Assembly (NCBI GenBank): GCA_937974565.1
Contig: CALJWL010000005.1
Coordinates: forward strand, 1 to 64,000
Length of the DNA: 64,000 nucleotides
Direction: 5' to 3'
Source of the DNA: an uncultured Arenicella sp.
GTDB lineage: Bacteria; Pseudomonadota; Gammaproteobacteria; Arenicellales; Arenicellaceae
Shown here in pieces: positions 1-64,000 of the stretch. The notes under the pieces were generated by a model. The model made no database searches. It was not told the origin of the DNA and saw only the letters and a program-made list of their open reading frames with translations. The stretch's first letter is position 1. Every line of letters starts with the position of its first letter. The translations under genes and the position numbers were made by a program.

Positions 1-400
1 AAGAAATCGCTCCTTTCGGGTTATTTTCTTTTTATTCTCGTAGGCTAAATCAGCAAAGCTTGGCTGTTTCATGATTGCTATTGGTTCGGATTAATCGGTC
101 TTGTGCATTATACTAAATTCGTTTTTTGCAGAGACTCCCTAGTTTTGTAAATTCTAGCCCATTCAAAACTGGCTAATGACCTTACTGTCATTTATTGGAA
201 TTTTTCAAAATCATGCCGTGTTGGGTATTGATCACGCATCGGTTTTATTATTGCACTCCCCTCCTTGGTTCTCGATGCTCAGTAATATTTTTATGATGTG
301 CGTTCGGCCTGAACTGCTCAGCTTGAAAAGCTTTGATTGGGTAGACCGTCACTTTGAAGTCGACTAATAATTGCCTATTTGTCTCGGGGTTTATTGTGTA
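1..400. other. Left edge, no supported gene
   Basis: No convincing gene is visible here. A 63-codon open frame at 176-367 on the plus strand has no recognisable domain and no clear ribosome binding site, so I do not call it. The stretch lies downstream of the leftward toxin gene, so it may hold that operon's 3' end or the tail of a gene outside the window. Confidence 0.5.
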
Positions 401-700
401 TTACTTCTCTTCCCATTTGTTGGGTTTTTTCTGAGACTGGTGAAACACACGTAGTATTTCAATATCGTCGCCTTTTATTTGATACGGCAGCGTGTAATTC
501 AAATTAGGAATAACCCACTCAAGTATATCGTCGTCCATGGTTGGCGAACCAATTAAAGGTTGTTCAGTCAGTAACGAGGATGGTTGAAAAATACGCTGAA
601 GAAGTTGAACTGCAATTTTAGGCGACGCTTTTTCGCTGTAGTAGGCTTGAATATCTATCAAGTCTAATTTGGCCGCGTTGAGCCAAACTATATTTTTCAT
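401..700 (-). CDS. ParE/RelE-family type II toxin
   Basis: A 99-residue basic protein with the ParE/RelE fold pattern. It starts with a beta strand and a helix carrying AKLDLIDIQAYY, then has the LIGSP turn, and a C-terminal strand ending in ILRVFHQSQKKPNKW, the usual place for the toxin's basic active surface. Members of this family inhibit DNA gyrase (ParE) or cut mRNA on the ribosome (RelE); the sequence does not tell which. Its start overlaps the antitoxin's end by 4 bp, the classic translational coupling of such pairs. The neighbouring recombinase fragment suggests the pair arrived with mobile DNA. Confidence 0.85.
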   Translation of the reverse strand: MKNIVWLNAAKLDLIDIQAYYSEKASPKIAVQLLQRIFQPSSLLTEQPLIGSPTMDDDILEWVIPNLNYTLPYQIKGDDIEILRVFHQSQKKPNKWEEK

Positions 701-981
701 GCTGGCGCTTTAAAAACATCAATTTCAGGCGCAGGCAACTCATCGTCCGTGTCTAGCGAGTTGATCCACTCGCCCATTGCTTGATGAGAGATAAATTCAC
801 CTTTTTCAGCTTCTGCTTTAGCTCGCTTTAAGGCTTCAACCTTCCAGCTATTACGCTCTACGTATTCTTCAATTGCCTTAGACGTGACATAAGCCTTTGA
901 ACGCTCAGTTAGGTCACAAATTTTTTCGAGTTGATCTCGAACGGTATCATCGATTCTTATCGAAAATGGAGTTGATGCCAT
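697..981 (-). CDS. Ribbon-helix-helix antitoxin (CopG/ParD type)
   Basis: A 94-residue partner of the downstream toxin. The N-terminal segment TPFSIRIDDTVRDQLEKIC is the beta strand plus first helix of a ribbon-helix-helix DNA-binding domain, followed by a second helix at about residues 26-45 (ERSKAYVTSKAIEEYVERN). The acidic C-terminal part, about residues 60-94, would be disordered until it wraps the toxin. As in related modules it should repress its own promoter, and a 17-bp palindrome lies 36 bp upstream of its start codon. Toxin and antitoxin overlap by 4 bp. Confidence 0.85.
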   Translation of the reverse strand: MASTPFSIRIDDTVRDQLEKICDLTERSKAYVTSKAIEEYVERNSWKVEALKRAKAEAEKGEFISHQAMGEWINSLDTDDELPAPEIDVFKAPA

Positions 982-1016
982 GGCTCACATACTCATTTAG
1001 TTAAAAAGTAATTATA

Positions 1017-1033
1017 TGACTACATTGTAGTCA
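1017..1033. promoter_or_regulatory. Palindromic operator of the toxin-antitoxin operon
   Basis: A perfect 8-bp inverted repeat around one central T (half site TGACTACA) sits upstream of the antitoxin start. Ribbon-helix-helix antitoxins bind such short palindromes as dimers of dimers. The site lies in an AT-rich promoter-like stretch, so binding would block RNA polymerase. The palindrome is seen directly; its role is inferred. Confidence 0.6.
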
Positions 1034-1186
1034 ATTTTATTCGGATTTCAAATTACAACCACAAACTCGCATTGGCAATTATAAATTTTCACTATAATAA
1101 ACCACACCTGTAAGACCTAAATTTTCTAGACACTTTCCTGTTTCAAAAAAATATTGTCGCTCACACATCAGTCGGCTCAACTTTAT

Positions 1187-1420
1187 CTAACCGCAGTACT
1201 CCCAGGGTAATATGTAATCTCGGTATACCTGCCTTGAAATTTTTGGATGCTTAAGCCGTTTAGTGCAATCGTCTAGCCAGCCTTCAGCCAGATCATCTAC
1301 GGTATTGAATTTCTTTTGAGTGAGCCGCGCCTTTTCGGCCAGCGGGTCAATATTATCTTTTAGACCTTGTTTGATACTTGCAGGTGTTGGCCGCCACTTT
1401 TCTAAAACGTAACGGAACAA
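1187..1420 (-). pseudogene. Tyrosine recombinase fragment
   Basis: A 77-codon frame whose translation resembles the junction between the N-terminal arm-binding part and the core-binding domain of P4-type phage integrases. IDPLAEKARLTQKKF recalls the typical G-x-DP-x-x-x-R segment. TVDDLAEGWLDD followed by KRLKHPKISRQVYRDYILP resembles the core-binding helices. The catalytic domain (R-H-R-Y residues) is missing, and the frame ends shortly after the ILP motif. I read it as the remnant of an integrase from a lost island. An unrelated small gene is possible. Confidence 0.45.
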
Positions 1421-1512
1421 CCCAAAACAACTAAAAATCCAATCATCTTAAAAAAACATTAAATATCATTGACTTAAATAAATTTATGAACGAAATAAAA
1501 CAGCTAAAAACA

Positions 1513-2385
1513 TCATTCAATATTTTGAACCTGTTCGCGCATTTGCTCGATAAGCACTTTTAAATCGACGCTGGCCTTAGTGAGCCTTGGGTCGTGGGCT
1601 TTTGAACCGAGCGTGTTGGCTTCTCGATTTAATTCTTGCATCAAAAAGTCTAATCGTCGGCCTGCAGGTTCTGGTTTAGCAAGCACAGCGCTGACTTCTT
1701 CTATATGAACATTTAAGCGATCAAGTTCTTCGGCGACGTCTGTTTTTTGTAAGAAGATCACCATTTCCTGTTCTAAGCGGCTTGGGTCTAGCTGTTCTTT
1801 AATATCAGCGAGCTTCTCATCAAGGCGGGCACGATAACCTTCCACTATTTCGGGCAAAAAGCCTTCTACCGCGGTGATCACCTCTTTCATTGACTCCAAC
1901 CTTTGTTGGATTAACTCGGCCATTTTCCCACCCTCGGTTGCTCTCGCGTCTTTCATACCAAGCAGAGCTTTGTCTAACACCTCAAGTAAATTGGCTTTTA
2001 TCATGTTTGGGTCAATTTTTTTTGCTTGCAGCACGCCAGGCCATCTAAGCACATCAATGGCTCGAATCGCACTCATCTCGGGCACGGCCGTTCGCATTTG
2101 CTGGAGTAACGCGTTTAAATTTTTTGCCGCTTCGTCATTCGGCTCTAGGCTGCTGGACTCGCTTTCTTTTAAGCGGATAAAGACATCCACCCTACCTCTT
2201 GACAGCTTAGATGTAATCGTTTCACGCAGAATGCCTTCATGTCGCCTAAGTTCTTCTGGCATACGCGGGGCAATTTCAAGATACCGGTGATTGACGCTGC
2301 GCAGCTCGCAGCTAAGCTCTCCCAACTCAGTGTTTATCGCCGCTTGGGCATATGCCGTCATGCTTTGTGTGTTAGTGTGGCTCAT
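1513..2385 (-). CDS. yicC: YicC-family endoribonuclease
   Basis: A 290-residue protein, the usual family length. The N-terminal part has SMTAYAQ and ELRSVNHRYLEIAPRMPEEL, and the C-terminal domain has RRLDFLMQELNREANTLGSKA, the strongly conserved end of YicC proteins. E. coli YicC is a hexameric RNase that acts on small RNAs such as RyhB. I chose the ATG at 2385 because it puts the conserved SMTAYA segment close to the N-terminus; a TTG four codons upstream is also open. It is divergent from the kinase gene and, as in many gammaproteobacteria, close to rph. Confidence 0.93.
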   Translation of the reverse strand: MSHTNTQSMTAYAQAAINTELGELSCELRSVNHRYLEIAPRMPEELRRHEGILRETITSKLSRGRVDVFIRLKESESSSLEPNDEAAKNLNALLQQMRTAVPEMSAIRAIDVLRWPGVLQAKKIDPNMIKANLLEVLDKALLGMKDARATEGGKMAELIQQRLESMKEVITAVEGFLPEIVEGYRARLDEKLADIKEQLDPSRLEQEMVIFLQKTDVAEELDRLNVHIEEVSAVLAKPEPAGRRLDFLMQELNREANTLGSKAHDPRLTKASVDLKVLIEQMREQVQNIE

Positions 2386-2444
2386 AATTGTATACAAATG
2401 CTCGCAATGATTGATGATTTACCGTGAAGGTCTATAATAACGGA

Positions 2445-3335
2445 ATGAGCTTACTAAAACCCAAAACTCAGAATATTCCAGCAATGCCTCTCAAGGCGGA
2501 CACCATGGTGGAACATTATAAGATCGGCCGCGTAATTGGAGTTGGAGGCTTCAGTGTTGTTTACAGCGCACTTGACACTAAAACCAACACCATTGTGGCT
2601 GTTAAAGAATTCTACGCCACTAACTGTATGCGACGCGCTCGAGACGGTTCCTTGCATATTTTTCCGAAAGACCAAGAACACAAATATCATATTGGCTTAA
2701 AGCGCTTTTTCGATGAAGGCTTAACCCTATCGCAAATAGACCACCCTAATATTGTCAACGTATCGAATTTTTTCCGCGCCAACAACACAGCTTACCTTGT
2801 GATGCGCTATGAAAACGGAAAAGATCTGCGTTGGTTCATTAAGAACACCGATTATGTCCCTGACGAAGAATTCATTCTCAGTGTGTTCACCATGACTTTA
2901 GCCGGTTTGAAAGAAGTGCATAAAAACAGCTTTTTGCACTTGGACATTAAGCCCAGCAATATTTTATTACGAGCCAGTGGGGTGCCACTTATTCTTGATT
3001 TGGGCGCGGCGTATAAATTTCCCTCGGCAGAAAAGCATAAGGTACATACCTTGACCCACGGTTATTCGGCGCCCGAACAACATGAGAAAAAAGATTTGGA
3101 CTTATGCTCAGACTTGTACGCCATTGCCATGACCATGCGCGCGTGTATTACTCATAAGTCACCACCAAGTGCAGTGAAGCGCTTGAAAAAAGACACATTA
3201 CGGCCACTCAAAGAGACTCATGGCCGTTACTATCGCCCAAAACTGATAGAGGCGATTGATCGTGCGAGCAGTTTAGACCCTCTTGACCGCCCTAAGTCGG
3301 TCGACGAATTTGTCGAAATCATGACAACTCGTTAA
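2445..3335 (+). CDS. Hanks-type Ser/Thr protein kinase
   Basis: A soluble kinase domain of about 296 residues without membrane segments or extra domains. Visible motifs are the glycine loop GVGGFSVVY, the ATP-binding lysine in VAVKEF, the catalytic loop HLDIKPSNILL (HLD instead of the common HRD), the metal-binding DLG in place of DFG, and GYSAPEQ matching the APE motif. The catalytic Asp and Asn are present, so activity is expected. The PP2C phosphatase starts 32 bp downstream, giving a writer-eraser pair. Start uncertain: ATG 2445 was chosen, but a GTG seven codons upstream is open and neither has a strong ribosome site. Confidence 0.9.
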   Translation: MSLLKPKTQNIPAMPLKADTMVEHYKIGRVIGVGGFSVVYSALDTKTNTIVAVKEFYATNCMRRARDGSLHIFPKDQEHKYHIGLKRFFDEGLTLSQIDHPNIVNVSNFFRANNTAYLVMRYENGKDLRWFIKNTDYVPDEEFILSVFTMTLAGLKEVHKNSFLHLDIKPSNILLRASGVPLILDLGAAYKFPSAEKHKVHTLTHGYSAPEQHEKKDLDLCSDLYAIAMTMRACITHKSPPSAVKRLKKDTLRPLKETHGRYYRPKLIEAIDRASSLDPLDRPKSVDEFVEIMTTR

Positions 3336-3367
3336 GGGCCTAAGAATTAACTAAGGCAAAACAATCG

Positions 3368-4279
3368 ATGATGAATTATTCAGTTGGGCAACAAAGCCAC
3401 CAAGGCGGGCGTGACTATAACGAAGATAGCACCGCTATTTTCGAACGTGATGGCGCCCTGTTGTGTGTGGTTGCCGATGGCTTAGGTGGGCATGAAGGCG
3501 GCGAAGTTGCATCACAATGTTTCGTTGAAACCATGGGGGATTCGTTTAAAAAGGCCACCCCGGCGCAACTAGAAAAGGCTCAAAGTTTTTTAACGCTCTC
3601 GATTAATTTTGCCCATCACTCTATTCACCGTCGGGCCGTCAGCATGGGGCTTCCGGTGGAATCACCTAAAACCACGTGCGTGGTGTTATTGGTCTATAAA
3701 GGCATTGCTCATTGGGCACATTCTGGCGACAGTCGATTGTATTTGATTCGAAAACGACAAACACGCTTTGTGACCGAAGATCACGTTTCACATAAACAAG
3801 GGCGCAAAGGCAACGCACCAATTAACCGTTGTGTTGGCGGCTTAGAAGCACCCAGGCCCGAGGTTAGTGACCCTAGAAAGTTACGTGATGGTGATGTATT
3901 TTTCTTAGCAACAGATGGAGCTTGGGCGAATTTTAACCCAAATGATTTAACCGACTATGTGGACCCTGAACACCCAAGCTTAGGGTTAGACAGTCTGTTG
4001 CAAACGCTGGAGAATCGCAATAAGGCCCCCAGTGATAATTTATCCGTTGTTGTTCTGTTCTGGGGCGTTAAACAGCTGGATAACGCCGCCATGAATGACT
4101 TTGACGAGCCTGATACCGTGCAACTGCTGGATCAGTCTATCAAAGACTCAAAAAAGCAAGAAATTCATGAAGATGCCAGGCGCGAAGTTGAAGCGCAAAA
4201 GCGCTTTGATATGAGTGACCTAAATGACGCGATCAATGAGATTGAGAGTTTTATATTAGAGCTAGACGATCAGCTTTAA
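3368..4279 (+). CDS. PP2C-family Ser/Thr phosphatase
   Basis: A 303-residue PPM/PP2C phosphatase. The metal-binding motifs are visible in order: RDYNEDS near residue 16, VADGLGGHEGGEVAS near 36, HSGDSRLY near 117, FLATDGAW near 178, and DNLSVVVL near 218. It is expected to need Mn2+ or Mg2+ and to remove phosphate from proteins modified by the kinase encoded just upstream. The last 60 residues are acidic and charged, resembling a coiled or disordered tail outside the catalytic domain. It probably shares an operon with the kinase. Confidence 0.92.
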   Translation: MMNYSVGQQSHQGGRDYNEDSTAIFERDGALLCVVADGLGGHEGGEVASQCFVETMGDSFKKATPAQLEKAQSFLTLSINFAHHSIHRRAVSMGLPVESPKTTCVVLLVYKGIAHWAHSGDSRLYLIRKRQTRFVTEDHVSHKQGRKGNAPINRCVGGLEAPRPEVSDPRKLRDGDVFFLATDGAWANFNPNDLTDYVDPEHPSLGLDSLLQTLENRNKAPSDNLSVVVLFWGVKQLDNAAMNDFDEPDTVQLLDQSIKDSKKQEIHEDARREVEAQKRFDMSDLNDAINEIESFILELDDQL

Positions 4280-4439
4280 ACCTCCTTCGCTCTGCCTCTG
4301 AAATCAACGTCTAAAATTAGCCGGTTTGATGCGCCGCCATTACTATTCGCGGGTTGTAATCACCAGACTATGAGCCTGTATTTACGGCTCGTGTATTAAT
4401 CAGTAACACCGCACCCATAAAAACCAATAGTGTAAATTC

Positions 4440-5177
4440 ATGACCAAAACCCCAACATTCTCACGCCCTAGCGGCCGTAAACAAAACCAACTTCGCAACA
4501 TTACAATTGAACGTAATTATACAGCACACGCTGAAGGCTCAGTCTTAATCAGTTGTGGAAACACCAAAGTGTTGTGTAATGCGACGGTGGAAACACGCGT
4601 ACCACACTTTCTTAAAGGCCAAGGTAAAGGCTGGGTTACCGCAGAATACGGCATGTTACCCAGATCCACTAATTCACGTATGGGCCGTGAAGCAGCACGA
4701 GGCAAACAAAGCGGGCGCACTCAAGAGATTCAACGTTTGATTGGCCGTTCATTGCGAGCAGCGGTGGATCTGGAAAAACTCGGCGAACACTCAATTACAT
4801 TGGATTGCGATGTAATTCAGGCCGACGGGGGCACTCGCACCGCGTCTATCACTGGCGCATACGTTGCCCTAGTGGATGCCATCAATTATATGCTAGCACA
4901 GAAGCTAATTAGCAAGTCACCACTGGCACGCCAGATTGCATCCGTGTCGGTTGGCGTATACCAAGGCACTCCGGTCCTTGATTTAGACTACCCTGAAGAC
5001 AGCAATGCCGAGACAGACATGAACGTCATTATGGACGACAATGGCGATTTTATTGAAGTCCAAGGTACCGCCGAAGGTGCGCCTTTTAGTTTAAACGAAA
5101 TGCAAGCGATGCTGGTATTAGCTGAAAAAGGGGTTGCCGAACTGATGAGCGCACAAAATAATGCACTGGAATCATAG
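4440..5177 (+). CDS. rph: Ribonuclease PH
   Basis: A 245-residue phosphorolytic 3'-5' exoribonuclease that trims tRNA precursors and structured RNA ends. Typical segments are [11 protein letters not shown] at the start, [34 protein letters not shown], and the C-terminal active-site region [18 protein letters not shown]. Length fits the family (about 238). It is followed 61 bp later by rdgB, a common pairing in gammaproteobacteria. Confidence 0.97.
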
Positions 5178-5238
5178 TATTCTACATTTGGCCACTATCC
5201 CAAGCTCTGACTCTGACTGACCACGCATAACCTGATTT

Positions 5239-5847
5239 ATGACCAAGCAAATAGTATTAGCCACTGGCAATAAAGGCAAAGTGATCGAAATGCAAACGCA
5301 ACTCGAAGAACTTGATTTCGAAGTGCTACCACAAAGCCAATTCGGGTTTGAAGAAGCCATTGAAGACGGTCTGAGTTTTGTTGAAAACGCTCTTATAAAA
5401 GCGCGGCACGCATGTAAAAACACAGGCTTACCGGCCATTGCCGACGATTCAGGCTTAGAAGTGGATGCTCTAAAAGGCGCGCCGGGAATCCATTCCAGTC
5501 GCTACGCTGACGGCTCAAAAGAGCAAGGCCGTGGCGATATTGCCAACAACAACAAACTGTTACTGACGCTTGGCGATACTAAGAACCGTTCAGCACGATT
5601 TCAATGCGTTATCGTCTACATGGAACACGAATTTGATCCCACGCCCATCATCAGCCAAGGCCGCTGGGAAGGCCGCATCGCCGAAGCGGCTAAAGGCGAC
5701 TCAGGTTTCGGTTACGACCCATTGTTTTATGTACCAGAACACGGCTGTCATTGCGCAGAACTGACCCCTGAACAGAAACAGCAACTCAGCCATCGAGGCA
5801 AGGCGTTGACTGAGTTAAAACGTCACTTATTAGAAAGGTTTGCGTAA
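5239..5847 (+). CDS. rdgB: dITP/XTP pyrophosphatase (Ham1/RdgB)
   Basis: A 202-residue house-cleaning enzyme that hydrolyses non-canonical purine triphosphates (dITP, XTP) so they are not built into DNA. Conserved segments are VLATGNKGKVIEM (triphosphate loop), FVENALIKARHA, ADDSGLEVDAL, the core GRIAEAAKGDSGFGYDPLF, and the C-terminal LSHRGKAL. It follows rph and precedes gpmI by 105 bp. Confidence 0.96.
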   Translation: MTKQIVLATGNKGKVIEMQTQLEELDFEVLPQSQFGFEEAIEDGLSFVENALIKARHACKNTGLPAIADDSGLEVDALKGAPGIHSSRYADGSKEQGRGDIANNNKLLLTLGDTKNRSARFQCVIVYMEHEFDPTPIISQGRWEGRIAEAAKGDSGFGYDPLFYVPEHGCHCAELTPEQKQQLSHRGKALTELKRHLLERFA

Positions 5848-5885
5848 GTGCCAATGTCTAGTCAGTAACATTGTTCTTTTTAACT

Positions 5886-5911
5886 ATTCTTTTAAATTAT
5901 TCTTTTAAATT
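5886..5911. repeat. 13-bp tandem duplication
   Basis: Two perfect head-to-tail copies of ATTCTTTTAAATT lie between rdgB and gpmI. The stretch is very AT-rich and may include part of the gpmI promoter. No function is claimed. Confidence 0.6.
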
Positions 5912-5952
5912 ATAGCGTCTTTAAAAAACACCCTAATTACACATACAGTCAA

Positions 5953-7578
5953 ATGAGTCTGCAATTAAAAAAACACCCCTCTTTTCAAGGCCGTAAGGGC
6001 CCCGTCGTTATATTAGTTGCCGATGGTGTCGGCGTTGCTCCGGCCGGGCCTAGCAACGCGGTAACCGAAGCCAACACCCCTACTCTAGACAATTTATTAG
6101 CGCAACCCCTTTATACTGAACTCGCGGCTCATGGCACCGCCGTTGGATTGCCCAGTGACGATGACATGGGTAATAGCGAAGTGGGGCATAATGCTTTAGG
6201 CGCTGGTCGAATTTTTGCTCAGGGCGCCAAGTTAGTGAACCAAGCAATAGACAGTGGAGAGGTTTACAACACCGATGTATGGAACACAACCATTGAGCAT
6301 GGAAAGAACAACACATTGCATTTGCTGGGGCTCCACTCCGATGGGAATATTCACGCACACACAAAGCACCTTTACGCATTAATGGAAAAGGCCGCCGAAC
6401 AAGGCGTCAACGAATGCTGTATTCACATCTTACTGGACGGCCGCGACGTGGATGCTCGATCGGCGTTGTTGTACATAGAACAGACTGAAAAACTGATACA
6501 CCAAATCAACCAACGCCACCAAGCTAACTTTCGTATTGCCAGTGGCGGCGGCCGCATGGAAATCACCATGGATCGCTATGAAGCCGACTGGGAAATGGTG
6601 CGTCGAGGTTATAATTGCCATACTCACGGAATTGGGCAGGCTTTTACCAACGCCAGTGACGCCATAACGGCCTTGTATGCATCATCAGGCAAAGACGATC
6701 AATACCTGCCTGCATTTGTAATTGAGGAAGACGGGCAAGCCGTTGGCAAAATGAATGACGGTGACGCCGTTATTTTATTTAACTTTCGTGGCGACCGAGC
6801 AATCGAAATTTCACTGGCTTACGAACGTGACGACTTCGATAAATTTGATCGCACCGAACACGGCCCGCACCCTAAACTGTTTTATGCTGGCATGTTGCAA
6901 TACGATGGTGATGATTGCATTCCAAATCAATACCTAGTTAACCCACCCGCGATCAATCGTACGATGGGCGAATTCTTATGCGCTGAGCAACAAAAAACTT
7001 TTGCCATCTCTGAAACTCAGAAGTACGGTCACGTTACCTATTTTTGGAACGGCAACAGTTCTGGTTATATCGATGAATCGCTGGAAACGTATATTGAAAT
7101 TCCGTCAGATAATGTGGAGTTCAATCAAGCACCGGCCATGAAAGCCAGAGAAATCACCGAAGAAACCATCAAACTGATTGAAAGCGGCGAATATCGTTTT
7201 GGGCGTTTAAATATTGCCAACGGCGACATGGTGGGGCACACAGGTGATCTGGCCGCCGCCATAGAAGCCATGGAAGTGGTCGATGAGTGCGTTGCCAAGC
7301 TAATTGAAGCAATAAAAAAGCAAGATGGGATTTTGATCTATACGGCTGATCACGGCAACGCAGACATCATGTATACCGAGAAAAATGGAGTGCGTGTACC
7401 AAAAACCAGCCACACACTTAGTCCAGTCCCGTTTGCCATCGTTGACCCAAGTTACGATGGCGAATACACACTGACCCCACCGGCAGACGCTGGGCTTACA
7501 CACATAGCGGCCACGGTGTTTAATCTGCTTGGCTATCAAGCTCCCGAAGACTATCAACCCAGCCTAGTTTCATTTTAA
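5953..7578 (+). CDS. gpmI: 2,3-bisphosphoglycerate-independent phosphoglycerate mutase
   Basis: A 541-residue alkaline-phosphatase-superfamily enzyme of glycolysis and gluconeogenesis that interconverts 3- and 2-phosphoglycerate with two Mn2+ ions. Metal and catalytic segments are visible: VADGVG (Asp about 24; the common DGWG reads DGVG here), MGNSEVGHNALGAGR with the phosphorylated Ser at about 75, GLHSDGNIHAH, LDGRDV, FNFRGDRA, and the late metal motif TADHGNADIM. It is about 25-30 residues longer than the E. coli enzyme. Confidence 0.96.
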   Translation: MSLQLKKHPSFQGRKGPVVILVADGVGVAPAGPSNAVTEANTPTLDNLLAQPLYTELAAHGTAVGLPSDDDMGNSEVGHNALGAGRIFAQGAKLVNQAIDSGEVYNTDVWNTTIEHGKNNTLHLLGLHSDGNIHAHTKHLYALMEKAAEQGVNECCIHILLDGRDVDARSALLYIEQTEKLIHQINQRHQANFRIASGGGRMEITMDRYEADWEMVRRGYNCHTHGIGQAFTNASDAITALYASSGKDDQYLPAFVIEEDGQAVGKMNDGDAVILFNFRGDRAIEISLAYERDDFDKFDRTEHGPHPKLFYAGMLQYDGDDCIPNQYLVNPPAINRTMGEFLCAEQQKTFAISETQKYGHVTYFWNGNSSGYIDESLETYIEIPSDNVEFNQAPAMKAREITEETIKLIESGEYRFGRLNIANGDMVGHTGDLAAAIEAMEVVDECVAKLIEAIKKQDGILIYTADHGNADIMYTEKNGVRVPKTSHTLSPVPFAIVDPSYDGEYTLTPPADAGLTHIAATVFNLLGYQAPEDYQPSLVSF

Positions 7579-7658
7579 TACTTCATGAACCTAGACTGGC
7601 GATAAGCTGACGAATCAATCTATAAATGATCGGTGTAGGCTCTCATGAACATTGGCCG

Positions 7659-7692
7659 CGGCGAAGAATACCTTAAACGGCCTCCTTCGCCG
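7659..7692. other. Inverted repeat between gpmI and the DnaJ gene
   Basis: Arms CGGCGAAG and CTTCGCCG (8 bp) are separated by 18 nt in the space between convergent genes. No T-run follows on either strand, so it is not a typical intrinsic terminator, although it lies where transcription from both sides should end. Confidence 0.35.
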
Positions 7693-7775
7693 TTGCGGCT
7701 AACATAAACTTATCGCGTAAATAAAAGCCACCGCTTGTTAAAGGCACCACAGGCAAGAACGCATCAAAAAACGTT

Positions 7776-8261
7776 TTAAGCGCTTAGCAGAGTGTCTTTT
7801 GCCGTATTAATCTGCTTCGCTAAGGCGTCCGTGCCACCGCGATCTGGGTGTATTTTTTGCATCAGTTTCTTATGCGCCAAACGAATCTCTTCAGGTTCTG
7901 CATCTTCAGACACACCAAGAATGTCCGCCGCCTCTTTGCGGTTCATATTGATTTGACTCGGTGACGTATTAGCGCCCTGTGGGCCTGCTGTTTGTTCAAA
8001 CTCTCCAAAAGCCTTTTTAAAGATGGGTACGTATTGCGCCAACTGAACGGCACGCCCAGCAAGCGCGATTAAGGCCGCCAGCACCCCCATCAACCAATGC
8101 GCACGGCCCGCAATCACAAATACGAGAGTAAGAGCAGCACCGCCCCATAATATGGCTTTTAGCCCAAACGCCTTACGTTGACCTTTAGGCAAACTCTGCC
8201 AACGCTTAATAGCGTAAAGCATGGCTGCGATAACAGTAACGAGTAAAATAGAGTAAAACAC
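7776..8261 (-). CDS. Membrane-anchored J-domain protein
   Basis: A 161-residue protein with a transmembrane segment at about residues 1-18, more hydrophobic segments between about 32 and 78, and a C-terminal J domain at about 105-161. The J domain keeps the HPD motif at residues 138-140 (QKIHPDRGG). J domains stimulate DnaK-type ATPases, so this would recruit a Hsp70 to the inner-membrane surface. The layout is like short membrane DnaJ proteins of the Pam18/Tim14 kind rather than full DnaJ: there is no zinc-finger or substrate domain. It begins with GTG and is convergent with gpmI. Confidence 0.85.
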   Translation of the reverse strand: MFYSILLVTVIAAMLYAIKRWQSLPKGQRKAFGLKAILWGGAALTLVFVIAGRAHWLMGVLAALIALAGRAVQLAQYVPIFKKAFGEFEQTAGPQGANTSPSQINMNRKEAADILGVSEDAEPEEIRLAHKKLMQKIHPDRGGTDALAKQINTAKDTLLSA

Positions 8262-8344
8262 GAGATTACGCTCTTTGTGGAGGATATTCCGTATAATAAA
8301 GCCTAGCCAAAGTCATTTAAACCACAGCGAGCAAATTCACTGAT

Positions 8345-9622
8345 ATGCCTCAAGCACCGACCTTTATTTCAAGCTCTGATGCCATCGCGCAGAGCTTGTG
8401 TGACTTTATTACTAAGTCACCCACCCCATTTCACGCCACGCAAACCGCTCGTCAATTATTTTTAGAGGCCGGTTTCACGCTTTTAAATGAGGGTGAGGAT
8501 TGGCAGATCGAAGCACAATCGGCTTACGTTATCACACGTAATGACTCATCAATCATCGCCTTCAGAACAGGCTCAGATCTCACGCAAGGCATGCAAATGA
8601 TCGGTGCGCACACCGACAGCCCTTGCCTTCGCATTAAACCCAACCCAGAGGTCAAAAAACACGGCTACCTACAACTTGGCGTCGAAGTGTATGGCGGCGC
8701 CTTGTATCAACCCTGGCTCGACCGTGACCTTTCGATCGCAGGCCGTGTCAGCGGCGTTAACAAGCAAGGCCACGTAATCAGTGAGTTAATTGACTTTAAA
8801 CGCCCAATTGCCATTATCCCGAATCTGGCGATTCATTTAGAACGTGATGCAAACAGCAAGCGCGCCATTAACCCACAGCAGCATTTGCCATTAATACTGG
8901 GCAATGCTGGTGACAAGAGCTTCGAACAATTGCTCATTGATCACTGTGAAAAAGACTTGGAAAAAGTGCTGGAGTTCGAACTGTCGGTTTACGATACACA
9001 AAAACCCAACATTACGGGGTTAAACGGTGAATTTGTTTGCGCGGCTAGGTTGGATAATTTATTGAGTACTTATATTGGCGCGCGCGCACTGATAGACACT
9101 CAAAGTGAGCAAGCCAGTTTATTCGTTTCCACCGACCATGAAGAAGTCGGCTCTGCATCTGCGTGCGGTGCGCAAGGCCCGTTTTTAAGAAATGTATTAG
9201 AGCGTTTGATCAATGACAATACGAGCTTAACGCAATTCATTGGTCGCTCATCCATGCTTTCTTGCGACAACGCTCATGGGATACACCCGAATTACGCGGA
9301 CAAGCACGACCAAAACCACGGCCCAATTCTCAATCAAGGCCCGGTGATTAAAATTAACCAAAACCAACGCTATGCGACAACGAGTGTCAGCTCGGCTAAG
9401 TTTCAACAGCGCTGTGAATCAGCAGGTGTACCAATTCAGAAATTTGTTACTCGTTCAGACATGGGTTGCGGTAGCACTATTGGTCCAATTACCGCCACCG
9501 AGCTTGGTATTGAGACCTTAGATCTGGGGGCGCCACAATGGGCCATGCACTCCATTCGAGAGACTGCTGGCACACAGGATTGCGAGTATTTATATCAAGC
9601 AGCCTGCGCATTTATACGTTAA
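8345..9622 (+). CDS. apeB: M18-family aminopeptidase (aspartyl aminopeptidase type)
   Basis: A 425-residue dizinc peptidase. Metal and catalytic motifs are visible: MIGAHTDSPCLRIKPNP (zinc His), CAARLDNLLS (bridging Asp), STDHEEVGS (catalytic Glu and zinc Glu), and the C-terminal SDMGCGSTIGP with the final metal region. Family members form large dodecamers and remove N-terminal residues, often acidic ones. Length matches the family (about 425-430). It is transcribed away from the DnaJ-like gene. Confidence 0.95.
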   Translation: MPQAPTFISSSDAIAQSLCDFITKSPTPFHATQTARQLFLEAGFTLLNEGEDWQIEAQSAYVITRNDSSIIAFRTGSDLTQGMQMIGAHTDSPCLRIKPNPEVKKHGYLQLGVEVYGGALYQPWLDRDLSIAGRVSGVNKQGHVISELIDFKRPIAIIPNLAIHLERDANSKRAINPQQHLPLILGNAGDKSFEQLLIDHCEKDLEKVLEFELSVYDTQKPNITGLNGEFVCAARLDNLLSTYIGARALIDTQSEQASLFVSTDHEEVGSASACGAQGPFLRNVLERLINDNTSLTQFIGRSSMLSCDNAHGIHPNYADKHDQNHGPILNQGPVIKINQNQRYATTSVSSAKFQQRCESAGVPIQKFVTRSDMGCGSTIGPITATELGIETLDLGAPQWAMHSIRETAGTQDCEYLYQAACAFIR

Positions 9623-9634
9623 CAACAGTGCCAC

Positions 9635-9670
9635 TAAAAAAGGCCAGCGGCGAACTTACGAGTTCGCCGC
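9635..9670 (-). terminator. Intrinsic terminator of the TonB-like gene
   Basis: A 10-bp perfect stem (GCGGCGAACT with AGTTCGCCGC) with a TACG/CGTA loop. Read on the minus strand it is followed by TGGCC and then a run of six T. It lies about 100 bp past the stop of the TonB-like gene and also between convergent genes. Confidence 0.7.
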
Positions 9671-9769
9671 CGCCAGACTATTAAGACTTAAGTTGGCTCA
9701 ATGTATCCCCGTAAAAATCGTAATTGGAATTGACTCACGTCATTTCAACCCAATTTACGCTTTCTACTA

Positions 9770-10402
9770 TTAACAACCTTCTTCTAGGCGATACGATATC
9801 TTTTCCACCTTCCCATAAATCGTCACAGCTTGCCCTCCTTGAACACTGGGCTTATAGCGCGCGCGCTCAACCGCTTGCATGGCACTTTTGTGAAACGCTC
9901 GATGACTGCTGTCTAATACGGCCACATTAATGGGTATGCCGTCAGCATTAATATCAAACTGAACAGTGACATGGCCACATAAACCTCGACGCGCTGCGGC
10001 TTCAGGAAACTGTGGAGAAATAGGCACCAAGGGCATGCCACTGGGTAAACCGTCAGCGATAATCAGTGGCGGACCTTCGTACTTTGTTATCGGAACAGCA
10101 ATTGCATCAACAGGTGACGTGATATCAGTCATAACCTGGGCTTCTGGCACGACGGGTTTCGCCTCAATCACCGGTTTAATGATTTCTTTAACCTTGGGAG
10201 GGTCATCCTTAGGCACAAATGAAATCGGCGGTAATTTGAATACTCTTTCCTCTTCCAGTGTTGGCATTTCATTGCTGATAAGCTGCGTCATCAAAAACAG
10301 CAAGCCTATTGTCATGCCCCCTGCACCGAATAAACTCATGCTGCGCTTTACGATTCCAACGTCAAGCCCTAATGGCTGACTGACATTTGAGTTTGCAATC
10401 AT
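9770..10402 (-). CDS. TonB-family energy transducer
   Basis: A 210-residue protein with one membrane anchor at about residues 25-43, a proline- and charge-rich periplasmic spacer at about 55-115 (PPKVKEIIKPVIEAKPVVP), and a TonB C-terminal domain from about residue 128 (PQFPEAAARRGLCGHVTVQF, then AMQAVERARYKP). Such proteins carry proton-motive energy from an ExbBD motor to outer-membrane receptors. No exbB, exbD or receptor gene is adjacent, so its partner is unknown. An AGGAG box precedes the ATG. Confidence 0.85.
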   Translation of the reverse strand: MIANSNVSQPLGLDVGIVKRSMSLFGAGGMTIGLLFLMTQLISNEMPTLEEERVFKLPPISFVPKDDPPKVKEIIKPVIEAKPVVPEAQVMTDITSPVDAIAVPITKYEGPPLIIADGLPSGMPLVPISPQFPEAAARRGLCGHVTVQFDINADGIPINVAVLDSSHRAFHKSAMQAVERARYKPSVQGGQAVTIYGKVEKISYRLEEGC

Positions 10403-10618
10403 GTCGTTCTCCTACTTTTTTGTATTGATTATGAGGACTTTCAGTATTGCCAAGCACATTTAAACCGTCAAAATAGGTTCGATAGCACACCAATTATTTA
10501 CAAATGTCAATCTTGATTAGGCAATGATCGTGTCACCTATTTCCTCTTAAACAAATGAGGTAGACTTAAACACCGTTATCTGACTGGCTAAACATTAGCC
10601 CCTGGTACGATTACAAAG

Positions 10619-10861
10619 ATGGAAACCACACTTATTGATCAAGGCGTAAGCCTGATGCTTTTTGGCATGGGAACCGTTTTTGTGTTCCTGGCCCTCTTAG
10701 TCTTCGCAACTACGGCGATGTCGACTTTGGTGAACAGATTTAGCGCCAAAGGCAGTTCGGTTGAGTCAGAAGTCAATGAGCAACACAGCAATCAAGTGAC
10801 CACACCTCAAATAGTAAAGGCCATCGAAAAGGCCATCGCCGCCCACCGCACTAATAAATAA
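10619..10861 (+). CDS. oadG: Oxaloacetate decarboxylase gamma chain
   Basis: An 80-residue protein with one N-terminal membrane helix (about residues 8-35, [20 protein letters not shown]) and a short polar tail. The gamma chain joins the carboxyltransferase subunit to the membrane pump and helps bind zinc. Its place directly before oadA and oadB is the usual gamma-alpha-beta gene order and supports the call. Confidence 0.9.
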
Positions 10862-10871
10862 AAGGCACGCC

Positions 10872-12671
10872 ATGACGCAAAGCAAACTGGGTATTACCGA
10901 AGTCGTACTGCGCGACGCCCACCAGTCATTATTAGCCACCCGCATGCGTATAGACGACATGTTACCTATCGCCGAAAAGTTGGACGACATCGGTTATTGG
11001 TCCATGGAATCATGGGGTGGAGCCACTTTCGACTCTTGCATTCGGTTTCTGGGGGAAGACCCTTGGGATCGAATTCGAGAAATCAAAAAGGCGATGCCAA
11101 AAACACCGCAACAAATGTTATTTCGTGGTCAAAATATTCTGGGCTACCGCCATTACGCCGACGATGTGGTGACCAAATTCGTTGAGAGATGCGCGGTGAA
11201 TGGCATTGATGTATTTCGAGTCTTCGATGCCATGAACGACATGCGCAATATGATTACCGCACTCAAAGCCGTCAATCAGGTTGGTAAGCACGCGCAAGGT
11301 ACATTGTCTTATACAGTCAGCCCTGTTCATACCACGCAGTTATGGTTGGATATGGCGAAACAGTTAGAAGACGCTGGTGCAGACTCAATTTGCATTAAGG
11401 ACATGGCCGGTCTCTTGAATCCTTACGTGGGTTTTAAACTGGTGACAGAACTCAAGAAGTGCGTGGATATTCCAATTCAACTGCACGCGCACGCCACCAC
11501 CGGTCTGTCGACTGCGACCATCACCAAATGCGTGGAAGCCGGCGTCGACAATGTGGATACCTCAATTTCCTCTATGTCGATGACTTATGGGCACTCGGCC
11601 ACTGAGTCGGTGGTGTCAATTTTTGAGGGCGGTGAACGTGACACCGGCTTGAATATTAAAAAACTTGAAGAAATCAGTGCTTATTTTCGAGAAGTGCGCA
11701 AGAAGTACGCTCCGTTTGAAGGCTCCTTGCGCGGCGTTGATTCACGTATTCTGGTGGCCCAGGTACCCGGCGGCATGCTAACCAATATGGAAAACCAATT
11801 ACGTCAACAGGGCGCGGAAGACAAACTGGACGAGGTGCTTGCTGAGATTCCGCGAGTACGAGAAGACCTGGGGTTTATTCCATTGGTAACACCGACCTCA
11901 CAAATTGTCGGCACTCAAGCCGTGATCAATGTATTGATGGGGGAACGCTACAAAAACATCGCCAAAGAGACCGCTGGCGTGTTAAAAGGCGAATACGGCG
12001 CAACGCCGGCTCCGGTAAACAGTGACATTCAAGCACGAGTGTTGGAAAAGGGAGAGAGCCCCATCACTTGTAGACCGGCCGATCTAATTGAAGCCGAGAT
12101 GGACACTTTAAACGACGAGTTTAAAGCGCTTTCTGAAAAGCACCAACTCAATACCAAGGAAGCAGACGATTTTATAGACGATGTATTGACGTACGCGTTA
12201 TTTCCACAGGTAGGCTTAAATTTTATCCAAAACAGAACTAACTTAGAGGCTTTCGAGCCAGCGCCCAATGGTACGCCTGCCTGCGCAGTACCAACGACGG
12301 ATAACGGCGACGAAATTTATACAGTAGAAGTGGAAGGCAAAACGTATACCGTTACCGTCAATGAGGGCGGAGACCTCACTGGACTGACGCCTATTGGAAA
12401 AGGCCATGCAGAAGTTACTCAATCTGAAGAAAACACGTCGCCGACCGTTAAGTCTGGCGGCGAACCCGTCAAGGCGCCGTTGGCCGGGAATGTGATCAAA
12501 GTGCCCGTTGCCGTGGGGCAGCACGTGAACGCCGGAGAAACGATTCTAATACTTGAGGCCATGAAGATGGAAACCAGTATCTCGGCGCCTCGTGACGGCC
12601 AAATCACCAGCATTTATGTCAGTGAGGGCGACAACATTGCCGTTGACGATGCATTACTGACTATTGCATAG
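10872..12671 (+). CDS. oadA: Oxaloacetate decarboxylase alpha chain, biotin-containing
   Basis: A 599-residue protein with an N-terminal carboxyltransferase TIM barrel ([38 protein letters not shown]), a conserved PYC/OADA middle domain, a linker, and a C-terminal biotinyl domain with EAMKMET, biotin lysine at about 565. It moves CO2 from oxaloacetate to biotin; decarboxylation on the beta chain then drives Na+ export. It starts 10 bp after oadG. Confidence 0.97.
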
Positions 12672-12683
12672 AGGGCACAAGCG

Positions 12684-13862
12684 ATGGCAAACCTATTAAA
12701 TCTTTGGGCCAGTTCAGGCTTGGCGCAGCTTCAGGCCGGCCAATTATTTATGATGCTGATCGGGTTAGGCTTATTGTTCCTAGCCATCAAAAAAGGGTTT
12801 GAACCTTTACTGCTGGTGCCCATCGGCTTTGGCACCGTTTTGGCAAATATTCCCGGGGCTGGGTTTGAATTGGCGCCGGTTTATGACGCCATGGGCCAGA
12901 TGGAAAGCCCTGGTGGCTTGCTCTACTACATTTATCACATTGGTATCGAAACAGGCCTGTTTCCACTTCTTATTTTTATGGGGGTGGGAGCCATGACCGA
13001 TTTTGGTCCACTGTTAGCCAACCCCAGAACGCTGCTCTTAGGTGCCGCAGCGCAAGTCGGCATCTTCAGCACGGTCTTGGGAGCCGTTGCTCTGGGTCAT
13101 TTTGGCATATTGGATTTCAGTATTCGTGATGCAGCGTCAATTGGCATTATTGGCGGAGCAGATGGACCAACGGCTATCTTTGTCACCAGCAAACTCTCAC
13201 CAGAGCTGCTTGGCGCCGTCGCCGTGGCGGCCTATTCATATATGGCTCTGGTGCCGATTATCCAACCCCCTATTATGAAAGCGATGACCACCCAAGCTGA
13301 GCGTGAAATTACGATGAAACAGTTGCGGCCTGTTTCCACGGCGGAGAAAATTGTCTTCCCGTTGACGCTGTTGGTACTGGTTGCGATGTTATTGCCAGAC
13401 GCAGCGCCACTATTAGGTATGTTCTGCTTTGGCAACCTGATGAAAGAGTGCGGCGTGGTGAATCGTTTAAGCGAGACTGTACAGAATGCGCTTATTAATA
13501 TCGTCACAATCTTTCTAGGCTTGGGTGTGGGTTCAAAAATGAGCGCTGATAAATTTTTAAACGTTGAAACTTTAGGCATATTAGGTTTGGGCGCGGTGGC
13601 TTTTTGCATTGGCACAGCGGCCGGTGTGTTGATGGCAAAACTGTTAAACATGCTTAGCACGAATAAAATCAACCCCTTGATTGGTGCCGCCGGTGTTTCT
13701 GCGGTTCCAATGGCCGCACGTGTTGCTAACAAAGTCGGTTTAGAGGCCAACCCGCAAAACTTTTTATTAATGCACGCTATGGGGCCAAATGTCGCTGGTG
13801 TCATTGGCTCTGCTGTGGCAGCAGGTGTGATGATTAACTTGGTGTCGGGTATGTCAACGTAG
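12684..13862 (+). CDS. oadB: Oxaloacetate decarboxylase beta chain, Na+ pump
   Basis: A 392-residue integral membrane protein with about nine to eleven hydrophobic segments. The conserved [13 protein letters not shown] (about residues 154-166) holds the Asp needed for Na+ and proton movement, and [14 protein letters not shown] near residue 330 is also typical. It decarboxylates carboxybiotin on OadA and exports Na+. It follows oadA by 12 bp. A sodium pump of this type fits a marine lifestyle. Confidence 0.96.
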
Positions 13863-13872
13863 GAGATGTAAG

Positions 13873-14394
13873 ATGAAGTATGCCTTAGGAGATAAAAGAC
13901 CGAATGTGGATGAAACGTGTTTCGTTGCACCGTCGGCTGATTTAATTGGCGCCGTGGAAATGGCGGAAAACTCCAGTGTTTGGTTCAATTGTGTATTACG
14001 AGCGGACAACGAACCAATACACATCGGTCAAAACAGCAATGTGCAGGACAGTTCCGTATTGCATGTTGACCCCGGTTACCCTATCCAAATTTCAAGAAAT
14101 GTAACGATCGGCCACAAAGTCATGCTGCACGGCTGCATTATTGGAGAAAACACTCTCGTCGGCATGAACGCGGTTGTACTGAATGGCGCAAAGATAGGAA
14201 AAAATTGTGTCATCGGAGCCAATGCACTGGTAACCGAAAACACGGAAATACCAGACGGTTCTATGGTCCTCGGTTCGCCAGCCAAGGTCGTAAAAAAACT
14301 GAGTGACAAGCACATAGAAATGCTGAAACAAGGCGCTGAACATTACGTCAAAAACTCAGTGCTTTATAAGGCTAAGTTAATCGTTCTAGATTAG
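13873..14394 (+). CDS. Gamma-carbonic-anhydrase-like hexapeptide protein (YrdA/PaaY type)
   Basis: A 173-residue left-handed beta-helix protein made of hexapeptide repeats. SVWFNCVLRADN, QDSSVLHVDPG and TIGHKVMLHGC hold the histidines that bind zinc in gamma-class carbonic anhydrases. The end forms the usual C-terminal helix. Its ribosome site (AGGAG) overlaps the oadB stop, so it is almost certainly translated from the oad transcript. A role in hydrating the CO2 released by the decarboxylase is plausible, but activity cannot be judged from sequence. Confidence 0.88.
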   Translation: MKYALGDKRPNVDETCFVAPSADLIGAVEMAENSSVWFNCVLRADNEPIHIGQNSNVQDSSVLHVDPGYPIQISRNVTIGHKVMLHGCIIGENTLVGMNAVVLNGAKIGKNCVIGANALVTENTEIPDGSMVLGSPAKVVKKLSDKHIEMLKQGAEHYVKNSVLYKAKLIVLD

Positions 14395-14455
14395 GGCCGT
14401 GGCCGGTTGATTTTTGATCGGGGCCAGGCTGCATTAACATCAAAAGTACCAAGTT

Positions 14456-14830
14456 ATGAAAAGTATCACAACTCTCATTAAGTTTGGCGTCACCGGGTTG
14501 GCGGCAACGGCCATCCACCTGGCCATAGTATCAATATTAATTGGTTTATTGGGCTGGGATGTCGGCTTATCCAACGGCATTGGGTTTATGATATCGACGG
14601 TGTTCTCAAATTACATCAATACGGTTTGGAGTTTCCAAGCAAACATGAACCGAAGAGTCGTCACTCGATTCTGGAGCGTAGCGCTATTTGGCTGCGCACT
14701 GGCCGTATTCATCGCTAAAATGATGGAATCAGCAGGTTTTCATTACGCGCTTGGCGTGTTAGCCATAGCAATGACGGTTCCAATAATCAGTTTTTCGTTG
14801 CACAAAACATGGACTTATAAAGAGAGTTAA
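14456..14830 (+). CDS. GtrA-family membrane protein
   Basis: A 124-residue protein with four predicted membrane helices (about 8-28, 36-55, 72-91, 97-117). IKFGVTGLAATAIHLAIV at the start and a final KTWTY are typical of the GtrA family. GtrA proteins are thought to flip lipid-linked sugars such as undecaprenyl-phosphate glucose across the inner membrane. The convergent gene encodes a GtrB-like glycosyltransferase, so the two probably act together. Confidence 0.85.
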   Translation: MKSITTLIKFGVTGLAATAIHLAIVSILIGLLGWDVGLSNGIGFMISTVFSNYINTVWSFQANMNRRVVTRFWSVALFGCALAVFIAKMMESAGFHYALGVLAIAMTVPIISFSLHKTWTYKES

Positions 14831-14837
14831 AACAAGA

Positions 14838-15764
14838 TCAAGCAACGTCAATTTTAGCGATCATCTTTTTGTACTCTTGTGAATCAAGAACGGCCTTACT
14901 CAATAGTTTTCCAGACATCAACAGCATCATTAACGCCATAAAAGCGGCCTGTGTCAGCATCAAAATTAGAATTCCTCCCCCAGTTGAATACCAACCAGGT
15001 ATCGCTGTGCCAATCAGCTTCATGGCCGTCATGCCCAGCATCGCAGCAATCACAATGGTACCGAAAGCGACCGAGAAGAGTGTAATTCTAACCAGCACTT
15101 GATCGGCAAATACCATCACTGATCGTAAACCATGCAAGGTTAAAGAAACTAAATTCATCCGACTGGTTCCGCGGTAGCGTTCACCTCGGTCCAAACTGAC
15201 GGCCTTAAGATTTAATCGAGAGTTAATGACCGAGGCGGCTAAATGCAGTTGAGATTCTGGACTCAACGACAAACGCTTGGCCGACTTAAATTTCATCGCC
15301 ATGAAATTACCAAAACCAATCACATGACCAACCAACGCCCTAAATAAAAAGCGATAAACCTGATAAAAAACCTTAAACTTGACGCTCTCAACTCGTGATC
15401 GACGCGTAGCAACGGCCACATCACAACCACGCTCCAGTTCACCCAAAAGCCACTTTATATCGCTGGGTTTATCTTCACCGTCGGAATCTAAAACAATCAG
15501 ATTCTCAAACTCAACGTTATTGACCGCGTAGCTTATCCCAGCATGGATGGCCTGTTGGTGCCCAACGTTTCTAACCAGCCTGAGTACTTGGCCTTGCATA
15601 CCATTCGCGCTTAACCATTGCTTATCAAAAGGAAGGTTCAATGAGCCATCATCGACAATCAAAACACGGTCTGAAGCCTCTGTGGCCGTAGCCAAGTCCG
15701 CACAAAAATCCTGCGCAGCCACGTCTTCAAAATAAGGAGCAATAATCAGATTAGTACATTTCAT
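14838..15764 (-). CDS. GT2 glycosyltransferase, GtrB/DPM1-like
   Basis: A 308-residue enzyme. The N-terminal GT-A domain (about 1-215) has the nucleotide-binding VLIVDDGSLN, NVGHQQAIHAGI, and the DSDGEDKP metal motif. Two membrane helices follow at about 225-255 and 265-290. This is the layout of enzymes that load a sugar onto polyprenyl phosphate at the cytoplasmic face (GtrB, dolichyl-phosphate mannose synthase). Its 3' end faces the GtrA gene with 7 bp between, and the large membrane protein gene lies just upstream in the same direction. Confidence 0.85.
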   Translation of the reverse strand: MKCTNLIIAPYFEDVAAQDFCADLATATEASDRVLIVDDGSLNLPFDKQWLSANGMQGQVLRLVRNVGHQQAIHAGISYAVNNVEFENLIVLDSDGEDKPSDIKWLLGELERGCDVAVATRRSRVESVKFKVFYQVYRFLFRALVGHVIGFGNFMAMKFKSAKRLSLSPESQLHLAASVINSRLNLKAVSLDRGERYRGTSRMNLVSLTLHGLRSVMVFADQVLVRITLFSVAFGTIVIAAMLGMTAMKLIGTAIPGWYSTGGGILILMLTQAAFMALMMLLMSGKLLSKAVLDSQEYKKMIAKIDVA

Positions 15765-15810
15765 TTTTATTAAACCTATACTTGTTTCTCAAGCCGGTGA
15801 ACGGCATACG

Positions 15811-17706
15811 TTATTTGGCTGCCGAAGGTGATGTTGACAAAGGCAATAAAGCGTGCCGGAAACGAAAAAAGAGAATCGCAATACCCAATAGCCACAGCCA
15901 TTTAGCATTCTCAACCAGACTTTCAATACGATGAGATACACGGCCAACGGACTTAGGAGTGGCAAAGCCAAACCAATGTTTCTCACTGTTATCTTCGGCA
16001 ACAATTCGGTAGTAGCCTTTGGGTAAACGCTGACGTACATACCGCCATTGGCCAATCTCACGCGCATGTTTTATCTTGGGCGGCGTTAAAACGTATTCTT
16101 TACCAGAGCCATACTCAACAAACTTCAAACTCAAATCTGGATAACCAAAATAGCCTAATACTTGTATGGCAATGTAGTCTCTGTTGTGATGAAACTCATG
16201 ACTGGTAAAGCGGCCGGTTGCTTTTTCTTTCTCACCATCGGCAATATACGAACCGAACACAGGTTCACCGAAAGGCCTTACACCAACATTGCCAGTGCCT
16301 CGGACAACAACGCCATCACTCACAAAGCCCGCTTGAGCCATTTCTTCTTTAGTTTGACGTTGATCGTGAATTACTTGCTGTCGCGTCTGCAATTGATACG
16401 GCAACATATCAACGTCATTGTAATCTTTCAGAAAATTAACCAGGTCTTTTTCACGAGGAAAAGGGACTCCACGAAACCCTTTATTAAGTAACCATTTTTT
16501 ATCCCAGGTATTTAAGTACGACATAACGTTAAATTGATGCGCAGATTTTACTCTTTGCTGGTCCTTGACCGTGAAAGTGAAGGTGTAATGGATTAACGGT
16601 ACCGACAGTGCCAAAATAACAATCATTGCCCCTGCAAGACCATGAATGAACCACTTTTGACTTTCCTTAACCCCGATAGATATCTGCATTAACGCCAAGG
16701 CACTGCAAACAGGCATCAAAGCTAAGTAATCAAAATAGCGTCTTGAAGGACCATTACCCCAACCTCTGGAGTACGCAATCGCCAAAGCAACAATGAATAT
16801 GGTTAAGTATAAGGTTAAAGTGAAACGCGCTAAACGGGTCAACTTACTGGTGTCGACCAGAACTTGAAGCAACAACAACGCAACCGGCAATCCCAAGAAA
16901 AACGCAGGCCATACTGAGTCTGCCAAAGGCCAACTCAAGGTTTTAAGGAACGTAGATAAAGCAAACCACCAGTCCATATCGTCCGGTGATTTAATACTTC
17001 CTGGCTGAAATATGATTAAGGCTAAGCCAAACAAAGCCGCGGCTAACGCCGCCATGCCAGTGAACCAATCATGGCGTCCTTTGAACTTGTTTCTGGCCAA
17101 TACTAACAGAGCAAAAGCAAATACCGCACAAGCCGCAAAAGTGCCGCCAGCTAACGTAAGCGGTGCGCATACTAAAGAAGCAACGCCTCCCCACCATGCT
17201 TTACTCAAGGCCTGAGCCGTTACGCCCCAACACCCCAAAATAATAAATAAAATCATAGTGTAGGTGTGTGTTTGCACACCCCAGACGATATTTACTAACG
17301 CAATTGGCAAACACCACAACAGAAAAATCAGTATGACAACCGGGCCGGTTCTTGTGATTGGCAAATTTGTTAAGGTAATGCGTAACAATAAATAGCCTGA
17401 TAAAACCCACAACACGGTGTTCGTGATCATCCCTATTTTTGGGTCCCACTGATTTTGATTCATTTCAAAAAACAGCAGTGATAATAATCGATTAAACAAC
17501 AGCCGATGTTCATTAGAGTCTTTAATCAGATGATAAAACTCCATGGTGTCTGTTTGATAATAGTACAACAACCCTCCAATGGTAAAATCATCCCAATAAG
17601 GCATGGAGTCGGCGTAAGAGCCGATGATTTCAAGGCGCACACCAAGCATGATCAGGGCAACGCCAAACAGCCCCCAGAATAAGTGATTACGGTACGTTTT
17701 ATCCAT
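15811..17706 (-). CDS. Large polytopic membrane protein, possible GT-C glycosyltransferase
   Basis: A 631-residue protein with a first membrane helix at about residues 9-28 and about ten more helices up to about residue 385. A periplasmic domain of roughly 200 residues follows (about 395-595), then a last helix near 605-620 and a short basic tail. I do not recognise a named family. The first loop (SYADSMPYWDDF) has acidic residues where GT-C transferases carry theirs. Position next to GtrB- and GtrA-like genes suggests the specificity transferase (GtrC role) that moves a lipid-linked sugar onto a surface glycan. That role is inferred from context only. Confidence 0.6.
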   Translation of the reverse strand: MDKTYRNHLFWGLFGVALIMLGVRLEIIGSYADSMPYWDDFTIGGLLYYYQTDTMEFYHLIKDSNEHRLLFNRLLSLLFFEMNQNQWDPKIGMITNTVLWVLSGYLLLRITLTNLPITRTGPVVILIFLLWCLPIALVNIVWGVQTHTYTMILFIILGCWGVTAQALSKAWWGGVASLVCAPLTLAGGTFAACAVFAFALLVLARNKFKGRHDWFTGMAALAAALFGLALIIFQPGSIKSPDDMDWWFALSTFLKTLSWPLADSVWPAFFLGLPVALLLLQVLVDTSKLTRLARFTLTLYLTIFIVALAIAYSRGWGNGPSRRYFDYLALMPVCSALALMQISIGVKESQKWFIHGLAGAMIVILALSVPLIHYTFTFTVKDQQRVKSAHQFNVMSYLNTWDKKWLLNKGFRGVPFPREKDLVNFLKDYNDVDMLPYQLQTRQQVIHDQRQTKEEMAQAGFVSDGVVVRGTGNVGVRPFGEPVFGSYIADGEKEKATGRFTSHEFHHNRDYIAIQVLGYFGYPDLSLKFVEYGSGKEYVLTPPKIKHAREIGQWRYVRQRLPKGYYRIVAEDNSEKHWFGFATPKSVGRVSHRIESLVENAKWLWLLGIAILFFRFRHALLPLSTSPSAAK

Positions 17707-17860
17707 CCTGTTTAGGTTCTCAGCTCAGAGGCATATACAAAAAATTTATCGGCTTATTAAAACACATCAAAGTGGTACTTTAACACTCCATCAACAAGCC
17801 GCAGAGGCCGTTTTCTTCAAACAGCAACAACGCCAGGCAGTGTGAGTAACTGTGATTAAT

Positions 17861-19165
17861 TTAGGGTTTATCCAGACGAAATTCAGCTGAACGTGCGTGC
17901 CCGGTAAGTGACTCACTTCGTGCAAGCACAGAAGCCTGCTGGCCCATGGTTTGAGCACCCGCTTTTGAGATCTCAATGATGCTGGTGCGCTTCTGAAAAT
18001 CATACACACCTAAAGGCGAGGTAAAACGCGCCGTACCAGACGTAGGCAACACATGATTGGGGCCAGCACAATAATCACCCAAGGACTCAGCGCTGTAAGG
18101 CCCAATAAATATTGCACCGGCATGCGTAATATCCGCCGCCATGGTTTGCGCATCCTCAGTGAAGATTTCCAAATGTTCAGCGGCAATCATGTCGGCAATC
18201 TCGATCACTTCATTGCGGTTTCTAGCGACAATAACAGCGCCATTATTATTTAAGGATTCGGCGATGATCTCCGCACGCTCCATGGTCGGCAACAGTTTTT
18301 GAATAGAGGCAATGACATTACCGGCAACTTTCTCATCGGTGGTCAGTAAGATAGATTGAGCGATTTCATCATGCTCAGCTTGGGCAAAGAGATCCATGGC
18401 CACCCAATCAGGATCAACAGAACCATCGGCAATCACTAATACTTCAGATGGGCCAGCAATCATGTCGATGCCAACTCGCCCAAACACTTGCTTTTTGGCG
18501 GTAGCAACGTAGATATTGCCGGGGCCAGTGATCTTGTCAACGGCCGGAATGGTTTGCGTGCCGTAAGCAAGGGCCGCCACCGCTTGGGCACCACCGACAC
18601 GAAAAACCCGATCAACACCCGCAATACTGGCGGCGGCTAATACCATGTCATTAAACTCGCCTTTAGGTGTGGGCGACGTCATGACCAACTCCTTTACGCC
18701 CGCCACCTTGGCTGGAATCGCATTCATAATTACCGATGAAGGGTAAGTCGCCTTGCCACCGGGCACATAGAGACCAACACGTTTGATTGGCGTCACTTTT
18801 TGCCCCAACCGAGTGCCGTCGGCTTCCGTGTAAAACCACGATTCTTGTACTTGTTTCTCGTGATACAACCGCACTCTCTGAGCAGCGTATTCTAATGCTT
18901 CTCGTTGCTTGGCGGGAATGGCGTCCAAAGCCTGTTGAATGCGCCACAACGGCACTTCCAATCCACGCGCCTCAGCGTCAAAACCATCGAATTTTTGGGT
19001 GTAACTAAATAAGGCTTGATCGCCTTGTGACACAACATCGGCAATGACCTGAGCTACGGTCTGCTCAACACCCGACACTTGCTCCACATCACGGTGCAAT
19101 AACCGCTGTAATTCATCGCCAAACGTATTAGCGTTGGTTAAGAGGATTCTGGGCAGACCGGACAT
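17861..19165 (-). CDS. hisD: Histidinol dehydrogenase
   Basis: The last two steps of histidine synthesis: NAD-dependent oxidation of L-histidinol to histidine, zinc-dependent. The ATG at 19165 gives 434 residues, the same length as E. coli HisD. Conserved segments include [33 protein letters not shown], the NAD and zinc region [10 protein letters not shown] and FAQAEHDE, and [18 protein letters not shown] four codons further upstream is also open. It follows hisG in the same direction with a 115-bp gap. Confidence 0.97.
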
Positions 19166-19280
19166 AAATTTAATCACTGAGGTATTTAATAGTTTGGTTC
19201 TTTAACTAACTGTTAGTTTATAACAACGTGTACACTTTAATTATCAGACTAAATGACCAAGTTTTCTGTCTATCTCGGTC

Positions 19281-19946
19281 TCAACCTTCAATTGCGAGTA
19301 AATCAGCTTTGGCATTGTTCGCCACGACCTCTTCAAGGCTTTTTAGCAAGGGCGATATGCGTTGATGTTTTACCCGCATGGCCGCCGCATTCGCAATCAA
19401 CCGACACGAAATGTTAGCGATAAGTTCTTGGGCCACCAAATTATTAGCCTTTAAGGTACTGCCGGTTTCCACCAAATCGACGATCTCATCCGCCAGCCCC
19501 ACCAATGGCGCTAATTCCATTGCGCCATAAAGCTTAATGATTTCGGCCTGCACGCCACGAGCTTGGTAATAAGCTTGCGCCGATTTAACGTACTTACTGG
19601 CAACACGAATGCGTTTTTGATCACGAGGAACACCAACGTCGTCAACGCGAACCGCGGTCATTAAGCGGCATTTTGAAATTTGCAGGTCCAGTAACTCACA
19701 CAAACCGCCGCCATCGTGTTCCATCAAACCGTCTTTACCCACAATGCCCAAATCAGCCGCACCGAACTGAACGTAGGTCGGCACATCAGTCGCTCTGATC
19801 ACCACACATTGAATATCATTTCGATTAGTACTGAAGATGAGTTTGCGACTTATGAACGGGTCATCCAAAAGCTCAATGCCAATTTCTTTGAGTAATGGCA
19901 ATGTTTGCTTAAGAATGCGGCCTTTAGATAATGCAAGAGTAATCAT
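19281..19946 (-). CDS. hisG: ATP phosphoribosyltransferase catalytic subunit, short form
   Basis: First enzyme of histidine synthesis, joining ATP and PRPP. At 221 residues it is the short form (HisGS), which lacks the C-terminal regulatory ACT-like domain of long HisG. Visible segments are ALSKGRILKQTLPLL, ADLGIVGKDGLMEH, and the PRPP loop EIVDLVETGSTLKANNL. Short HisG normally works in a hetero-octamer with HisZ; no hisZ lies in this window. The start is 11 bp after the murA stop, indicating one transcript. Confidence 0.96.
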   Translation of the reverse strand: MITLALSKGRILKQTLPLLKEIGIELLDDPFISRKLIFSTNRNDIQCVVIRATDVPTYVQFGAADLGIVGKDGLMEHDGGGLCELLDLQISKCRLMTAVRVDDVGVPRDQKRIRVASKYVKSAQAYYQARGVQAEIIKLYGAMELAPLVGLADEIVDLVETGSTLKANNLVAQELIANISCRLIANAAAMRVKHQRISPLLKSLEEVVANNAKADLLAIEG

Positions 19947-19957
19947 AATGTGTGACG

Positions 19958-21370
<1,413 letters not shown>

Positions 21371-21376
21371 TCAATC

Positions 21377-21703
21377 TCAGGCACTCAAGGCGTCTTTAAG
21401 TTCGCCGCTTTCGTACATCTCAGTCATAATGTCACTGCCACCAAGGAACTCGCCTTTTACGTAAAGCTGAGGAATGGTCGGCCAATTTGAATAATCTTTA
21501 ATACCTTGACGCACCGCATCATTACTTAACACGTCAACGGTAACAAACTCAGTTTCAAGGGCTTGTAGAATCTGTACAGCACGGCCTGAAAACCCGCATT
21601 GCGGGAAGTTGGCGTTACCTTTCATAAATAACACGACTTGATTGTCAGTCACCGTTTGTTTGATTTGATCTTGCATGTTTGTAGTTTCATTGGTTTCGGT
21701 CAT
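21377..21703 (-). CDS. grxD: Monothiol glutaredoxin, Grx4 family
   Basis: A 108-residue protein with the monothiol motif CGFS (in PQCGFSGRAVQIL), the glutathione-binding WPTIPQLYVKGEF and the GGSDIM segment. Grx4 proteins carry [2Fe-2S] clusters with glutathione and form heterodimers with BolA-family proteins. Here the BolA-like ibaG lies directly upstream in the same direction, which strengthens a shared iron-sulfur or iron-sensing role. An AAGGTGA ribosome site precedes the ATG. Confidence 0.95.
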   Translation of the reverse strand: MTETNETTNMQDQIKQTVTDNQVVLFMKGNANFPQCGFSGRAVQILQALETEFVTVDVLSNDAVRQGIKDYSNWPTIPQLYVKGEFLGGSDIMTEMYESGELKDALSA

Positions 21704-21778
21704 GATGTCACCTTTTTACTCATATTTAGACTTTCGATTAATTTCCAACTTGGGAATGCTAAGGCTCGGTGTCTAACG

Positions 21779-22012
21779 TTATGCCTCAGACTCCACGGGG
21801 GTGAGCGTTTTCATTGAAAGCGCGTGAACTTGTGCTTTCATCTTGTCACCCAACGCCGCGTACACTAATTGGTGACGCCCGATTCGGCTCTTACCCTCGA
21901 ATTCTTGGGCAATAATAACCGCTTCAAAGTGATGCCCATCACCTTCAACGCTGACATTTGCATTATCGAAACCTGATTCGATCCAAGTTTTTAACTGTTC
22001 TGGCGTTACCAT
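21779..22012 (-). CDS. ibaG: BolA-family protein IbaG
   Basis: A 77-residue BolA-like protein. GDGHHFEAVIIAQEFEGKSRIGRHQLVYAALG shows the family's beta-alpha layout with the conserved HQLVY; only parts are quoted as landmarks. BolA proteins pair with monothiol glutaredoxins to bind [2Fe-2S] clusters, and the adjacent grxD fits. I chose ATG 22012; a TTG four codons upstream is open but less likely. Its position before murA is conserved in gammaproteobacteria. Confidence 0.93.
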   Translation of the reverse strand: MVTPEQLKTWIESGFDNANVSVEGDGHHFEAVIIAQEFEGKSRIGRHQLVYAALGDKMKAQVHALSMKTLTPVESEA

Positions 22013-22322
22013 TTCAAGCCCCAAGTTAGAAGTGTAGTAAACAATATAAAAAAACTAATATAAAACGGTGCTGCTGGCAAAGAGTACTGGCGACAACGTC
22101 AAAAATAATACGATCTTAAGTAGTTAGAAGCACAATGGCTGCTTACATTCGCCCAGAACCTGATGAAAAAGAGCGGCTCAAATGGCATAACAACTAGGGC
22201 GTGTAGAATACCTGAAAGGCCGATACACAACCAGTTTCAACATTGTAATTCGCGCCACTATTAATCTCAAAAAAGTGAGCGTGAAAAAGCGTCAACAATG
22301 AGCAAACCACCTAAGGGGTTAG
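22013..22322. other. Gap between the ABC-2 permease and ibaG, no gene seen
   Basis: About 310 bp without a supported gene. In E. coli the corresponding place next to ibaG holds mlaB. No STAS-domain protein is encoded here on either strand. A 20-codon frame near 22136 is too short to call. The stretch must contain the promoter of ibaG-grxD-murA. Confidence 0.5.
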
Positions 22323-23087
22323 CTATGCGTCGCGCAACTTGTAACCCACAGCGAGCATACGCACACACACCAATGTTAGTAACAACGCAGCGGCCAACAT
22401 CACCACAAAACTAAACAACACTGGCTGATCTGATTGACCAAAAAAACCATAGCGAAACCCATCAATCATATAGAAAAATGGGTTGAACTTAGACAGATAA
22501 GCCCAAAATGGGGGCAACGAATTAATTGAATAAAACACCCCGCTCAGAAACGTTAATGGCACGATCAAAAAACTTTGAAATGCGGCTATCTGATCAAATT
22601 TTTCCGCCCACATTCCGGCTATTAGCCCTAAAGCCCCCATCACATAGCTGCCCAGCAGTGCAAAACCCAGCACCACTAAAAAATTATCGATCGGTACTTT
22701 TACGTAAAAAAGCGCGATCAAGAACACCCCAACACCCACCGCCAAACCACGCATGACCGCAGCACCAATAAACGCGAGAAACATTTCTAATGCTGAAAAT
22801 GGGGGTAATAGCACGAAAATAATGCTGCCCATCACCTTTGATTGAATCAAGCTTGATGAGGTGTTAGCGAATGCGTTTTGAATCACGCTCATCATTAACA
22901 ACCCTGGAATCAAAAAAGCAGCGTAACTAATGCCCGGGAAAATCTCGACACGCCCTTCCAGTACGTGCCCAAACACCGCCAAATAAAGCAGGGCTGTCAC
23001 CACCGGTGCCAATACGGTTTGCAACCACACTTTACGCCAGCGTTTGACCTCTTTTTTAAACAATGTATACGTTGCCAAGCCATTCAT
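22323..23087 (-). CDS. ABC-2 type transporter permease (YadH-like)
   Basis: A 254-residue permease with six membrane helices, starting with TLFKKEVKRWRKVWLQTVLAPV and containing the ABC-2 signature region around LTFLSGVFYSINSLPPFW. It would form the membrane half of an exporter with the ATPase encoded directly upstream; the two reading frames overlap by 4 bp (ATGA). The substrate is unknown. YadGH-type pairs are often found between mla genes and murA in gammaproteobacteria. Confidence 0.9.
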   Translation of the reverse strand: MNGLATYTLFKKEVKRWRKVWLQTVLAPVVTALLYLAVFGHVLEGRVEIFPGISYAAFLIPGLLMMSVIQNAFANTSSSLIQSKVMGSIIFVLLPPFSALEMFLAFIGAAVMRGLAVGVGVFLIALFYVKVPIDNFLVVLGFALLGSYVMGALGLIAGMWAEKFDQIAAFQSFLIVPLTFLSGVFYSINSLPPFWAYLSKFNPFFYMIDGFRYGFFGQSDQPVLFSFVVMLAAALLLTLVCVRMLAVGYKLRDA

Positions 23088-24034
23088 GACTCACCCCCTG
23101 CTTCACCAGAACCAAGCTGAACAGGCGGCTCAGAACCCGTCATTCTAACAAACACATCTTCCAAACTGTCGTTCAGCACACTTACGTATTCGATCTCAAT
23201 ACCGGCGGCGCGTAAACCATCAAGAATGCTCATAACAGAGTCTGCGTCTCGGTTAAGGGTCAGTTCAATTTCCACACCTTCGTGGCGGACTAAGGCGGCT
23301 TTATAAGGGGCTGGTACATCATTAATATCGTGCTTAGCACGTATCAGCAATTTAGAACCAAGACCTCGCGCCAATAAGTCTTGTTTGCTTTCAAGCGCAA
23401 TCACTTCGCCTTTATCGATAATAGCGATACGATCGCAAAGTTCTTCGGCTTCTTCTAAGTAATGCGTGGTCAATACAATGGTATGACCTTCTCTGTGTAA
23501 ACGCCGCACAAAGCGCCACATGGATTGGCGTAATTCCACATCCACGCCGGCCGTGGGTTCATCTAACACCAAGACTTGCGGTTTATGCACCAACGCTTGT
23601 GCAATTAAAACACGGCGCTTCATGCCACCGGACAATTGACGCATATTTTTGTCAGCCTTATCCGCCAAACCTAAATGTTCCAATAACTCATCTATCCAAG
23701 AAGCATTATTTTTAACGCCGTAATAACCCGATTGAAACTCCAATGTTTCTCTGACTGTAAAAAACGGGTCCATAATGATTTCTTGAGGAACCACGCCCAG
23801 CGAGCGTCTAGCACTTCGGTATTCATTAACAACATCGTGGCCCATCACCGAAAGACAACCAGAGTCGGTCTTAAGCAGACCTGCCAGCGCACTGATTAAC
23901 GTGGATTTACCAGCCCCATTAGGGCCCAATAATCCAAAGAATTCGCCCTGCTTTATATTAAAGCTGACACCATTGAGTGCTTGTAAATCACCATAGCGTT
24001 TACTTACATTCTCAACCTTGATCGCATCGACCAT
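23084..24034 (-). CDS. ABC transporter ATPase (YadG-like)
   Basis: A 316-residue ATPase. Walker A is GPNGAGKST, the signature is LSGGMKRR, Walker B is LVLDEPTAGVD, and the switch His is in LTTHYLEEAEELCDR. The C-terminal 90 residues form the extra domain usual for ABC-2 partner ATPases. ATG 24034 has a GAGG box five bases upstream; a GTG two codons earlier is also open. It is coupled by overlap to the permease gene. Confidence 0.92.
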   Translation of the reverse strand: MVDAIKVENVSKRYGDLQALNGVSFNIKQGEFFGLLGPNGAGKSTLISALAGLLKTDSGCLSVMGHDVVNEYRSARRSLGVVPQEIIMDPFFTVRETLEFQSGYYGVKNNASWIDELLEHLGLADKADKNMRQLSGGMKRRVLIAQALVHKPQVLVLDEPTAGVDVELRQSMWRFVRRLHREGHTIVLTTHYLEEAEELCDRIAIIDKGEVIALESKQDLLARGLGSKLLIRAKHDINDVPAPYKAALVRHEGVEIELTLNRDADSVMSILDGLRAAGIEIEYVSVLNDSLEDVFVRMTGSEPPVQLGSGEAGGES

Positions 24035-24146
24035 GACCACCTCTAAAAGTTTGAATACTGTGCAACTGCACCACGGACTAAACCTTCATTAATAAGGTTG
24101 TCAATGGCAAAAACAACCCGCTTACTAAAAATAACACGCACAAATG

Positions 24147-24176
24147 AGAAAGAGCTTTCCGAAGAAAGCTCTTTCT
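24147..24176 (-). terminator. Strong hairpin after mlaC
   Basis: A perfect 13-bp stem (AGAAAGAGCTTTC with GAAAGCTCTTTCT) and a four-base loop that reads TTCG on the minus strand, a very stable tetraloop. It starts 20 bp past the mlaC stop and lies before the ABC-2 operon. There is no long T-run after the stem, but the arm itself ends in CTTTCT. It probably separates mlaC from yadGH transcription. Confidence 0.65.
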
Positions 24177-24195
24177 ATACCATCAGTTGGAAAAC

Positions 24196-24852
24196 TCAGA
24201 TTGATTTATGTTTTTTTCTCAAGTCCGCAATCAACCCATCAATGCCTTTTTTATCCAACACGGGTTTAAATGTAGAACGATAGTTACGTACAAAGTTCAC
24301 CCCGGCAACTTCTATATTAAAAGCTCGCCAGCGGGTATCGCGCCGATTACTCATGTAAAGGTTAATTGGATACGCTTCACCGGCTGCCGACACAAGTTCG
24401 GCTTCAATTTTCACAATATCGGCGCCGGGTTTCAGATTCACTGGTTTGTAGTTTACTTTTTCCTTGCCCGTGGCACTCAATAGACCAGAAGCGTAAGTCG
24501 AAATCATGAAATTCTTAAACACGTCCACAAGTTCGGCTTTTTGCTCTGCGGTTGAGCTTCTGGCGTAGGTTTTGCCTAAAATTTGATCCATCATGCGTGG
24601 CATATGGATGGCTGGAATAAGGGTTTCTTCCAGCATCTTATACAAAGCGGTTTCATCGGCTTTATAAGTTGTTCGATTAGCCTGAATGGCGTTAACCATT
24701 GAGTCTACAGTTTCACGCACAACCAAATCTGGTGCCTTCATCGCTTGCGCCGTAATCGCAAAAAAAGTGGTGGCAAAAACAAAACCCAACTTTACAATCG
24801 ACAACATTATCGATCGAATATTGGAATTTTTTTTAACAATTGTCTGTTTCAT
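24196..24852 (-). CDS. mlaC: MlaC-family phospholipid-binding periplasmic protein
   Basis: A 218-residue protein with a signal peptide (about residues 1-37, ending near FFAITAQA). The mature part matches the MlaC/Ttg2D family: MMDQILGKTYARSSTAEQK, FKNFMISTYASGLL, FNIEVAGVNFVRNYRSTFK. MlaC carries phospholipids across the periplasm between the MlaA complex and the MlaFEDB transporter. Here mlaF, mlaE, mlaD and mlaB are absent from both sides, so it stands alone. An AAGGAG box precedes the ATG, and a stable hairpin follows the stop. Confidence 0.88.
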   Translation of the reverse strand: MKQTIVKKNSNIRSIMLSIVKLGFVFATTFFAITAQAMKAPDLVVRETVDSMVNAIQANRTTYKADETALYKMLEETLIPAIHMPRMMDQILGKTYARSSTAEQKAELVDVFKNFMISTYASGLLSATGKEKVNYKPVNLKPGADIVKIEAELVSAAGEAYPINLYMSNRRDTRWRAFNIEVAGVNFVRNYRSTFKPVLDKKGIDGLIADLRKKHKSI

Positions 24853-25311
24853 GAAATGGTCTCCTTAACGAGAACGTAGATCCGTTATTTCTGATGTTAT
24901 GTTGATAATAAAAGTCAGTAACGTGTGTTGATAGTAAATAATTGGCAATCATGGATTGCTAATGAATGAGTCTATTATAACTGCTTGGCACTTTATCATG
25001 CCAAGCTGAACTGAAAGTTAATCCACTTTGGCGCCCGTGGTTTTCATAACTATGTCGGCTCTAAATTACAAACTTAAACCGGAGAAACTGAGTTTGCATT
25101 CTTTAATCTCGAATTTTGTTACCATCTGATGGTCATTAAACCGTTTCACTTCACGTAAAATTTAGTACGTTTATAGACCTCTTTATCAAAGCAATCATTG
25201 CATTTTGATATCGAAAACAAGACACTAGCGGCTTTGATCGAGGACGGCCAAATCACGTTCATCAAATAACAACTCACTTAACGCCTTTTCAATCTTTATA
25301 GACTAAATTTC
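24853..25311. other. Divergent promoter region, mlaC and the antiporter gene
   Basis: A 459-bp space between divergent genes. I see no supported protein gene in it. A 23-codon frame from a TTG near 25200 (IENKTLAALIEDGQITFIK at its end) is too short to call. This is where mlaF, mlaE and mlaD would be expected from the usual gene order; no trace of them is readable. It should contain both promoters. Confidence 0.5.
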
Positions 25312-26250
25312 ATGAGCCTATTTGTTGCCATTACCCTAGTATTAGTCGGCTTCGGCCTACTCATATGGAGCGCCGATGTTCTTGTTGATAATGCCTCAGA
25401 GCTGGCGGGAAAGCTTGGTGTATCAACATTTTTAATTGGTGTTGTTATTGTTGGCTTTGGCACTTCGGCGCCTGAACTTTTTGTATCCGCCATGGCGGCG
25501 CTAGAAGACAAAGGCAATTTAGCTCTTGGTAATGCACTTGGGTCCAACATCACCAATATTGGTCTCGTACTCGGCGCCGCAGCGATCGTACGGATGATGC
25601 CCGTAGATAAAAGTACGGCAAGTCGAGATATCCCCATGGTCATCATTGCTGGCCTGATATCCGTTGCGTTATTACTTGATGGTACACTCAGTCATGTTGA
25701 TGGGTTCATTTTGCTCACCATACTGATGAGTTATCTGATTTACTCAGCTAAAACATCCGGCATCAGTGATGCCGGTGCCGGCATTGCCGACTCTGACAAA
25801 TCCACCGCGATAAGCGCCGCGTGGACAGTCGGCAGTATTCTTGTTTTGATGGCCGCATCGCGATTACTAGTGACTGGAGCGGTCTCAATTGCCAACTACT
25901 TTGAAGTCAGCGAGCTGGTAATTGGCCTTACCATCATCGCCATTGGAACCAGCCTGCCTGAACTTGCGGCCGCGGTTGCAGCCGCGCGCAAAGGCGTTCA
26001 CGATATGATTATCGGCAACATCATTGGCTCAAATGTGTTTAATACACTTGGGGTGTTGGGCCTTACAGGAACACTGCGTGCAACCGATATTAACGGCGAC
26101 GTGCTGGCTCGCGACTTCCCAATTATGTTTGTATTTACCGTATTCATGCTTTTTTGCGCACTAAAAATGAAAGCGTTTGGACGTCGAGAAGGGGTGATTA
26201 TGCTGACGGGGTATACCGCTTATCTTGGCTTTTTATTGCTAACATCTTAG
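25312..26250 (+). CDS. yrbG: Calcium/sodium antiporter of the CaCA family (YrbG)
   Basis: A 312-residue membrane protein with two homologous halves of about five helices each. The two alpha-repeat signatures are clear: VGFGTSAPELFVSAMAA near residue 45 and AIGTSLPELAAAVAAAR near residue 215. Family members exchange Ca2+ for Na+ or K+. It starts the yrbG-kdsD-kdsC-lptCAB-rpoN block, as in many gammaproteobacteria. Confidence 0.94.
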   Translation: MSLFVAITLVLVGFGLLIWSADVLVDNASELAGKLGVSTFLIGVVIVGFGTSAPELFVSAMAALEDKGNLALGNALGSNITNIGLVLGAAAIVRMMPVDKSTASRDIPMVIIAGLISVALLLDGTLSHVDGFILLTILMSYLIYSAKTSGISDAGAGIADSDKSTAISAAWTVGSILVLMAASRLLVTGAVSIANYFEVSELVIGLTIIAIGTSLPELAAAVAAARKGVHDMIIGNIIGSNVFNTLGVLGLTGTLRATDINGDVLARDFPIMFVFTVFMLFCALKMKAFGRREGVIMLTGYTAYLGFLLLTS

Positions 26251-26339
26251 GCTGTAATACTAAACGCACGATGCCGAATTAACAAAAAAATGAGGTCTCT
26301 AACACAACTCTGCCAGCGAGTAGATTTCAGTACTGAATA

Positions 26340-27329
26340 ATGACTACCAGTAAAAACAACACGCACAAATCCAACGACTTTATTGCCTCGGCAAAAAACG
26401 TATTGCAGATTGAGGCCAGCGCCATCGAGGCGCAACTAGCGGCTATCGACGACACCTTCATCGAAGCTTGCAAACAAATTCTAGCCTGTCAAGGACGTGT
26501 TGTGGTTACTGGTATGGGCAAGTCTGGCCACATAGCCAACAAGGTTGCTGCCACCTTGGCAAGTACTGGCACACCGGCTTTTTTTGTCCACCCAGGTGAA
26601 GCCAGCCATGGTGACTTAGGGATGATTACACCTAAGGATTTAGTATTAGCCATTTCAAACTCCGGAGAAACCTCAGAAGTTTTGTCGATTTTGCCGATCA
26701 TTAAACGCATGGGCGTTCCTTTAATTGGGCTTGCCAGCGTGCCCAATTCAACCTTGGCAAAATTATCCAACGTTTACATCAACATACCCGTCAGTCAGGA
26801 AGCCTGCCCAATGAATTTGGCTCCCACGGCCAGCACTACGGCCACGCTAGCGATGGGTGATGCGTTGGCGATCGCGGTATTAAATGCACGAGACTTTGAC
26901 GAAACCGATTTTGCACGCTCACATCCTGGTGGCTCATTGGGTCGTCGTCTACTGCTTTATGTTGAAGACATCATGCACAAAGGCGCGGCCGTCCCCCTTG
27001 TTAATGAAAACGCCACTTTATCCGACGCCTTGGTCGAAATGAGCAGCAAAGGCTTGGGCATGACCGGTGTCGTCAACGCCAAAGGGAAATTAGTTGGTAT
27101 CTACACCGACGGTGATTTACGTCGCAGTTTAACTAAGCAGACCGATATTCATACCCCCATTACTGCAGCAATGACCATAAACCCGACAACCGCTCGATCT
27201 GATATGCTGGCCGCCGAACTCGTGACGGTAATGAAATCAAAGCGCATTGGCGGCCTCATCATCACCGACAATGATGAGGTTGTTGGGGCATTGAATATGC
27301 AAGATTTATTAAAAGCGGGCGTGCTGTGA
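26340..27329 (+). CDS. kdsD: D-arabinose 5-phosphate isomerase
   Basis: A 329-residue enzyme that makes D-arabinose 5-phosphate from ribulose 5-phosphate, the first step to KDO of lipopolysaccharide. The SIS domain (about 45-190) has VVTGMGKSGHIANKVAATLAS and FFVHPGEASHGDLG, plus AISNSGET. Two CBS domains follow (about 210-265 and 275-329). It ends 27 bp before kdsC, the third enzyme of the same pathway. Confidence 0.96.
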   Translation: MTTSKNNTHKSNDFIASAKNVLQIEASAIEAQLAAIDDTFIEACKQILACQGRVVVTGMGKSGHIANKVAATLASTGTPAFFVHPGEASHGDLGMITPKDLVLAISNSGETSEVLSILPIIKRMGVPLIGLASVPNSTLAKLSNVYINIPVSQEACPMNLAPTASTTATLAMGDALAIAVLNARDFDETDFARSHPGGSLGRRLLLYVEDIMHKGAAVPLVNENATLSDALVEMSSKGLGMTGVVNAKGKLVGIYTDGDLRRSLTKQTDIHTPITAAMTINPTTARSDMLAAELVTVMKSKRIGGLIITDNDEVVGALNMQDLLKAGVL

Positions 27330-27356
27330 TCAAAAAACACATCAATCAAAAGAGCC

Positions 27357-27944
27357 ATGACTGAAAATTCGAATACCCCATCATCAGCGAACTGCTTACC
27401 CGCATTGCCATATGAAGTAAAACCGGAAGTGATGGCCAAAGCAAGCAAAATAAAATTAGCGTTGTTTGACGTTGATGGTGTATTGACCGACGGCAAATTG
27501 CATTACAGTGCCCACGGCGAACAATTAAAAGTTTTCCATGCCTTAGACGGCCATGGCCTAAAGATGCTACAAACGGCAGGGATTGATGTCGGTGTGATCT
27601 CGGCACGCCACTCTCAAGCATTACAAACCAGATTAAACGATCTTGGGATCAAACACTGCCATCTTGGTATCAACGATAAATTGAGCGTTTTTCGGACATT
27701 GCAACACAGCTTAAATCTAACTGATGAGCAATGTGCATTTACTGGCGACGATGTTATTGACTTAGCGGTCATGCAGGCTTGCGGTTTGAAGCTTTCCGTT
27801 AAAAATGGCCACTTTATCGTTAAAAACATTGCGGATTGGGTAACGCCTCTTACAGGTGGCAATGGTGCCGTACGGGCTATTTGCGACGTCCTGCTTTACA
27901 GCCAAGATAATTACCCTCTTGGCACTCAGAACTTAGGGCAATAA
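27357..27944 (+). CDS. kdsC: 3-deoxy-D-manno-octulosonate 8-phosphate phosphatase
   Basis: A 195-residue HAD-superfamily phosphatase that releases phosphate from KDO 8-phosphate. The nucleophile motif is LFDVDGVLTDGKL (two Asp), motif II is GVISARHS, and the late motif is FTGDDVIDLAVM. It has no cap domain and normally forms a tetramer. About 25 extra residues precede the catalytic domain. It is co-directional with kdsD and lptC. Confidence 0.96.
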   Translation: MTENSNTPSSANCLPALPYEVKPEVMAKASKIKLALFDVDGVLTDGKLHYSAHGEQLKVFHALDGHGLKMLQTAGIDVGVISARHSQALQTRLNDLGIKHCHLGINDKLSVFRTLQHSLNLTDEQCAFTGDDVIDLAVMQACGLKLSVKNGHFIVKNIADWVTPLTGGNGAVRAICDVLLYSQDNYPLGTQNLGQ

Positions 27945-28004
27945 AAAGCCCACCAATTTGATTATTACTGAAGCATAAAATAGCACTTAAGCAGATCATC
28001 ACAC

Positions 28005-28457
28005 ATGAAACAACTGGAGACCTTTCTATACATATCCATACTGGGACTGATCGGGATGTTTGGCATATATCTACAAAGCATCCTGCTAGAAGAAGAAATA
28101 GAAGAAGAAAGTATTACTGAGCGTCACGACCCTGATTACTACATCTTAAACTTCATTGCCACCGGCCTGGATAAAAATGGGCAACGTCGATACGTATTAA
28201 AAGCCGATCGCATGGCCCATTTCCCCGATGATGGCACGGCTGTGTTTGATCGCCCACACGTTATTCAATACGAAGAAGGCTTGGCACCAAGACACACCTA
28301 CGCCGACTCAGGTTGGATGAATGCCACCGGAGATGAGATCATCATGACCGACAACGTCAAAGTGGTGGTTGAAGCCGACGAACGCGGCCCAGGTGGCACT
28401 TTAAAATCTAATAGACTACGGATTTTGTTGGACAAAGAAGCACAGGATTCACTGTAG
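28005..28457 (+). CDS. lptC: LPS export protein LptC
   Basis: A 150-residue bitopic protein: one membrane helix at about 6-27, then a periplasmic beta-jellyroll (NFIATGLDKNGQRRYVLKA and ATGDEIIMTDNVKVVVEA). LptC receives lipopolysaccharide from the LptB2FG extractor and passes it to LptA. A run of glutamates (EEEIEEE) just after the helix is unusual but still within family variation. Position between kdsC and lptA is canonical. Confidence 0.93.
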   Translation: MKQLETFLYISILGLIGMFGIYLQSILLEEEIEEESITERHDPDYYILNFIATGLDKNGQRRYVLKADRMAHFPDDGTAVFDRPHVIQYEEGLAPRHTYADSGWMNATGDEIIMTDNVKVVVEADERGPGGTLKSNRLRILLDKEAQDSL

Positions 28458-28662
28458 TAACGTTTGCGGGAACGCTTAAAACAACCATCCCTTTCACAAG
28501 GCCAATGCCAAGCACCCATCACTCCATAAACCCCAGGTGAATCACAAAACCCTGACTGATAGCAAGCTCATTCAGCTTACAGCAAGGTTCTATGATATAT
28601 TTTTAGAGTTGGCCCCAATTAATTTAGCCCGCTTGATTCGCATTTATACACAACCACAAATC

Positions 28663-29448
28663 ATGAAAACAAGATTATTTTTATTCAATGCCAAAGGGGC
28701 TCGCGGTATAGGCGCCTTACTTATTAGCCTCTTAATATTAAGCTCAAACCCAGCGCTGGCGCTTAAATCGGACCGTAATCAGCCTGCAGACATTGAAGCC
28801 GATGACACTGAAATAGATTTCAGAACTGGAAAACGTACGTTCACAGGCAATGTGATTGTTGTGCAAGGCACACTGCGCATCAAAGCCGATAAAGTGATTG
28901 CGAATTACAAAGACGGAGCGCTGGTTAACGTCACCGCTTGGGGAAAATTAGCCCGATTTAAATCTCGCCCAGATGGTAAACCTGATGACGTTGAAGGGCT
29001 GGCCAAAAAAATATTCGTTAACCAACAAAACAATACATTAACGTTGACCAGCAGCGCCACCCTAAAGCAAGGCATCAACACCGCACGTGGGCAACAAATT
29101 GTTTACAATATGGCCAACGACACCCTGAAAATTCAAGGCGGCTCTCGTTTGGGCGCTGGTGGCAGCACCGGCAAAGCACGACCAAACAGAAAACTAGAAG
29201 ACCCATTTAAAGACGACCCAGCCCCGCTTACAGCGCAACCCGTTGAGAATAAAAAATCAGAACCTGCCACAAACAAAAAGCCTGCTCAAGAAGAAAGTAA
29301 CGATAACGCCCCCGCTTCAGAGCCAAGCATTGAATACGCTCCGACCCCAACAGGCCGTTCGCGTTTAATTCTTCAGCCTAAACCTAAGCTAGAAAAGCAA
29401 GACGAAGAAGTGAATTCAGAATCAACAGATGAAAGCAGTAATAATTAA
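28663..29448 (+). CDS. lptA: LPS transport periplasmic protein LptA, extended tail
   Basis: I start it at ATG 28663 (261 residues). This puts the signal peptide (about 1-34, ending SSNPALA) at the N-terminus; an open frame extends further upstream but looks non-coding. The OstA domain (about 36-160) has DIEADDTEIDFRTGKRTFTG and LTLTSSATLKQG. LptA forms the periplasmic bridge for lipopolysaccharide. After it comes a tail of about 95 residues rich in Pro, Lys, Glu and Ser with no fold signal, making the protein much longer than E. coli LptA (185). Confidence 0.92.
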   Translation: MKTRLFLFNAKGARGIGALLISLLILSSNPALALKSDRNQPADIEADDTEIDFRTGKRTFTGNVIVVQGTLRIKADKVIANYKDGALVNVTAWGKLARFKSRPDGKPDDVEGLAKKIFVNQQNNTLTLTSSATLKQGINTARGQQIVYNMANDTLKIQGGSRLGAGGSTGKARPNRKLEDPFKDDPAPLTAQPVENKKSEPATNKKPAQEESNDNAPASEPSIEYAPTPTGRSRLILQPKPKLEKQDEEVNSESTDESSNN

Positions 29449-29454
29449 GAAATA

Positions 29455-30180
29455 ATGAGCATTCTGGAAACCAAAGACCTCAGCAAGAGTTACCGTGGCT
29501 TAGAGGTCGTTAAAAAAATCAATATTTCCGTTGAAAGCGGTCAAGTGGTAGGGTTGCTAGGGCCGAATGGAGCTGGAAAAACCACCAGTTTTTACATGGT
29601 GGTTGGGTTAGTGCGCAGCAACAGCGGCCGCATACTCTTGAACGGGCAAGATATAAGTCATCTGCCGATGCATTCCCGCGCAAAATTAGGCATAGGATAT
29701 TTGCCGCAAGAACCGTCTATTTTCCGTAAATTAACGGTTGCTGAAAACCTAATGGCCGTGCTAGAAACCGATAAAAATTTGTCGCCTCAGCAACGCAGTT
29801 TAAGAGTCGAGCAACTGCTAGAAGAATTCAATATTGGCCATAAAAGAGACACTTTGGGGATATCACTGTCAGGTGGTGAGCGACGGCGCGCCGAGATAGC
29901 ACGCTGCATTGCTTTAAAACCCTACTTTATCTTACTGGACGAACCTTTTGCGGGCATCGACCCCATTTCTGTGGGCGACATTCAACAAATCATTGATTAC
30001 TTACGCAGTTCTGGCATCGGCATTATTATCACCGACCACAATGTACGCGAAACCTTGGATATCTGTGATCATTCATACATTCTCACCGAAGGTCGAGTAT
30101 TAACGGAAGGAACAGCCAAACAAATTTTAAGTCACCAAGGCGTAAGAGACGTTTACCTTGGGTCAAAGTTTAAGATTTAA
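29455..30180 (+). CDS. lptB: LPS export ABC transporter ATPase LptB
   Basis: A 241-residue ATPase with Walker [11 protein letters not shown]-loop LPQEPSIFR, signature LSGGERRR, Walker [14 protein letters not shown] and switch [14 protein letters not shown]. LptB powers extraction of lipopolysaccharide from the inner membrane with LptF and LptG. It begins 6 bp after lptA. Confidence 0.97.
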
Positions 30181-30691
30181 TGTCACCACACCCTAAATCG
30201 AAACGGATAACACCATATAAGAGAGGCGTCTGCTTCGAATGACATTCAAGCGCAGCGGTATCGCGGCAAACTCTTCTAATTTAAAAACCGTAACAAGTAA
30301 GCGCCCTAAGCTGCCGAATTTAAACCCGAATTTTTATTTGAAAACATCGGAAAATATGGGTTTTAAACTGATATTTCACCTGAAACGTGAACATTCTGCG
30401 ATACATTTTTTATGCTTGGCTTTTACTAAACGCCGATAACACAAAAAATGTAATGGCAAATTTGGGTTGCTAGGCATAAAATGAATTTATGACTCTAGGA
30501 TTATACAGCTTGAATTATCCTGTTCGATATACAGTTTCTTGTTATAAAACTCATGTGTGTAAGGCTCAAGCTTACATAAAAACCCCTCTTGTTTTGAACA
30601 ACCTGAGTGCGGCACCCGTCTATTGGAAATTAAACCTAGCGGAGCCACTGCGCGGCACCGATGTAACAAGAGAGGAAATCGTAGACTTAAT
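30181..30691. other. Long gap between lptB and rpoN
   Basis: About 510 bp with no supported gene. In most gammaproteobacteria rpoN follows lptB almost directly. Two short frames (30239-30439 and 30489-30691) show no domain or ribosome site. A 10-bp inverted repeat (TACATTTTTT at 30402-30411 and AAAAAATGTA at 30443-30452) is visible. Just outside it lies an imperfect pair, TATGCTTGGC and GCTAGGCATA, so the stretch could be the scar of a small insertion. It likely carries a separate rpoN promoter. Confidence 0.5.
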
Positions 30692-32197
30692 ATGAAGCAA
30701 TCGTTGCAACTCAAGCTATCACAGCAACTCACCCTTACACCGCAATTAAAGCAGTCATTGCGTTTATTGCAGCTTCCCTCGTTAGATCTTGAACAGGAGA
30801 TTCAACACGCCTTAGACAACAACCCGTTACTTGAACGCGTTGAAACAGACGTTACGCAGCCCGAGGGCATAGAAACACTGAGTCCCGCACGCAACAGCGA
30901 CACCACTCAACCGGTGGCAGAAGCGTCTGACCCTGGTGCCGAGATGGAGCGTACCGACCATTTGGTGCCAGAGCAGGATTTATCCAGCAATTGGGAAGAG
31001 ACGTTTGAATCACAGCGAAGTAAATCGTTGCCCGGCAACATGGACAACGCCAATATTGAATTCTCTCAATACACCGTCAAACAAGAGTCGTTATTTGAAC
31101 ACTTAGAGTGGCAGGTTAAAATGACCATGCTCTCCCCTCAAGATCAACACATTGCGACCACGTTATTACACTGCCTTGACAGCGAGGGTTACCTAGCGAC
31201 AGACATTGCCGATATCGTAAGCATATTTAACCCCGCACTGGAAATAGAAGCCGACGAAGTTAATGCGGTCTTGAGCTTAATCAAAACATTGGACCCCATT
31301 GGAGTCGGGGCACGTGATTTAACCGAACGTTTACTCATTCTACTGAAACACGCGCGCGCCTCAGACCCAGCGCACCAAGACCACCCCGCATTTGAACTCG
31401 CACAAAAAATCATACAGTTTCACCTTAACCTGGTGGGCACCCATAATTTAGCCAAGTTAAAAAAAACGTTGGGTGTCAATGATCAAGATTTGTCTGCGGC
31501 ATTGGCGCTTATTACCTCCCTCAACCCCAGAGTGACAAGTCAATTCAGCTCAGACAATGAAAACTACGTAATACCTGATGTGGTGGTTAAGAAGTTAGGC
31601 GACACTTGGGTGGCACAATTAAACTCTGAGAACCACACTAAGTTGCGTGTGAACAATACGTACTCAGAGTTGCTCAACTCAAATGCTAACCTAGATAAAC
31701 AAAGCAATGAGTTTATTCAACATAATTTAGTGGAAGCAAAGAATTTTATCAAAGGCCTGATGAGCCGTTATGACACCTTAATATTAGTTGCACAAGCCAT
31801 TTTGGAGCGACAACAAGGGTTCTTTGAATCGGGCGAAACAGGCATGCAGCCAATGGTTTTAAATGACATTGCCACAGCATTAGATATGCACGAATCGACA
31901 ATTTCACGCGCCACGGCGGGCAAGTACTTGCACTCACCACGTGGCGTATTTGAACTAAAATATTTTTTTTCAAGCGCCGTCAGCAATGCCGATGGCGCAA
32001 CCTCCAGCTCAACAGCAATACGCTCATTAATAAAGAAAATGGTAGCCGCGGAATCAAAAGTGAAACCGCTGAGCGACAGCAAAATTGCTAAGGAGCTTGA
32101 GCAACAAGGGCATATCGTTGCCAGACGTACCGTGGCTAAATACCGCGAAAGTATGAATATAGCGCCATCCAGCCAGCGCAAATCACTGGTGAGCTAA
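30692..32197 (+). CDS. rpoN: RNA polymerase sigma-54 factor
   Basis: A 501-residue sigma factor. Region I is glutamine- and leucine-rich (LKLSQQLTLTPQLKQSLRLL), followed by an acidic linker, the core-binding domain (residues about 120-300), and the C-terminal RpoN box ARRTVAKYRE that reads the -24 element. I start it at ATG 30692 because region I begins there; the upstream open frame is not sigma-like. Sigma-54 needs an ATP-driven activator such as NtrC. Two strong-looking sigma-54 promoters occur in this window near 47.5 and 47.7 kb. Confidence 0.97.
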   Translation: MKQSLQLKLSQQLTLTPQLKQSLRLLQLPSLDLEQEIQHALDNNPLLERVETDVTQPEGIETLSPARNSDTTQPVAEASDPGAEMERTDHLVPEQDLSSNWEETFESQRSKSLPGNMDNANIEFSQYTVKQESLFEHLEWQVKMTMLSPQDQHIATTLLHCLDSEGYLATDIADIVSIFNPALEIEADEVNAVLSLIKTLDPIGVGARDLTERLLILLKHARASDPAHQDHPAFELAQKIIQFHLNLVGTHNLAKLKKTLGVNDQDLSAALALITSLNPRVTSQFSSDNENYVIPDVVVKKLGDTWVAQLNSENHTKLRVNNTYSELLNSNANLDKQSNEFIQHNLVEAKNFIKGLMSRYDTLILVAQAILERQQGFFESGETGMQPMVLNDIATALDMHESTISRATAGKYLHSPRGVFELKYFFSSAVSNADGATSSSTAIRSLIKKMVAAESKVKPLSDSKIAKELEQQGHIVARRTVAKYRESMNIAPSSQRKSLVS

Positions 32198-32369
32198 TCA
32201 AAACATTAGCAGGACTCGGCGCAAGTAAACCGCATCAGGCCATCGGCGTGATTGCAACTGAGCGATTTACATACTGACTTCGTGTTTAGACACACGGCAT
32301 CCGAATGATATGCAAAACCCAAACGGTGCTTCACCTCTTTTGAGTGCGCGCCAACTTCAGGAGACTATT

Positions 32370-32714
32370 ATGCAGTTAACAATCTCAGGCCACCAAATCG
32401 ACCTAACCGATTCAATGAAAAATTACATTGACGAAAAGATGCAGCGTATAGAAAGGCATTTTGATCATGTGAGTAGCATTGATGTGGTTCTGCACGTCGA
32501 AAAACTTCAACATAAGGCCGAGGCTACTGTTAACGCAAAAGGCATTACCATGCACGCGCACGCTGATTCAGAAAACATGTATGCCACCATTGACGACTTA
32601 ACCGATAAACTTGATTCGCAGGTGCGCAAGCACAAAGAGAAGATCACCAACCACCATAAGGCCGGCGGCGCACTGAAAGATCAAGACTTCGGCACAGACA
32701 TGCTCGACAACTGA
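32370..32714 (+). CDS. hpf: Ribosome hibernation promoting factor, short form
   Basis: A 114-residue protein that binds the ribosomal decoding region in stationary phase. The pattern MQLTISGHQIDLTDSMKNYI, KMQRIERHFDH and the late YATIDDLTDKLDSQVRKHKEK is typical. ATG 32370 follows a GGAG box by seven bases; an open frame extends 20 codons upstream but lacks such a site. Its position between rpoN and ptsN is conserved. Confidence 0.94.
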   Translation: MQLTISGHQIDLTDSMKNYIDEKMQRIERHFDHVSSIDVVLHVEKLQHKAEATVNAKGITMHAHADSENMYATIDDLTDKLDSQVRKHKEKITNHHKAGGALKDQDFGTDMLDN

Positions 32715-32780
32715 CGTTATTGAGTTATCCTTAGCCTAGCCGGGTTCTATAGGGCCCACTGGGGTAACGCAAGAAAAACA

Positions 32781-32813
32781 AATCCATCGTCGCACGCGTG
32801 GCGGTGGATTTTT
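32781..32813 (+). terminator. Terminator-like hairpin directly before ptsN
   Basis: Arms AATCCATCG and CGGTGGATT pair with one mismatch around a 12-base loop and are followed by TTTTT. The run ends seven bases before the ptsN ATG. It looks like an intrinsic terminator of hpf and could also hide the ptsN ribosome site, since GGTGGA lies in the 3' arm. In E. coli these genes are cotranscribed, so this would be a local control point. Confidence 0.6.
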
Positions 32814-32819
32814 AATAGA

Positions 32820-33293
32820 ATGAACACAACAAATTTTCTACTCAGCAGCTTGGATGAAAATCGCATTCAAGTACAAAGCCAAATAAGCAGCAGCAAGCGT
32901 TTGCTTGAGTCTATGGCGGCATTACTTAGCGCAGGCATAGGGCCAGAAGCCAAAGAGAAAGACGTTTATCACCTTCTTCTTGAACGTGAAAAGCTTGGCA
33001 ATACGGGGGTTGGCAGTGGGGTGGCCATACCACACTCAAGGTGCGATTTTACGCAGCGCGCAATCGTCGCCATCATCACCCTTGATCAAGGTGTTGATTA
33101 CGACAGTCTTGATGGGCAACCCGTCGACGTGGCGTTTGGCCTATTGGTGCCTGAAAAAGCCACACAAGACCACCTAAAGCTATTAGCAGACATTGCCCAA
33201 TTGATGTCCAACGTAACCAATAAAAACACACTTGCCGCCGCCGACACACCCGCGAATGTAATCAAATTGATTCGCCGCTGGGTGGGTGAGTGA
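32820..33293 (+). CDS. ptsN: Nitrogen PTS enzyme IIA (EIIA-Ntr)
   Basis: A 157-residue EIIA domain of the fructose/mannitol type. The phosphorylated His is at about 72 in GVGSGVAIPHSR, and DHLKLLADIAQLMSN is the usual late helix. In the regulatory PTS it receives phosphate from NPr and controls potassium handling and nitrogen or envelope responses. No sugar-transport IIBC gene is nearby. Confidence 0.95.
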   Translation: MNTTNFLLSSLDENRIQVQSQISSSKRLLESMAALLSAGIGPEAKEKDVYHLLLEREKLGNTGVGSGVAIPHSRCDFTQRAIVAIITLDQGVDYDSLDGQPVDVAFGLLVPEKATQDHLKLLADIAQLMSNVTNKNTLAAADTPANVIKLIRRWVGE

Positions 33294-33357
33294 GTGGGTG
33301 ACTTATTACACTTAAATAGAAAAATTTTAACCGCCAACCGCAGAGGCCAATCTTAAC

Positions 33358-34224
33358 ATGAGCGCTCCCAAATTTTTTATCATCAGCGGCACATCGGGGT
33401 CAGGCAAGACGATTGCGCTGCAAGTACTGGAAGATTTGGGCTTTTACTGCATTGATAATTTACCTGCATCACTGGTGCCAGAAATGGCCGCGAAAGTGCT
33501 GAGTAACAACACCAAAGAACACAATTGTGCATTCAGCATTGATTCTCGTAATCAAGACATTATTGGCGACCTTGAAGACAGCTTTAATAGCCTTAAAGCG
33601 TTCAATGTGGAAACCCGAGTCATCTTCTTAGACGCCGATGACGAGACCTTGTTAAAGCGCTACAGCGAAACCCGTAGAAAACACCCACTAAGCGATGAGA
33701 ACACCTCTTTATTCGAGGCCATACATCGTGAGCGAGACCTACTAAAGTATTTGCAGAATATTGCCGATCGTAGTATCAACACCGCACAGACCACACCGCA
33801 CGAACTGCGCAGAATTATTCGTGATGAAACGGCCTTAGTCAGTGAGCGGGCACTGACCTTGCTGTTTCAGTCGTTTGGCTTTAAATATGGCGGCCCCACT
33901 GACGCGGATTTCGTATTCGACGTTCGGTGTTTGCCAAACCCACACTGGCATCCAGAATTAAAACCGTTAACTGGAATGGATGCGCCTGTCGTGGCGTTTT
34001 TATCAAATCAGGATTTATGCCAAAGCATGTACCAAGACATCAAACTCTTTGTCGAGAACTGGCTCCCGCACTTTATTAGTGACAACCGTAATTACATCAC
34101 AGTGGGCATTGGCTGTACTGGTGGCCAACACCGATCAGTGTATTTGACCGAGAAACTCAAAACCCACTTCGCTAACGACGCCGCCATTCATACACTGGCC
34201 AGACACCGCGAGTTACGCGGTTAA
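33358..34224 (+). CDS. rapZ: RNase adapter protein RapZ
   Basis: A 288-residue P-loop protein. Walker A is GTSGSGKT at residues 11-18, then LEDLGFYCIDNLP. The C-terminal half has DVRCLPNPHW, and VGIGCTGGQHRSVYLTE near residue 245. In E. coli it binds glucosamine 6-phosphate and directs RNase E to the small RNA GlmZ, setting cell-wall precursor supply. Its place in the rpoN block is conserved. Confidence 0.95.
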   Translation: MSAPKFFIISGTSGSGKTIALQVLEDLGFYCIDNLPASLVPEMAAKVLSNNTKEHNCAFSIDSRNQDIIGDLEDSFNSLKAFNVETRVIFLDADDETLLKRYSETRRKHPLSDENTSLFEAIHRERDLLKYLQNIADRSINTAQTTPHELRRIIRDETALVSERALTLLFQSFGFKYGGPTDADFVFDVRCLPNPHWHPELKPLTGMDAPVVAFLSNQDLCQSMYQDIKLFVENWLPHFISDNRNYITVGIGCTGGQHRSVYLTEKLKTHFANDAAIHTLARHRELRG

Positions 34225-34254
34225 GCACCACACGAAAGACAAAGGCAAACATTC

Positions 34255-34524
34255 ATGCTCGAACAACAATTGCAGGTCATCAACAAACTCGGTTTACATG
34301 CTCGCGCGTCGGCCAAACTGGTTAACACCGCGGCCTCTTACGCAAGTCGCATTGAAATTGAATTTGCCGGCCAAACCGCCGATGCAAAAAGCATTATGCA
34401 AGTCATGATGCTCGCGGCGTCGGTGGGCAGCAATATTATGGTGCGAACATCAGGCAAAGACGAAGTGCAAGCAATGGAATCCATTGTGCGGCTCATTAAC
34501 AACTGTTTCGACGAAGAGGAGTAA
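34255..34524 (+). CDS. ptsH: HPr-family phosphocarrier (NPr)
   Basis: An 89-residue HPr domain with the phosphorylated His15 (KLGLHARASAKLV) and Ser46 (ADAKSIMQVMML). Being in the rpoN-ptsN-rapZ block it is the equivalent of NPr (ptsO in other species). The EI gene starts 4 bp after its stop, so EI, HPr and EIIA-Ntr form a nearly complete regulatory phosphorelay here. Confidence 0.93.
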   Translation: MLEQQLQVINKLGLHARASAKLVNTAASYASRIEIEFAGQTADAKSIMQVMMLAASVGSNIMVRTSGKDEVQAMESIVRLINNCFDEEE

Positions 34525-34528
34525 TTTA

Positions 34529-36271
34529 GTGCTAAGCGTCTTTGGTTCAGGTATCGGCCGCGGCATCGCGATTGGCAAAGCATACTTGCTTCGCCAAACA
34601 GAGATTGAGACGCCGCGTTACACCATCAACAAAGCGGATGTCACAAGCGAAGTAAATCGACTGCGAGAAGCCGTCGTCGACACTAAATTAAAATACAAAA
34701 ACCTGCTTAAGAGCTTACCTAAAAGCGCCCCGAAAGAAAGCGCCGCATTTATTGATGCGCACACACTGATGCTCAGTGACCCACTGCTCATTGATGAATC
34801 AATTAAAATCATCAAATCCGAACGGGTCAATGCCGAACACGCATTAATGCAACAATCAGGCAATTTGATCAAAGTATTTGAGCGCATGCAAGACACGTAT
34901 TTACGTGCCAAAAAAACCGACGTGGAACACGTTACCAACCGACTTTTGCGAAATTTAATGGGGATTGTTTCCCACAATTTGGATGAAATCAGCGGAGAAG
35001 ACTTAAAAGGAAAAATTGTTATCAGTAACGATCTAACACCAGCCGAAACCATGTTCGTAAAAGAACACAAAATCGTGGCTTTTGTCACTGATCTTGGTTC
35101 GCAGATATCACATACAGCCATCGTAGCTCGTAGCCTAAAAATGCCCGCTGTGGTTGGTTTACATGGCGCCACTAAATACATCAACGACAATGATTTGCTG
35201 GTGGTCGACGGACTTAGAGGCACCATACTCATTAATCCGACCAAGGCCGTACTCAAAGAATACAAACAGCGTTTGAGTAAAATTCGACAGCGCGAAAGAC
35301 ACCTTGCGACACTGACACGTCGAATTAGCAAAACCGCAGATGGCAAGCGTATCCAACTCATGGCTAACGTTGAAACATCCAAAGAATTAAGCGCCGTTAA
35401 AAGATCAAACGCTGCGGGTATTGGCTTATATCGAACTGAGTACTTATTCATGAATCGTGAGCAGGCCCCCACTGAGGCCGAGCAGTTTCGGGCTTACAAA
35501 AAAATGGTATCCGGCGTTGATAAACCTGTCATTATCCGCACTCTGGATATCGGTGGCGATAAGCGGTTGGATTTCAACTACCCCAATAAAAAGTCCAGCG
35601 AATCACCTTTGGGGCTGCGTGCGGTTCGATTGTGCCTTAATCACATTGAGGTTTTTAAACCTCAACTACGAGCCATATTGCGAGCCTCGGCCTACGGCAA
35701 AGTGTCGATTATGATTCCCATGATCAGCAATGTTGACGAAGTGGGTCAAGTTCTAAGTTTGATTAAACAAACCAAGGCCGAACTTAAAAGCGAAGGCATA
35801 CGCTTTGACTCAAGGGTCAAAGTGGGCGGCATGATTGAAGTTCCAGCAGCAGCCATCATGGCCGAAGTTCTGGCAAAAAAGTTAGACTTTTTGTCCATCG
35901 GCACAAACGATTTGATTCAATATACGTTAGCCATTGACCGAGTGGATGACGCCGTCAACTATTTGTACGACCCCATTCACCCAGCTGTTTTGCAACTTAT
36001 ACGACTGGTAATCAAAGCCGGAAATAACGCTCAGATACCCGTGTCATTATGCGGCGAAATGGCCGGTAATGTTAAATACACGCGTTTGCTACTGGCCTTA
36101 GGCTTACGCAACTTCAGCATGGATGCAAACTATATACTAGACGTTAAAGAACAAATTTTAAATGTTGATACCGACAAGCTCAAAAGGCTGGCAAAACGAG
36201 TGGTGAATGCAGACACACCAGTTCATGCTCGCGCCGAGTTGGAACAGCTAAACAAAGAAACGTTGATGTAG
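34529..36271 (+). CDS. ptsI: Phosphoenolpyruvate-protein phosphotransferase (EI)
   Basis: A 580-residue enzyme I without the N-terminal GAF domain of PtsP. I start it at GTG 34529, seven bases after a GAGGAG box, matching GSGIGRGIAIGKAYLL. The HPr-interaction helices (about 45-140) precede the phosphohistidine loop GSQISHTAIVARS near residue 190. The PEP-binding barrel has RTDIG-like ILDIGGDKRL equivalents, GLYRTEYLFM, and SIGTNDLIQYTLAIDR; the late Cys is in SLCGEMAG. It phosphorylates the HPr encoded just upstream. Confidence 0.94.
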   Translation: MLSVFGSGIGRGIAIGKAYLLRQTEIETPRYTINKADVTSEVNRLREAVVDTKLKYKNLLKSLPKSAPKESAAFIDAHTLMLSDPLLIDESIKIIKSERVNAEHALMQQSGNLIKVFERMQDTYLRAKKTDVEHVTNRLLRNLMGIVSHNLDEISGEDLKGKIVISNDLTPAETMFVKEHKIVAFVTDLGSQISHTAIVARSLKMPAVVGLHGATKYINDNDLLVVDGLRGTILINPTKAVLKEYKQRLSKIRQRERHLATLTRRISKTADGKRIQLMANVETSKELSAVKRSNAAGIGLYRTEYLFMNREQAPTEAEQFRAYKKMVSGVDKPVIIRTLDIGGDKRLDFNYPNKKSSESPLGLRAVRLCLNHIEVFKPQLRAILRASAYGKVSIMIPMISNVDEVGQVLSLIKQTKAELKSEGIRFDSRVKVGGMIEVPAAAIMAEVLAKKLDFLSIGTNDLIQYTLAIDRVDDAVNYLYDPIHPAVLQLIRLVIKAGNNAQIPVSLCGEMAGNVKYTRLLLALGLRNFSMDANYILDVKEQILNVDTDKLKRLAKRVVNADTPVHARAELEQLNKETLM

Positions 36272-36294
36272 TGACTCGTCTGATTTGATCGGTT

Positions 36295-36744
36295 TTAGAC
36301 TTGGAGTGCGGTTTTTGCAGCCCCTGCGGGCAGTAAATCCAACACGCTGAGTGTTGGCAACAATTCTTTATGATACTCAAACAACTCTTTAAATCCCGTT
36401 TTGTAGTGCGCGACAAAAGCACTAAAACGTTCATCGGCCTGCAACGCGTTTGTTGAAGCCATACTCCACTTATCAAATACCCTAAAAGGCGTTCTTTCAC
36501 TCATCAACACTTCAAAGTGATTGAACTTAGGATCTCTGAGAGTCTTTTTCATTGCACGATCAAGCTCTTTTTCACAGCCTTCCAGGCAATGGATAAAATA
36601 CCCACCCTTATACGTCAATACGCCAGTCAAGCCCGCTTTGGCGTAACGCTGACGAGACTCCTCCAAAATTGAAGCATAATTGTGTGGAATGTTAGCATCC
36701 TTACCCAGCTTAACAGCTTGACAACAGTAAACCAGTGTTTTCAT
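36295..36744 (-). CDS. BLUF-like protein with altered flavin-site residues
   Basis: A 149-residue protein with a BLUF (blue-light, FAD) fold at about residues 1-95 and a short C-terminal helix region. Compared from memory with PixD/Slr1694, the conserved Tyr is kept (Tyr6, TLVYCCQA), as is the WSM segment. The flavin-contacting Asn is replaced by Tyr34 (SRQRYAKAGLTG) and the key Gln by His52 (YFIHCLEG). The Gln is essential for the normal photocycle, so this may be a light-blind derivative or have altered chemistry. ATG 36744 chosen to fit the domain start. It is convergent with ptsI. Confidence 0.8.
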   Translation of the reverse strand: MKTLVYCCQAVKLGKDANIPHNYASILEESRQRYAKAGLTGVLTYKGGYFIHCLEGCEKELDRAMKKTLRDPKFNHFEVLMSERTPFRVFDKWSMASTNALQADERFSAFVAHYKTGFKELFEYHKELLPTLSVLDLLPAGAAKTALQV

Positions 36745-36883
36745 TGAGTGCGTTAATTGATTAGTTTTATTTGCGAGATCGCAATTTTTCACTAATTTAC
36801 AAATCAAACAGCCCAAGCGCCATTACGCCCTCTTACACTATTAATACGACAAGAAGTGGAACCGTTTACTCTAATAACTAAAC

Positions 36884-37033
36884 ATGAAAAAGACCTCATC
36901 GGTATCAGCACTCATGTTTATGTCATTAGGTTTTACGTGTCCCGACGATACAAATTTACCTTACTTCTATGAAAGCGCTCACAGAGAGGGGATGAATTTA
37001 CTCGATAACTTTCATAGCAAAAAGTATGACTGA
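36884..37033 (+). CDS. Possible small secreted peptide, 49 residues
   Basis: A short frame beginning MKKTSSVSALMFMSLGFTC, which looks like a signal or lipoprotein leader with a Cys at position 19, followed by 30 polar residues. No good ribosome site precedes the ATG and I know no homologue. It lies between the BLUF gene and the IS3 remnant. It may be a decayed fragment. Confidence 0.2.
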   Translation: MKKTSSVSALMFMSLGFTCPDDTNLPYFYESAHREGMNLLDNFHSKKYD

Positions 37034-37079
37034 ACCATGAAAGGTAACCCATAAAGAGGAAACTCAGGCCTTATCACTC

Positions 37080-37184
37080 ATGAGTAAAGGTACCCGATAC
37101 ACGGATGAATTCAAACAAGAAGGGGTTAGTCAAATAGTCGTTCACGTCTATTCCGTTTTTGATATCAGTCAACTTCAGTATTAA
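37080..37184 (+). mobile_element. IS3-family transposase OrfA remnant
   Basis: A 34-codon frame starting MSKGTRYTDEFKQEGVSQIV, followed by a YSV-D-S pattern. This is the N-terminal helix-turn-helix start of IS3-family OrfA proteins. It diverges after the YSV segment and stops, so only the first part of the gene survives. A purine-rich AAAGAGGA lies upstream. It ends 9 bp from the 3' end of the guanidine operon, marking that boundary as an old insertion site. Confidence 0.65.
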
Positions 37185-37193
37185 CGTATAAAT

Positions 37194-39008
37194 TTAGCCA
37201 TCTAGGTAAGTGCGCCATGAGCCTAAGTGAGTAATTTCTTGGGCGTCTTTTGTGGCACATGGTTCTGATATAAAGCCCACCACCCACTCACCATCAATGG
37301 TTTCAATTTTACCCAGCCCTAAAGGTGCTGGAATTCCACTCAAAAAGCTCCCAAGATTAGAGGAGGGTATTGACCAAATTTCAATCTCTATATTGGTGCC
37401 ACATTTACTGTCCCGTACTAATGCAGGACGCTCTGGCGGTCCTCCTGCAAGCGCGAATAGACGGTATTGTTTACTGGTTTTTGTTTTGCACAGCCGTTGA
37501 GCGCCGCGTTCTGTCAGTTGCCAGTTAAGTGGCATGCCAGACAAATGAGCACCGCAAACAGCAACATCTATTGTGTCTTTTGTATCGACATTATTGACCT
37601 TAGGCAAGTTTACCGGCTTTATTGCTGTGCCACTGGGCGCAGCCAATATCGTTTGCCAGTAATGCGCGTAGCTAAGTAACTTACGGTCTTGCATTGCCGG
37701 GGCGCAAAGCGTAAAACCAAACGGCAGGCCGTTAGTTAACATGCCGCTCGGTATAGCAATGCCGCACAGATCTAATAAGTTCATGTAGTTAGTGTAGTAG
37801 CCCATATTTGAATTCAATTCGATCGGGTTATCCAACACGGCCAGAATCGAGTAATGCGTTGGTGCCGTTGGTGTTAAAAGACAATCAACTTCTTGAAATA
37901 ATTGCTCGGCTAAGCGTCTATACGATTGCATTTTGTATTCGTAGTTGAATGCTTCGACCGCTGTTTTTCCCTCAGCTTGCAGGATGATTTCACGTACTAC
38001 CGAATGCATTGCCATTGGGTCTTTCTGGATTATACCTTCGACCGCAGCGTAGCGCTCAGCGACCCATGGGCCAGCATACAGTAGCTTTGCAGCATCCAGT
38101 AACGGGGTAATATCAATCGTTTTTAAGGTTGCGCCTAACTCCTTCCAGCGCTTTACGCTGTGATTAAAATTTTGTGCGGCTTCTAGATCGCCGAAAAACT
38201 CTAGATTTTTTGAGTCTGGTATGCCGATGATGGGCATATCATTGGAGGTGCCGAAATAGCGGGGGCCATTTACATAAGGCGACTGCCGAGAATAGGCATC
38301 TTGAGGGTCTAAGTTGCTAACAATACTAAGTATGCTATTGGCGTCGTAAGCACTTAGTGCCAAAATGCTTGGACAATCTAAGGTTCTACACGCCGGCACT
38401 ACTCCGCTCATGCTGAGCAAGCCTCTACTGGGTTTATGACCATAAAGATTATTTAACATGGCCGGCACGCGGCCTGAACCGGCGGTGTCGGTACCAAGAG
38501 AAAAACTGCATAAGCCTAGAGCAACTGCGACGGCGGACCCAGAACTTGAGCCACCTGAAATCATTTTAGGATCGAAAGCATTGCCACAAGGCCCCCAAGG
38601 TTCTGGTGAGCGAGTGCCGACCAGTCCAGTGGCAAACTGATCCATATTAGTTTTACCGACTGGAATCGCACCTGCATCGATAAGTTGCTGTACAACATAA
38701 GCATGCTTCTTTGGTACGTAGCTGAACTCAGGACAGGCGGCGGTGGTTGCAACACCCGCCAGATCTATATTGTCTTTGATCGCGAACGGAATGCCATAGA
38801 GTGGTAGGTCATTGATGTTCTTTGAGTTGAGACGCTCGATATAGGGTATTATTTGCTCTTTGCTTAGTGGCGTTATCCAAATGTTTCTGTCTGTGAATTT
38901 TTCACGCCGCTGGATAATGTGTTCGACGACTTTTTCTGGCGATAGCGAATTATTACGGTAAGCTTGGAGCAAATTTGGAATGTCGAGTGAAATAGGGTGA
39001 TCAAGCAT
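37194..39008 (-). CDS. atzF: Allophanate hydrolase
   Basis: A 604-residue amidase-signature enzyme that splits allophanate into two ammonia and two CO2. The catalytic triad is visible: Lys78 (AIKDNIDLAG), cis-Ser near 154 (SGGSSSGSA) and nucleophile Ser near 178 (GTDTAGSGRVP). The C-terminal 130 residues are the extra domain found in AtzF and in the fused urea amidolyases. It is the last gene of the guanidine operon, 21 bp after the carboxylase, and completes the pathway. Confidence 0.95.
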   Translation of the reverse strand: MLDHPISLDIPNLLQAYRNNSLSPEKVVEHIIQRREKFTDRNIWITPLSKEQIIPYIERLNSKNINDLPLYGIPFAIKDNIDLAGVATTAACPEFSYVPKKHAYVVQQLIDAGAIPVGKTNMDQFATGLVGTRSPEPWGPCGNAFDPKMISGGSSSGSAVAVALGLCSFSLGTDTAGSGRVPAMLNNLYGHKPSRGLLSMSGVVPACRTLDCPSILALSAYDANSILSIVSNLDPQDAYSRQSPYVNGPRYFGTSNDMPIIGIPDSKNLEFFGDLEAAQNFNHSVKRWKELGATLKTIDITPLLDAAKLLYAGPWVAERYAAVEGIIQKDPMAMHSVVREIILQAEGKTAVEAFNYEYKMQSYRRLAEQLFQEVDCLLTPTAPTHYSILAVLDNPIELNSNMGYYTNYMNLLDLCGIAIPSGMLTNGLPFGFTLCAPAMQDRKLLSYAHYWQTILAAPSGTAIKPVNLPKVNNVDTKDTIDVAVCGAHLSGMPLNWQLTERGAQRLCKTKTSKQYRLFALAGGPPERPALVRDSKCGTNIEIEIWSIPSSNLGSFLSGIPAPLGLGKIETIDGEWVVGFISEPCATKDAQEITHLGSWRTYLDG

Positions 39009-39029
39009 AGTGATTAAGTGGTATTACGG

Positions 39030-42000
39030 TTAGTTGGGGTCAATGATGGCCAATGGTAGGCCTGATGTGGCTTGTGAGCCTACGTCTCGAAGTTGTTTGT
39101 GCAGCACTCCATTGCAAGGCGCGAGTACGTCGATCTCCATTTTCATTGACTCGAGTATAAGTAGAGACTCACCTTCGCTGACTGAGTCGCCTACCTGTTT
39201 ATTTAATTGCCAGACGTTTCCTGTAACAGGGCTATCGACGCTGATCATACCTTCTGGGATCGTTTGGGAATCGGTTTCTTCCGATACGGTAGTTTCTTCG
39301 AAATGGAATTGACCGCTTTCTTTCCAATCGGCGAGTTCTTGCTCGAAAGCCTGTTCACGTTGTTTCGTAAACGTCGATATTTGAGCTGCTTGGTTAATCA
39401 GAGATTGTCGATATTGAGTTAAATTAAACTCAGTTTCCTCGATTTTTAGAGGGTAATGTCCTAGGGGAAAGTCACGACGAATATCCAATAATTCCGCTTC
39501 AGAGACAGGGTGAAACTTGATCTGATCAAAGAACCGTAACAGCCATGGTTGTGAGAACTCTGGAGTTTTACGGTAGCGATTCCACATTTGTAAGGTTCGA
39601 CCCACGAACTGATAACCTCCTGGGCCTTCCATTCCGTATATACATAGGTACGACCCCCCAATGCCGACCGAATTTTCGGCAGTCCATGTGCGTGCAGGAT
39701 TGTATTTTGTTGTTACCAGTCGATGACGTGGGTCAACGGGGGTGGCCACTGGTGCGCCTAAGTACACATCGCCCAGCCCCATGACTAAATAGTTTGCATC
39801 AAACACAATACGTTTCACATCGTCAATTGACTCTAGACCGTTAATTCGGCGAATAAATTCAATATTAGAAGGGTGCCATGGGGCATTTTGGCGGACAGAT
39901 TGATGATATTTTTCAACCGCGATCCTACATTGTGTGTCGTCCCATGACAGTGGCAAATGAACCACCCTTGATGGCACGCTATGGGTGGTGTCATGAGCCA
40001 CTTCATTGGCGGCTTCAAGTACATGATCAACCAACTCTGAGAAGCTTAATCGCAGGCAATCATAATGGACTTGCAGACTGCGAATGCCTGGTGTTAATTC
40101 CAATAAACCTAAGTCTTGTTGCTGCTGTTTGTGTTCAAGCTTTTGCATTAATCTATGCACTTGAAAGCGAAGCTCAATGTCCAATACTGGCTCGCCGTAT
40201 TCGATTAGCAGATTAGCATCACCGCTTTGACTCAATTTTAATGGTGTTTCAACAATGGATGTCTTGATTGAGGTTTCTTGGTAATTTCTGGGCGTTACTT
40301 GTGGCCGAATGGTTTGATTTTCGGTCTCTATTGAAGGCGATAATTCGTCTATTTCTTTATGCTGTTTGGCTAAAACATCGACCGCAAAGTCAGCTTCAAC
40401 GGCAACAAACTTAAGACAATCACCGGCCGCCAGCTGGCCAACTTTCCATAAATCGGCGCTGATCACCGTTGCTGGGCAGACAAACCCGCCCAACGATGGT
40501 CCGTCTGGACCCAGAATGACGGGCATATCTCCCGTGAAATCGATCGCCCCAATAGCGTAAGCATTATCGTGGATGTTGGAAGGATGCATTCCAGCCTCAC
40601 CACCATCCTTGCGGGCCCATTCAGGCTTAGGCCCCATGAGCCTCACTCCAGTGCGACTAGAGTTATAATGAACTTCCCAATCGGCCTGAAAGAATTGATC
40701 AATATAGTCTTTAGTAAAGTAATCAGGTGCGGTTTGTGGTCCTGCAATGACACGGATTTCCCAAATTGAACCGCTAGCCTGGCCCAACAATGGCCAGTCG
40801 ATTTTAGCTTCGCTTGAGGGGGAATTCTGCTGCGTGTTATTACTGATATGCAGAACATCGCCAGTACGCAATGCCCGACCGCAATGCCCGCCAAATTGGC
40901 CGAGAGTGAAGGTTGATTTGGAACCCAGGTAATCTGGGCATTGTAAACCGCCAGCAAAGAGAAGGTAACTGCGCATACCTCCAGATCGAACTTTGCCAAT
41001 TTTTAAGGTTTGCCCGGCTTTAACCTCAATAATTGACCACATTTCAATGGCGTGTCCGTCGAGAGTTGCATCTATTCCAGCCCCGGTTAACGCAATTTTA
41101 CTAGAACAAGTAAAAGTTAGATGAGGTCCGTTCATCGTAATTTCCAAACCCGCTGCACCTTCAGTATTTCCGAGTAAGCGATTGCCGATTCGGAAACTTC
41201 GATCATCAAAAGGGCCTGATGGTGGAACACCAATATCCCAATAACCGATTCGGCCAGGGTAATCCTGAATGGTCGTCATTGTGCCGGGCGAAAGGACTTC
41301 AATTGATTTCGTTTGGTGTTTGAAATCTACAAGCGTATTAGTTAAACACCTCCCTTGCGCAAGTGGAGCATGCTCGAGCAGCTGTGTTACATAATTGAGG
41401 TTAGTTTCGATACCATAAATTTTACTGCGTTGTAGGGCATCGCTAAGCGTGTTTAGAGCCTGAAGTCTATTGGGTGCGTAAGAGATTATCTTGGCAAGCA
41501 TAGGGTCAAAAAAATGCGTTACTTCAATGCCTGCTTCGACCCACGTATCAATTCGCACATTAGGCAAATTACTGGGCAAAGCAACTTCAGTCAACAGGCC
41601 AGACGACGGCCTAAAACCTCTACTTGGATCTTCAGCGTAGACTCTGGCTTGGATTGAGTGTCCACAAGGTTGTAAGCGCTGCTTCAATAAACTTAAATCA
41701 TCTAATGTGCCACTGGCCAGTTCGATCATCCATTGCACGATGTCAACACCGTAAACTTGTTCGGTAACGCCGTGTTCTACTTGCAATCTCGTATTGACTT
41801 CGAGAAAGTAGAAATCTTGGGTATCGGCATCTAAAATAAATTCAACGGTTCCCGCGCTTTGATATTGAATTGATTCGGTCAGCGCGATCGCCACTTCTTG
41901 CAGCTTGGCGCGGACATCATCACTTAAATCTGGTGCCGGTGTTTCTTCAAGCACTTTTTGATTACGTCTTTGTGCGGAACAATCGCGTTCGCCAATTGCG

Positions 42001-42665
42001 ATGGTATTTCCTGTGCCGTCACCAAAAATTTGCACTTCAATGTGTCGTGCTCGTTCAACGAATTTTTCTATAAATAAGTCAGCGTTTGAGAAGTTATTTG
42101 CACTTAGCTTGGCCACTCCGCTCCATGAGTTAACCAGCTCTTGCTCTGTACGGCAGAGTTGCATTCCGATCCCGCCACCGCCGGCAGTACTTTTTAGCAT
42201 TACTGGGTAACCAATATTATTGGCTGCTATGATTGCTTCGGCAGTGTCATTGACAATATTACTGCCAGGAAGCAGTGGTACTTTGCTGGCCTCGGCCAGT
42301 TTTCGAGCTTCGTGCTTTAGACCAAAGGCGGCCATATGTTCAACTCTAGGGCCAAGAAAGGTAATGCTGTTGGCTTCACATAAGGTCACAAACTCAGTAT
42401 TTTCACTCAAAAAACCATAACCGGGGTGTATTGCTTGCGCACCCGCTTCTTTGGCAATTTTAATGATTTTTTCTTGATTAAGATACGTATCAGTGGCACC
42501 ACCATTACCCAATGAAAATGAGTGGTCAGCCTGATGCACATGCAATGATTCACGGTCGGCTTCGGCGTAAACCGTGATTGACTCAAGCCCCAGCTTTTTA
42601 AGTGTACGTATGATACGAACCGCAATTGCGCCTCGGTTGGCGATAAGAACTCGTTGGATAGTCAC
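39030..42665 (-). CDS. Biotin-dependent guanidine carboxylase (urea carboxylase family)
   Basis: A 1211-residue multidomain enzyme. It has biotin carboxylase at about 1-450 (GERDCSAQRRNQKVLEE; EVNTRLQVEHGVTEQ), a KipA-like carboxyltransferase half at about 475-800, a KipI-like half at about 840-1060, and a biotinyl domain at the end with ESMKMEI, biotin lysine about 1175. Homologues are annotated urea carboxylase. Those paired with DUF1989 proteins and a guanidine-I riboswitch carboxylate guanidine instead, and this operon has both. The GTG start at 42665 fits the domain start. Substrate preference is inferred from context; the discriminating active-site residue was not aligned. Confidence 0.9.
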   Translation of the reverse strand: MTIQRVLIANRGAIAVRIIRTLKKLGLESITVYAEADRESLHVHQADHSFSLGNGGATDTYLNQEKIIKIAKEAGAQAIHPGYGFLSENTEFVTLCEANSITFLGPRVEHMAAFGLKHEARKLAEASKVPLLPGSNIVNDTAEAIIAANNIGYPVMLKSTAGGGGIGMQLCRTEQELVNSWSGVAKLSANNFSNADLFIEKFVERARHIEVQIFGDGTGNTIAIGERDCSAQRRNQKVLEETPAPDLSDDVRAKLQEVAIALTESIQYQSAGTVEFILDADTQDFYFLEVNTRLQVEHGVTEQVYGVDIVQWMIELASGTLDDLSLLKQRLQPCGHSIQARVYAEDPSRGFRPSSGLLTEVALPSNLPNVRIDTWVEAGIEVTHFFDPMLAKIISYAPNRLQALNTLSDALQRSKIYGIETNLNYVTQLLEHAPLAQGRCLTNTLVDFKHQTKSIEVLSPGTMTTIQDYPGRIGYWDIGVPPSGPFDDRSFRIGNRLLGNTEGAAGLEITMNGPHLTFTCSSKIALTGAGIDATLDGHAIEMWSIIEVKAGQTLKIGKVRSGGMRSYLLFAGGLQCPDYLGSKSTFTLGQFGGHCGRALRTGDVLHISNNTQQNSPSSEAKIDWPLLGQASGSIWEIRVIAGPQTAPDYFTKDYIDQFFQADWEVHYNSSRTGVRLMGPKPEWARKDGGEAGMHPSNIHDNAYAIGAIDFTGDMPVILGPDGPSLGGFVCPATVISADLWKVGQLAAGDCLKFVAVEADFAVDVLAKQHKEIDELSPSIETENQTIRPQVTPRNYQETSIKTSIVETPLKLSQSGDANLLIEYGEPVLDIELRFQVHRLMQKLEHKQQQQDLGLLELTPGIRSLQVHYDCLRLSFSELVDHVLEAANEVAHDTTHSVPSRVVHLPLSWDDTQCRIAVEKYHQSVRQNAPWHPSNIEFIRRINGLESIDDVKRIVFDANYLVMGLGDVYLGAPVATPVDPRHRLVTTKYNPARTWTAENSVGIGGSYLCIYGMEGPGGYQFVGRTLQMWNRYRKTPEFSQPWLLRFFDQIKFHPVSEAELLDIRRDFPLGHYPLKIEETEFNLTQYRQSLINQAAQISTFTKQREQAFEQELADWKESGQFHFEETTVSEETDSQTIPEGMISVDSPVTGNVWQLNKQVGDSVSEGESLLILESMKMEIDVLAPCNGVLHKQLRDVGSQATSGLPLAIIDPN

Positions 42666-42754
42666 GTTGATGCGGCCTCGCTATTACTATTTTTCGTATC
42701 AATTAATTAGTTTGATTTCGAATTGATTTAAATTGCTTGTAACAATGATGCTCT

Positions 42755-43402
42755 TTAAGAGTCCCAAACGAGCATTTCGATTGGCGTTGGGTTATAACCA
42801 TTGCAGGGGTTGTTGAGTTGTGGGCAATTCGAAACCAACACAATAACGTCCATGAGCGCTTTTAATTCGACGTATTTGCCTGCTCCAGAGATACCGTCTT
42901 CAAAGCTCAATTTGCCGTCAGGCGTAATCGGCACATTCATAAAGAAATTGATATTGTGACTAATATCGCGTTTGGATAAGTTGAAATGTGGTTGCTCCGT
43001 GATCGCTCGCATCCAACTATCACGGCAAGAATGCATGCATTTTTTTTCAAGTGCGTAACGGACGGTGTTTGATTCTGATGAGCAGGCGCCACCTAAAGTA
43101 TCATGCCGACCACAAGTGTCAGCAACGATATCCAACATTGGGTTTTGATGATTCGATAACAAGGTACTACCGCTGCTTAAATAAACGTTGCTTTGTTCTC
43201 GTAATGTATCTGTGGCTGAATAACGTTCACCAGTGTTTGCAAGATTGAAAAACAGGGTATCTGCCGCCTGATTACCTTCGAGATCCAATATCCGCAGTGT
43301 CTGATTTTGCCGAAGCGTGTGAATCCAGTAGTCTCCTGCAAGAACTGTTTCACGAACAATGGCGTTTGATACATCGAGAGTACTATGAGTTACATGAGTC
43401 AT
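42755..43402 (-). CDS. Carboxyguanidine deiminase subunit, DUF1989 (UAAP2 type)
   Basis: A 215-residue DUF1989 protein, annotated in older work as urea-amidolyase-associated protein 2. Metal-ligand-like residues are in [13 protein letters not shown] and [19 protein letters not shown]1989 pairs form a heteromeric deiminase that turns carboxyguanidine into allophanate and ammonia (CgdAB). Its start is 1 bp from the end of the partner gene, indicating coupled translation and a complex. Confidence 0.9.
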
Positions 43403-43403
43403 G

Positions 43404-44144
43404 TTAATAACCTCCGGTTAAATGGTATAAGTGGTTATTTTGAAAGCCACGTTGGTTCTCAGGGCAAGCGTTTTGACACAGGTCATCGTCAGCGGGGGGG
43501 GGTGCCTTATGCAGTTCTATATCGATGCCGAGCTTAGGGTAATTGCCGGCTGAATTCATCGGATGAGGGCAAGTTGCTAAGATCACCAAAGCGTCCATTT
43601 CAAAACGAAGGTCAATGTGGTCACCTGCACGGCTATTGTTCGCCACGTATTGCATTTTTCCGTCGGAATCGATGACGACCTTGCTGAACAGGTTTAAGTT
43701 GGCGCTGATGTCGCGATGGCTTAACCCATGCTTAGCAAGCTCCACAGAAAACGCATGCTCAGCACTGATGTTCCAATCGTTTTGCGCCGCTTGGTAACTT
43801 TGATGAGGGTATTGGTTTTGCAATTTTTTCTCACTGAGAAAACCACCCACGGTATCATGCCAACCCACCGTGTCACCCGTGATAGAACATATAATACGCC
43901 CCATGTCAGAGTAGAGGCAGTGGCCCTGTGTGAGCTTAAACGTATGTTGGGCTTTGAGCGTGTCAGGTGCATTGTATCGCTCCAGTTTTTCGTGGGCGTT
44001 ATACATCAACATGCTGACATTGGCGCCGCCTTGTGGGTCAGTCAATCGCAGCATCACTCCACGTCGTACGATCATCGACCAGTGGGCGCCAGCCGCCAAT
44101 TGATCTTTGACCATTACGTTAGAATCAGTATTGATTTCAATCAT
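43404..44144 (-). CDS. Carboxyguanidine deiminase subunit, DUF1989 (UAAP1 type)
   Basis: A 246-residue partner of the preceding entry. It keeps the GWHDTVGGF segment but lacks the two cysteines that flank it in the other subunit, and its C-terminal motif reads [13 protein letters not shown]. The two subunits are therefore clearly not interchangeable. The final tail (about residues 222-246) is extended and polar. It follows the transporter ATPase gene by 33 bp. Confidence 0.88.
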
Positions 44145-44177
44145 GAGTAGTCTATCTCTTTAAATAGCATGGTTTTC

Positions 44178-45089
44178 CTAAAGTAGGGGCTCAACATCAT
44201 CATCGACATTGACCATACGAAACATATTGGGTTTGGTGTCATCGTTGTCTAGTGGCGGATGAATGAGCTCTTCGAGTCGTTGACGTGTGGCTAAAAATTC
44301 AGGCGATAGCAATTGCTCAGACGACCTTGGTCGAGGCACAGGAACCTCAATGACTTCCTGAATTTCACCAGGGTGAGCTTTTAGAACAAGAATTCGATCG
44401 GCTAATAAGATTGCTTCATCCAAATCGTGGGTGATAAACAAAATAGTGATATCAATATTGCGCCAAATCTCCATTAGATATTCTTGCATCCGTACTCTGG
44501 TTTGCGCATCAAGAGCACCAAATGGCTCGTCCATTAATAGAATTCGAGGTTGCGCTGCCAAGGAGCGTGCGATAGCAACGCGTTGCTTCATTCCCCCCGA
44601 TAACTGATCTGGGTAGGCGTTGGCAAACTTCTCAAGGCCTACCAAGTCGACCCACTGCATCGCCTCGGATTCTGCCGTGGCGCGTGTTTTTCCTTGGCAG
44701 CTAAGGCCAAACATAACGTTTTTTTTGACCGTTAACCACGGAAACAAAGTATAGCCTTGAAACACCATTCCTCGATCAGGGCCAGGGCCAGATACGGCTT
44801 TACCATCGAGCAGAACCTCGCCATGTGTCTGTGTCTCTAACCCCGCCAAAATACGGATCAATGTTGACTTGCCACAACCCGACGGGCCAATGACCGTTAC
44901 GAATTCTCTTCGGTGGGTTTTAAAGCTCACGTCATTTAAAGCAGTGACTGGCCCTTTAGTGCTGTCGAACGTTTTGCTGAGTTGCTTTACTTCAAGCACG
45001 ACCTCACGTTCTTTGATCGCGGCAAGCGTTTTTGTGACGGACTCACCCTTTTCTAAATAGCTGGGTAATTCTAGGTTTTTGGTGTTCAT
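44178..45089 (-). CDS. ABC transporter ATPase, NitT/TauT family
   Basis: A 303-residue ATPase. Walker A is GPSGCGKST, signature LSGGMKQR, Walker [13 protein letters not shown], switch [13 protein letters not shown]. An N-terminal extension of about 30 residues and a C-terminal tail of about 50 are longer than in SsuB or TauB. It starts 3 bp after the permease stop. It would energise uptake of the operon's substrate, presumably guanidine. Confidence 0.93.
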
Positions 45090-45092
45090 GCT

Positions 45093-46067
45093 TTAGCCTC
45101 CTTTGGTTGTGGTTTTATCCCAAGGGAAAAGTTTTCTGCCGAGCTTAGAAAGCACAATATCGGAGAACAAGCCAATGATCCCTATCATTAAAATCGCCGC
45201 GAACACATTGTCGAAATTTTTATAACGTGCCTGTTGGGTAATAAACCAAGTAATGCCCGAACTCGTGCCTATCAGCTCAGCAACGATGAGATAAGTCCAA
45301 GCCCAACCCAGCAGTATTCGTAGGTCACGATATAAATCTGGAAGAATGCCTGGAACCACGACTTTAAATAATAGTTGTAATCGTTTTGCACCCAATGTCA
45401 ATGAGGCCTCGATTAACGAAAGGTCAAGCTTTCGAGTGGTGTTGGCAACAATAAGAACTTGTTGAAAAAACGTGCCTATGAAAATGATGGCAATTTTAGG
45501 TGCATCATGGATGCCCAAAATAGCCACTGCAAGAGCACCAAAAGCGGGAGCTGGCAGGTAGCGAAAGAACTCTATAAACGGCTCATGAAACTTAGAGAAA
45601 GTAGCGTATGTACCACACAGAATTCCTAATGGCACTGCTACTATCGATGAAAGAAAAAATCCCCAGAAGATGACCGTAATGCTATGCCATAAACTTTCGT
45701 GTAGCCATTGCTCACTTCGCCTTTTAGGTTCAGTGGTAAATGACGTGTAAAAAGCGATGGCTACTTCGTGTGGGGCGGGTAAGTAAACAGGGTTGACTCG
45801 AACGCCTTGTGGAATCTTAACTGACGCCTTGCGTGCCTTTTCGACTTCGGCATCAAAGCGGTCGCGTTTAACCTGAATGCCGGTTTTAAAGTAGCTGACG
45901 CTTCCAGGTTCTGTTATTTGTATGTTTGGATGCCAGATAAACGGCGTATAGCTGACAATACACCAAATGAGTACTGGAACTAGGAATGACAGTATCGTTA
46001 GCCACCTTGATCGAACAGTGTTAAGTGACGTGCGTGGTACAAACCAGTTTGAAGTAGAGAAAGTCAT
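45093..46067 (-). CDS. ABC transporter permease, NitT/TauT family
   Basis: A 324-residue permease. One helix near residues 22-42 is followed by a periplasmic insert of about 70 residues, then the five-helix BPD core with the EAA-like loop IEASLTLGAKRLQLLFKVVVPG. The N-terminal insert is typical of permeases found in urea or guanidine carboxylase operons. A stem-loop terminator separates it from the binding-protein gene. Confidence 0.93.
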   Translation of the reverse strand: MTFSTSNWFVPRTSLNTVRSRWLTILSFLVPVLIWCIVSYTPFIWHPNIQITEPGSVSYFKTGIQVKRDRFDAEVEKARKASVKIPQGVRVNPVYLPAPHEVAIAFYTSFTTEPKRRSEQWLHESLWHSITVIFWGFFLSSIVAVPLGILCGTYATFSKFHEPFIEFFRYLPAPAFGALAVAILGIHDAPKIAIIFIGTFFQQVLIVANTTRKLDLSLIEASLTLGAKRLQLLFKVVVPGILPDLYRDLRILLGWAWTYLIVAELIGTSSGITWFITQQARYKNFDNVFAAILMIGIIGLFSDIVLSKLGRKLFPWDKTTTKGG

Positions 46068-46104
46068 AGATCCTAATAGCGTTTTTGGCAGCTTGCGAAG
46101 TGAG

Positions 46105-46153
46105 ATATAAAAACCGCCAAAAGAGGGAGAACTAACGTTCCCCCTCTTTTGGG
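46105..46153 (-). terminator. Intra-operon terminator after the binding-protein gene
   Basis: Arms CCAAAAGAGGG and CCCTCTTTTGG form an 11-bp stem, with an inner GAAC/GTTC pair extending it. On the minus strand it is followed by CGG and TTTTT. It lies between the stop of the binding protein and the start of the permease. Such partial terminators let the binding protein be made in excess over membrane parts. Confidence 0.75.
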
Positions 46154-46158
46154 ATTCC

Positions 46159-47154
46159 TTACTTGCTTAAGGTCATTGATCCGTCAATATAACTGTCAAT
46201 ATCTTGACTTTCTTTGTACACACCGTATTTGAGATTAAACTCATCTGCAATTTTTGTGGAACCATACAGCGACTTAAAACCGTCCGATTTTTTGAAAAAA
46301 GCTTTTGCTTCTGCAAGGCTTAAAATTTTGGTGCCTTGTAAAATCGGTTTATATTCTTCGGCAGTAACACCGACACGCGACGCCATAATTGATATGGCCT
46401 CCTCGCGTGTTTTTGGATCCAAGATGTAGTCAACAGTTTTATACCAAACGTCAATGACCTTTGACCAATCATCTGGACGCGATGCCAAACTGCTTGGTGA
46501 TACCGCAAGGACATCGTAAATAAGTCCGGGTTCATCAGCAGACGTGTAGAGAGCTTTAGAGCCAGCCACTTGAGTTAACGCTTGCCCAGAATTTGGCTGC
46601 CATGCAACAATCGCCGATACATCACCGGACGCGAGTACTTGTGGGGTTTCATTGGTGGGTACATTAACCAGTTCAACGTCATCTTCGGTTAGTCCCGCTT
46701 TTTCAAGTGCATTCAGTAAGAGTAAATGGCTGACAAAGCCAATTTCCACGCCAACTTTCTTGCCTTTCAAATCGGCTATTGAATCAATTCCAGGTGCCCC
46801 AACAACAATGTCATTACCATTGCTATAGTCGTTGAGCAAAATCATCACTCCTTTCGCGCCAGTAGCGCCCGTTACCAGAGTGTCGCCATTTGTCATGGGG
46901 ACTGCGTCCAATTGGCCGGCGGCAAACGCATCCATTGATGCAACATAATCAAACCATTCAAAAGTGACACTCACTCCAGCTTCTTTAAAAAACTCTTTTT
47001 CAAGAGCAACTTCCCAGGCAACCCAACCTGGCCAATCGCTGTAGCCAATTTTAAGCGGCTCAGCGTTTGCGGTTGATGACAGTAACGCAGTAGAAAACAC
47101 CACTCCGATTATTGAGGTAAAAAGCAGTGTGCGAATTTTTTTAAAAATAGTCAT
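46159..47154 (-). CDS. Periplasmic substrate-binding protein, NitT/TauT family
   Basis: A 331-residue protein with a signal peptide (about 1-32, ending TANA). The mature part starts [20 protein letters not shown] and continues with the binding-protein segments [18 protein letters not shown] and [21 protein letters not shown] start it at ATG 47154, preceded by TTGGAG; an open frame runs 19 codons upstream into the leader. First gene after the riboswitch, so it should capture guanidine or a related compound. Confidence 0.93.
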
Positions 47155-47226
47155 AGCAAGCTCCAAGTTGATTACATTCGGTTTACAAAGAAACCACTGG
47201 CGAGAAAACACAAGGCATTAAGCGAT

Positions 47227-47376
47227 GTCTCTCCCGGGCTTTTTTCCCGCCGTGTAACCTTGCTTTATGCCTTACTTGAATGTGCGTATCGCTGCATCAT
47301 TCCCGCTTGCTCAAGGTCGATTGCTCTCGGACCAGTCACTGCCATAAACGTTGCATGGCAGCCGGAACCCTAGCGA
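47227..47376 (-). promoter_or_regulatory. Guanidine-I (ykkC) riboswitch
   Basis: The leader of the operon contains the conserved ykkC blocks in order on the minus strand: CTAGGGTTCCGG, then a stem CTGCCAT/ATGGCAG, then CTGGTCCGAGAG, and near the 3' end ACACGGCGGG, an A-rich loop and GCCCGGGAGA. These are the strongest landmarks of the guanidine-I class, which turns genes on when guanidine binds. The segment just after it (AATGCCTT at 47212-47219) can pair with 47267-47273 inside the aptamer and may be part of the switching structure. No T-run follows, so control could be translational. Confidence 0.9.
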
Positions 47377-47417
47377 TCTATTGATAAATTGTCTGTCGAG
47401 ACTTCTGTTTAATTAAA

Positions 47418-47435
47418 AGGTGCATCGTTGCACCT
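47418..47435 (-). other. Short hairpin in the guanidine leader
   Basis: A 7-bp stem (AGGTGCA with TGCACCT) and a 4-base loop, followed on the minus strand by TTTT. It lies between the predicted start of transcription and the riboswitch. It may be a 5' stabilising hairpin or a protein-binding palindrome; GGTGCA is also the half site of NtrC, but here in the wrong orientation. Confidence 0.4.
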
Positions 47436-47466
47436 AGCCGTGTATTTTCTCGATCGTTTTAAATAA

Positions 47467-47482
47467 AGCAAAGTTCATGCCA
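47467..47482 (-). promoter_or_regulatory. Sigma-54 promoter of the guanidine operon
   Basis: On the minus strand the 16-mer TGGCATGAACTTTGCT has the invariant GG and GC ten bases apart, and TTGC at -12. It matches the sigma-54 consensus (TGGCAYGNNNNTTGCW) at every defined position. Transcription would start near 47456 and give a leader containing the riboswitch. Confidence 0.8.
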
Positions 47483-47602
47483 ACCTTATAGATATTCTTG
47501 AGTGTGTCGTTCTTATTCAAATAAAATCATTGCTAGTGATGCCCTGGGTTTGATCAGTGATTCTCAAAGAAGTGCAATTGCTGCGCTTTATTACCCAAAC
47601 TT

Positions 47603-47619
47603 CGCGCCAAAAAGGTGCA
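47603..47619. promoter_or_regulatory. NtrC-like enhancer site
   Basis: CGCGCC, five A, then GGTGCA. The right half is a perfect NtrC half site and the left half keeps four of six positions, with correct spacing. It lies about 120 bp upstream of the leftward sigma-54 promoter and 95 bp upstream of the rightward one, a normal distance for an enhancer that could serve both. Confidence 0.5.
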
Positions 47620-47713
47620 TGATCTTTTTTCTTTGTCCTTAATTTGTGCATGCCGCCTGGCTTCTCTGAGTTTTTATGATCTTAATACATTGGGTTTTTT
47701 AGTTTGGAAAGTT

Positions 47714-47729
47714 TGGCACGATCTGTGCT
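47714..47729 (+). promoter_or_regulatory. Sigma-54 promoter of the TorF porin gene
   Basis: The 16-mer TGGCACGATCTGTGCT has the invariant GG and GC with ten-base spacing and a full TGGCACG block; only one T of the -12 TTGC is changed (GTGC). Transcription would begin near 47740, leaving a 5' leader of about 145 bases before the porin ATG. Confidence 0.75.
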
Positions 47730-47884
47730 TGGCCCATTAGTGATCAGAAGTTTTCATCACTACATCAGTATAAAACTAACAAGGTAGGGATCTTCGGATT
47801 TAGGTAAAAATTTGAGTAACTGGTTTTAGATCTGAACAAAAGCTCGGTCTTTTAACAACAAAATTACGAGAGGTAATTGACACA

Positions 47885-48568
47885 ATGAAAGTTAAAAAAT
47901 TTGTATTAGGTAGCCTTGCGCTAGCAACTTTAGCGACAAGCTCATTTGCAAATGCTGGAGATATTGAAGCTAATATTGCACTATCCACCGACTACGTTTT
48001 CCGCGGCTTCACGCAAACCAATGAAGAGCCCGCAATTTCAGGTGGATTCGATTATGGCTTTGAAAATGGCATATACGTTGGCACTTGGGCTTCCAACGTA
48101 AACTTTGGTGATGATACATCCGCAGAATTAGATTTGTATGTTGGTTACGGCATAGAGTTAAACGAATCCGTTTCTCTGGATTTTTCTGTGTTTCGCTTCA
48201 TCTACGCCGGTGAAGAGGACGCTCTGAACTACACAGAGTTCAACGTTGGAGTTAGTTTCGGTGATTTTAGCCTTGGTTTGGTTTATTCTGGAGATTACTT
48301 CGGCTCTGATGCAAACGCGTATGTGCTTAATGCTGATTACTCGATTGGTTTAGCTGAAAACCTGGGTCTTGATTTGCACGTCGGTTACAGTGATGCCGAC
48401 GAAGACGACTTTTTTGCAGCAGGAGAAGACAGTTATATAGATTACTCCGCAGCATTGACTACATCAGCGGCCGGGGTTGACTTTGCATTAACTTATTATG
48501 GCACTGACCTAAATGATATTGATGCGGCTGACGATCGACTCGTCCTTTCAATGAGTAAAGCATTCTAA
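47885..48568 (+). CDS. TorF-family putative porin
   Basis: A 227-residue outer-membrane beta-barrel with a signal peptide (about 1-24, ending SFANA). The mature start (IEANIALSTDYVFRGFTQTN) and repeated amphipathic strands are typical of the TorF/gcw_chp porin family. The barrel is acidic. It is divergent from the guanidine operon and has its own sigma-54 promoter, so it may let the cationic guanidinium ion across the outer membrane. That substrate is inferred from context. A GAGAGG box precedes the ATG. Confidence 0.88.
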   Translation: MKVKKFVLGSLALATLATSSFANAGDIEANIALSTDYVFRGFTQTNEEPAISGGFDYGFENGIYVGTWASNVNFGDDTSAELDLYVGYGIELNESVSLDFSVFRFIYAGEEDALNYTEFNVGVSFGDFSLGLVYSGDYFGSDANAYVLNADYSIGLAENLGLDLHVGYSDADEDDFFAAGEDSYIDYSAALTTSAAGVDFALTYYGTDLNDIDAADDRLVLSMSKAF

Positions 48569-48620
48569 ATAAGGGACATGCGATTATATGTCTTGAAGTC
48601 TTAAACAGACATTGAGTCAA

Positions 48621-48653
48621 GCTATAGTCAGCGTTTTAAAACCTGACTATAGC
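48621..48653. other. Perfect 11-bp hairpin after the porin gene
   Basis: Arms GCTATAGTCAG and CTGACTATAGC with an 11-base AT-rich loop lie 52 bp after the porin stop. No T-run follows on either strand, so it is either a processing or stabilising hairpin of the porin mRNA or an unusual terminator. Confidence 0.5.
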
Positions 48654-48737
48654 GTCCGAGCAAAATCCGCGACCTTCTATTTAGAAGCTTAACACCAGCA
48701 AATGAACCATGTTTGAAAATAGCGCACGCTCTAATGC

Positions 48738-48804
48738 CTATAACGCCCGCCACAAAGGCGCGCAACTTGTTGCGCGTCCATCGAACGTAGTGAGCGTTTG
48801 TACT
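48738..48804 (-). repeat. attC-like integron recombination site
   Basis: Read on the minus strand the element starts GTACAAACGCTC and ends GCGGGCGTTATAG. It has outer complementary ends (ACAAACGC against GCGTTATA, imperfect) and a strong inner hairpin (GCGCAAC with GTTGCGC). This is the size and layout of an attC site, with the typical final GGGCGTTA. It lies 9 bp past the 3' end of the zinc-ribbon gene in the orientation expected for a gene cassette. No integrase gene is present. Confidence 0.5.
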
Positions 48805-48812
48805 GGTGCTTC

Positions 48813-49202
48813 TTAACTGGTTTGACGAACTTTATGATCATTTTTCATATAACCCAATTCCATTAACTCTTGAGCCAATTCTTTTAGCCTATTTGTTTCC
48901 TGTTGAGTTCTGTCACTTTTGCTTAAGAACTCTTGATACCGTAATACCTTTTGCTTTATTACTTGATCAGATTTTCTGCACTCCATACACTTAACACAAT
49001 CTGCATCAATATAAAATATTAATTCTTCGAACTAATATTTTTGTTCTTCCCCGAAGAACAAAAACCAACGGTCACAAGCAATGCATTTCCTTTCTTGATC
49101 GATACAGTAGGCACGCGGAAATGTTGCATAGTTTTCACTGCTGATGAGATGGGTACGGCCCCAGCTTCTTATTTTCAGTTTTGAGTTATACTGAGGTCTC
49201 AC
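48813..49202 (-). pseudogene. Zinc-ribbon protein interrupted by an in-frame TAG
   Basis: A continuous reading frame of 129 codons with one amber stop at 49032-49034 (codon 57). Before it: YCIDQERKCIACDRWFLFF with the first Cys pair. After it: FEELIFYIDADCVKCMECRK with the second. This is the zf-trcl type zinc ribbon, where the stop falls on the place usually taken by Trp (Q-K-W/Y-W-F-E-E). A single TGG to TAG change explains it. The tail is a charged coiled helix. The likely start is GTG 49202, 15 bp after the PIG-L stop. A sequencing error or stop suppression is possible. Confidence 0.75.
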
Positions 49203-49217
49203 TAAATAAATTTGTTT

Positions 49218-50078
49218 TTAATTTGTGGAAGGACATGGTGAACAGCCAACGGCATTAATCCCATTATCTGATCTTCTATATTCACGAAGAAGCCACTGAG
49301 AATAAAGGCTCGCACTACTGTCACTTTCGCAATAGGTTGATTCACCACGACCATTTACTATGTAATTTTCTTGCATAGTGCGATCATAAATCATAAAGGT
49401 ACTAACTTTATTCATATAGTCTTCCTGGCTCGTATTGATATCTTTTGTTCGAATAATGTAATCCAAATACCATACTCTTCCCCAACCCTCTCCTGTTGTT
49501 GCAAAATACACTGCTCTTGCTGTGTCTAAATGATCTGGGTTACTTCCAGATAGTAAACAAGTACAAAACTCTGGAGCATTTATCCAAACACTCCCTGATG
49601 TTTTTTCATCCAAAATAATTTGTTTCAACGTTGAATGGAAATCATTCCATGAGGCATACGAAGTAGATGAATCAATAGTCGACCCGATTGATTCTCCAAC
49701 CCTTAAAGAGCTGATATCGCCACTGATAATACGCATAAAATAAGAAATAGCGTTACCTGTTTCGCAACGTTTAATATTATGTCCATTTACAATGCTTATA
49801 CTGCAGTTTACGTTATCATTTTCTGTAGCAAACTTAGTAGATTCCAATGCCGCAAGTTCTCTAGCAACCCAAAAATCCTGTGGGTTAGGCTTTGCTGCAT
49901 TCCCAGCTGTGGTATAGATGAAAACAACTTTATTTCCAGATTTAATATCTTTCATGGCAGACGAACCCATAAAAAGTTGCCAGTCATCTTGATGGGCTTG
50001 AATGTAAAAAGATGTATTAGCAAAAACTAATGAAGTGGATATGAGTAGGGATAATGATAGAATCAACTTTTTTATCAT
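49218..50078 (-). CDS. Secreted PIG-L/LmbE-like deacetylase
   Basis: A 286-residue protein with a signal peptide (about 1-20, LSLSLLISTSLVFA). The first motif YIQAHQDDWQLFMGSSA is the zinc-binding AHPDD of the PIG-L family with Gln for Pro, and NPDHLDTARAVYFAT supplies the later histidine region. Family members remove acetyl groups from N-acetylglucosamine-type sugars. Several cysteine pairs near the end (EFCTCLL, GCSPCPS) fit an exported protein. I start it at ATG 50078 because the signal peptide begins there. The gene is AT-richer than its neighbours, and mobile-DNA scars lie on both sides. Confidence 0.75.
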   Translation of the reverse strand: MIKKLILSLSLLISTSLVFANTSFYIQAHQDDWQLFMGSSAMKDIKSGNKVVFIYTTAGNAAKPNPQDFWVARELAALESTKFATENDNVNCSISIVNGHNIKRCETGNAISYFMRIISGDISSLRVGESIGSTIDSSTSYASWNDFHSTLKQIILDEKTSGSVWINAPEFCTCLLSGSNPDHLDTARAVYFATTGEGWGRVWYLDYIIRTKDINTSQEDYMNKVSTFMIYDRTMQENYIVNGRGESTYCESDSSASLYSQWLLREYRRSDNGINAVGCSPCPSTN

Positions 50079-50134
50079 AGGTAGTTTTATACGTTTCTTG
50101 AGTTTGGTTCGCCTCGGAGACATTTTTATCTGAG

Positions 50135-50248
50135 TCATGCGGCTTTGCTTGACTCAGGGCTATGGTAAAACATTTGTTCGTACTCTGCTGGTGGAATATC
50201 ACCAATGGGTCTGAGTAGCCTTCGATTATTGAACCAGCCTAGTTCGCC
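50135..50248 (-). mobile_element. IS3-family transposase OrfB C-terminal remnant
   Basis: Translation on the minus strand gives GWFNNRRLLRPIGDIPPAEY and a further QMFYHSPESSKAA before a TGA stop. The NNRR-L---IG-IPPAE-E--Y pattern is the C-terminal end of IS3-family integrase-type transposases. Upstream codons no longer resemble a transposase, so only the last 35 or so codons remain. It lies directly upstream of the PIG-L gene. Confidence 0.8.
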
Positions 50249-50318
50249 CTGAATTGATCGGGGTTGCGGAAATAGCAGCAAGGGCCGGCAATTCGTTCAG
50301 TTGTGTGGTAAATGCGTG

Positions 50319-51089
50319 TTAATGAGCCTTAACCAACTTGGGCGAATTTTTTTCTAACCATATTAAGGTTTCTAAATACCCCCCAAGGCGGCGTAGGTAG
50401 GCCGGCGACAGGTCTTGCATGCGAGCAAGGGCTTTAACACTGAGCATGTGTGGGTTGTGAGGGCCAGGGTTGGCGGGGTATTCGCTAATCGCCTGTTCTA
50501 ATAATGAATCGATGTGAGCGTGCTTGGTGGATTCACGAAAAAGGCGCATTGACTGAAGTTCTAACTGTTTTGCATCACCGCCTTTAATCACACACGAAGC
50601 ACTCGACGCAATATTGAGTATGCTTTGCTCTTGCTGATCAAGCCGCTCTTCAAACGACGTTTTCTCGGTTAACGGCTCTGCATCATGATCAATATGCTCG
50701 TCAATAGCGCCTATCAAACTTCGGAGTCCTTCAAGCCGGTTGGCACGGTGTTGCGCCCGCTCAAGTTGAACCAACAGGCGTTCTAAACACTTAAACTCAT
50801 TGGCTGAAAACAGTAACTCGGCTTCACGTCCGGATTCTGGGAAATCGGCCAGAATAGCGCTCATTTGTTCGCTTGCAGCTTTTTTTTGAAGTCGGTATCG
50901 CTCACGATATTCTAAAAAAGCCGTTGAAACTCTGTCGTGTAAGTCTCTATTGTCGCGATTTTCAACCAAACGAAGCCTTGAGTACAAGCCTTGAATATAG
51001 GCATAGCCCGCCGGATCAAAATTCTCAGTCTTTAGAGACGTTAAACTTTCAAATTCAGCCTCTAATTTACCTATATCAAGCTCGCTCAC
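50319..51089 (-). CDS. DUF2894-like protein of the motor-like operon
   Basis: A 256-residue cytoplasmic, largely helical protein with no signal or membrane segment. Charged coiled regions run from about 40 to 160. The C-terminal part (LSPAYLRRLGGYLETLIWLE) is the best conserved by eye. I match it from memory to DUF2894, a family of unknown function whose genes sit beside MotA/MotB-like pairs. It begins with GTG, 8 bp after the OmpA/MotB-like gene. It could be a cytoplasmic partner of the channel's tail. Confidence 0.7.
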   Translation of the reverse strand: MSELDIGKLEAEFESLTSLKTENFDPAGYAYIQGLYSRLRLVENRDNRDLHDRVSTAFLEYRERYRLQKKAASEQMSAILADFPESGREAELLFSANEFKCLERLLVQLERAQHRANRLEGLRSLIGAIDEHIDHDAEPLTEKTSFEERLDQQEQSILNIASSASCVIKGGDAKQLELQSMRLFRESTKHAHIDSLLEQAISEYPANPGPHNPHMLSVKALARMQDLSPAYLRRLGGYLETLIWLEKNSPKLVKAH

Positions 51090-51097
51090 AACTTACG

Positions 51098-51799
51098 TCA
51101 CTCAACTTGCTCGTTTAGCGGTATAAACCCATCCGATTCACGCTTTGTAGATTCAATGCGTGACCCAGAGCCTTGCGACTCGGATTTTCTCGGAACGGGT
51201 GCCATCTCCACTCGACGGTTTTGCGCCCTACCTTGTTCAGTTTCATTAGAAGCGATGGGGCTTTGCTCACCAAAAGCCGCGGCAAAAACCAATGAATTAG
51301 GCATACCTTCTTGAATTAGTACTCGAGTTACAGTCAACGCACGCTGTGCTGAAAGCTCCCAATTGTCTTGGAAATTTCTATGGGCACCTCTAATGGGTTT
51401 ATCATCGGTGAAACCACTGATCATCAACATCTGATCTCGGTCATCCAGAAACACCTTCAAGGGTGCAACTAAACTTCGTAATAACGCTCGCCCCTGTGGC
51501 TGTAATTGGTCAGAGTTAACCGAAAATAACACATTGCCGCGTATTCCAATGCGCCCGTTTTCCAAGGTGACGCGACCGTTCTGTAACGGATCAGCCAAAG
51601 CTTGCTCTAACGCCATGCGGCGTTGCTCTTCAGCTTGGCGTTTTGCGGTCTCAGTTTTCAAAGACTGGGCCAATTCAAGTTGAAAACCTAAGGCCCAGAT
51701 TAACAATAAGACAAACACGCCGACCAAACCCGACATCAAGTCGCCGAATATGGCCCATATCGGCGGGGCGTTAGTAACGCCTTCGTCTAACTCATTCAC
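51098..51799 (-). CDS. MotB/OmpA-like peptidoglycan-anchored protein
   Basis: A 233-residue protein. One membrane helix at about 14-36 (WAIFGDLMSGLVGVFVLLL) contains Asp20 where MotB and ZorB carry their ion-binding Asp. After a coiled linker the OmpA domain (about 95-215) has LMISGFTDDKPI, NWELSAQRALTV and RAQNRRVEM, the peptidoglycan-binding pattern. It starts with GTG overlapping the stop of the MotA-like gene. Together they have the parts of an ion-driven stator unit. Confidence 0.88.
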   Translation of the reverse strand: MNELDEGVTNAPPIWAIFGDLMSGLVGVFVLLLIWALGFQLELAQSLKTETAKRQAEEQRRMALEQALADPLQNGRVTLENGRIGIRGNVLFSVNSDQLQPQGRALLRSLVAPLKVFLDDRDQMLMISGFTDDKPIRGAHRNFQDNWELSAQRALTVTRVLIQEGMPNSLVFAAAFGEQSPIASNETEQGRAQNRRVEMAPVPRKSESQGSGSRIESTKRESDGFIPLNEQVE

Positions 51800-53637
51800 A
51801 AGCCCGCCTCTTTCACGGCCAACTGTTCTGGCTTTTTGGTATTCAGCGCTGCGATGATTTGTTGATGTGAAAGCAAATTATGGTCGATAATTTCACGTGC
51901 TTGAGCCACATAATACGCCAACTGTTCATCGCTGCGGCTATTAGACTGCTCAAGTGAAGCTTCGATGCGCGTTAGATTTTCAATTAATTGAGTATTCGAG
52001 TCTTTAAAAAGGGAGACTGCCGCACTAAAGGATTCACTCATGCTGGCAATATCGACACTACTGCTGGAAAGTTGCTCAGCCGCACCAATGAGCTTCGAGG
52101 ACTCCTCGGCAACTTGCTCACCAAACTGAACGCCCACTTTATTCAAGGCCTCTGTTGAGTGCTTAACTAAAGCATCAATGGCCTCTCTCTGACCTTTTGA
52201 ACTGTTTTCAAGGGTCGTGGACAATGTTTCGAATTGCTTCATTAATCGAGTTCTTTCGTCTAATAATTCGTTATCACGCTCGAAGTTATTGCTCAATTCA
52301 GCGCGCAGTTTTTCCATCACGTCTGCGGCCGCTTTAGGGGTTTGTGATGCCGTTTCCATTAAACGCGTCATCGGCGCTTCAAGAGACTGACCCAACGTGG
52401 TTAAATTATTAGAAAGTGTTTCTTCCAATGTACGCATCTGCTGAACCGTGTCAGACGCCATTTTCTCACTCTGATGTCGCTGCTGCTCTAACCACTGATG
52501 GCTTTTTTCCTCGAAGCCTTGCAAGAGGGTGGCGGTGCTTTTTCGCAAGTCATCACCAACGCAAGACATAGAATCAGTCACGGTTTTCATCAGTTCGCCA
52601 GTCAGCGAATCTTGCTGATTAATGCTACGACTAAATGCCTGACTTACTTCTGACCCCATACTCTTGGTTACCTCACTTAACTCGGTCATGTGCTGCTGAT
52701 TTGCGGCCACAATGGTTTGTTGAATTTCGTCTACTGAACTGGCAACGCTCGCCATGGTTTGCTCAGTGATGGGCCGCAGGTTGTTAACCATTGCTTTTTC
52801 GTTTTCCTCCAATGAGGCTCTTAATGATTGCCCCATCGATGTCTGAAAATCCTTATGTAACTCGACCAACTGTGACTGAGTTTGTTGTTGATTAGTCAAT
52901 AAGTTCTCACTGACCTTATCACTCATTTTTTCTAAATTTTTGGCTAACTCGGTTAACTTTTGCACAACCTCAGGTAAAACTTCGGCCTGATTTTGCACCG
53001 CTTGGAAGGCCATTTTTTGCTGATGCCCCAAAGAGTAATGACTAAAGTCATCAAGCAATTTAGAATCCAGCTCATGACTGGCTTGCAATCGCTCACGCCG
53101 GCTTAAGGTGGATAAAAGCCCCAACATCGCGGAAGCTGCCACACCGGCTACCGATGTACCAAAGGCTAAGCCCAAGCCTTCAATCGGGGCGGCCAAGCCT
53201 GCACGAATTGCCTCCAGCTCACTTGTGCCTTCCAGCGCTACTACCGCTCCTTTAAGCGTGTCGACCATGCCAACAAATGTGCCTAGCAAACCTAGCATCA
53301 CTAGCAGCCCCACTAAATAAGGCGTAAGCACGGGCGCCGGCAAGCCCACTCGTTCTCCATGGATTCTGTTGCGGACTGCATTTCTCAAACTTGGCGAAAC
53401 GCCTTGCAACCAGGCTGGCAAGTCGTCGATTGGGCCGTGAACTTGGCCCAACGCTGCAAGCAAGGTGTTTGATGCTCGGCGAAACAAGCAAAGCTCCCAC
53501 GAGCCTATAACGTAAACCACGCCAATAAGAATTGTGACACCCAAGCCCAGTAAATCGCTCCCTAAAAAGACGTGCCCGATCCAAACGATCGCTAATGCGC
53601 CAACCAAAAAAGCCGCGCCAAATAAATATCTAGTCAT
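51796..53637 (-). CDS. MotA/TolQ/ExbB-like channel with long coiled tail (DUF802 type)
   Basis: A 613-residue protein. Helices lie at about 5-24, 28-50, 103-124 (LVGLLVMLGLLGTFVGMVDT) and 155-178 (GLAFGTSVAGVAASAMLGLL); the last two carry the MotA/TolQ/ExbB proton-channel pattern. From about 180 to 600 there is a long helical tail rich in Gln, Ser, Glu and Leu with methyl-accepting-like repeats. It resembles ZorA's tail in layout. I recall DUF802 proteins with this design. ATG 53637 chosen; a TTG four codons upstream is open. Overlaps at both ends with neighbours show tight coupling. Confidence 0.85.
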   Translation of the reverse strand: MTRYLFGAAFLVGALAIVWIGHVFLGSDLLGLGVTILIGVVYVIGSWELCLFRRASNTLLAALGQVHGPIDDLPAWLQGVSPSLRNAVRNRIHGERVGLPAPVLTPYLVGLLVMLGLLGTFVGMVDTLKGAVVALEGTSELEAIRAGLAAPIEGLGLAFGTSVAGVAASAMLGLLSTLSRRERLQASHELDSKLLDDFSHYSLGHQQKMAFQAVQNQAEVLPEVVQKLTELAKNLEKMSDKVSENLLTNQQQTQSQLVELHKDFQTSMGQSLRASLEENEKAMVNNLRPITEQTMASVASSVDEIQQTIVAANQQHMTELSEVTKSMGSEVSQAFSRSINQQDSLTGELMKTVTDSMSCVGDDLRKSTATLLQGFEEKSHQWLEQQRHQSEKMASDTVQQMRTLEETLSNNLTTLGQSLEAPMTRLMETASQTPKAAADVMEKLRAELSNNFERDNELLDERTRLMKQFETLSTTLENSSKGQREAIDALVKHSTEALNKVGVQFGEQVAEESSKLIGAAEQLSSSSVDIASMSESFSAAVSLFKDSNTQLIENLTRIEASLEQSNSRSDEQLAYYVAQAREIIDHNLLSHQQIIAALNTKKPEQLAVKEAGL

Positions 53638-53642
53638 AAAAA

Positions 53643-54374
53643 TCAACAATTGTGTTCATTAAGCGCCTCATACAAGCCAAACACAGGCTGTAAGCGCACA
53701 TCTAATTCGGCAAGTAACATCTCTCGCATGTCCGCGTGAAATAACAAAATCCATGCAGGTTCGTCACTCTCAGTGTTGTTGTGGCTGAGTAACTCACTGC
53801 GGTTGGCCAAATCTTTAAAACGATGACCCAACAACTTGGGAATCACATTGAATAACTTGCGATTAGAGCCATCAAGGCTTTCTTCAAGTGTTTGGTCAAG
53901 AACAGCCAGTTGATGCAGCCCTGCCGAAGCCGCCGACACCCAGCTACGGACACTCACTCGCAACTCTTTCACAACAACAGCCAGTTCCATTTGATGGGTA
54001 ATGTAAAAACGTTGATAAGGCTCAAAGGTTTTTAGCGCTTCGGGGCGAACCCCTGCTGCCACGCTGGGAATGCGGGTTGGTGCATCTCCTTGGTTCAAAG
54101 AAAAACTGTCTTGAATGGAACGAATGGCCCGAGCCCGTTTATCTAAAACATATTGCTGCACTTCATCGCAACTCAATCTTTGAGACTGGCTGGCCTCCAC
54201 TGGCATGGTTTTTATTCCACGGGCCAGGGTCATGGAACCAGAGACCCCAACCATGTGCCCTAATTTCTCAGCCAAGTTGTACTCAGTCACGCTTAATTTC
54301 CTCGCAGACAGTTCAATGAGTAAGCGCACCAAACGGCAACGATCTTGCAAGGCTGAGAATCTTCTTCGCGTCAT
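53643..54374 (-). CDS. DUF3348-like protein, first gene of the motor-like operon
   Basis: A 243-residue soluble helical protein without signal or membrane segment. The start (RRRFSALQDRCRLVRLLIEL) and the end region (LLFHADMREMLLAELDVRLQP) are the most ordered parts. I match it from memory to DUF3348, found with DUF802 and DUF2894 genes in beta- and gammaproteobacteria. ATG 54374 is used; a TTG two codons upstream is open. Its stop overlaps the possible TTG start of the channel gene. Confidence 0.7.
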   Translation of the reverse strand: MTRRRFSALQDRCRLVRLLIELSARKLSVTEYNLAEKLGHMVGVSGSMTLARGIKTMPVEASQSQRLSCDEVQQYVLDKRARAIRSIQDSFSLNQGDAPTRIPSVAAGVRPEALKTFEPYQRFYITHQMELAVVVKELRVSVRSWVSAASAGLHQLAVLDQTLEESLDGSNRKLFNVIPKLLGHRFKDLANRSELLSHNNTESDEPAWILLFHADMREMLLAELDVRLQPVFGLYEALNEHNC

Positions 54375-54831
54375 AACCAAACCAATGTATCACCCAAACC
54401 CGGCGCATCAAAATAGCGTAAATAAAGTTCCGCATTCTACGTGAGTTTCGCTAAAAAATTCAATAAAAGAGGGGTTAAGCAACGCGGTCCATTAGCAGGC
54501 CAGCGTCATTTAATGCCATGTCACTTTGCCTTTCCTAAGCAATCGACAACACTTAAATTTTTATTCAACAATAAGCGCTATCTGGCTTGATTTTAAAAGC
54601 GCCAGCGCGATAAAAAAGAATGAAAAGACAGGCATGGCGAGCCAACAGTAATTCCTGTTTTACTTTGGCTCGCACCAATAAAGAACAGACATAATGAGGC
54701 GACAGGCGTAATGCCATCCATCACACCTGCCCACTAAATCTGAAAGATATGACGTGAGTCTTATGTGATGTACATTACGCTCAGAACTTCGCCATCAATA
54801 TTCGAGGCCACTGATTTACTGAACGCTTCAT
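54375..54831. other. Promoter region of the motor-like operon, no gene seen
   Basis: About 457 bp with no supported gene on either strand. A 9-bp inverted repeat (GCGAGCCAA at 54637-54645 and TTGGCTCGC at 54665-54673) with a nested AACAG/CTGTT pair forms a long hairpin. It lacks a T-run, so a terminator role for the leftward gene at 54832 is only possible. The rest should hold the promoter of the DUF3348 operon. Confidence 0.5.
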
Positions 54832-55221
54832 TTATCGTGCCCAATTAGGCTTTGTTTCAATTTTATTCTCGAACAGATATTCCATCTTACAAGGCTTGCC
54901 ATCACAAGTTGCTGGGTCGAATTTTGTGTTAGAAATAATGTAATTCAACATAGTTGCTATGTTTTTAGAGGGCGCTTTATAAACCGTGACACTCTCAACG
55001 CCACCGCTCTCATCAATCATTGCTATGGCAAGCACATCGCCTTCTTTACGTAAATCGAGATTCGCTTTGTACAGCGGACGATAAATTACTTGCGTTCCTT
55101 CACTGGGAAAAGGAGGGTACTCACTCTCTTTTAGGTCACCGTATGCATTCTTTACACGCTGTTTAAGTGCGGGCGAAAGTTCAGAATAAGATTTATCGAA
55201 CGGCACATCTGAATGAAACAA
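54832..55221 (-). CDS. Small TonB-C-like protein, start uncertain
   Basis: A 129-residue frame with a pattern like a TonB C-terminal or similar alpha-beta domain: YPPFPSEGTQVIYRPLYKAN, then DVLAIAMIDESGGVESVTVY, then ISNTKFDPATCDGKPCKM. It contains one Cys pair (about 109 and 114). There is no ATG; the frame would start at TTG 55221. The open frame continues upstream about 30 codons without a start or signal peptide. It may be the 3' part of a damaged secreted protein. Divergent from the next gene. Confidence 0.45.
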   Translation of the reverse strand: MFHSDVPFDKSYSELSPALKQRVKNAYGDLKESEYPPFPSEGTQVIYRPLYKANLDLRKEGDVLAIAMIDESGGVESVTVYKAPSKNIATMLNYIISNTKFDPATCDGKPCKMEYLFENKIETKPNWAR

Positions 55222-55484
55222 TTTTTGTTTGAATTTTGATTTAAATGCAAAATTCAGTTGTTCGGATTCAAAATTATGGCACTTTTTTGAACAATACTTA
55301 ATCTAAGCCAGTATGAGAATACTTATTTTTGTTAATCGGCGCTTACCTTATTGCTTACCAACGCTTATTATTACTTGTCGGCGCCTAGCATTATCGGCAT
55401 TTAAACCTTTTCTGAAATTAGCTGAGGCTTGAATCAGAACCATTTATTTAGCGTCACATAAAAACAATCACTCGTCACACAATC

Positions 55485-56000
55485 ATGAAAAAAGCGTCGA
55501 CCTCATACATTGCAACACTGATTTTATTCGTTCTTTTTTTGCCCAACTCAGTCACACTCGCTGAACAAAACGAATCTAAATTGGCACAAAAGATTCGACA
55601 TTGTGCGGCTATCAAAAGCCCTGACAAACGTTACCTCTGCTATGATTTAATTGCGGAAAAATTGGACCATGGTCGAGCGTCCAGCATAGATAAGAATAAC
55701 GATAATGAGCCGAAGGTTTCATCAAACAAAGCACTACCATCAACATTAGGTGGCAGCAAGTTCGATAGCACTCATCGAGAATCGCCGATTAACACCGGTC
55801 AAGTGGTCTCCTGTAAACGTGCCAGCGATAAACGCTGGTTTTTCATCTTCGAAAATGGTCAAGTGTGGAAGCAAACTGATCGACGTCAACGCTTTTTCAA
55901 AAACTGTCAGTTTAATGTCACGGTTCAAAAAGATGGCATCGGTTATGTAATGTCTATCGAATCAAAGAAAAGCAAAATTCGAATTAAGCGTACACGTTAA
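55485..56000 (+). CDS. Secreted protein of unknown function
   Basis: A 171-residue protein with a signal peptide (about 1-26, ending SVTLA). The mature N-terminus has a paired-Cys motif (HCAAIKSPDKRYLCYDLIA) and the C-terminal part has KRWFFIFENGQVWKQTDRR followed by a basic end (SKIRIKRTR). I have seen this NGQVWKQ arrangement in other uncharacterised gammaproteobacterial periplasmic proteins but know no function. Codon use and AT content are like the following genes. Confidence 0.7.
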   Translation: MKKASTSYIATLILFVLFLPNSVTLAEQNESKLAQKIRHCAAIKSPDKRYLCYDLIAEKLDHGRASSIDKNNDNEPKVSSNKALPSTLGGSKFDSTHRESPINTGQVVSCKRASDKRWFFIFENGQVWKQTDRRQRFFKNCQFNVTVQKDGIGYVMSIESKKSKIRIKRTR

Positions 56001-56134
56001 GGGTTTGCATAGACATTAACTTTGATGTTGTGCGCTGGTAAAAAATAGCCACAGATTAAAATCGAAGTTGAAGAAGGTCAAAGCCGATTCTAAAATAACT
56101 TTTGCGCCAAATAACGATAAAGAGGCTTCAAATA

Positions 56135-56540
56135 ATGATAAAAAATATGGGTTTAGTACTTTTTTGGGGTTCAACATTCGCTGCATCGGTGTCTTTAAGT
56201 TCAGAAGAGACGATAACAAAACCAACTCAGCAGCCAACCGATAACACAACACCAACAGACCTCTTCAACAGCCCAGCCATTGGCTGGACGAACAGCTTAT
56301 ATAGACCCCAAAACGGGTGAATTAACTTCACAGAGTACTACACCGGCTGGCACGCAGAAAACAGTTCAGAAGGCCGCCGCACCCATTAAATACACAACGT
56401 ATTCTGACGGCACAGTGGGCGCAAAATTAGAAGGACGTTTCCACACAAGTGTGGTGGCTACCATTAATTGCAACGGAACAATTACCGCTGAACATTCGGA
56501 GAACCGGGTTGAAATACAAAAGGCGTGCGAGGAGAAATAA
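56135..56540 (+). pseudogene. Small secreted protein, split by a frameshift
   Basis: The first frame (56135-56320) begins with a signal peptide (MIKNMGLVLFWGSTFAASV) and a Thr/Pro-rich segment. After about 56275 the coding sense moves to the +1 frame: RTAYIDPKTGELTSQST, then ending in a Cys-containing region at 56540. The TAYIDPKTGE block is typical of small secreted proteins and joins well to the first part. One inserted or two deleted bases near 56270-56285 explain the break. Two separate small genes are less likely. It is followed 2 bp later by the metalloprotease gene. Confidence 0.6.
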
Positions 56541-56542
56541 CC

Positions 56543-57933
56543 ATGCAAAAACCAACGCCCTTTTTATACGCTAGGTTATTCAGCCTACTGACAGCGGTCG
56601 TCGTTTCCTTAAGCGCATTCTCGGCTCATTCAACCAATATCATGCTAATTAATAACGATGGGGCGAATGAAGGGTTCAATAGCAATCAACCCCTCTTCGC
56701 CAATCAAACTGGAAACAGTGGCGCCACACTAGGACAACAGCGCCTAAACGTATTTCAAGCCGCGGCTGATTACTGGGAATCTAAAATCGACAGTCCGGTT
56801 ACCATTCGCGTTGGCATTAACTTCGACCCATTGTTCTGCGGACCAAACAGCGCCACGCTGGGTTCCGCGGGCCCAAACTCGGTGTTTAGAAATTTTGCTA
56901 ATGCGCCTTTAGACAATACTTGGTACGTAGAAGCACTAGCAAACAGCTTAGCCGGGGTAGACTTAGAACCAAGCAGCGACGACATCAGCGCCAGCTTTAA
57001 CAGCGCTATTGACAACAACAATAATTGCCTAAACGGAACTAATTGGTGGCTAGGAATCGATGCTCCAGCCCCTTTTGGCACCATCAGTTTGTACGATACC
57101 GTTTTACATGAATAGGACACGGCTTAGGCTTTCTCAGCCTTGTTAGCGATAACGGCGCCCTTCTTAGCAATCTAAATGATGCTTTCACAAACAATTTATT
57201 TGATCAAGACATTGGGCAATCGTGGCCACTAATGAACAATGCACAACGCGCTGAGTCAGCAACTAATGGCCCCAACCTTACATGGAGCGGCAACAACGCA
57301 AACAACAACAGTTCGCACTTAAATGCATCAGCAAGCCGCACAAATGGGAGCATTCGAATGTTTGCACCACGCTCATTTCAACAAGGCTCATCCGTTTCGC
57401 ATTGGGACACTTCCCTCTCTCCGGATGAATTAATGGAACCAAGCGCTACCCCAACTTCCGACGACAGGTCGACAGTCCAGTTACTGAAAGATATAGGCTG
57501 GAGAATTTTCGAAGGCCCAGGGCAAGTTGCGTTCACGGCTAATAATTATAACGTCGTCGAAGATAGAAGGCAGGCTGACATCGCAATATCACGCTCTGGT
57601 GGTTTTGACGGTGCAATTTCAGTCACGGTCACGTCTGCTGATATAACGGCGTTAGCGGGATCTGATTACACCCCGGTTAACGAAATTGTGAGTTGGGCTG
57701 ACGGTGAATTTGACATACGAACCGTTACAGCACCAATCGTTGATGATGGTCTCTCAGAGCGGCCCGACGAAACGGTACGTATTATTCTATCAAACCCAAC
57801 CGGGTCAGCCACTATTACCGGGCCGAGTTCAGCGACACTGACCATTACTGACCCTCAAGACGACGATTTTCTACTATTGATCATTCCCGCTATTTCAGCC
57901 GCGGTCAAAACGAAAGCTAACGCCCCTCAATAA
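56543..57933 (+). pseudogene. Secreted zinc metalloprotease with Calx-beta domain, frameshifted
   Basis: Starts at ATG 56543 after GAGGAGAA, with a signal peptide of about 30 residues. The first frame reads into VLHE and then a TAG at 57113-57115. One base is missing: restoring it gives HEIGHGLGF, a metzincin-type HExxHxxGF zinc motif, and the frame continues without stops to 57933. The rest includes FTNNLFDQDIG and MNNAQRAESATNG, and a Calx-beta domain (about the last 120 codons: FTANNYNVVEDRRQADIAIS). The final 20 residues are hydrophobic then basic, a possible sorting tail. As written it makes no active protease. Confidence 0.8.
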
Positions 57934-57952
57934 CCTGAGTTCAAACGCAACC

Positions 57953-59329
57953 TCATTCATGCTTGATGATAGCTGAGTATTCATCAAGCATGACTTTTTT
58001 CTTTATTAGAAAAGTGGATACCGACGCGGCGATTAACACCAAACCGATAAGATTGGTTACCCACCCTGCTGGCGCCCATACGCCGCAACATAAGAACTGG
58101 TTTAAAACCTCGTAGCTAATCGGCAATACAACCATCCAGCCTGCGATAACCAGAGTAGGCTGTAAAGCAAAGAAAATCACCAATGGCATGAGATACCAAG
58201 GAAAGATCACCGGTGACAATATGAGTGGCAACACAAATAGCGCTTGAGCCAAAGCAAGTGCATAACCAGACGATTTATCTCTAGAAGCCCAACCCCACAC
58301 CAATAAAGACGACATAAGCAAGCCAAACAATACCGCCACTAAGATCACCATGCTTTGCCCTAGGCAAGGCTCCAACCAATGAAAAAGGGGTGAGTTAGCA
58401 CGCCACTTAGAAAAAAACACCGAAATCGACCCCACTGGCCGCAAACCACTTGCTAACGCCGTACCATACACAACCAATAAGGTTATAAAGCACCCCAATG
58501 CCAGCCATGCACGCGCACGCCATGTTTTCACGAATAGCGCTAAGGGCAATAACAAAAATAAAGGTAGAATTTTTACAGAAGCCCCAAGTCCAATAACCAC
58601 GCCCGCCAACAGCCACTTTTTATATTGCCAAGCCCAGACAGCGGCAGCTACCGAAAGCGCTGAAAAGACGTCAATATGAGCGGCCTCGCCGGCTTCAAAA
58701 ATCAACAACGGGCTTAGGGCGATTAACGGCAGGTGCCGTAACAAACCCGCTCGTTGCAGCACTTTGTAACCCACAGCCAATAATGACAAGCTGGCCAAAG
58801 CAGTCAACGTTTTCCACACCACAATGGCGTGCAACGAACCAAAAAATGAGGCAATGGAATAAAGCAACAGCGCCAATGGCGGATACAAGGTTACGTACTT
58901 GGCGTGTTCGGAGGGGGGCAGCCATTGTGCCCGCAGATCAGCAAGCTCTGGGGCATCATGGGCAATGCTGTATGGGTCTAGGCCTTCTAACAATATGCGC
59001 CCATCAAACAAATAACGACTCACATCATTGGATGTGTAAGGGTCGATCACAATCAGAACCAGCCGTGCGGCGACACCACAAAATAACAACCTGCGAATTA
59101 ATTTAGTGTTCAGTGTAACCGGCATTTTACACCAAACCCCAAACATCAACGCATAAGCAAGAAGGTACTGCACAACCACTTGAGTGCCAATATGGTTGCC
59201 CATGATATTCAACGCACTTGATTGCAACTGGTAAGATAAAAATAAGCTGTAGGCTATCACTGCGAAAAACAGCAACAGCAATCCATTTGTTAAATGCATT
59301 GGCCGTGTTTCCACACCCATAACACTCAT
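57953..59329 (-). CDS. Polytopic GT-C type glycosyltransferase
   Basis: A 458-residue membrane protein with about eleven helices. The first large loop holds DPYTSNDVSRYLFDGRILLEGLDPY, quoted in part as the acidic loop typical of GT-C mannosyltransferases (GT87/MptB-like) that use polyprenyl-phosphate sugars. LYPPLALLLYSI is another usual segment. I start it at ATG 59329 because the residues upstream look non-coding; further ATGs at 59320 and 59299 are possible. Third gene of an operon with a GT2 enzyme and an outer-membrane protein. Confidence 0.75.
   Translation of the reverse strand: MSVMGVETRPMHLTNGLLLLFFAVIAYSLFLSYQLQSSALNIMGNHIGTQVVVQYLLAYALMFGVWCKMPVTLNTKLIRRLLFCGVAARLVLIVIDPYTSNDVSRYLFDGRILLEGLDPYSIAHDAPELADLRAQWLPPSEHAKYVTLYPPLALLLYSIASFFGSLHAIVVWKTLTALASLSLLAVGYKVLQRAGLLRHLPLIALSPLLIFEAGEAAHIDVFSALSVAAAVWAWQYKKWLLAGVVIGLGASVKILPLFLLLPLALFVKTWRARAWLALGCFITLLVVYGTALASGLRPVGSISVFFSKWRANSPLFHWLEPCLGQSMVILVAVLFGLLMSSLLVWGWASRDKSSGYALALAQALFVLPLILSPVIFPWYLMPLVIFFALQPTLVIAGWMVVLPISYEVLNQFLCCGVWAPAGWVTNLIGLVLIAASVSTFLIKKKVMLDEYSAIIKHE
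57959..57998 (+). terminator. Terminator of the metalloprotease gene
   Basis: A perfect 11-bp stem (ATGCTTGATGA with TCATCAAGCAT), then GAC and TTTTTT. It begins 26 bp after the protease stop and lies inside the 3' end of the convergent membrane glycosyltransferase gene, so it is part of that coding sequence as well. Confidence 0.8.
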
Positions 59330-59402
59330 AGGAAAACGAAACTTATCATTTAAACAACGCAGCCCATACAAAGGTCTGCATTAAGGTAATCACAAAAAGC
59401 AA

Positions 59403-60884
59403 TCAAGGCCTGGCTCGTGAACGTAGGCTCGTGAACGCCGATAGAGAAAAGCCAACAGCCAACATAATAAAGAATGGCAGCATTAACCAGCTTTCATTTT
59501 GAATCGACCATATAGCCCCGTAAGTAAACGCTAACCCTGCCGCCAACTCCACACCCTCACTGGCAGGCAAATGAGTTTTGTACTTCTTTGTTAAACCTGC
59601 GGTGTCCGCCGCAGTCGCTGTTTCACCGCTTTTTGGCGTACGAACAAACTCGCTCTCTTGATTAGCCAGTGCTTCGAGTGCTGCTCTGGCATTATTAAAC
59701 GCTAAAAAAATTCCAAGTAGCAATAAAAATGGCAGATTGATTAACGCCTTAATACGGGAATGGTCCAGCGCAACTTGGCCGTAATACAAATAAACCAAAT
59801 GACTACCCGAAGCCAGCATCAATAAAGGAATGTCTAACCAAAACACAAATGGCATTTGCAGATACTCACGGGCTATTAAGCTGGGAATCAGTAAAAACAA
59901 AGTGTCAATTAACATCACAAAATAAGCAAAGTTGTTCGATAGATGAAAGGTCGCTTCTAATTTTTTGCTCAACTTAAAATCAGTTCGCCATATGGTCCCT
60001 ATCAACTTCTTCATAACTTGAACACCGCCCTTAGCCCAACGGTGTTGTTGACTTTTAAATGCCCGCATATCAGACGGTAATTCTGCTGGGCAAATAATAT
60101 CGTTACGGTAAATAAGCTTCCAGCCTTTGATTTGAGCGCGATAACTAAGATCAAGATCTTCAGTAAGAGTATCAGCCGCCCAATGTCCGGCATCAATGAT
60201 TGCGCTGGTACGCCAGATACCTGCCGTACCATTGAAGTTAAACAACATATTGCCGTAATAACGCATCTGTTGCTCTAACGCAAAATGCGAGTCCAACATC
60301 ACGGCCTGGCATTTTGTTAAACGATTACTGTTAATGTTTAAGTGCCCCCAACGCCCCTGCACCATCGCAACATTCGGGTCTGTGAAGTGATGCACTGTCT
60401 GCCGTAAAAAATCAGTATTCGGCATGAAGTCTGCATCAAATATAGCAATAAATTCACCACTGGCTGTATCCATGGCGTCTCGTAAAGCACCGGCTTTAAA
60501 TCCTTGGCGATTAGCACGATGGACATGATCGATGTTGACGCCGTTCTCTCGTAATTCAATGACATACGCCCTAATCACATCAACGGTTTCGTCAGTAGAA
60601 TCGTCAACAACTTGAATTTGCAATAAGTCAGCAGGGTAGTCCAGTTTTATAGCTTGCTCAATAATTCGCAACGCAACATTGCGTTCATTAAACACGGGTA
60701 TCTGAACCGTCACCTTTGGTAATTGACTGAAACGTTGTTCTATTTGAGGTACTTGACTGGATTTCTTAGATCGATAGTAATGCGCACGAAACACCAACGA
60801 CAAACGGTGTGCCCCGAATAAACACAAAATCAGTAATAAACCATAGTGCAATCCCAGAACCAACCAGCTCAGTATTATTTCCAT
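59403..60884 (-). CDS. Cellulose-synthase-like GT2 glycosyltransferase
   Basis: A 493-residue processive-type transferase. N-terminal helix at about 5-28, then the catalytic domain: VTVQIPVFNERNVALR, VVDDSTDETVD, FDADFMPN (DxD), TEDLDLSYR (catalytic Asp) and QQHRWAKGG (QxxRW). Four C-terminal membrane helices follow (about 310-400 and 440-480), with a polar loop between. It resembles glucomannan-synthase-like and ceramide-glucosyltransferase-like enzymes. Product unknown; probably an exported or membrane-linked glycan made with the adjacent GT-C protein. Confidence 0.88.
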   Translation of the reverse strand: MEIILSWLVLGLHYGLLLILCLFGAHRLSLVFRAHYYRSKKSSQVPQIEQRFSQLPKVTVQIPVFNERNVALRIIEQAIKLDYPADLLQIQVVDDSTDETVDVIRAYVIELRENGVNIDHVHRANRQGFKAGALRDAMDTASGEFIAIFDADFMPNTDFLRQTVHHFTDPNVAMVQGRWGHLNINSNRLTKCQAVMLDSHFALEQQMRYYGNMLFNFNGTAGIWRTSAIIDAGHWAADTLTEDLDLSYRAQIKGWKLIYRNDIICPAELPSDMRAFKSQQHRWAKGGVQVMKKLIGTIWRTDFKLSKKLEATFHLSNNFAYFVMLIDTLFLLIPSLIAREYLQMPFVFWLDIPLLMLASGSHLVYLYYGQVALDHSRIKALINLPFLLLLGIFLAFNNARAALEALANQESEFVRTPKSGETATAADTAGLTKKYKTHLPASEGVELAAGLAFTYGAIWSIQNESWLMLPFFIMLAVGFSLSAFTSLRSRARP

Positions 60885-60920
60885 CAGCCTTATTTACCAT
60901 TAATTGATTCGTTCGACACG

Positions 60921-61760
60921 TTAGAATGTGCGTGTTAACGCAACTTGAACCCCATCACCTTGCAACGTGTTATCACCATATAAGTCATCGGTATAAGTGA
61001 GTTCAGCACCCCAATGACTACCTTCACTGGGTTGACCAAAGCTCCATCCGGCTGTTAACTCAAGCTTGCCAATATCAAACTCAGGGGTGCGCGATAAATT
61101 ACCGCCGTTAATAAATTGGACATCGGCATTATTGGCACTTTCAATGCCATCCAGCTTTGCACGTAAGTAAAAATTATCACTCAGTGAAACACCGTATTCA
61201 ATCAAATAACGAATCTCATCTGATGGTTCATCAGTACGAAAACGATAGCCGAGTTCAAAACCCACGTAGCCCAATGAACCCAAACTTTTTCCAACCAAAA
61301 CTTTGGCCTCAATGTCTTCTTGGCCATTGCCTAGTGGCAAAGTATCGTCTTCGTCGTACAAGTAAGGCAGCTTTGCTAAAAGTTGGGTTGAAAGCACGAA
61401 TGGTTCAGCTTGCCACTGATACTTAACGCCAATATCAATATCGCCTAAACCGTCATTTTGAATGGCAACGCCAGCGGCATCCGTTTGGGTAATATCTTGA
61501 TATAGCACCGAGGTAAACAGTCCCCAATTATTACCTAAGCCCCACTCACCATAATAAGACACACTGCTTCCCTCAAACTCGCCCAGATCAGGGTTGCCGC
61601 CAAAAAAATCAGTGGCACTGTAATCACTGATGCCTATCTTATTATAGGAGCCACCTTTCTCGGCAACCCACGCACCAGCGTGAGACTGCCATGGCAGGAA
61701 GGTGAAAAGCAAAGAGGCCACGACAAGCGCCACTCGCGCCTTCAGTATAGGTTGGTTCAT
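60921..61760 (-). CDS. Outer-membrane beta-barrel protein of the glycan operon
   Basis: A 279-residue protein with a signal peptide (about 1-28, ending WQSHAGA). The mature part consists of repeated aromatic amphipathic strands (SVSYYGEWGLGNNWGLFTSV) and ends in Phe (VALTRTF), the signature of a barrel inserted by BAM. It resembles MetA-pathway-type outer-membrane proteins. ATG 61760 is preceded by GTGGAGA; an upstream start is unlikely. First gene of the operon, so it may be the exit route or a receptor for the glycan. Confidence 0.8.
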   Translation of the reverse strand: MNQPILKARVALVVASLLFTFLPWQSHAGAWVAEKGGSYNKIGISDYSATDFFGGNPDLGEFEGSSVSYYGEWGLGNNWGLFTSVLYQDITQTDAAGVAIQNDGLGDIDIGVKYQWQAEPFVLSTQLLAKLPYLYDEDDTLPLGNGQEDIEAKVLVGKSLGSLGYVGFELGYRFRTDEPSDEIRYLIEYGVSLSDNFYLRAKLDGIESANNADVQFINGGNLSRTPEFDIGKLELTAGWSFGQPSEGSHWGAELTYTDDLYGDNTLQGDGVQVALTRTF

Positions 61761-62137
61761 GATGTTCTCCACTGGTTGGGCTATTACCCACGACTTCAAA
61801 TTCAGCATGGGTTTTGTTTAACTGTAGAAGAAGAACAAAGAGCAACCGTTTTGATTACAGTTTTTTTATTTTTCCACTCAATTACGATGATTTCGTAAAA
61901 AATTCAGATGGGTTAATACTTTTTAACTATTAATAATTACAATTTTATTATTATTAACGATATATAACCATGAACTCAAACGCGTTAGTTGAGCTACTTC
62001 GTTCCCTACATCGCTTAGCTTATCCGTATCCGTATCCGTATCCGTATCCGTATCCGTACACGATAATGACTTAGAAGACGCTCTACATGGACACAACTAT
62101 TCAGCGTTGAACATACTGAGAAAAAGCACCGACCTAT
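61761..62137. other. Space upstream of the glycan operon and downstream of rho
   Basis: About 375 bp without a supported gene. It should hold the promoter of the leftward glycan operon, probably in the very AT-rich stretch at 61850-61970. A hexanucleotide tandem repeat at 62021-62058 is listed separately. Confidence 0.5.
62021..62058. repeat. Hexanucleotide tandem repeat, TATCCG six times
   Basis: Six perfect copies of TATCCG plus two bases, upstream of the glycan operon and about 170 bp past the rho stop. Such short perfect repeats change copy number by slippage. It is about 260 bp upstream of the first gene of the glycan operon, so an effect on that operon's expression is possible but not shown. 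Confidence 0.8.
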
Positions 62138-62173
62138 AAAAAAGCCGCATGGCTATTAGCATACGGCTTTTTA
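62138..62173 (-). terminator. Intrinsic terminator of rho
   Basis: Arms AAAAGCCGCATG and CATACGGCTTTT pair with one mismatch around an 8-base loop. On the minus strand the hairpin ends in a run of six T. It lies 55 bp past the rho stop. A T-rich stretch also follows on the plus strand, so it could work in both directions. Confidence 0.8.
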
Positions 62174-62227
62174 ATTTTAAACAACTGGTCCGCTCAGTAT
62201 TTTGAGCCAACCTTGCTGCAGTGATTG

Positions 62228-63490
62228 TCAGCGTTTCATGGAACCAAAAAATTCAGAATTGGCTTTAGTGGCTTTAAGTTTATCCAACAAAAACTCAATG
62301 GCTTCCACTTCGCTCATCGGATGCAACAATTTGCGTAAAATCCAAACTTTTTGTAATTCTTCCGGTTCAATAAGCAACTCTTCACGGCGAGTCGATGATT
62401 TATTAACAATGATCGCAGGGTACACTCGCTTCTCAGCAATCTTACGCTCAAGATGCACTTCCATATTACCCGTGCCTTTGAATTCTTCGTAAATCACTTC
62501 GTCCATTTTCGATCCAGTTTCGATCAATGCTGTGGCCAAAATAGTTAAGCTGCCGCCTTCTTCTATATTACGCGCTGCGCCAAAAAAACGTTTTGGGCGT
62601 TGCAATGCATTTGCATCAACCCCTCCTGTTAACACCTTACCAGAGGCCGGTGCAACGGTATTGTATGCACGGGCTAAACGAGTGATCGAATCAAGTAAAA
62701 TTACTACGTCTTTCTTATGTTCAACTAAACGTTTGGCTTTCTCTATTACCATTTCCGCCACTTGCACGTGACGCGCAGCCGGTTCATCAAAAGTAGAAGA
62801 GATCACTTCGCCACGCACCGAACGCTGCATTTCTGTCACTTCTTCAGGGCGTTCATCAATCAATAGTACCATCAACTCAACGTCTGGGTTGTTGGTGGTA
62901 ATGGCTTGCGCAATCTGTTGCAACATCACCGTTTTACCACTTTTGGGCGACGATACAATCAAACCACGTTGCCCTTTACCTAATGGCGCAATCAAGTCAA
63001 TAACTCGGCCAGTTAAGTCTTCTGATGTGCCGTTTTCTTGCTCGAGTTTGAGCGACTTGTTCGGGTGCAACGGCGTTAAGTTTTCAAATAAAATTTTATT
63101 GCGTGCTTCTTCTGGAGTAGACCCATTAATGGTAGACACTTTCAGAAGAGCAAAATACCGCTCTGAGTCTTTAGGAGGCCGAATTAGACCAGCTACTGTA
63201 TCACCAGTGCGCAGATTGAAACGACGAATCTGGCTCGGGCTAACGTAAATATCATCGGGCCCAGCAAGATATGAACTGTCTGCTGAACGTAAAAAGCCAA
63301 ATCCGTCTTGCAGAATTTCGACTACGCCCTCGCCTTCGATATCTTCGCCTTTCTTGGCCATTGATTTTAGGATTGTAAAAATCTGATCCTGCTTACGCAT
63401 ACGGCCTAAGCCGTCTAAATCCATTGAGCGCCCGATCTGTGTAAGCTCGGTTGCGGACTTCTTTTTGAGGTCGGTTAACGATGTTGGCAT
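62228..63490 (-). CDS. rho: Transcription termination factor Rho
   Basis: A 420-residue hexameric RNA helicase. The N-terminal RNA-binding domain has [12 protein letters not shown] and [18 protein letters not shown]. The motor has Walker [12 protein letters not shown], Walker [17 protein letters not shown], the Q-loop [20 protein letters not shown], and the R-loop region [20 protein letters not shown]. Length and sequence are close to E. coli Rho (419). It is followed by an intrinsic terminator. The 209 bp upstream hold no gene and probably the leader. Confidence 0.98.
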
Positions 63491-63699
63491 GATTTTATTA
63501 TATGTTTGTAAGGCTGCGCCGCAGATGGTTACTGTGTTCCGAAAGCCTACGTATTGAATACGACTCCGAGATGAGCCCTAAAAAGTTTTAATAGTTGGAA
63601 TTTGTGATCTCAAACTGTGTGATCTCAACCTAAGCCTTAATATGTGCCGGCTATCGTAAATATGCTTAGCATTATCAAGGATAATCGACTGATCGATTA

Positions 63700-63999
63700 T
63701 TATAAAATCGGGGACGCAGGTTTAGTCCTCAACCTTATCTGGCCATCAACTGTTTGTACATCATTGCTTATTTTGAAAGTTATTGCACGATAACAACAAT
63801 CACAAAACGCCTGACTGAACATAAGCAGTAACGAGGGTTTGATTGGTTTTGAACCTTGAGAAAATTTGACTCGACGATCGCGAATCTTAACTAACATTAC
63901 CACGTAGTCGGATAACTGTCTAGGCAGCTTGGCAAGTTTAGTTGAGAACGCCTCTTGCCCACCACGTAATTTTGTAAGCTTATTGTCATCATCAATTGA
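63700..63999 (-). CDS. Partial reading frame at the window edge, unknown
   Basis: A frame of 99 codons on the minus strand, open to the right edge and ending at TAA 63700. Fragments read GGQEAFSTKLAKLPRQLSDY and VVMLVKIRDRRVKFSQGSK. It has a basic middle part and a cluster of three Cys (FCDCCYRA). I do not recognise a family. The start, if any, lies outside the window unless the ATG at 63894 is used. It could be the tail of a real gene or chance. Confidence 0.3.
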   Translation of the reverse strand, partial: SIDDDNKLTKLRGGQEAFSTKLAKLPRQLSDYVVMLVKIRDRRVKFSQGSKPIKPSLLLMFSQAFCDCCYRAITFKISNDVQTVDGQIRLRTKPASPIL

Positions 64000-64000
64000 G

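Follow-up and report, generated by a model that had tools for sequence, protein, structure and literature searches.

Four consecutive genes on the minus strand of the window, by which we mean the whole stretch of 64,000 nucleotides analysed here, are near certain, judged by sequence comparison, to form a complete copy of Zorya type III, a named system. We put the probability that they constitute a complete type III anti-phage operon, working as an ion-driven motor with two adaptors in the manner of the model described below, at about 0.7. The locus itself is a further copy of a system already named, and what the analysis adds concerns type III itself, which is seemingly the least studied Zorya: in the available text of the type III literature, the only role offered for its two DUF proteins is a proposed one, as regulators of ZorAB.

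Gene content and identity of the operon

All four frames are intact and run from 54374 to 50319 in the order DUF3348, MotA-like, MotB/OmpA-like and DUF2894. The first gene (53643..54374, minus strand, ATG at 54374) encodes a DUF3348 protein of 243 aa that matches Pfam PF11828 at 1.1e-45 and PADLOC PDLC00658 at 5.4e-50. The second (51796..53637, minus strand, ATG at 53637) is zorA of type III, which encodes a MotA/ExbB/TolQ-like channel subunit of 613 aa (PADLOC ZorA3, PDLC00647, 5.6e-214); the residue numbers of ZorA used below refer to a 617-aa form that starts at an upstream TTG at 53649. The third (51098..51799, minus strand, GTG at 51799) is zorB of type III, whose product of 233 aa has an OmpA-like peptidoglycan-binding domain (PADLOC ZorB3, PDLC00651, 2e-105; Pfam OmpA, 5.2e-19), and the fourth (50319..51089, minus strand, GTG at 51089) encodes a DUF2894 protein of 256 aa (Pfam PF11445, 4.3e-28; PADLOC PDLC00652, 2.8e-29). 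The operon is confirmed as it had been observed in an earlier sequence-only reading of the same DNA, with which the coordinates, frames and Pfam families agree. That reading had described the four genes as overlapping, which holds only for the zorA/zorB pair (4 bases, when the ATG start of zorA is used); the other neighbouring genes are separated by 5 and 8 bases.

The arrangement is not a product of chance, because the identical four-gene set was found in 49 of the 51 loci that hold ZorB. The two exceptions, L049 and L086, lack DUF3348 and start at a contig end inside the operon. A possible but weak promoter of the sigma-70 type lies about 60 bases before the DUF3348 start (54434..54463, minus strand; 9/12 consensus matches), in a region where the consensus scan returned 8 sites and chance alone would give 5.5 (sd 2.0). 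After the DUF2894 gene, at 50139-50318 on the minus strand, there is a broken frame that resembles, by its motif, what we take to be the end of an IS3-type transposase; a 41-residue piece of this frame had no match in Pfam.

The type III models of PADLOC match all four proteins at the values given above, and ZorA3 was the best of 15 families for the MotA-like protein. The features of type III are present, namely ZorA3, ZorB3 adjoining zorA, and flanking genes for the DUF3348 and DUF2894 proteins. The likeness to ZorAB of Zorya systems that had been seen in the sequence is therefore right and amounts to membership. The statement that no function is assigned to this gene set proved wrong: Payne et al. 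described 6,401 such clusters in 2021 and named them Zorya type III (PMC8565338). In that study, the set from Stenotrophomonas nitritireducens was cloned into E. coli BL21-AI, and its inducible expression from a plasmid significantly reduced the plaquing of at least one tested phage and protected liquid cultures against phage PVP-SE1 at an MOI below 0.1. The system is cited again in a 2025 paper (PMC11890865). The idea of an undescribed envelope system, which the sequence-only reading had favoured, is ruled out by the PADLOC type III matches together with this published function of the four-gene set. On the other hand, its view that the roles of the two DUF proteins and the effector step are unsettled agrees with the available text of the literature on type III, and its interpretation as a whole is partly supported. 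By analogy with the protection conferred by the published relative, a role of the window copy against phage is likely. Because the labels ZorF and ZorG are reversed between the papers and PADLOC-DB 2.0 (in the latter ZorF is DUF2894 and ZorG is DUF3348, opposite to the text of Payne 2021), we prefer the DUF names.

Conserved residues of the motor and the ZorA tail

The hydropathy analysis placed hydrophobic segments at residues 9-45, 111-129 and 161-179 of ZorA and found a single one in ZorB; the DUF proteins are devoid of such segments. Asp20 of ZorB lies at the start of its sole hydrophobic segment (peak window 21-39), which, together with the OmpA match, bears out the earlier description of this protein as a MotB/OmpA-type partner with a membrane Asp and a peptidoglycan-binding domain. 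The conservation measured in our alignments is inflated, because near-identical relatives (Zhongshania, Accumulibacter) are grouped in them. Read in this light, D20 was invariant in 51/51 aligned ZorB sequences, the window's included, as were W15, F18 and G19 and, in the OmpA-type binding stretch, N146, L149, S150, R153 and A154. The ZorA residues T124, T165 and S166 were each present in 53/55 sequences, with a gap in the other two. Types I and II have a ring of Ser/Thr residues, and by comparison with it these three residues of ZorA would be expected along the route of the ions. In those types, peptidoglycan binding by ZorB, the ZorA tail, ion flow and D24 of ZorB have been shown to matter (PMC11890865).

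The tail of the window ZorA comprises 409 residues past residue 208, in keeping with the MotA/TolQ-type channel with a tail of more than 400 residues that had been described from the sequence. It is the shortest among 49 complete ZorA sequences (55 minus six truncated ones), in which the tail ranges from 409 to 777 aa. The hydrophobicity of the window tail repeats with a period of 3.66 residues at a power of 5.16, a value reached by 0/200 shuffled sequences, whose maximum averages 1.38 (sd 0.29), and 50/50 ZorA tails tested peak at a period of 3.62-3.66. This periodicity fits a helical bundle and lies near 11/3, presumably the repeat of straight helical bundles. Conservation along the tail, expressed as the mean majority in 51 sequences with groups of close relatives among them, was 0.38-0.41 at residues 301-400, 0.71 at 401-460, 0.56 at 461-550 and 0.70 at 551-600. 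This profile suggests that the tail may consist of a length-variable spacer with a conserved end for docking.

The DUF3348 and DUF2894 proteins

AlphaFold predicted helices only for both proteins, with a mean pLDDT of 85.6 and a pTM of 0.83 for DUF3348 (alignment of 41 sequences) and a mean pLDDT of 86.2 and a pTM of 0.53 for DUF2894 (alignment of 43 sequences). Searches with PDB sequence profiles gave a best E value of 0.42 for DUF3348 and of 0.046 for DUF2894, the list for the latter consisting mostly of F-BAR, stathmin and arrestin chains, and Foldseek returned no match to either model at E 0.001 or better. In VIA-align, DUF3348 was matched best by a designed helical bundle (Z 8.6, 158 residues at 4.4 Å) and residues 3-139 of DUF2894 by a helical domain from Borrelia (Z 9.0, 137 residues at 5.1 Å); Z values of this size are said to occur commonly among helical bundles. 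Neither by sequence nor by fold was there a solved structure that resembles either protein beyond this common level, which does not make the folds new. A profile comparison of the two proteins showed no similarity to each other.

The invariant residues of both proteins are mostly Leu, Pro, Gly and aromatic, and few are polar or charged: Q130, E225 and R229 in DUF3348, and N212 in DUF2894, with Q153 and E154 nearly invariant. The end of DUF2894 has a net positive charge in 41/43 sequences and a charge of +4 or more in 31/43. The end of the window protein is short and carries only +2 over 12 residues, and it therefore argues weakly for nucleic-acid binding by this copy. Since no enzyme was detected in DUF3348 or DUF2894 by sequence or by predicted fold, type III appears to have no counterpart of the ZorD helicase or the ZorE nickase. 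Type III as a whole contains no enzyme detectable in sequences and models, which does not prove that an enzyme is absent. A conserved fifth gene that might be the missing effector was not found when 538 flank ORFs from 52 loci were clustered; among the 40 widest clusters listed, the widest spans 11 loci, and in our judgement these 40 clusters either represent common enzyme families or do not extend beyond related genera.

That no predicted nuclease was found in type III would also suit a mechanism in which phage infection opens ZorAB, the resulting ion leak depolarises the membrane and kills the infected cell, and the DUF proteins act as gate-keepers. A ZorAB proton channel that causes abortive infection was an early proposal for Zorya, and Payne et al. 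suggested that ZorAB of type III is regulated by its two DUF proteins (PMC8565338). However, no Zorya-mediated depolarisation was found in types I and II according to the available text of PMC11890865, and a pore alone would hardly account for a tail that is 409-777 aa long and conserved in its distal parts. We consequently regard the ion leak as quite improbable.

Genomic neighbourhood

No flagellar or Tol family was found in the ten window ORFs scanned with Pfam, as the sequence-only reading had stated, and its inclusion of Ton genes in this statement requires a caveat. The ORF just upstream of the operon (54832-55221, minus strand) reaches 19.8 bits against TonB_C, short of the cut-off of 24.6, and an unmistakable TonB_C protein is encoded at 9770-10402, 40 kb away. 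The weak match, combined with the MotA/MotB-like core, might point to an energy transducer of the Tol, Ton or flagellar type that is unrelated to defence. However, the best profiles of the core proteins are ZorA3 and ZorB3 by a wide margin, the matches to the NCBIfam MotD/MotB models are far under their cut-offs (for example, 98.2 vs 283 bits), and the Pfam MotA_ExbB model found six other places in the window's genome, the window zorA not among them. In addition, the ORF at 54832-55221 did not cluster with the flanks of other loci in the 40 widest clusters listed. The PADLOC, NCBIfam and Pfam results led us to reject the transducer as a candidate, and we consider this reading strongly disfavoured.

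When the ten window neighbours were compared with PADLOC at E 0.01, nine matched no family, and the tenth, an ABC-transporter ATPase, matched seven (best mad3, 8.8e-35), which we judged to be generic matches. Among 125 flank ORFs from 32 type III loci, 36 PADLOC families were matched at 1e-10 (25 of them listed, with two members each; family members were examined singly for 6/125 ORFs). Two protein kinases, in the flanks of L050 and L091, alone match 27 and 32 families and explain most of the 36. The best 25 of 117 Pfam families by frequency in the type III flanks are ordinary metabolic, regulatory and membrane families. The neighbour survey that had been suggested from the sequence thus found few defence genes in the sampled flanks of type III.

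As a control, we used five other Zorya loci from four genomes, found with the NF033915 ZorA profile. Their 20 flank ORFs gave 9 PADLOC matches, including type I restriction subunits and a ZacC, and three of the 9 look generic. Defence genes clearly surround two of the five loci, in samples that are small and not matched with the type III set. At least one control locus is of type I (EH signature and SNF2 helicase). In genome G004, which belongs to the window's genus, a Zorya type I locus (L197, G004:C1:410500-430000) lies beside type I restriction genes, and the type III operon of this genome is located elsewhere.

Other features of the window include a Guanidine-I riboswitch at 47229-47384 on the minus strand (81.4 bits). 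The genes that follow it on the same strand, down to 37194, look from their translations like those of a transporter, urea carboxylase-associated proteins and a carboxylase/amidohydrolase. On the plus strand, at 56525-57933, a metalloprotease-like gene seems to have been split into two successive ORFs, of which the second contains a Calx-beta domain.

Distribution and stability of type III

DUF3348 was found in 8/369 genomes drawn across the class, three of which belong to the window's genus. It was also present in 7/61 relatives, all 7 within the 18 genomes of the window's genus and one of them a fragment at a contig end, and in 38/119 genomes of one other family, f24. Among culturable marine bacteria, strains of Zhongshania and Spongiibacter carry the operon. 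In the ZorB tree (90 sequences, support values not given), three Desulfobacteraceae copies are nested inside gammaproteobacterial ones, which suggests that type III may have been transferred between phyla. No match to DUF3348 was found in 50,697 phage records, and no ZorB was confirmed in viral contigs (8 pattern matches). In the plasmid collection, 42/292 records cover 80% of ZorB, and the 20 listed are replicons of 0.37-3.5 Mb.

In the window's genus, type III is patchy (7/18 genomes). The operon lies within about 14 kb of ptsI in the window and in two relatives, G013 and G011, whose PtsI is 81% and 80% identical to that of the window, compared with 68-71% in the others; in the other four carriers of the genus, ptsI and the operon are on separate contigs. 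The ZorB tree, for which no support values are given, joins the window to G011 and joins G013, the closest by PtsI, to G004, and this placement of G013 counts against simple vertical descent of the operon in the three genomes.

In genus g299 of family f24, which is probably Xanthomonas according to a list in PMC11890865, DUF3348 was present in 20/20 genomes with one match each, and the full four genes in 19/20. Cas1 was found in 7/20 of the same genomes, 5 of them with strong matches. The type II ZorA profile matched below its cut-off in 20/20 of these genomes and above it in 0/20, the best match lying each time beside the DUF3348 place. In 19/20 genomes the operon adjoins a transketolase gene, compared with 0/20 fetched f24 loci outside g299; the full four genes were present in 20/20 further f24 loci fetched outside g299. 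The transketolase neighbour was checked by tblastn. Longest-ORF calling picks antisense frames in GC-rich flanks, and the flank counts for GC-rich loci are therefore approximate.

The exception in g299 is G554, which has an empty transketolase site and a different type III copy elsewhere; this divergent copy groups away from its genus in the ZorB tree (90 sequences, no support values given). Eight relatives match G554 on both sides of the site, the similarity ending at 10206-10210 and resuming at 10366-10372 of the fetched stretch; for the remaining eleven, similarity close to the site is confined to the side of the transketolase gene. The flank matches therefore indicate that the operon and up to a few hundred bases on each side are replaced by about 160 bases in G554. 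In G557 (L127, 7340-9004) the locus has collapsed: the reading frame of ZorA continues into the last part of DUF2894, and there is no zorB. On the basis of these two genomes, type III is dispensable and replaceable. Overall, type III in g299 is old and stable, though open to loss and replacement.

The presence in 20/20 g299 genomes and the few defence genes in the sampled flanks would be expected of a resident trait no less than of a defence gene. The main rival to the anti-phage reading is thus a resident machine of the cell envelope, in which an ion-driven motor would sense or repair damage to the wall, and protection against phage would be a by-product or appear only on overexpression. The contrast with Cas1 in g299, where the four genes and the transketolase site are nearly constant, is consistent with such a machine, as are the flank matches that come mostly from two kinases and the lack of an enzyme-like fold in either DUF protein. 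It agrees less well with the patchy occurrence in the window's genus and the rarity in the class, with the collapsed locus of G557 and the exchange seen in G554, and with the published protection against phage in a heterologous host (PMC8565338). We therefore consider the resident machine unlikely, if somewhat less so than the ion leak.

A working model of type III

In the anti-phage reading, which we prefer, ZorA and ZorB would assemble in the inner membrane into an ion-driven motor of 5:2 stoichiometry, by analogy with the motors of types I and II, and the OmpA domain of ZorB could grip peptidoglycan. An infecting phage would disturb the wall, whereupon ZorB would grip and the channel would open, as may be the case in types I and II. 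By the same analogy, ions would pass the ring formed by Asp20 of ZorB and the Thr/Ser residues of ZorA, and this passage would turn ZorA together with its long helical tail. The step particular to type III, whose DUF proteins were modelled as single chains, would be the docking of both helical DUF proteins as adaptors on the conserved distal part of the tail. The adaptors might then produce the output themselves by acting on nucleic acid, for which DUF2894 would use its basic end, or they might recruit a host effector.

A more far-reaching proposal is that type III is a resident, largely vertical and enzyme-free form of immunity, in which a wall-anchored ion motor with a tail of variable length and two distal helical adaptors stops the phage through the basic DUF2894 end acting on nucleic acid or through a host effector. 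We offer this proposal tentatively, as a possibility that the odds do not favour. If it is true, type III would be a mechanically driven defence of another kind than types I and II, which are armed with nucleases, and if type III protects without a nuclease, ZorAB motors can couple to different outputs. The stable and mostly single-site occurrence in g299 makes the role of an always-present motor directly testable.

Relation to known systems

With ExbBD and TolQR the operon presumably shares a conserved Thr, which in ZorA falls within the later hydrophobic stretches and would line the ion path, and it differs from them in that its B subunit has an OmpA-type domain. With MotAB and PomAB it would share a 5:2 motor architecture, and it has the OmpA-like C-terminal domain in common, MotB being the best PDB sequence match of ZorB (6ysl_A, 3e-19), and it is set apart by its long coiled tail, by its own profile families and by neighbours among which no flagellar family was found in the scan.

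The Zorya types I and II share with the window operon the ZorA/ZorB core, the long helical ZorA tail, the membrane Asp and the OmpA-like domain, and the window proteins cross-match the PADLOC models ZorB1 (1.8e-22) and ZorA1 (4.3e-15). The 5:2 motor architecture has been solved for Zorya I and II (PMC11890865). These types differ in having an EH-signature/helicase pair or an HNH nickase, in place of which the window has two all-helical DUF proteins. Neither ZorC (EH signature) nor ZorD (helicase) of type I was found in the operon proteins or in the ten ORFs scanned with each of Pfam and PADLOC, and there was no HNH match indicative of the ZorE nickase of type II in the operon proteins or the neighbours scanned.

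The operon belongs with Zorya type III (PMC8565338), with which it has the same four families in common and of which the window copy is a member. Compared with the other type III copies, it is distinguished by the shortest ZorA tail of the 49 and by a short, mildly basic DUF2894 end, and compared with the tested Stenotrophomonas copy, by a different host genus.
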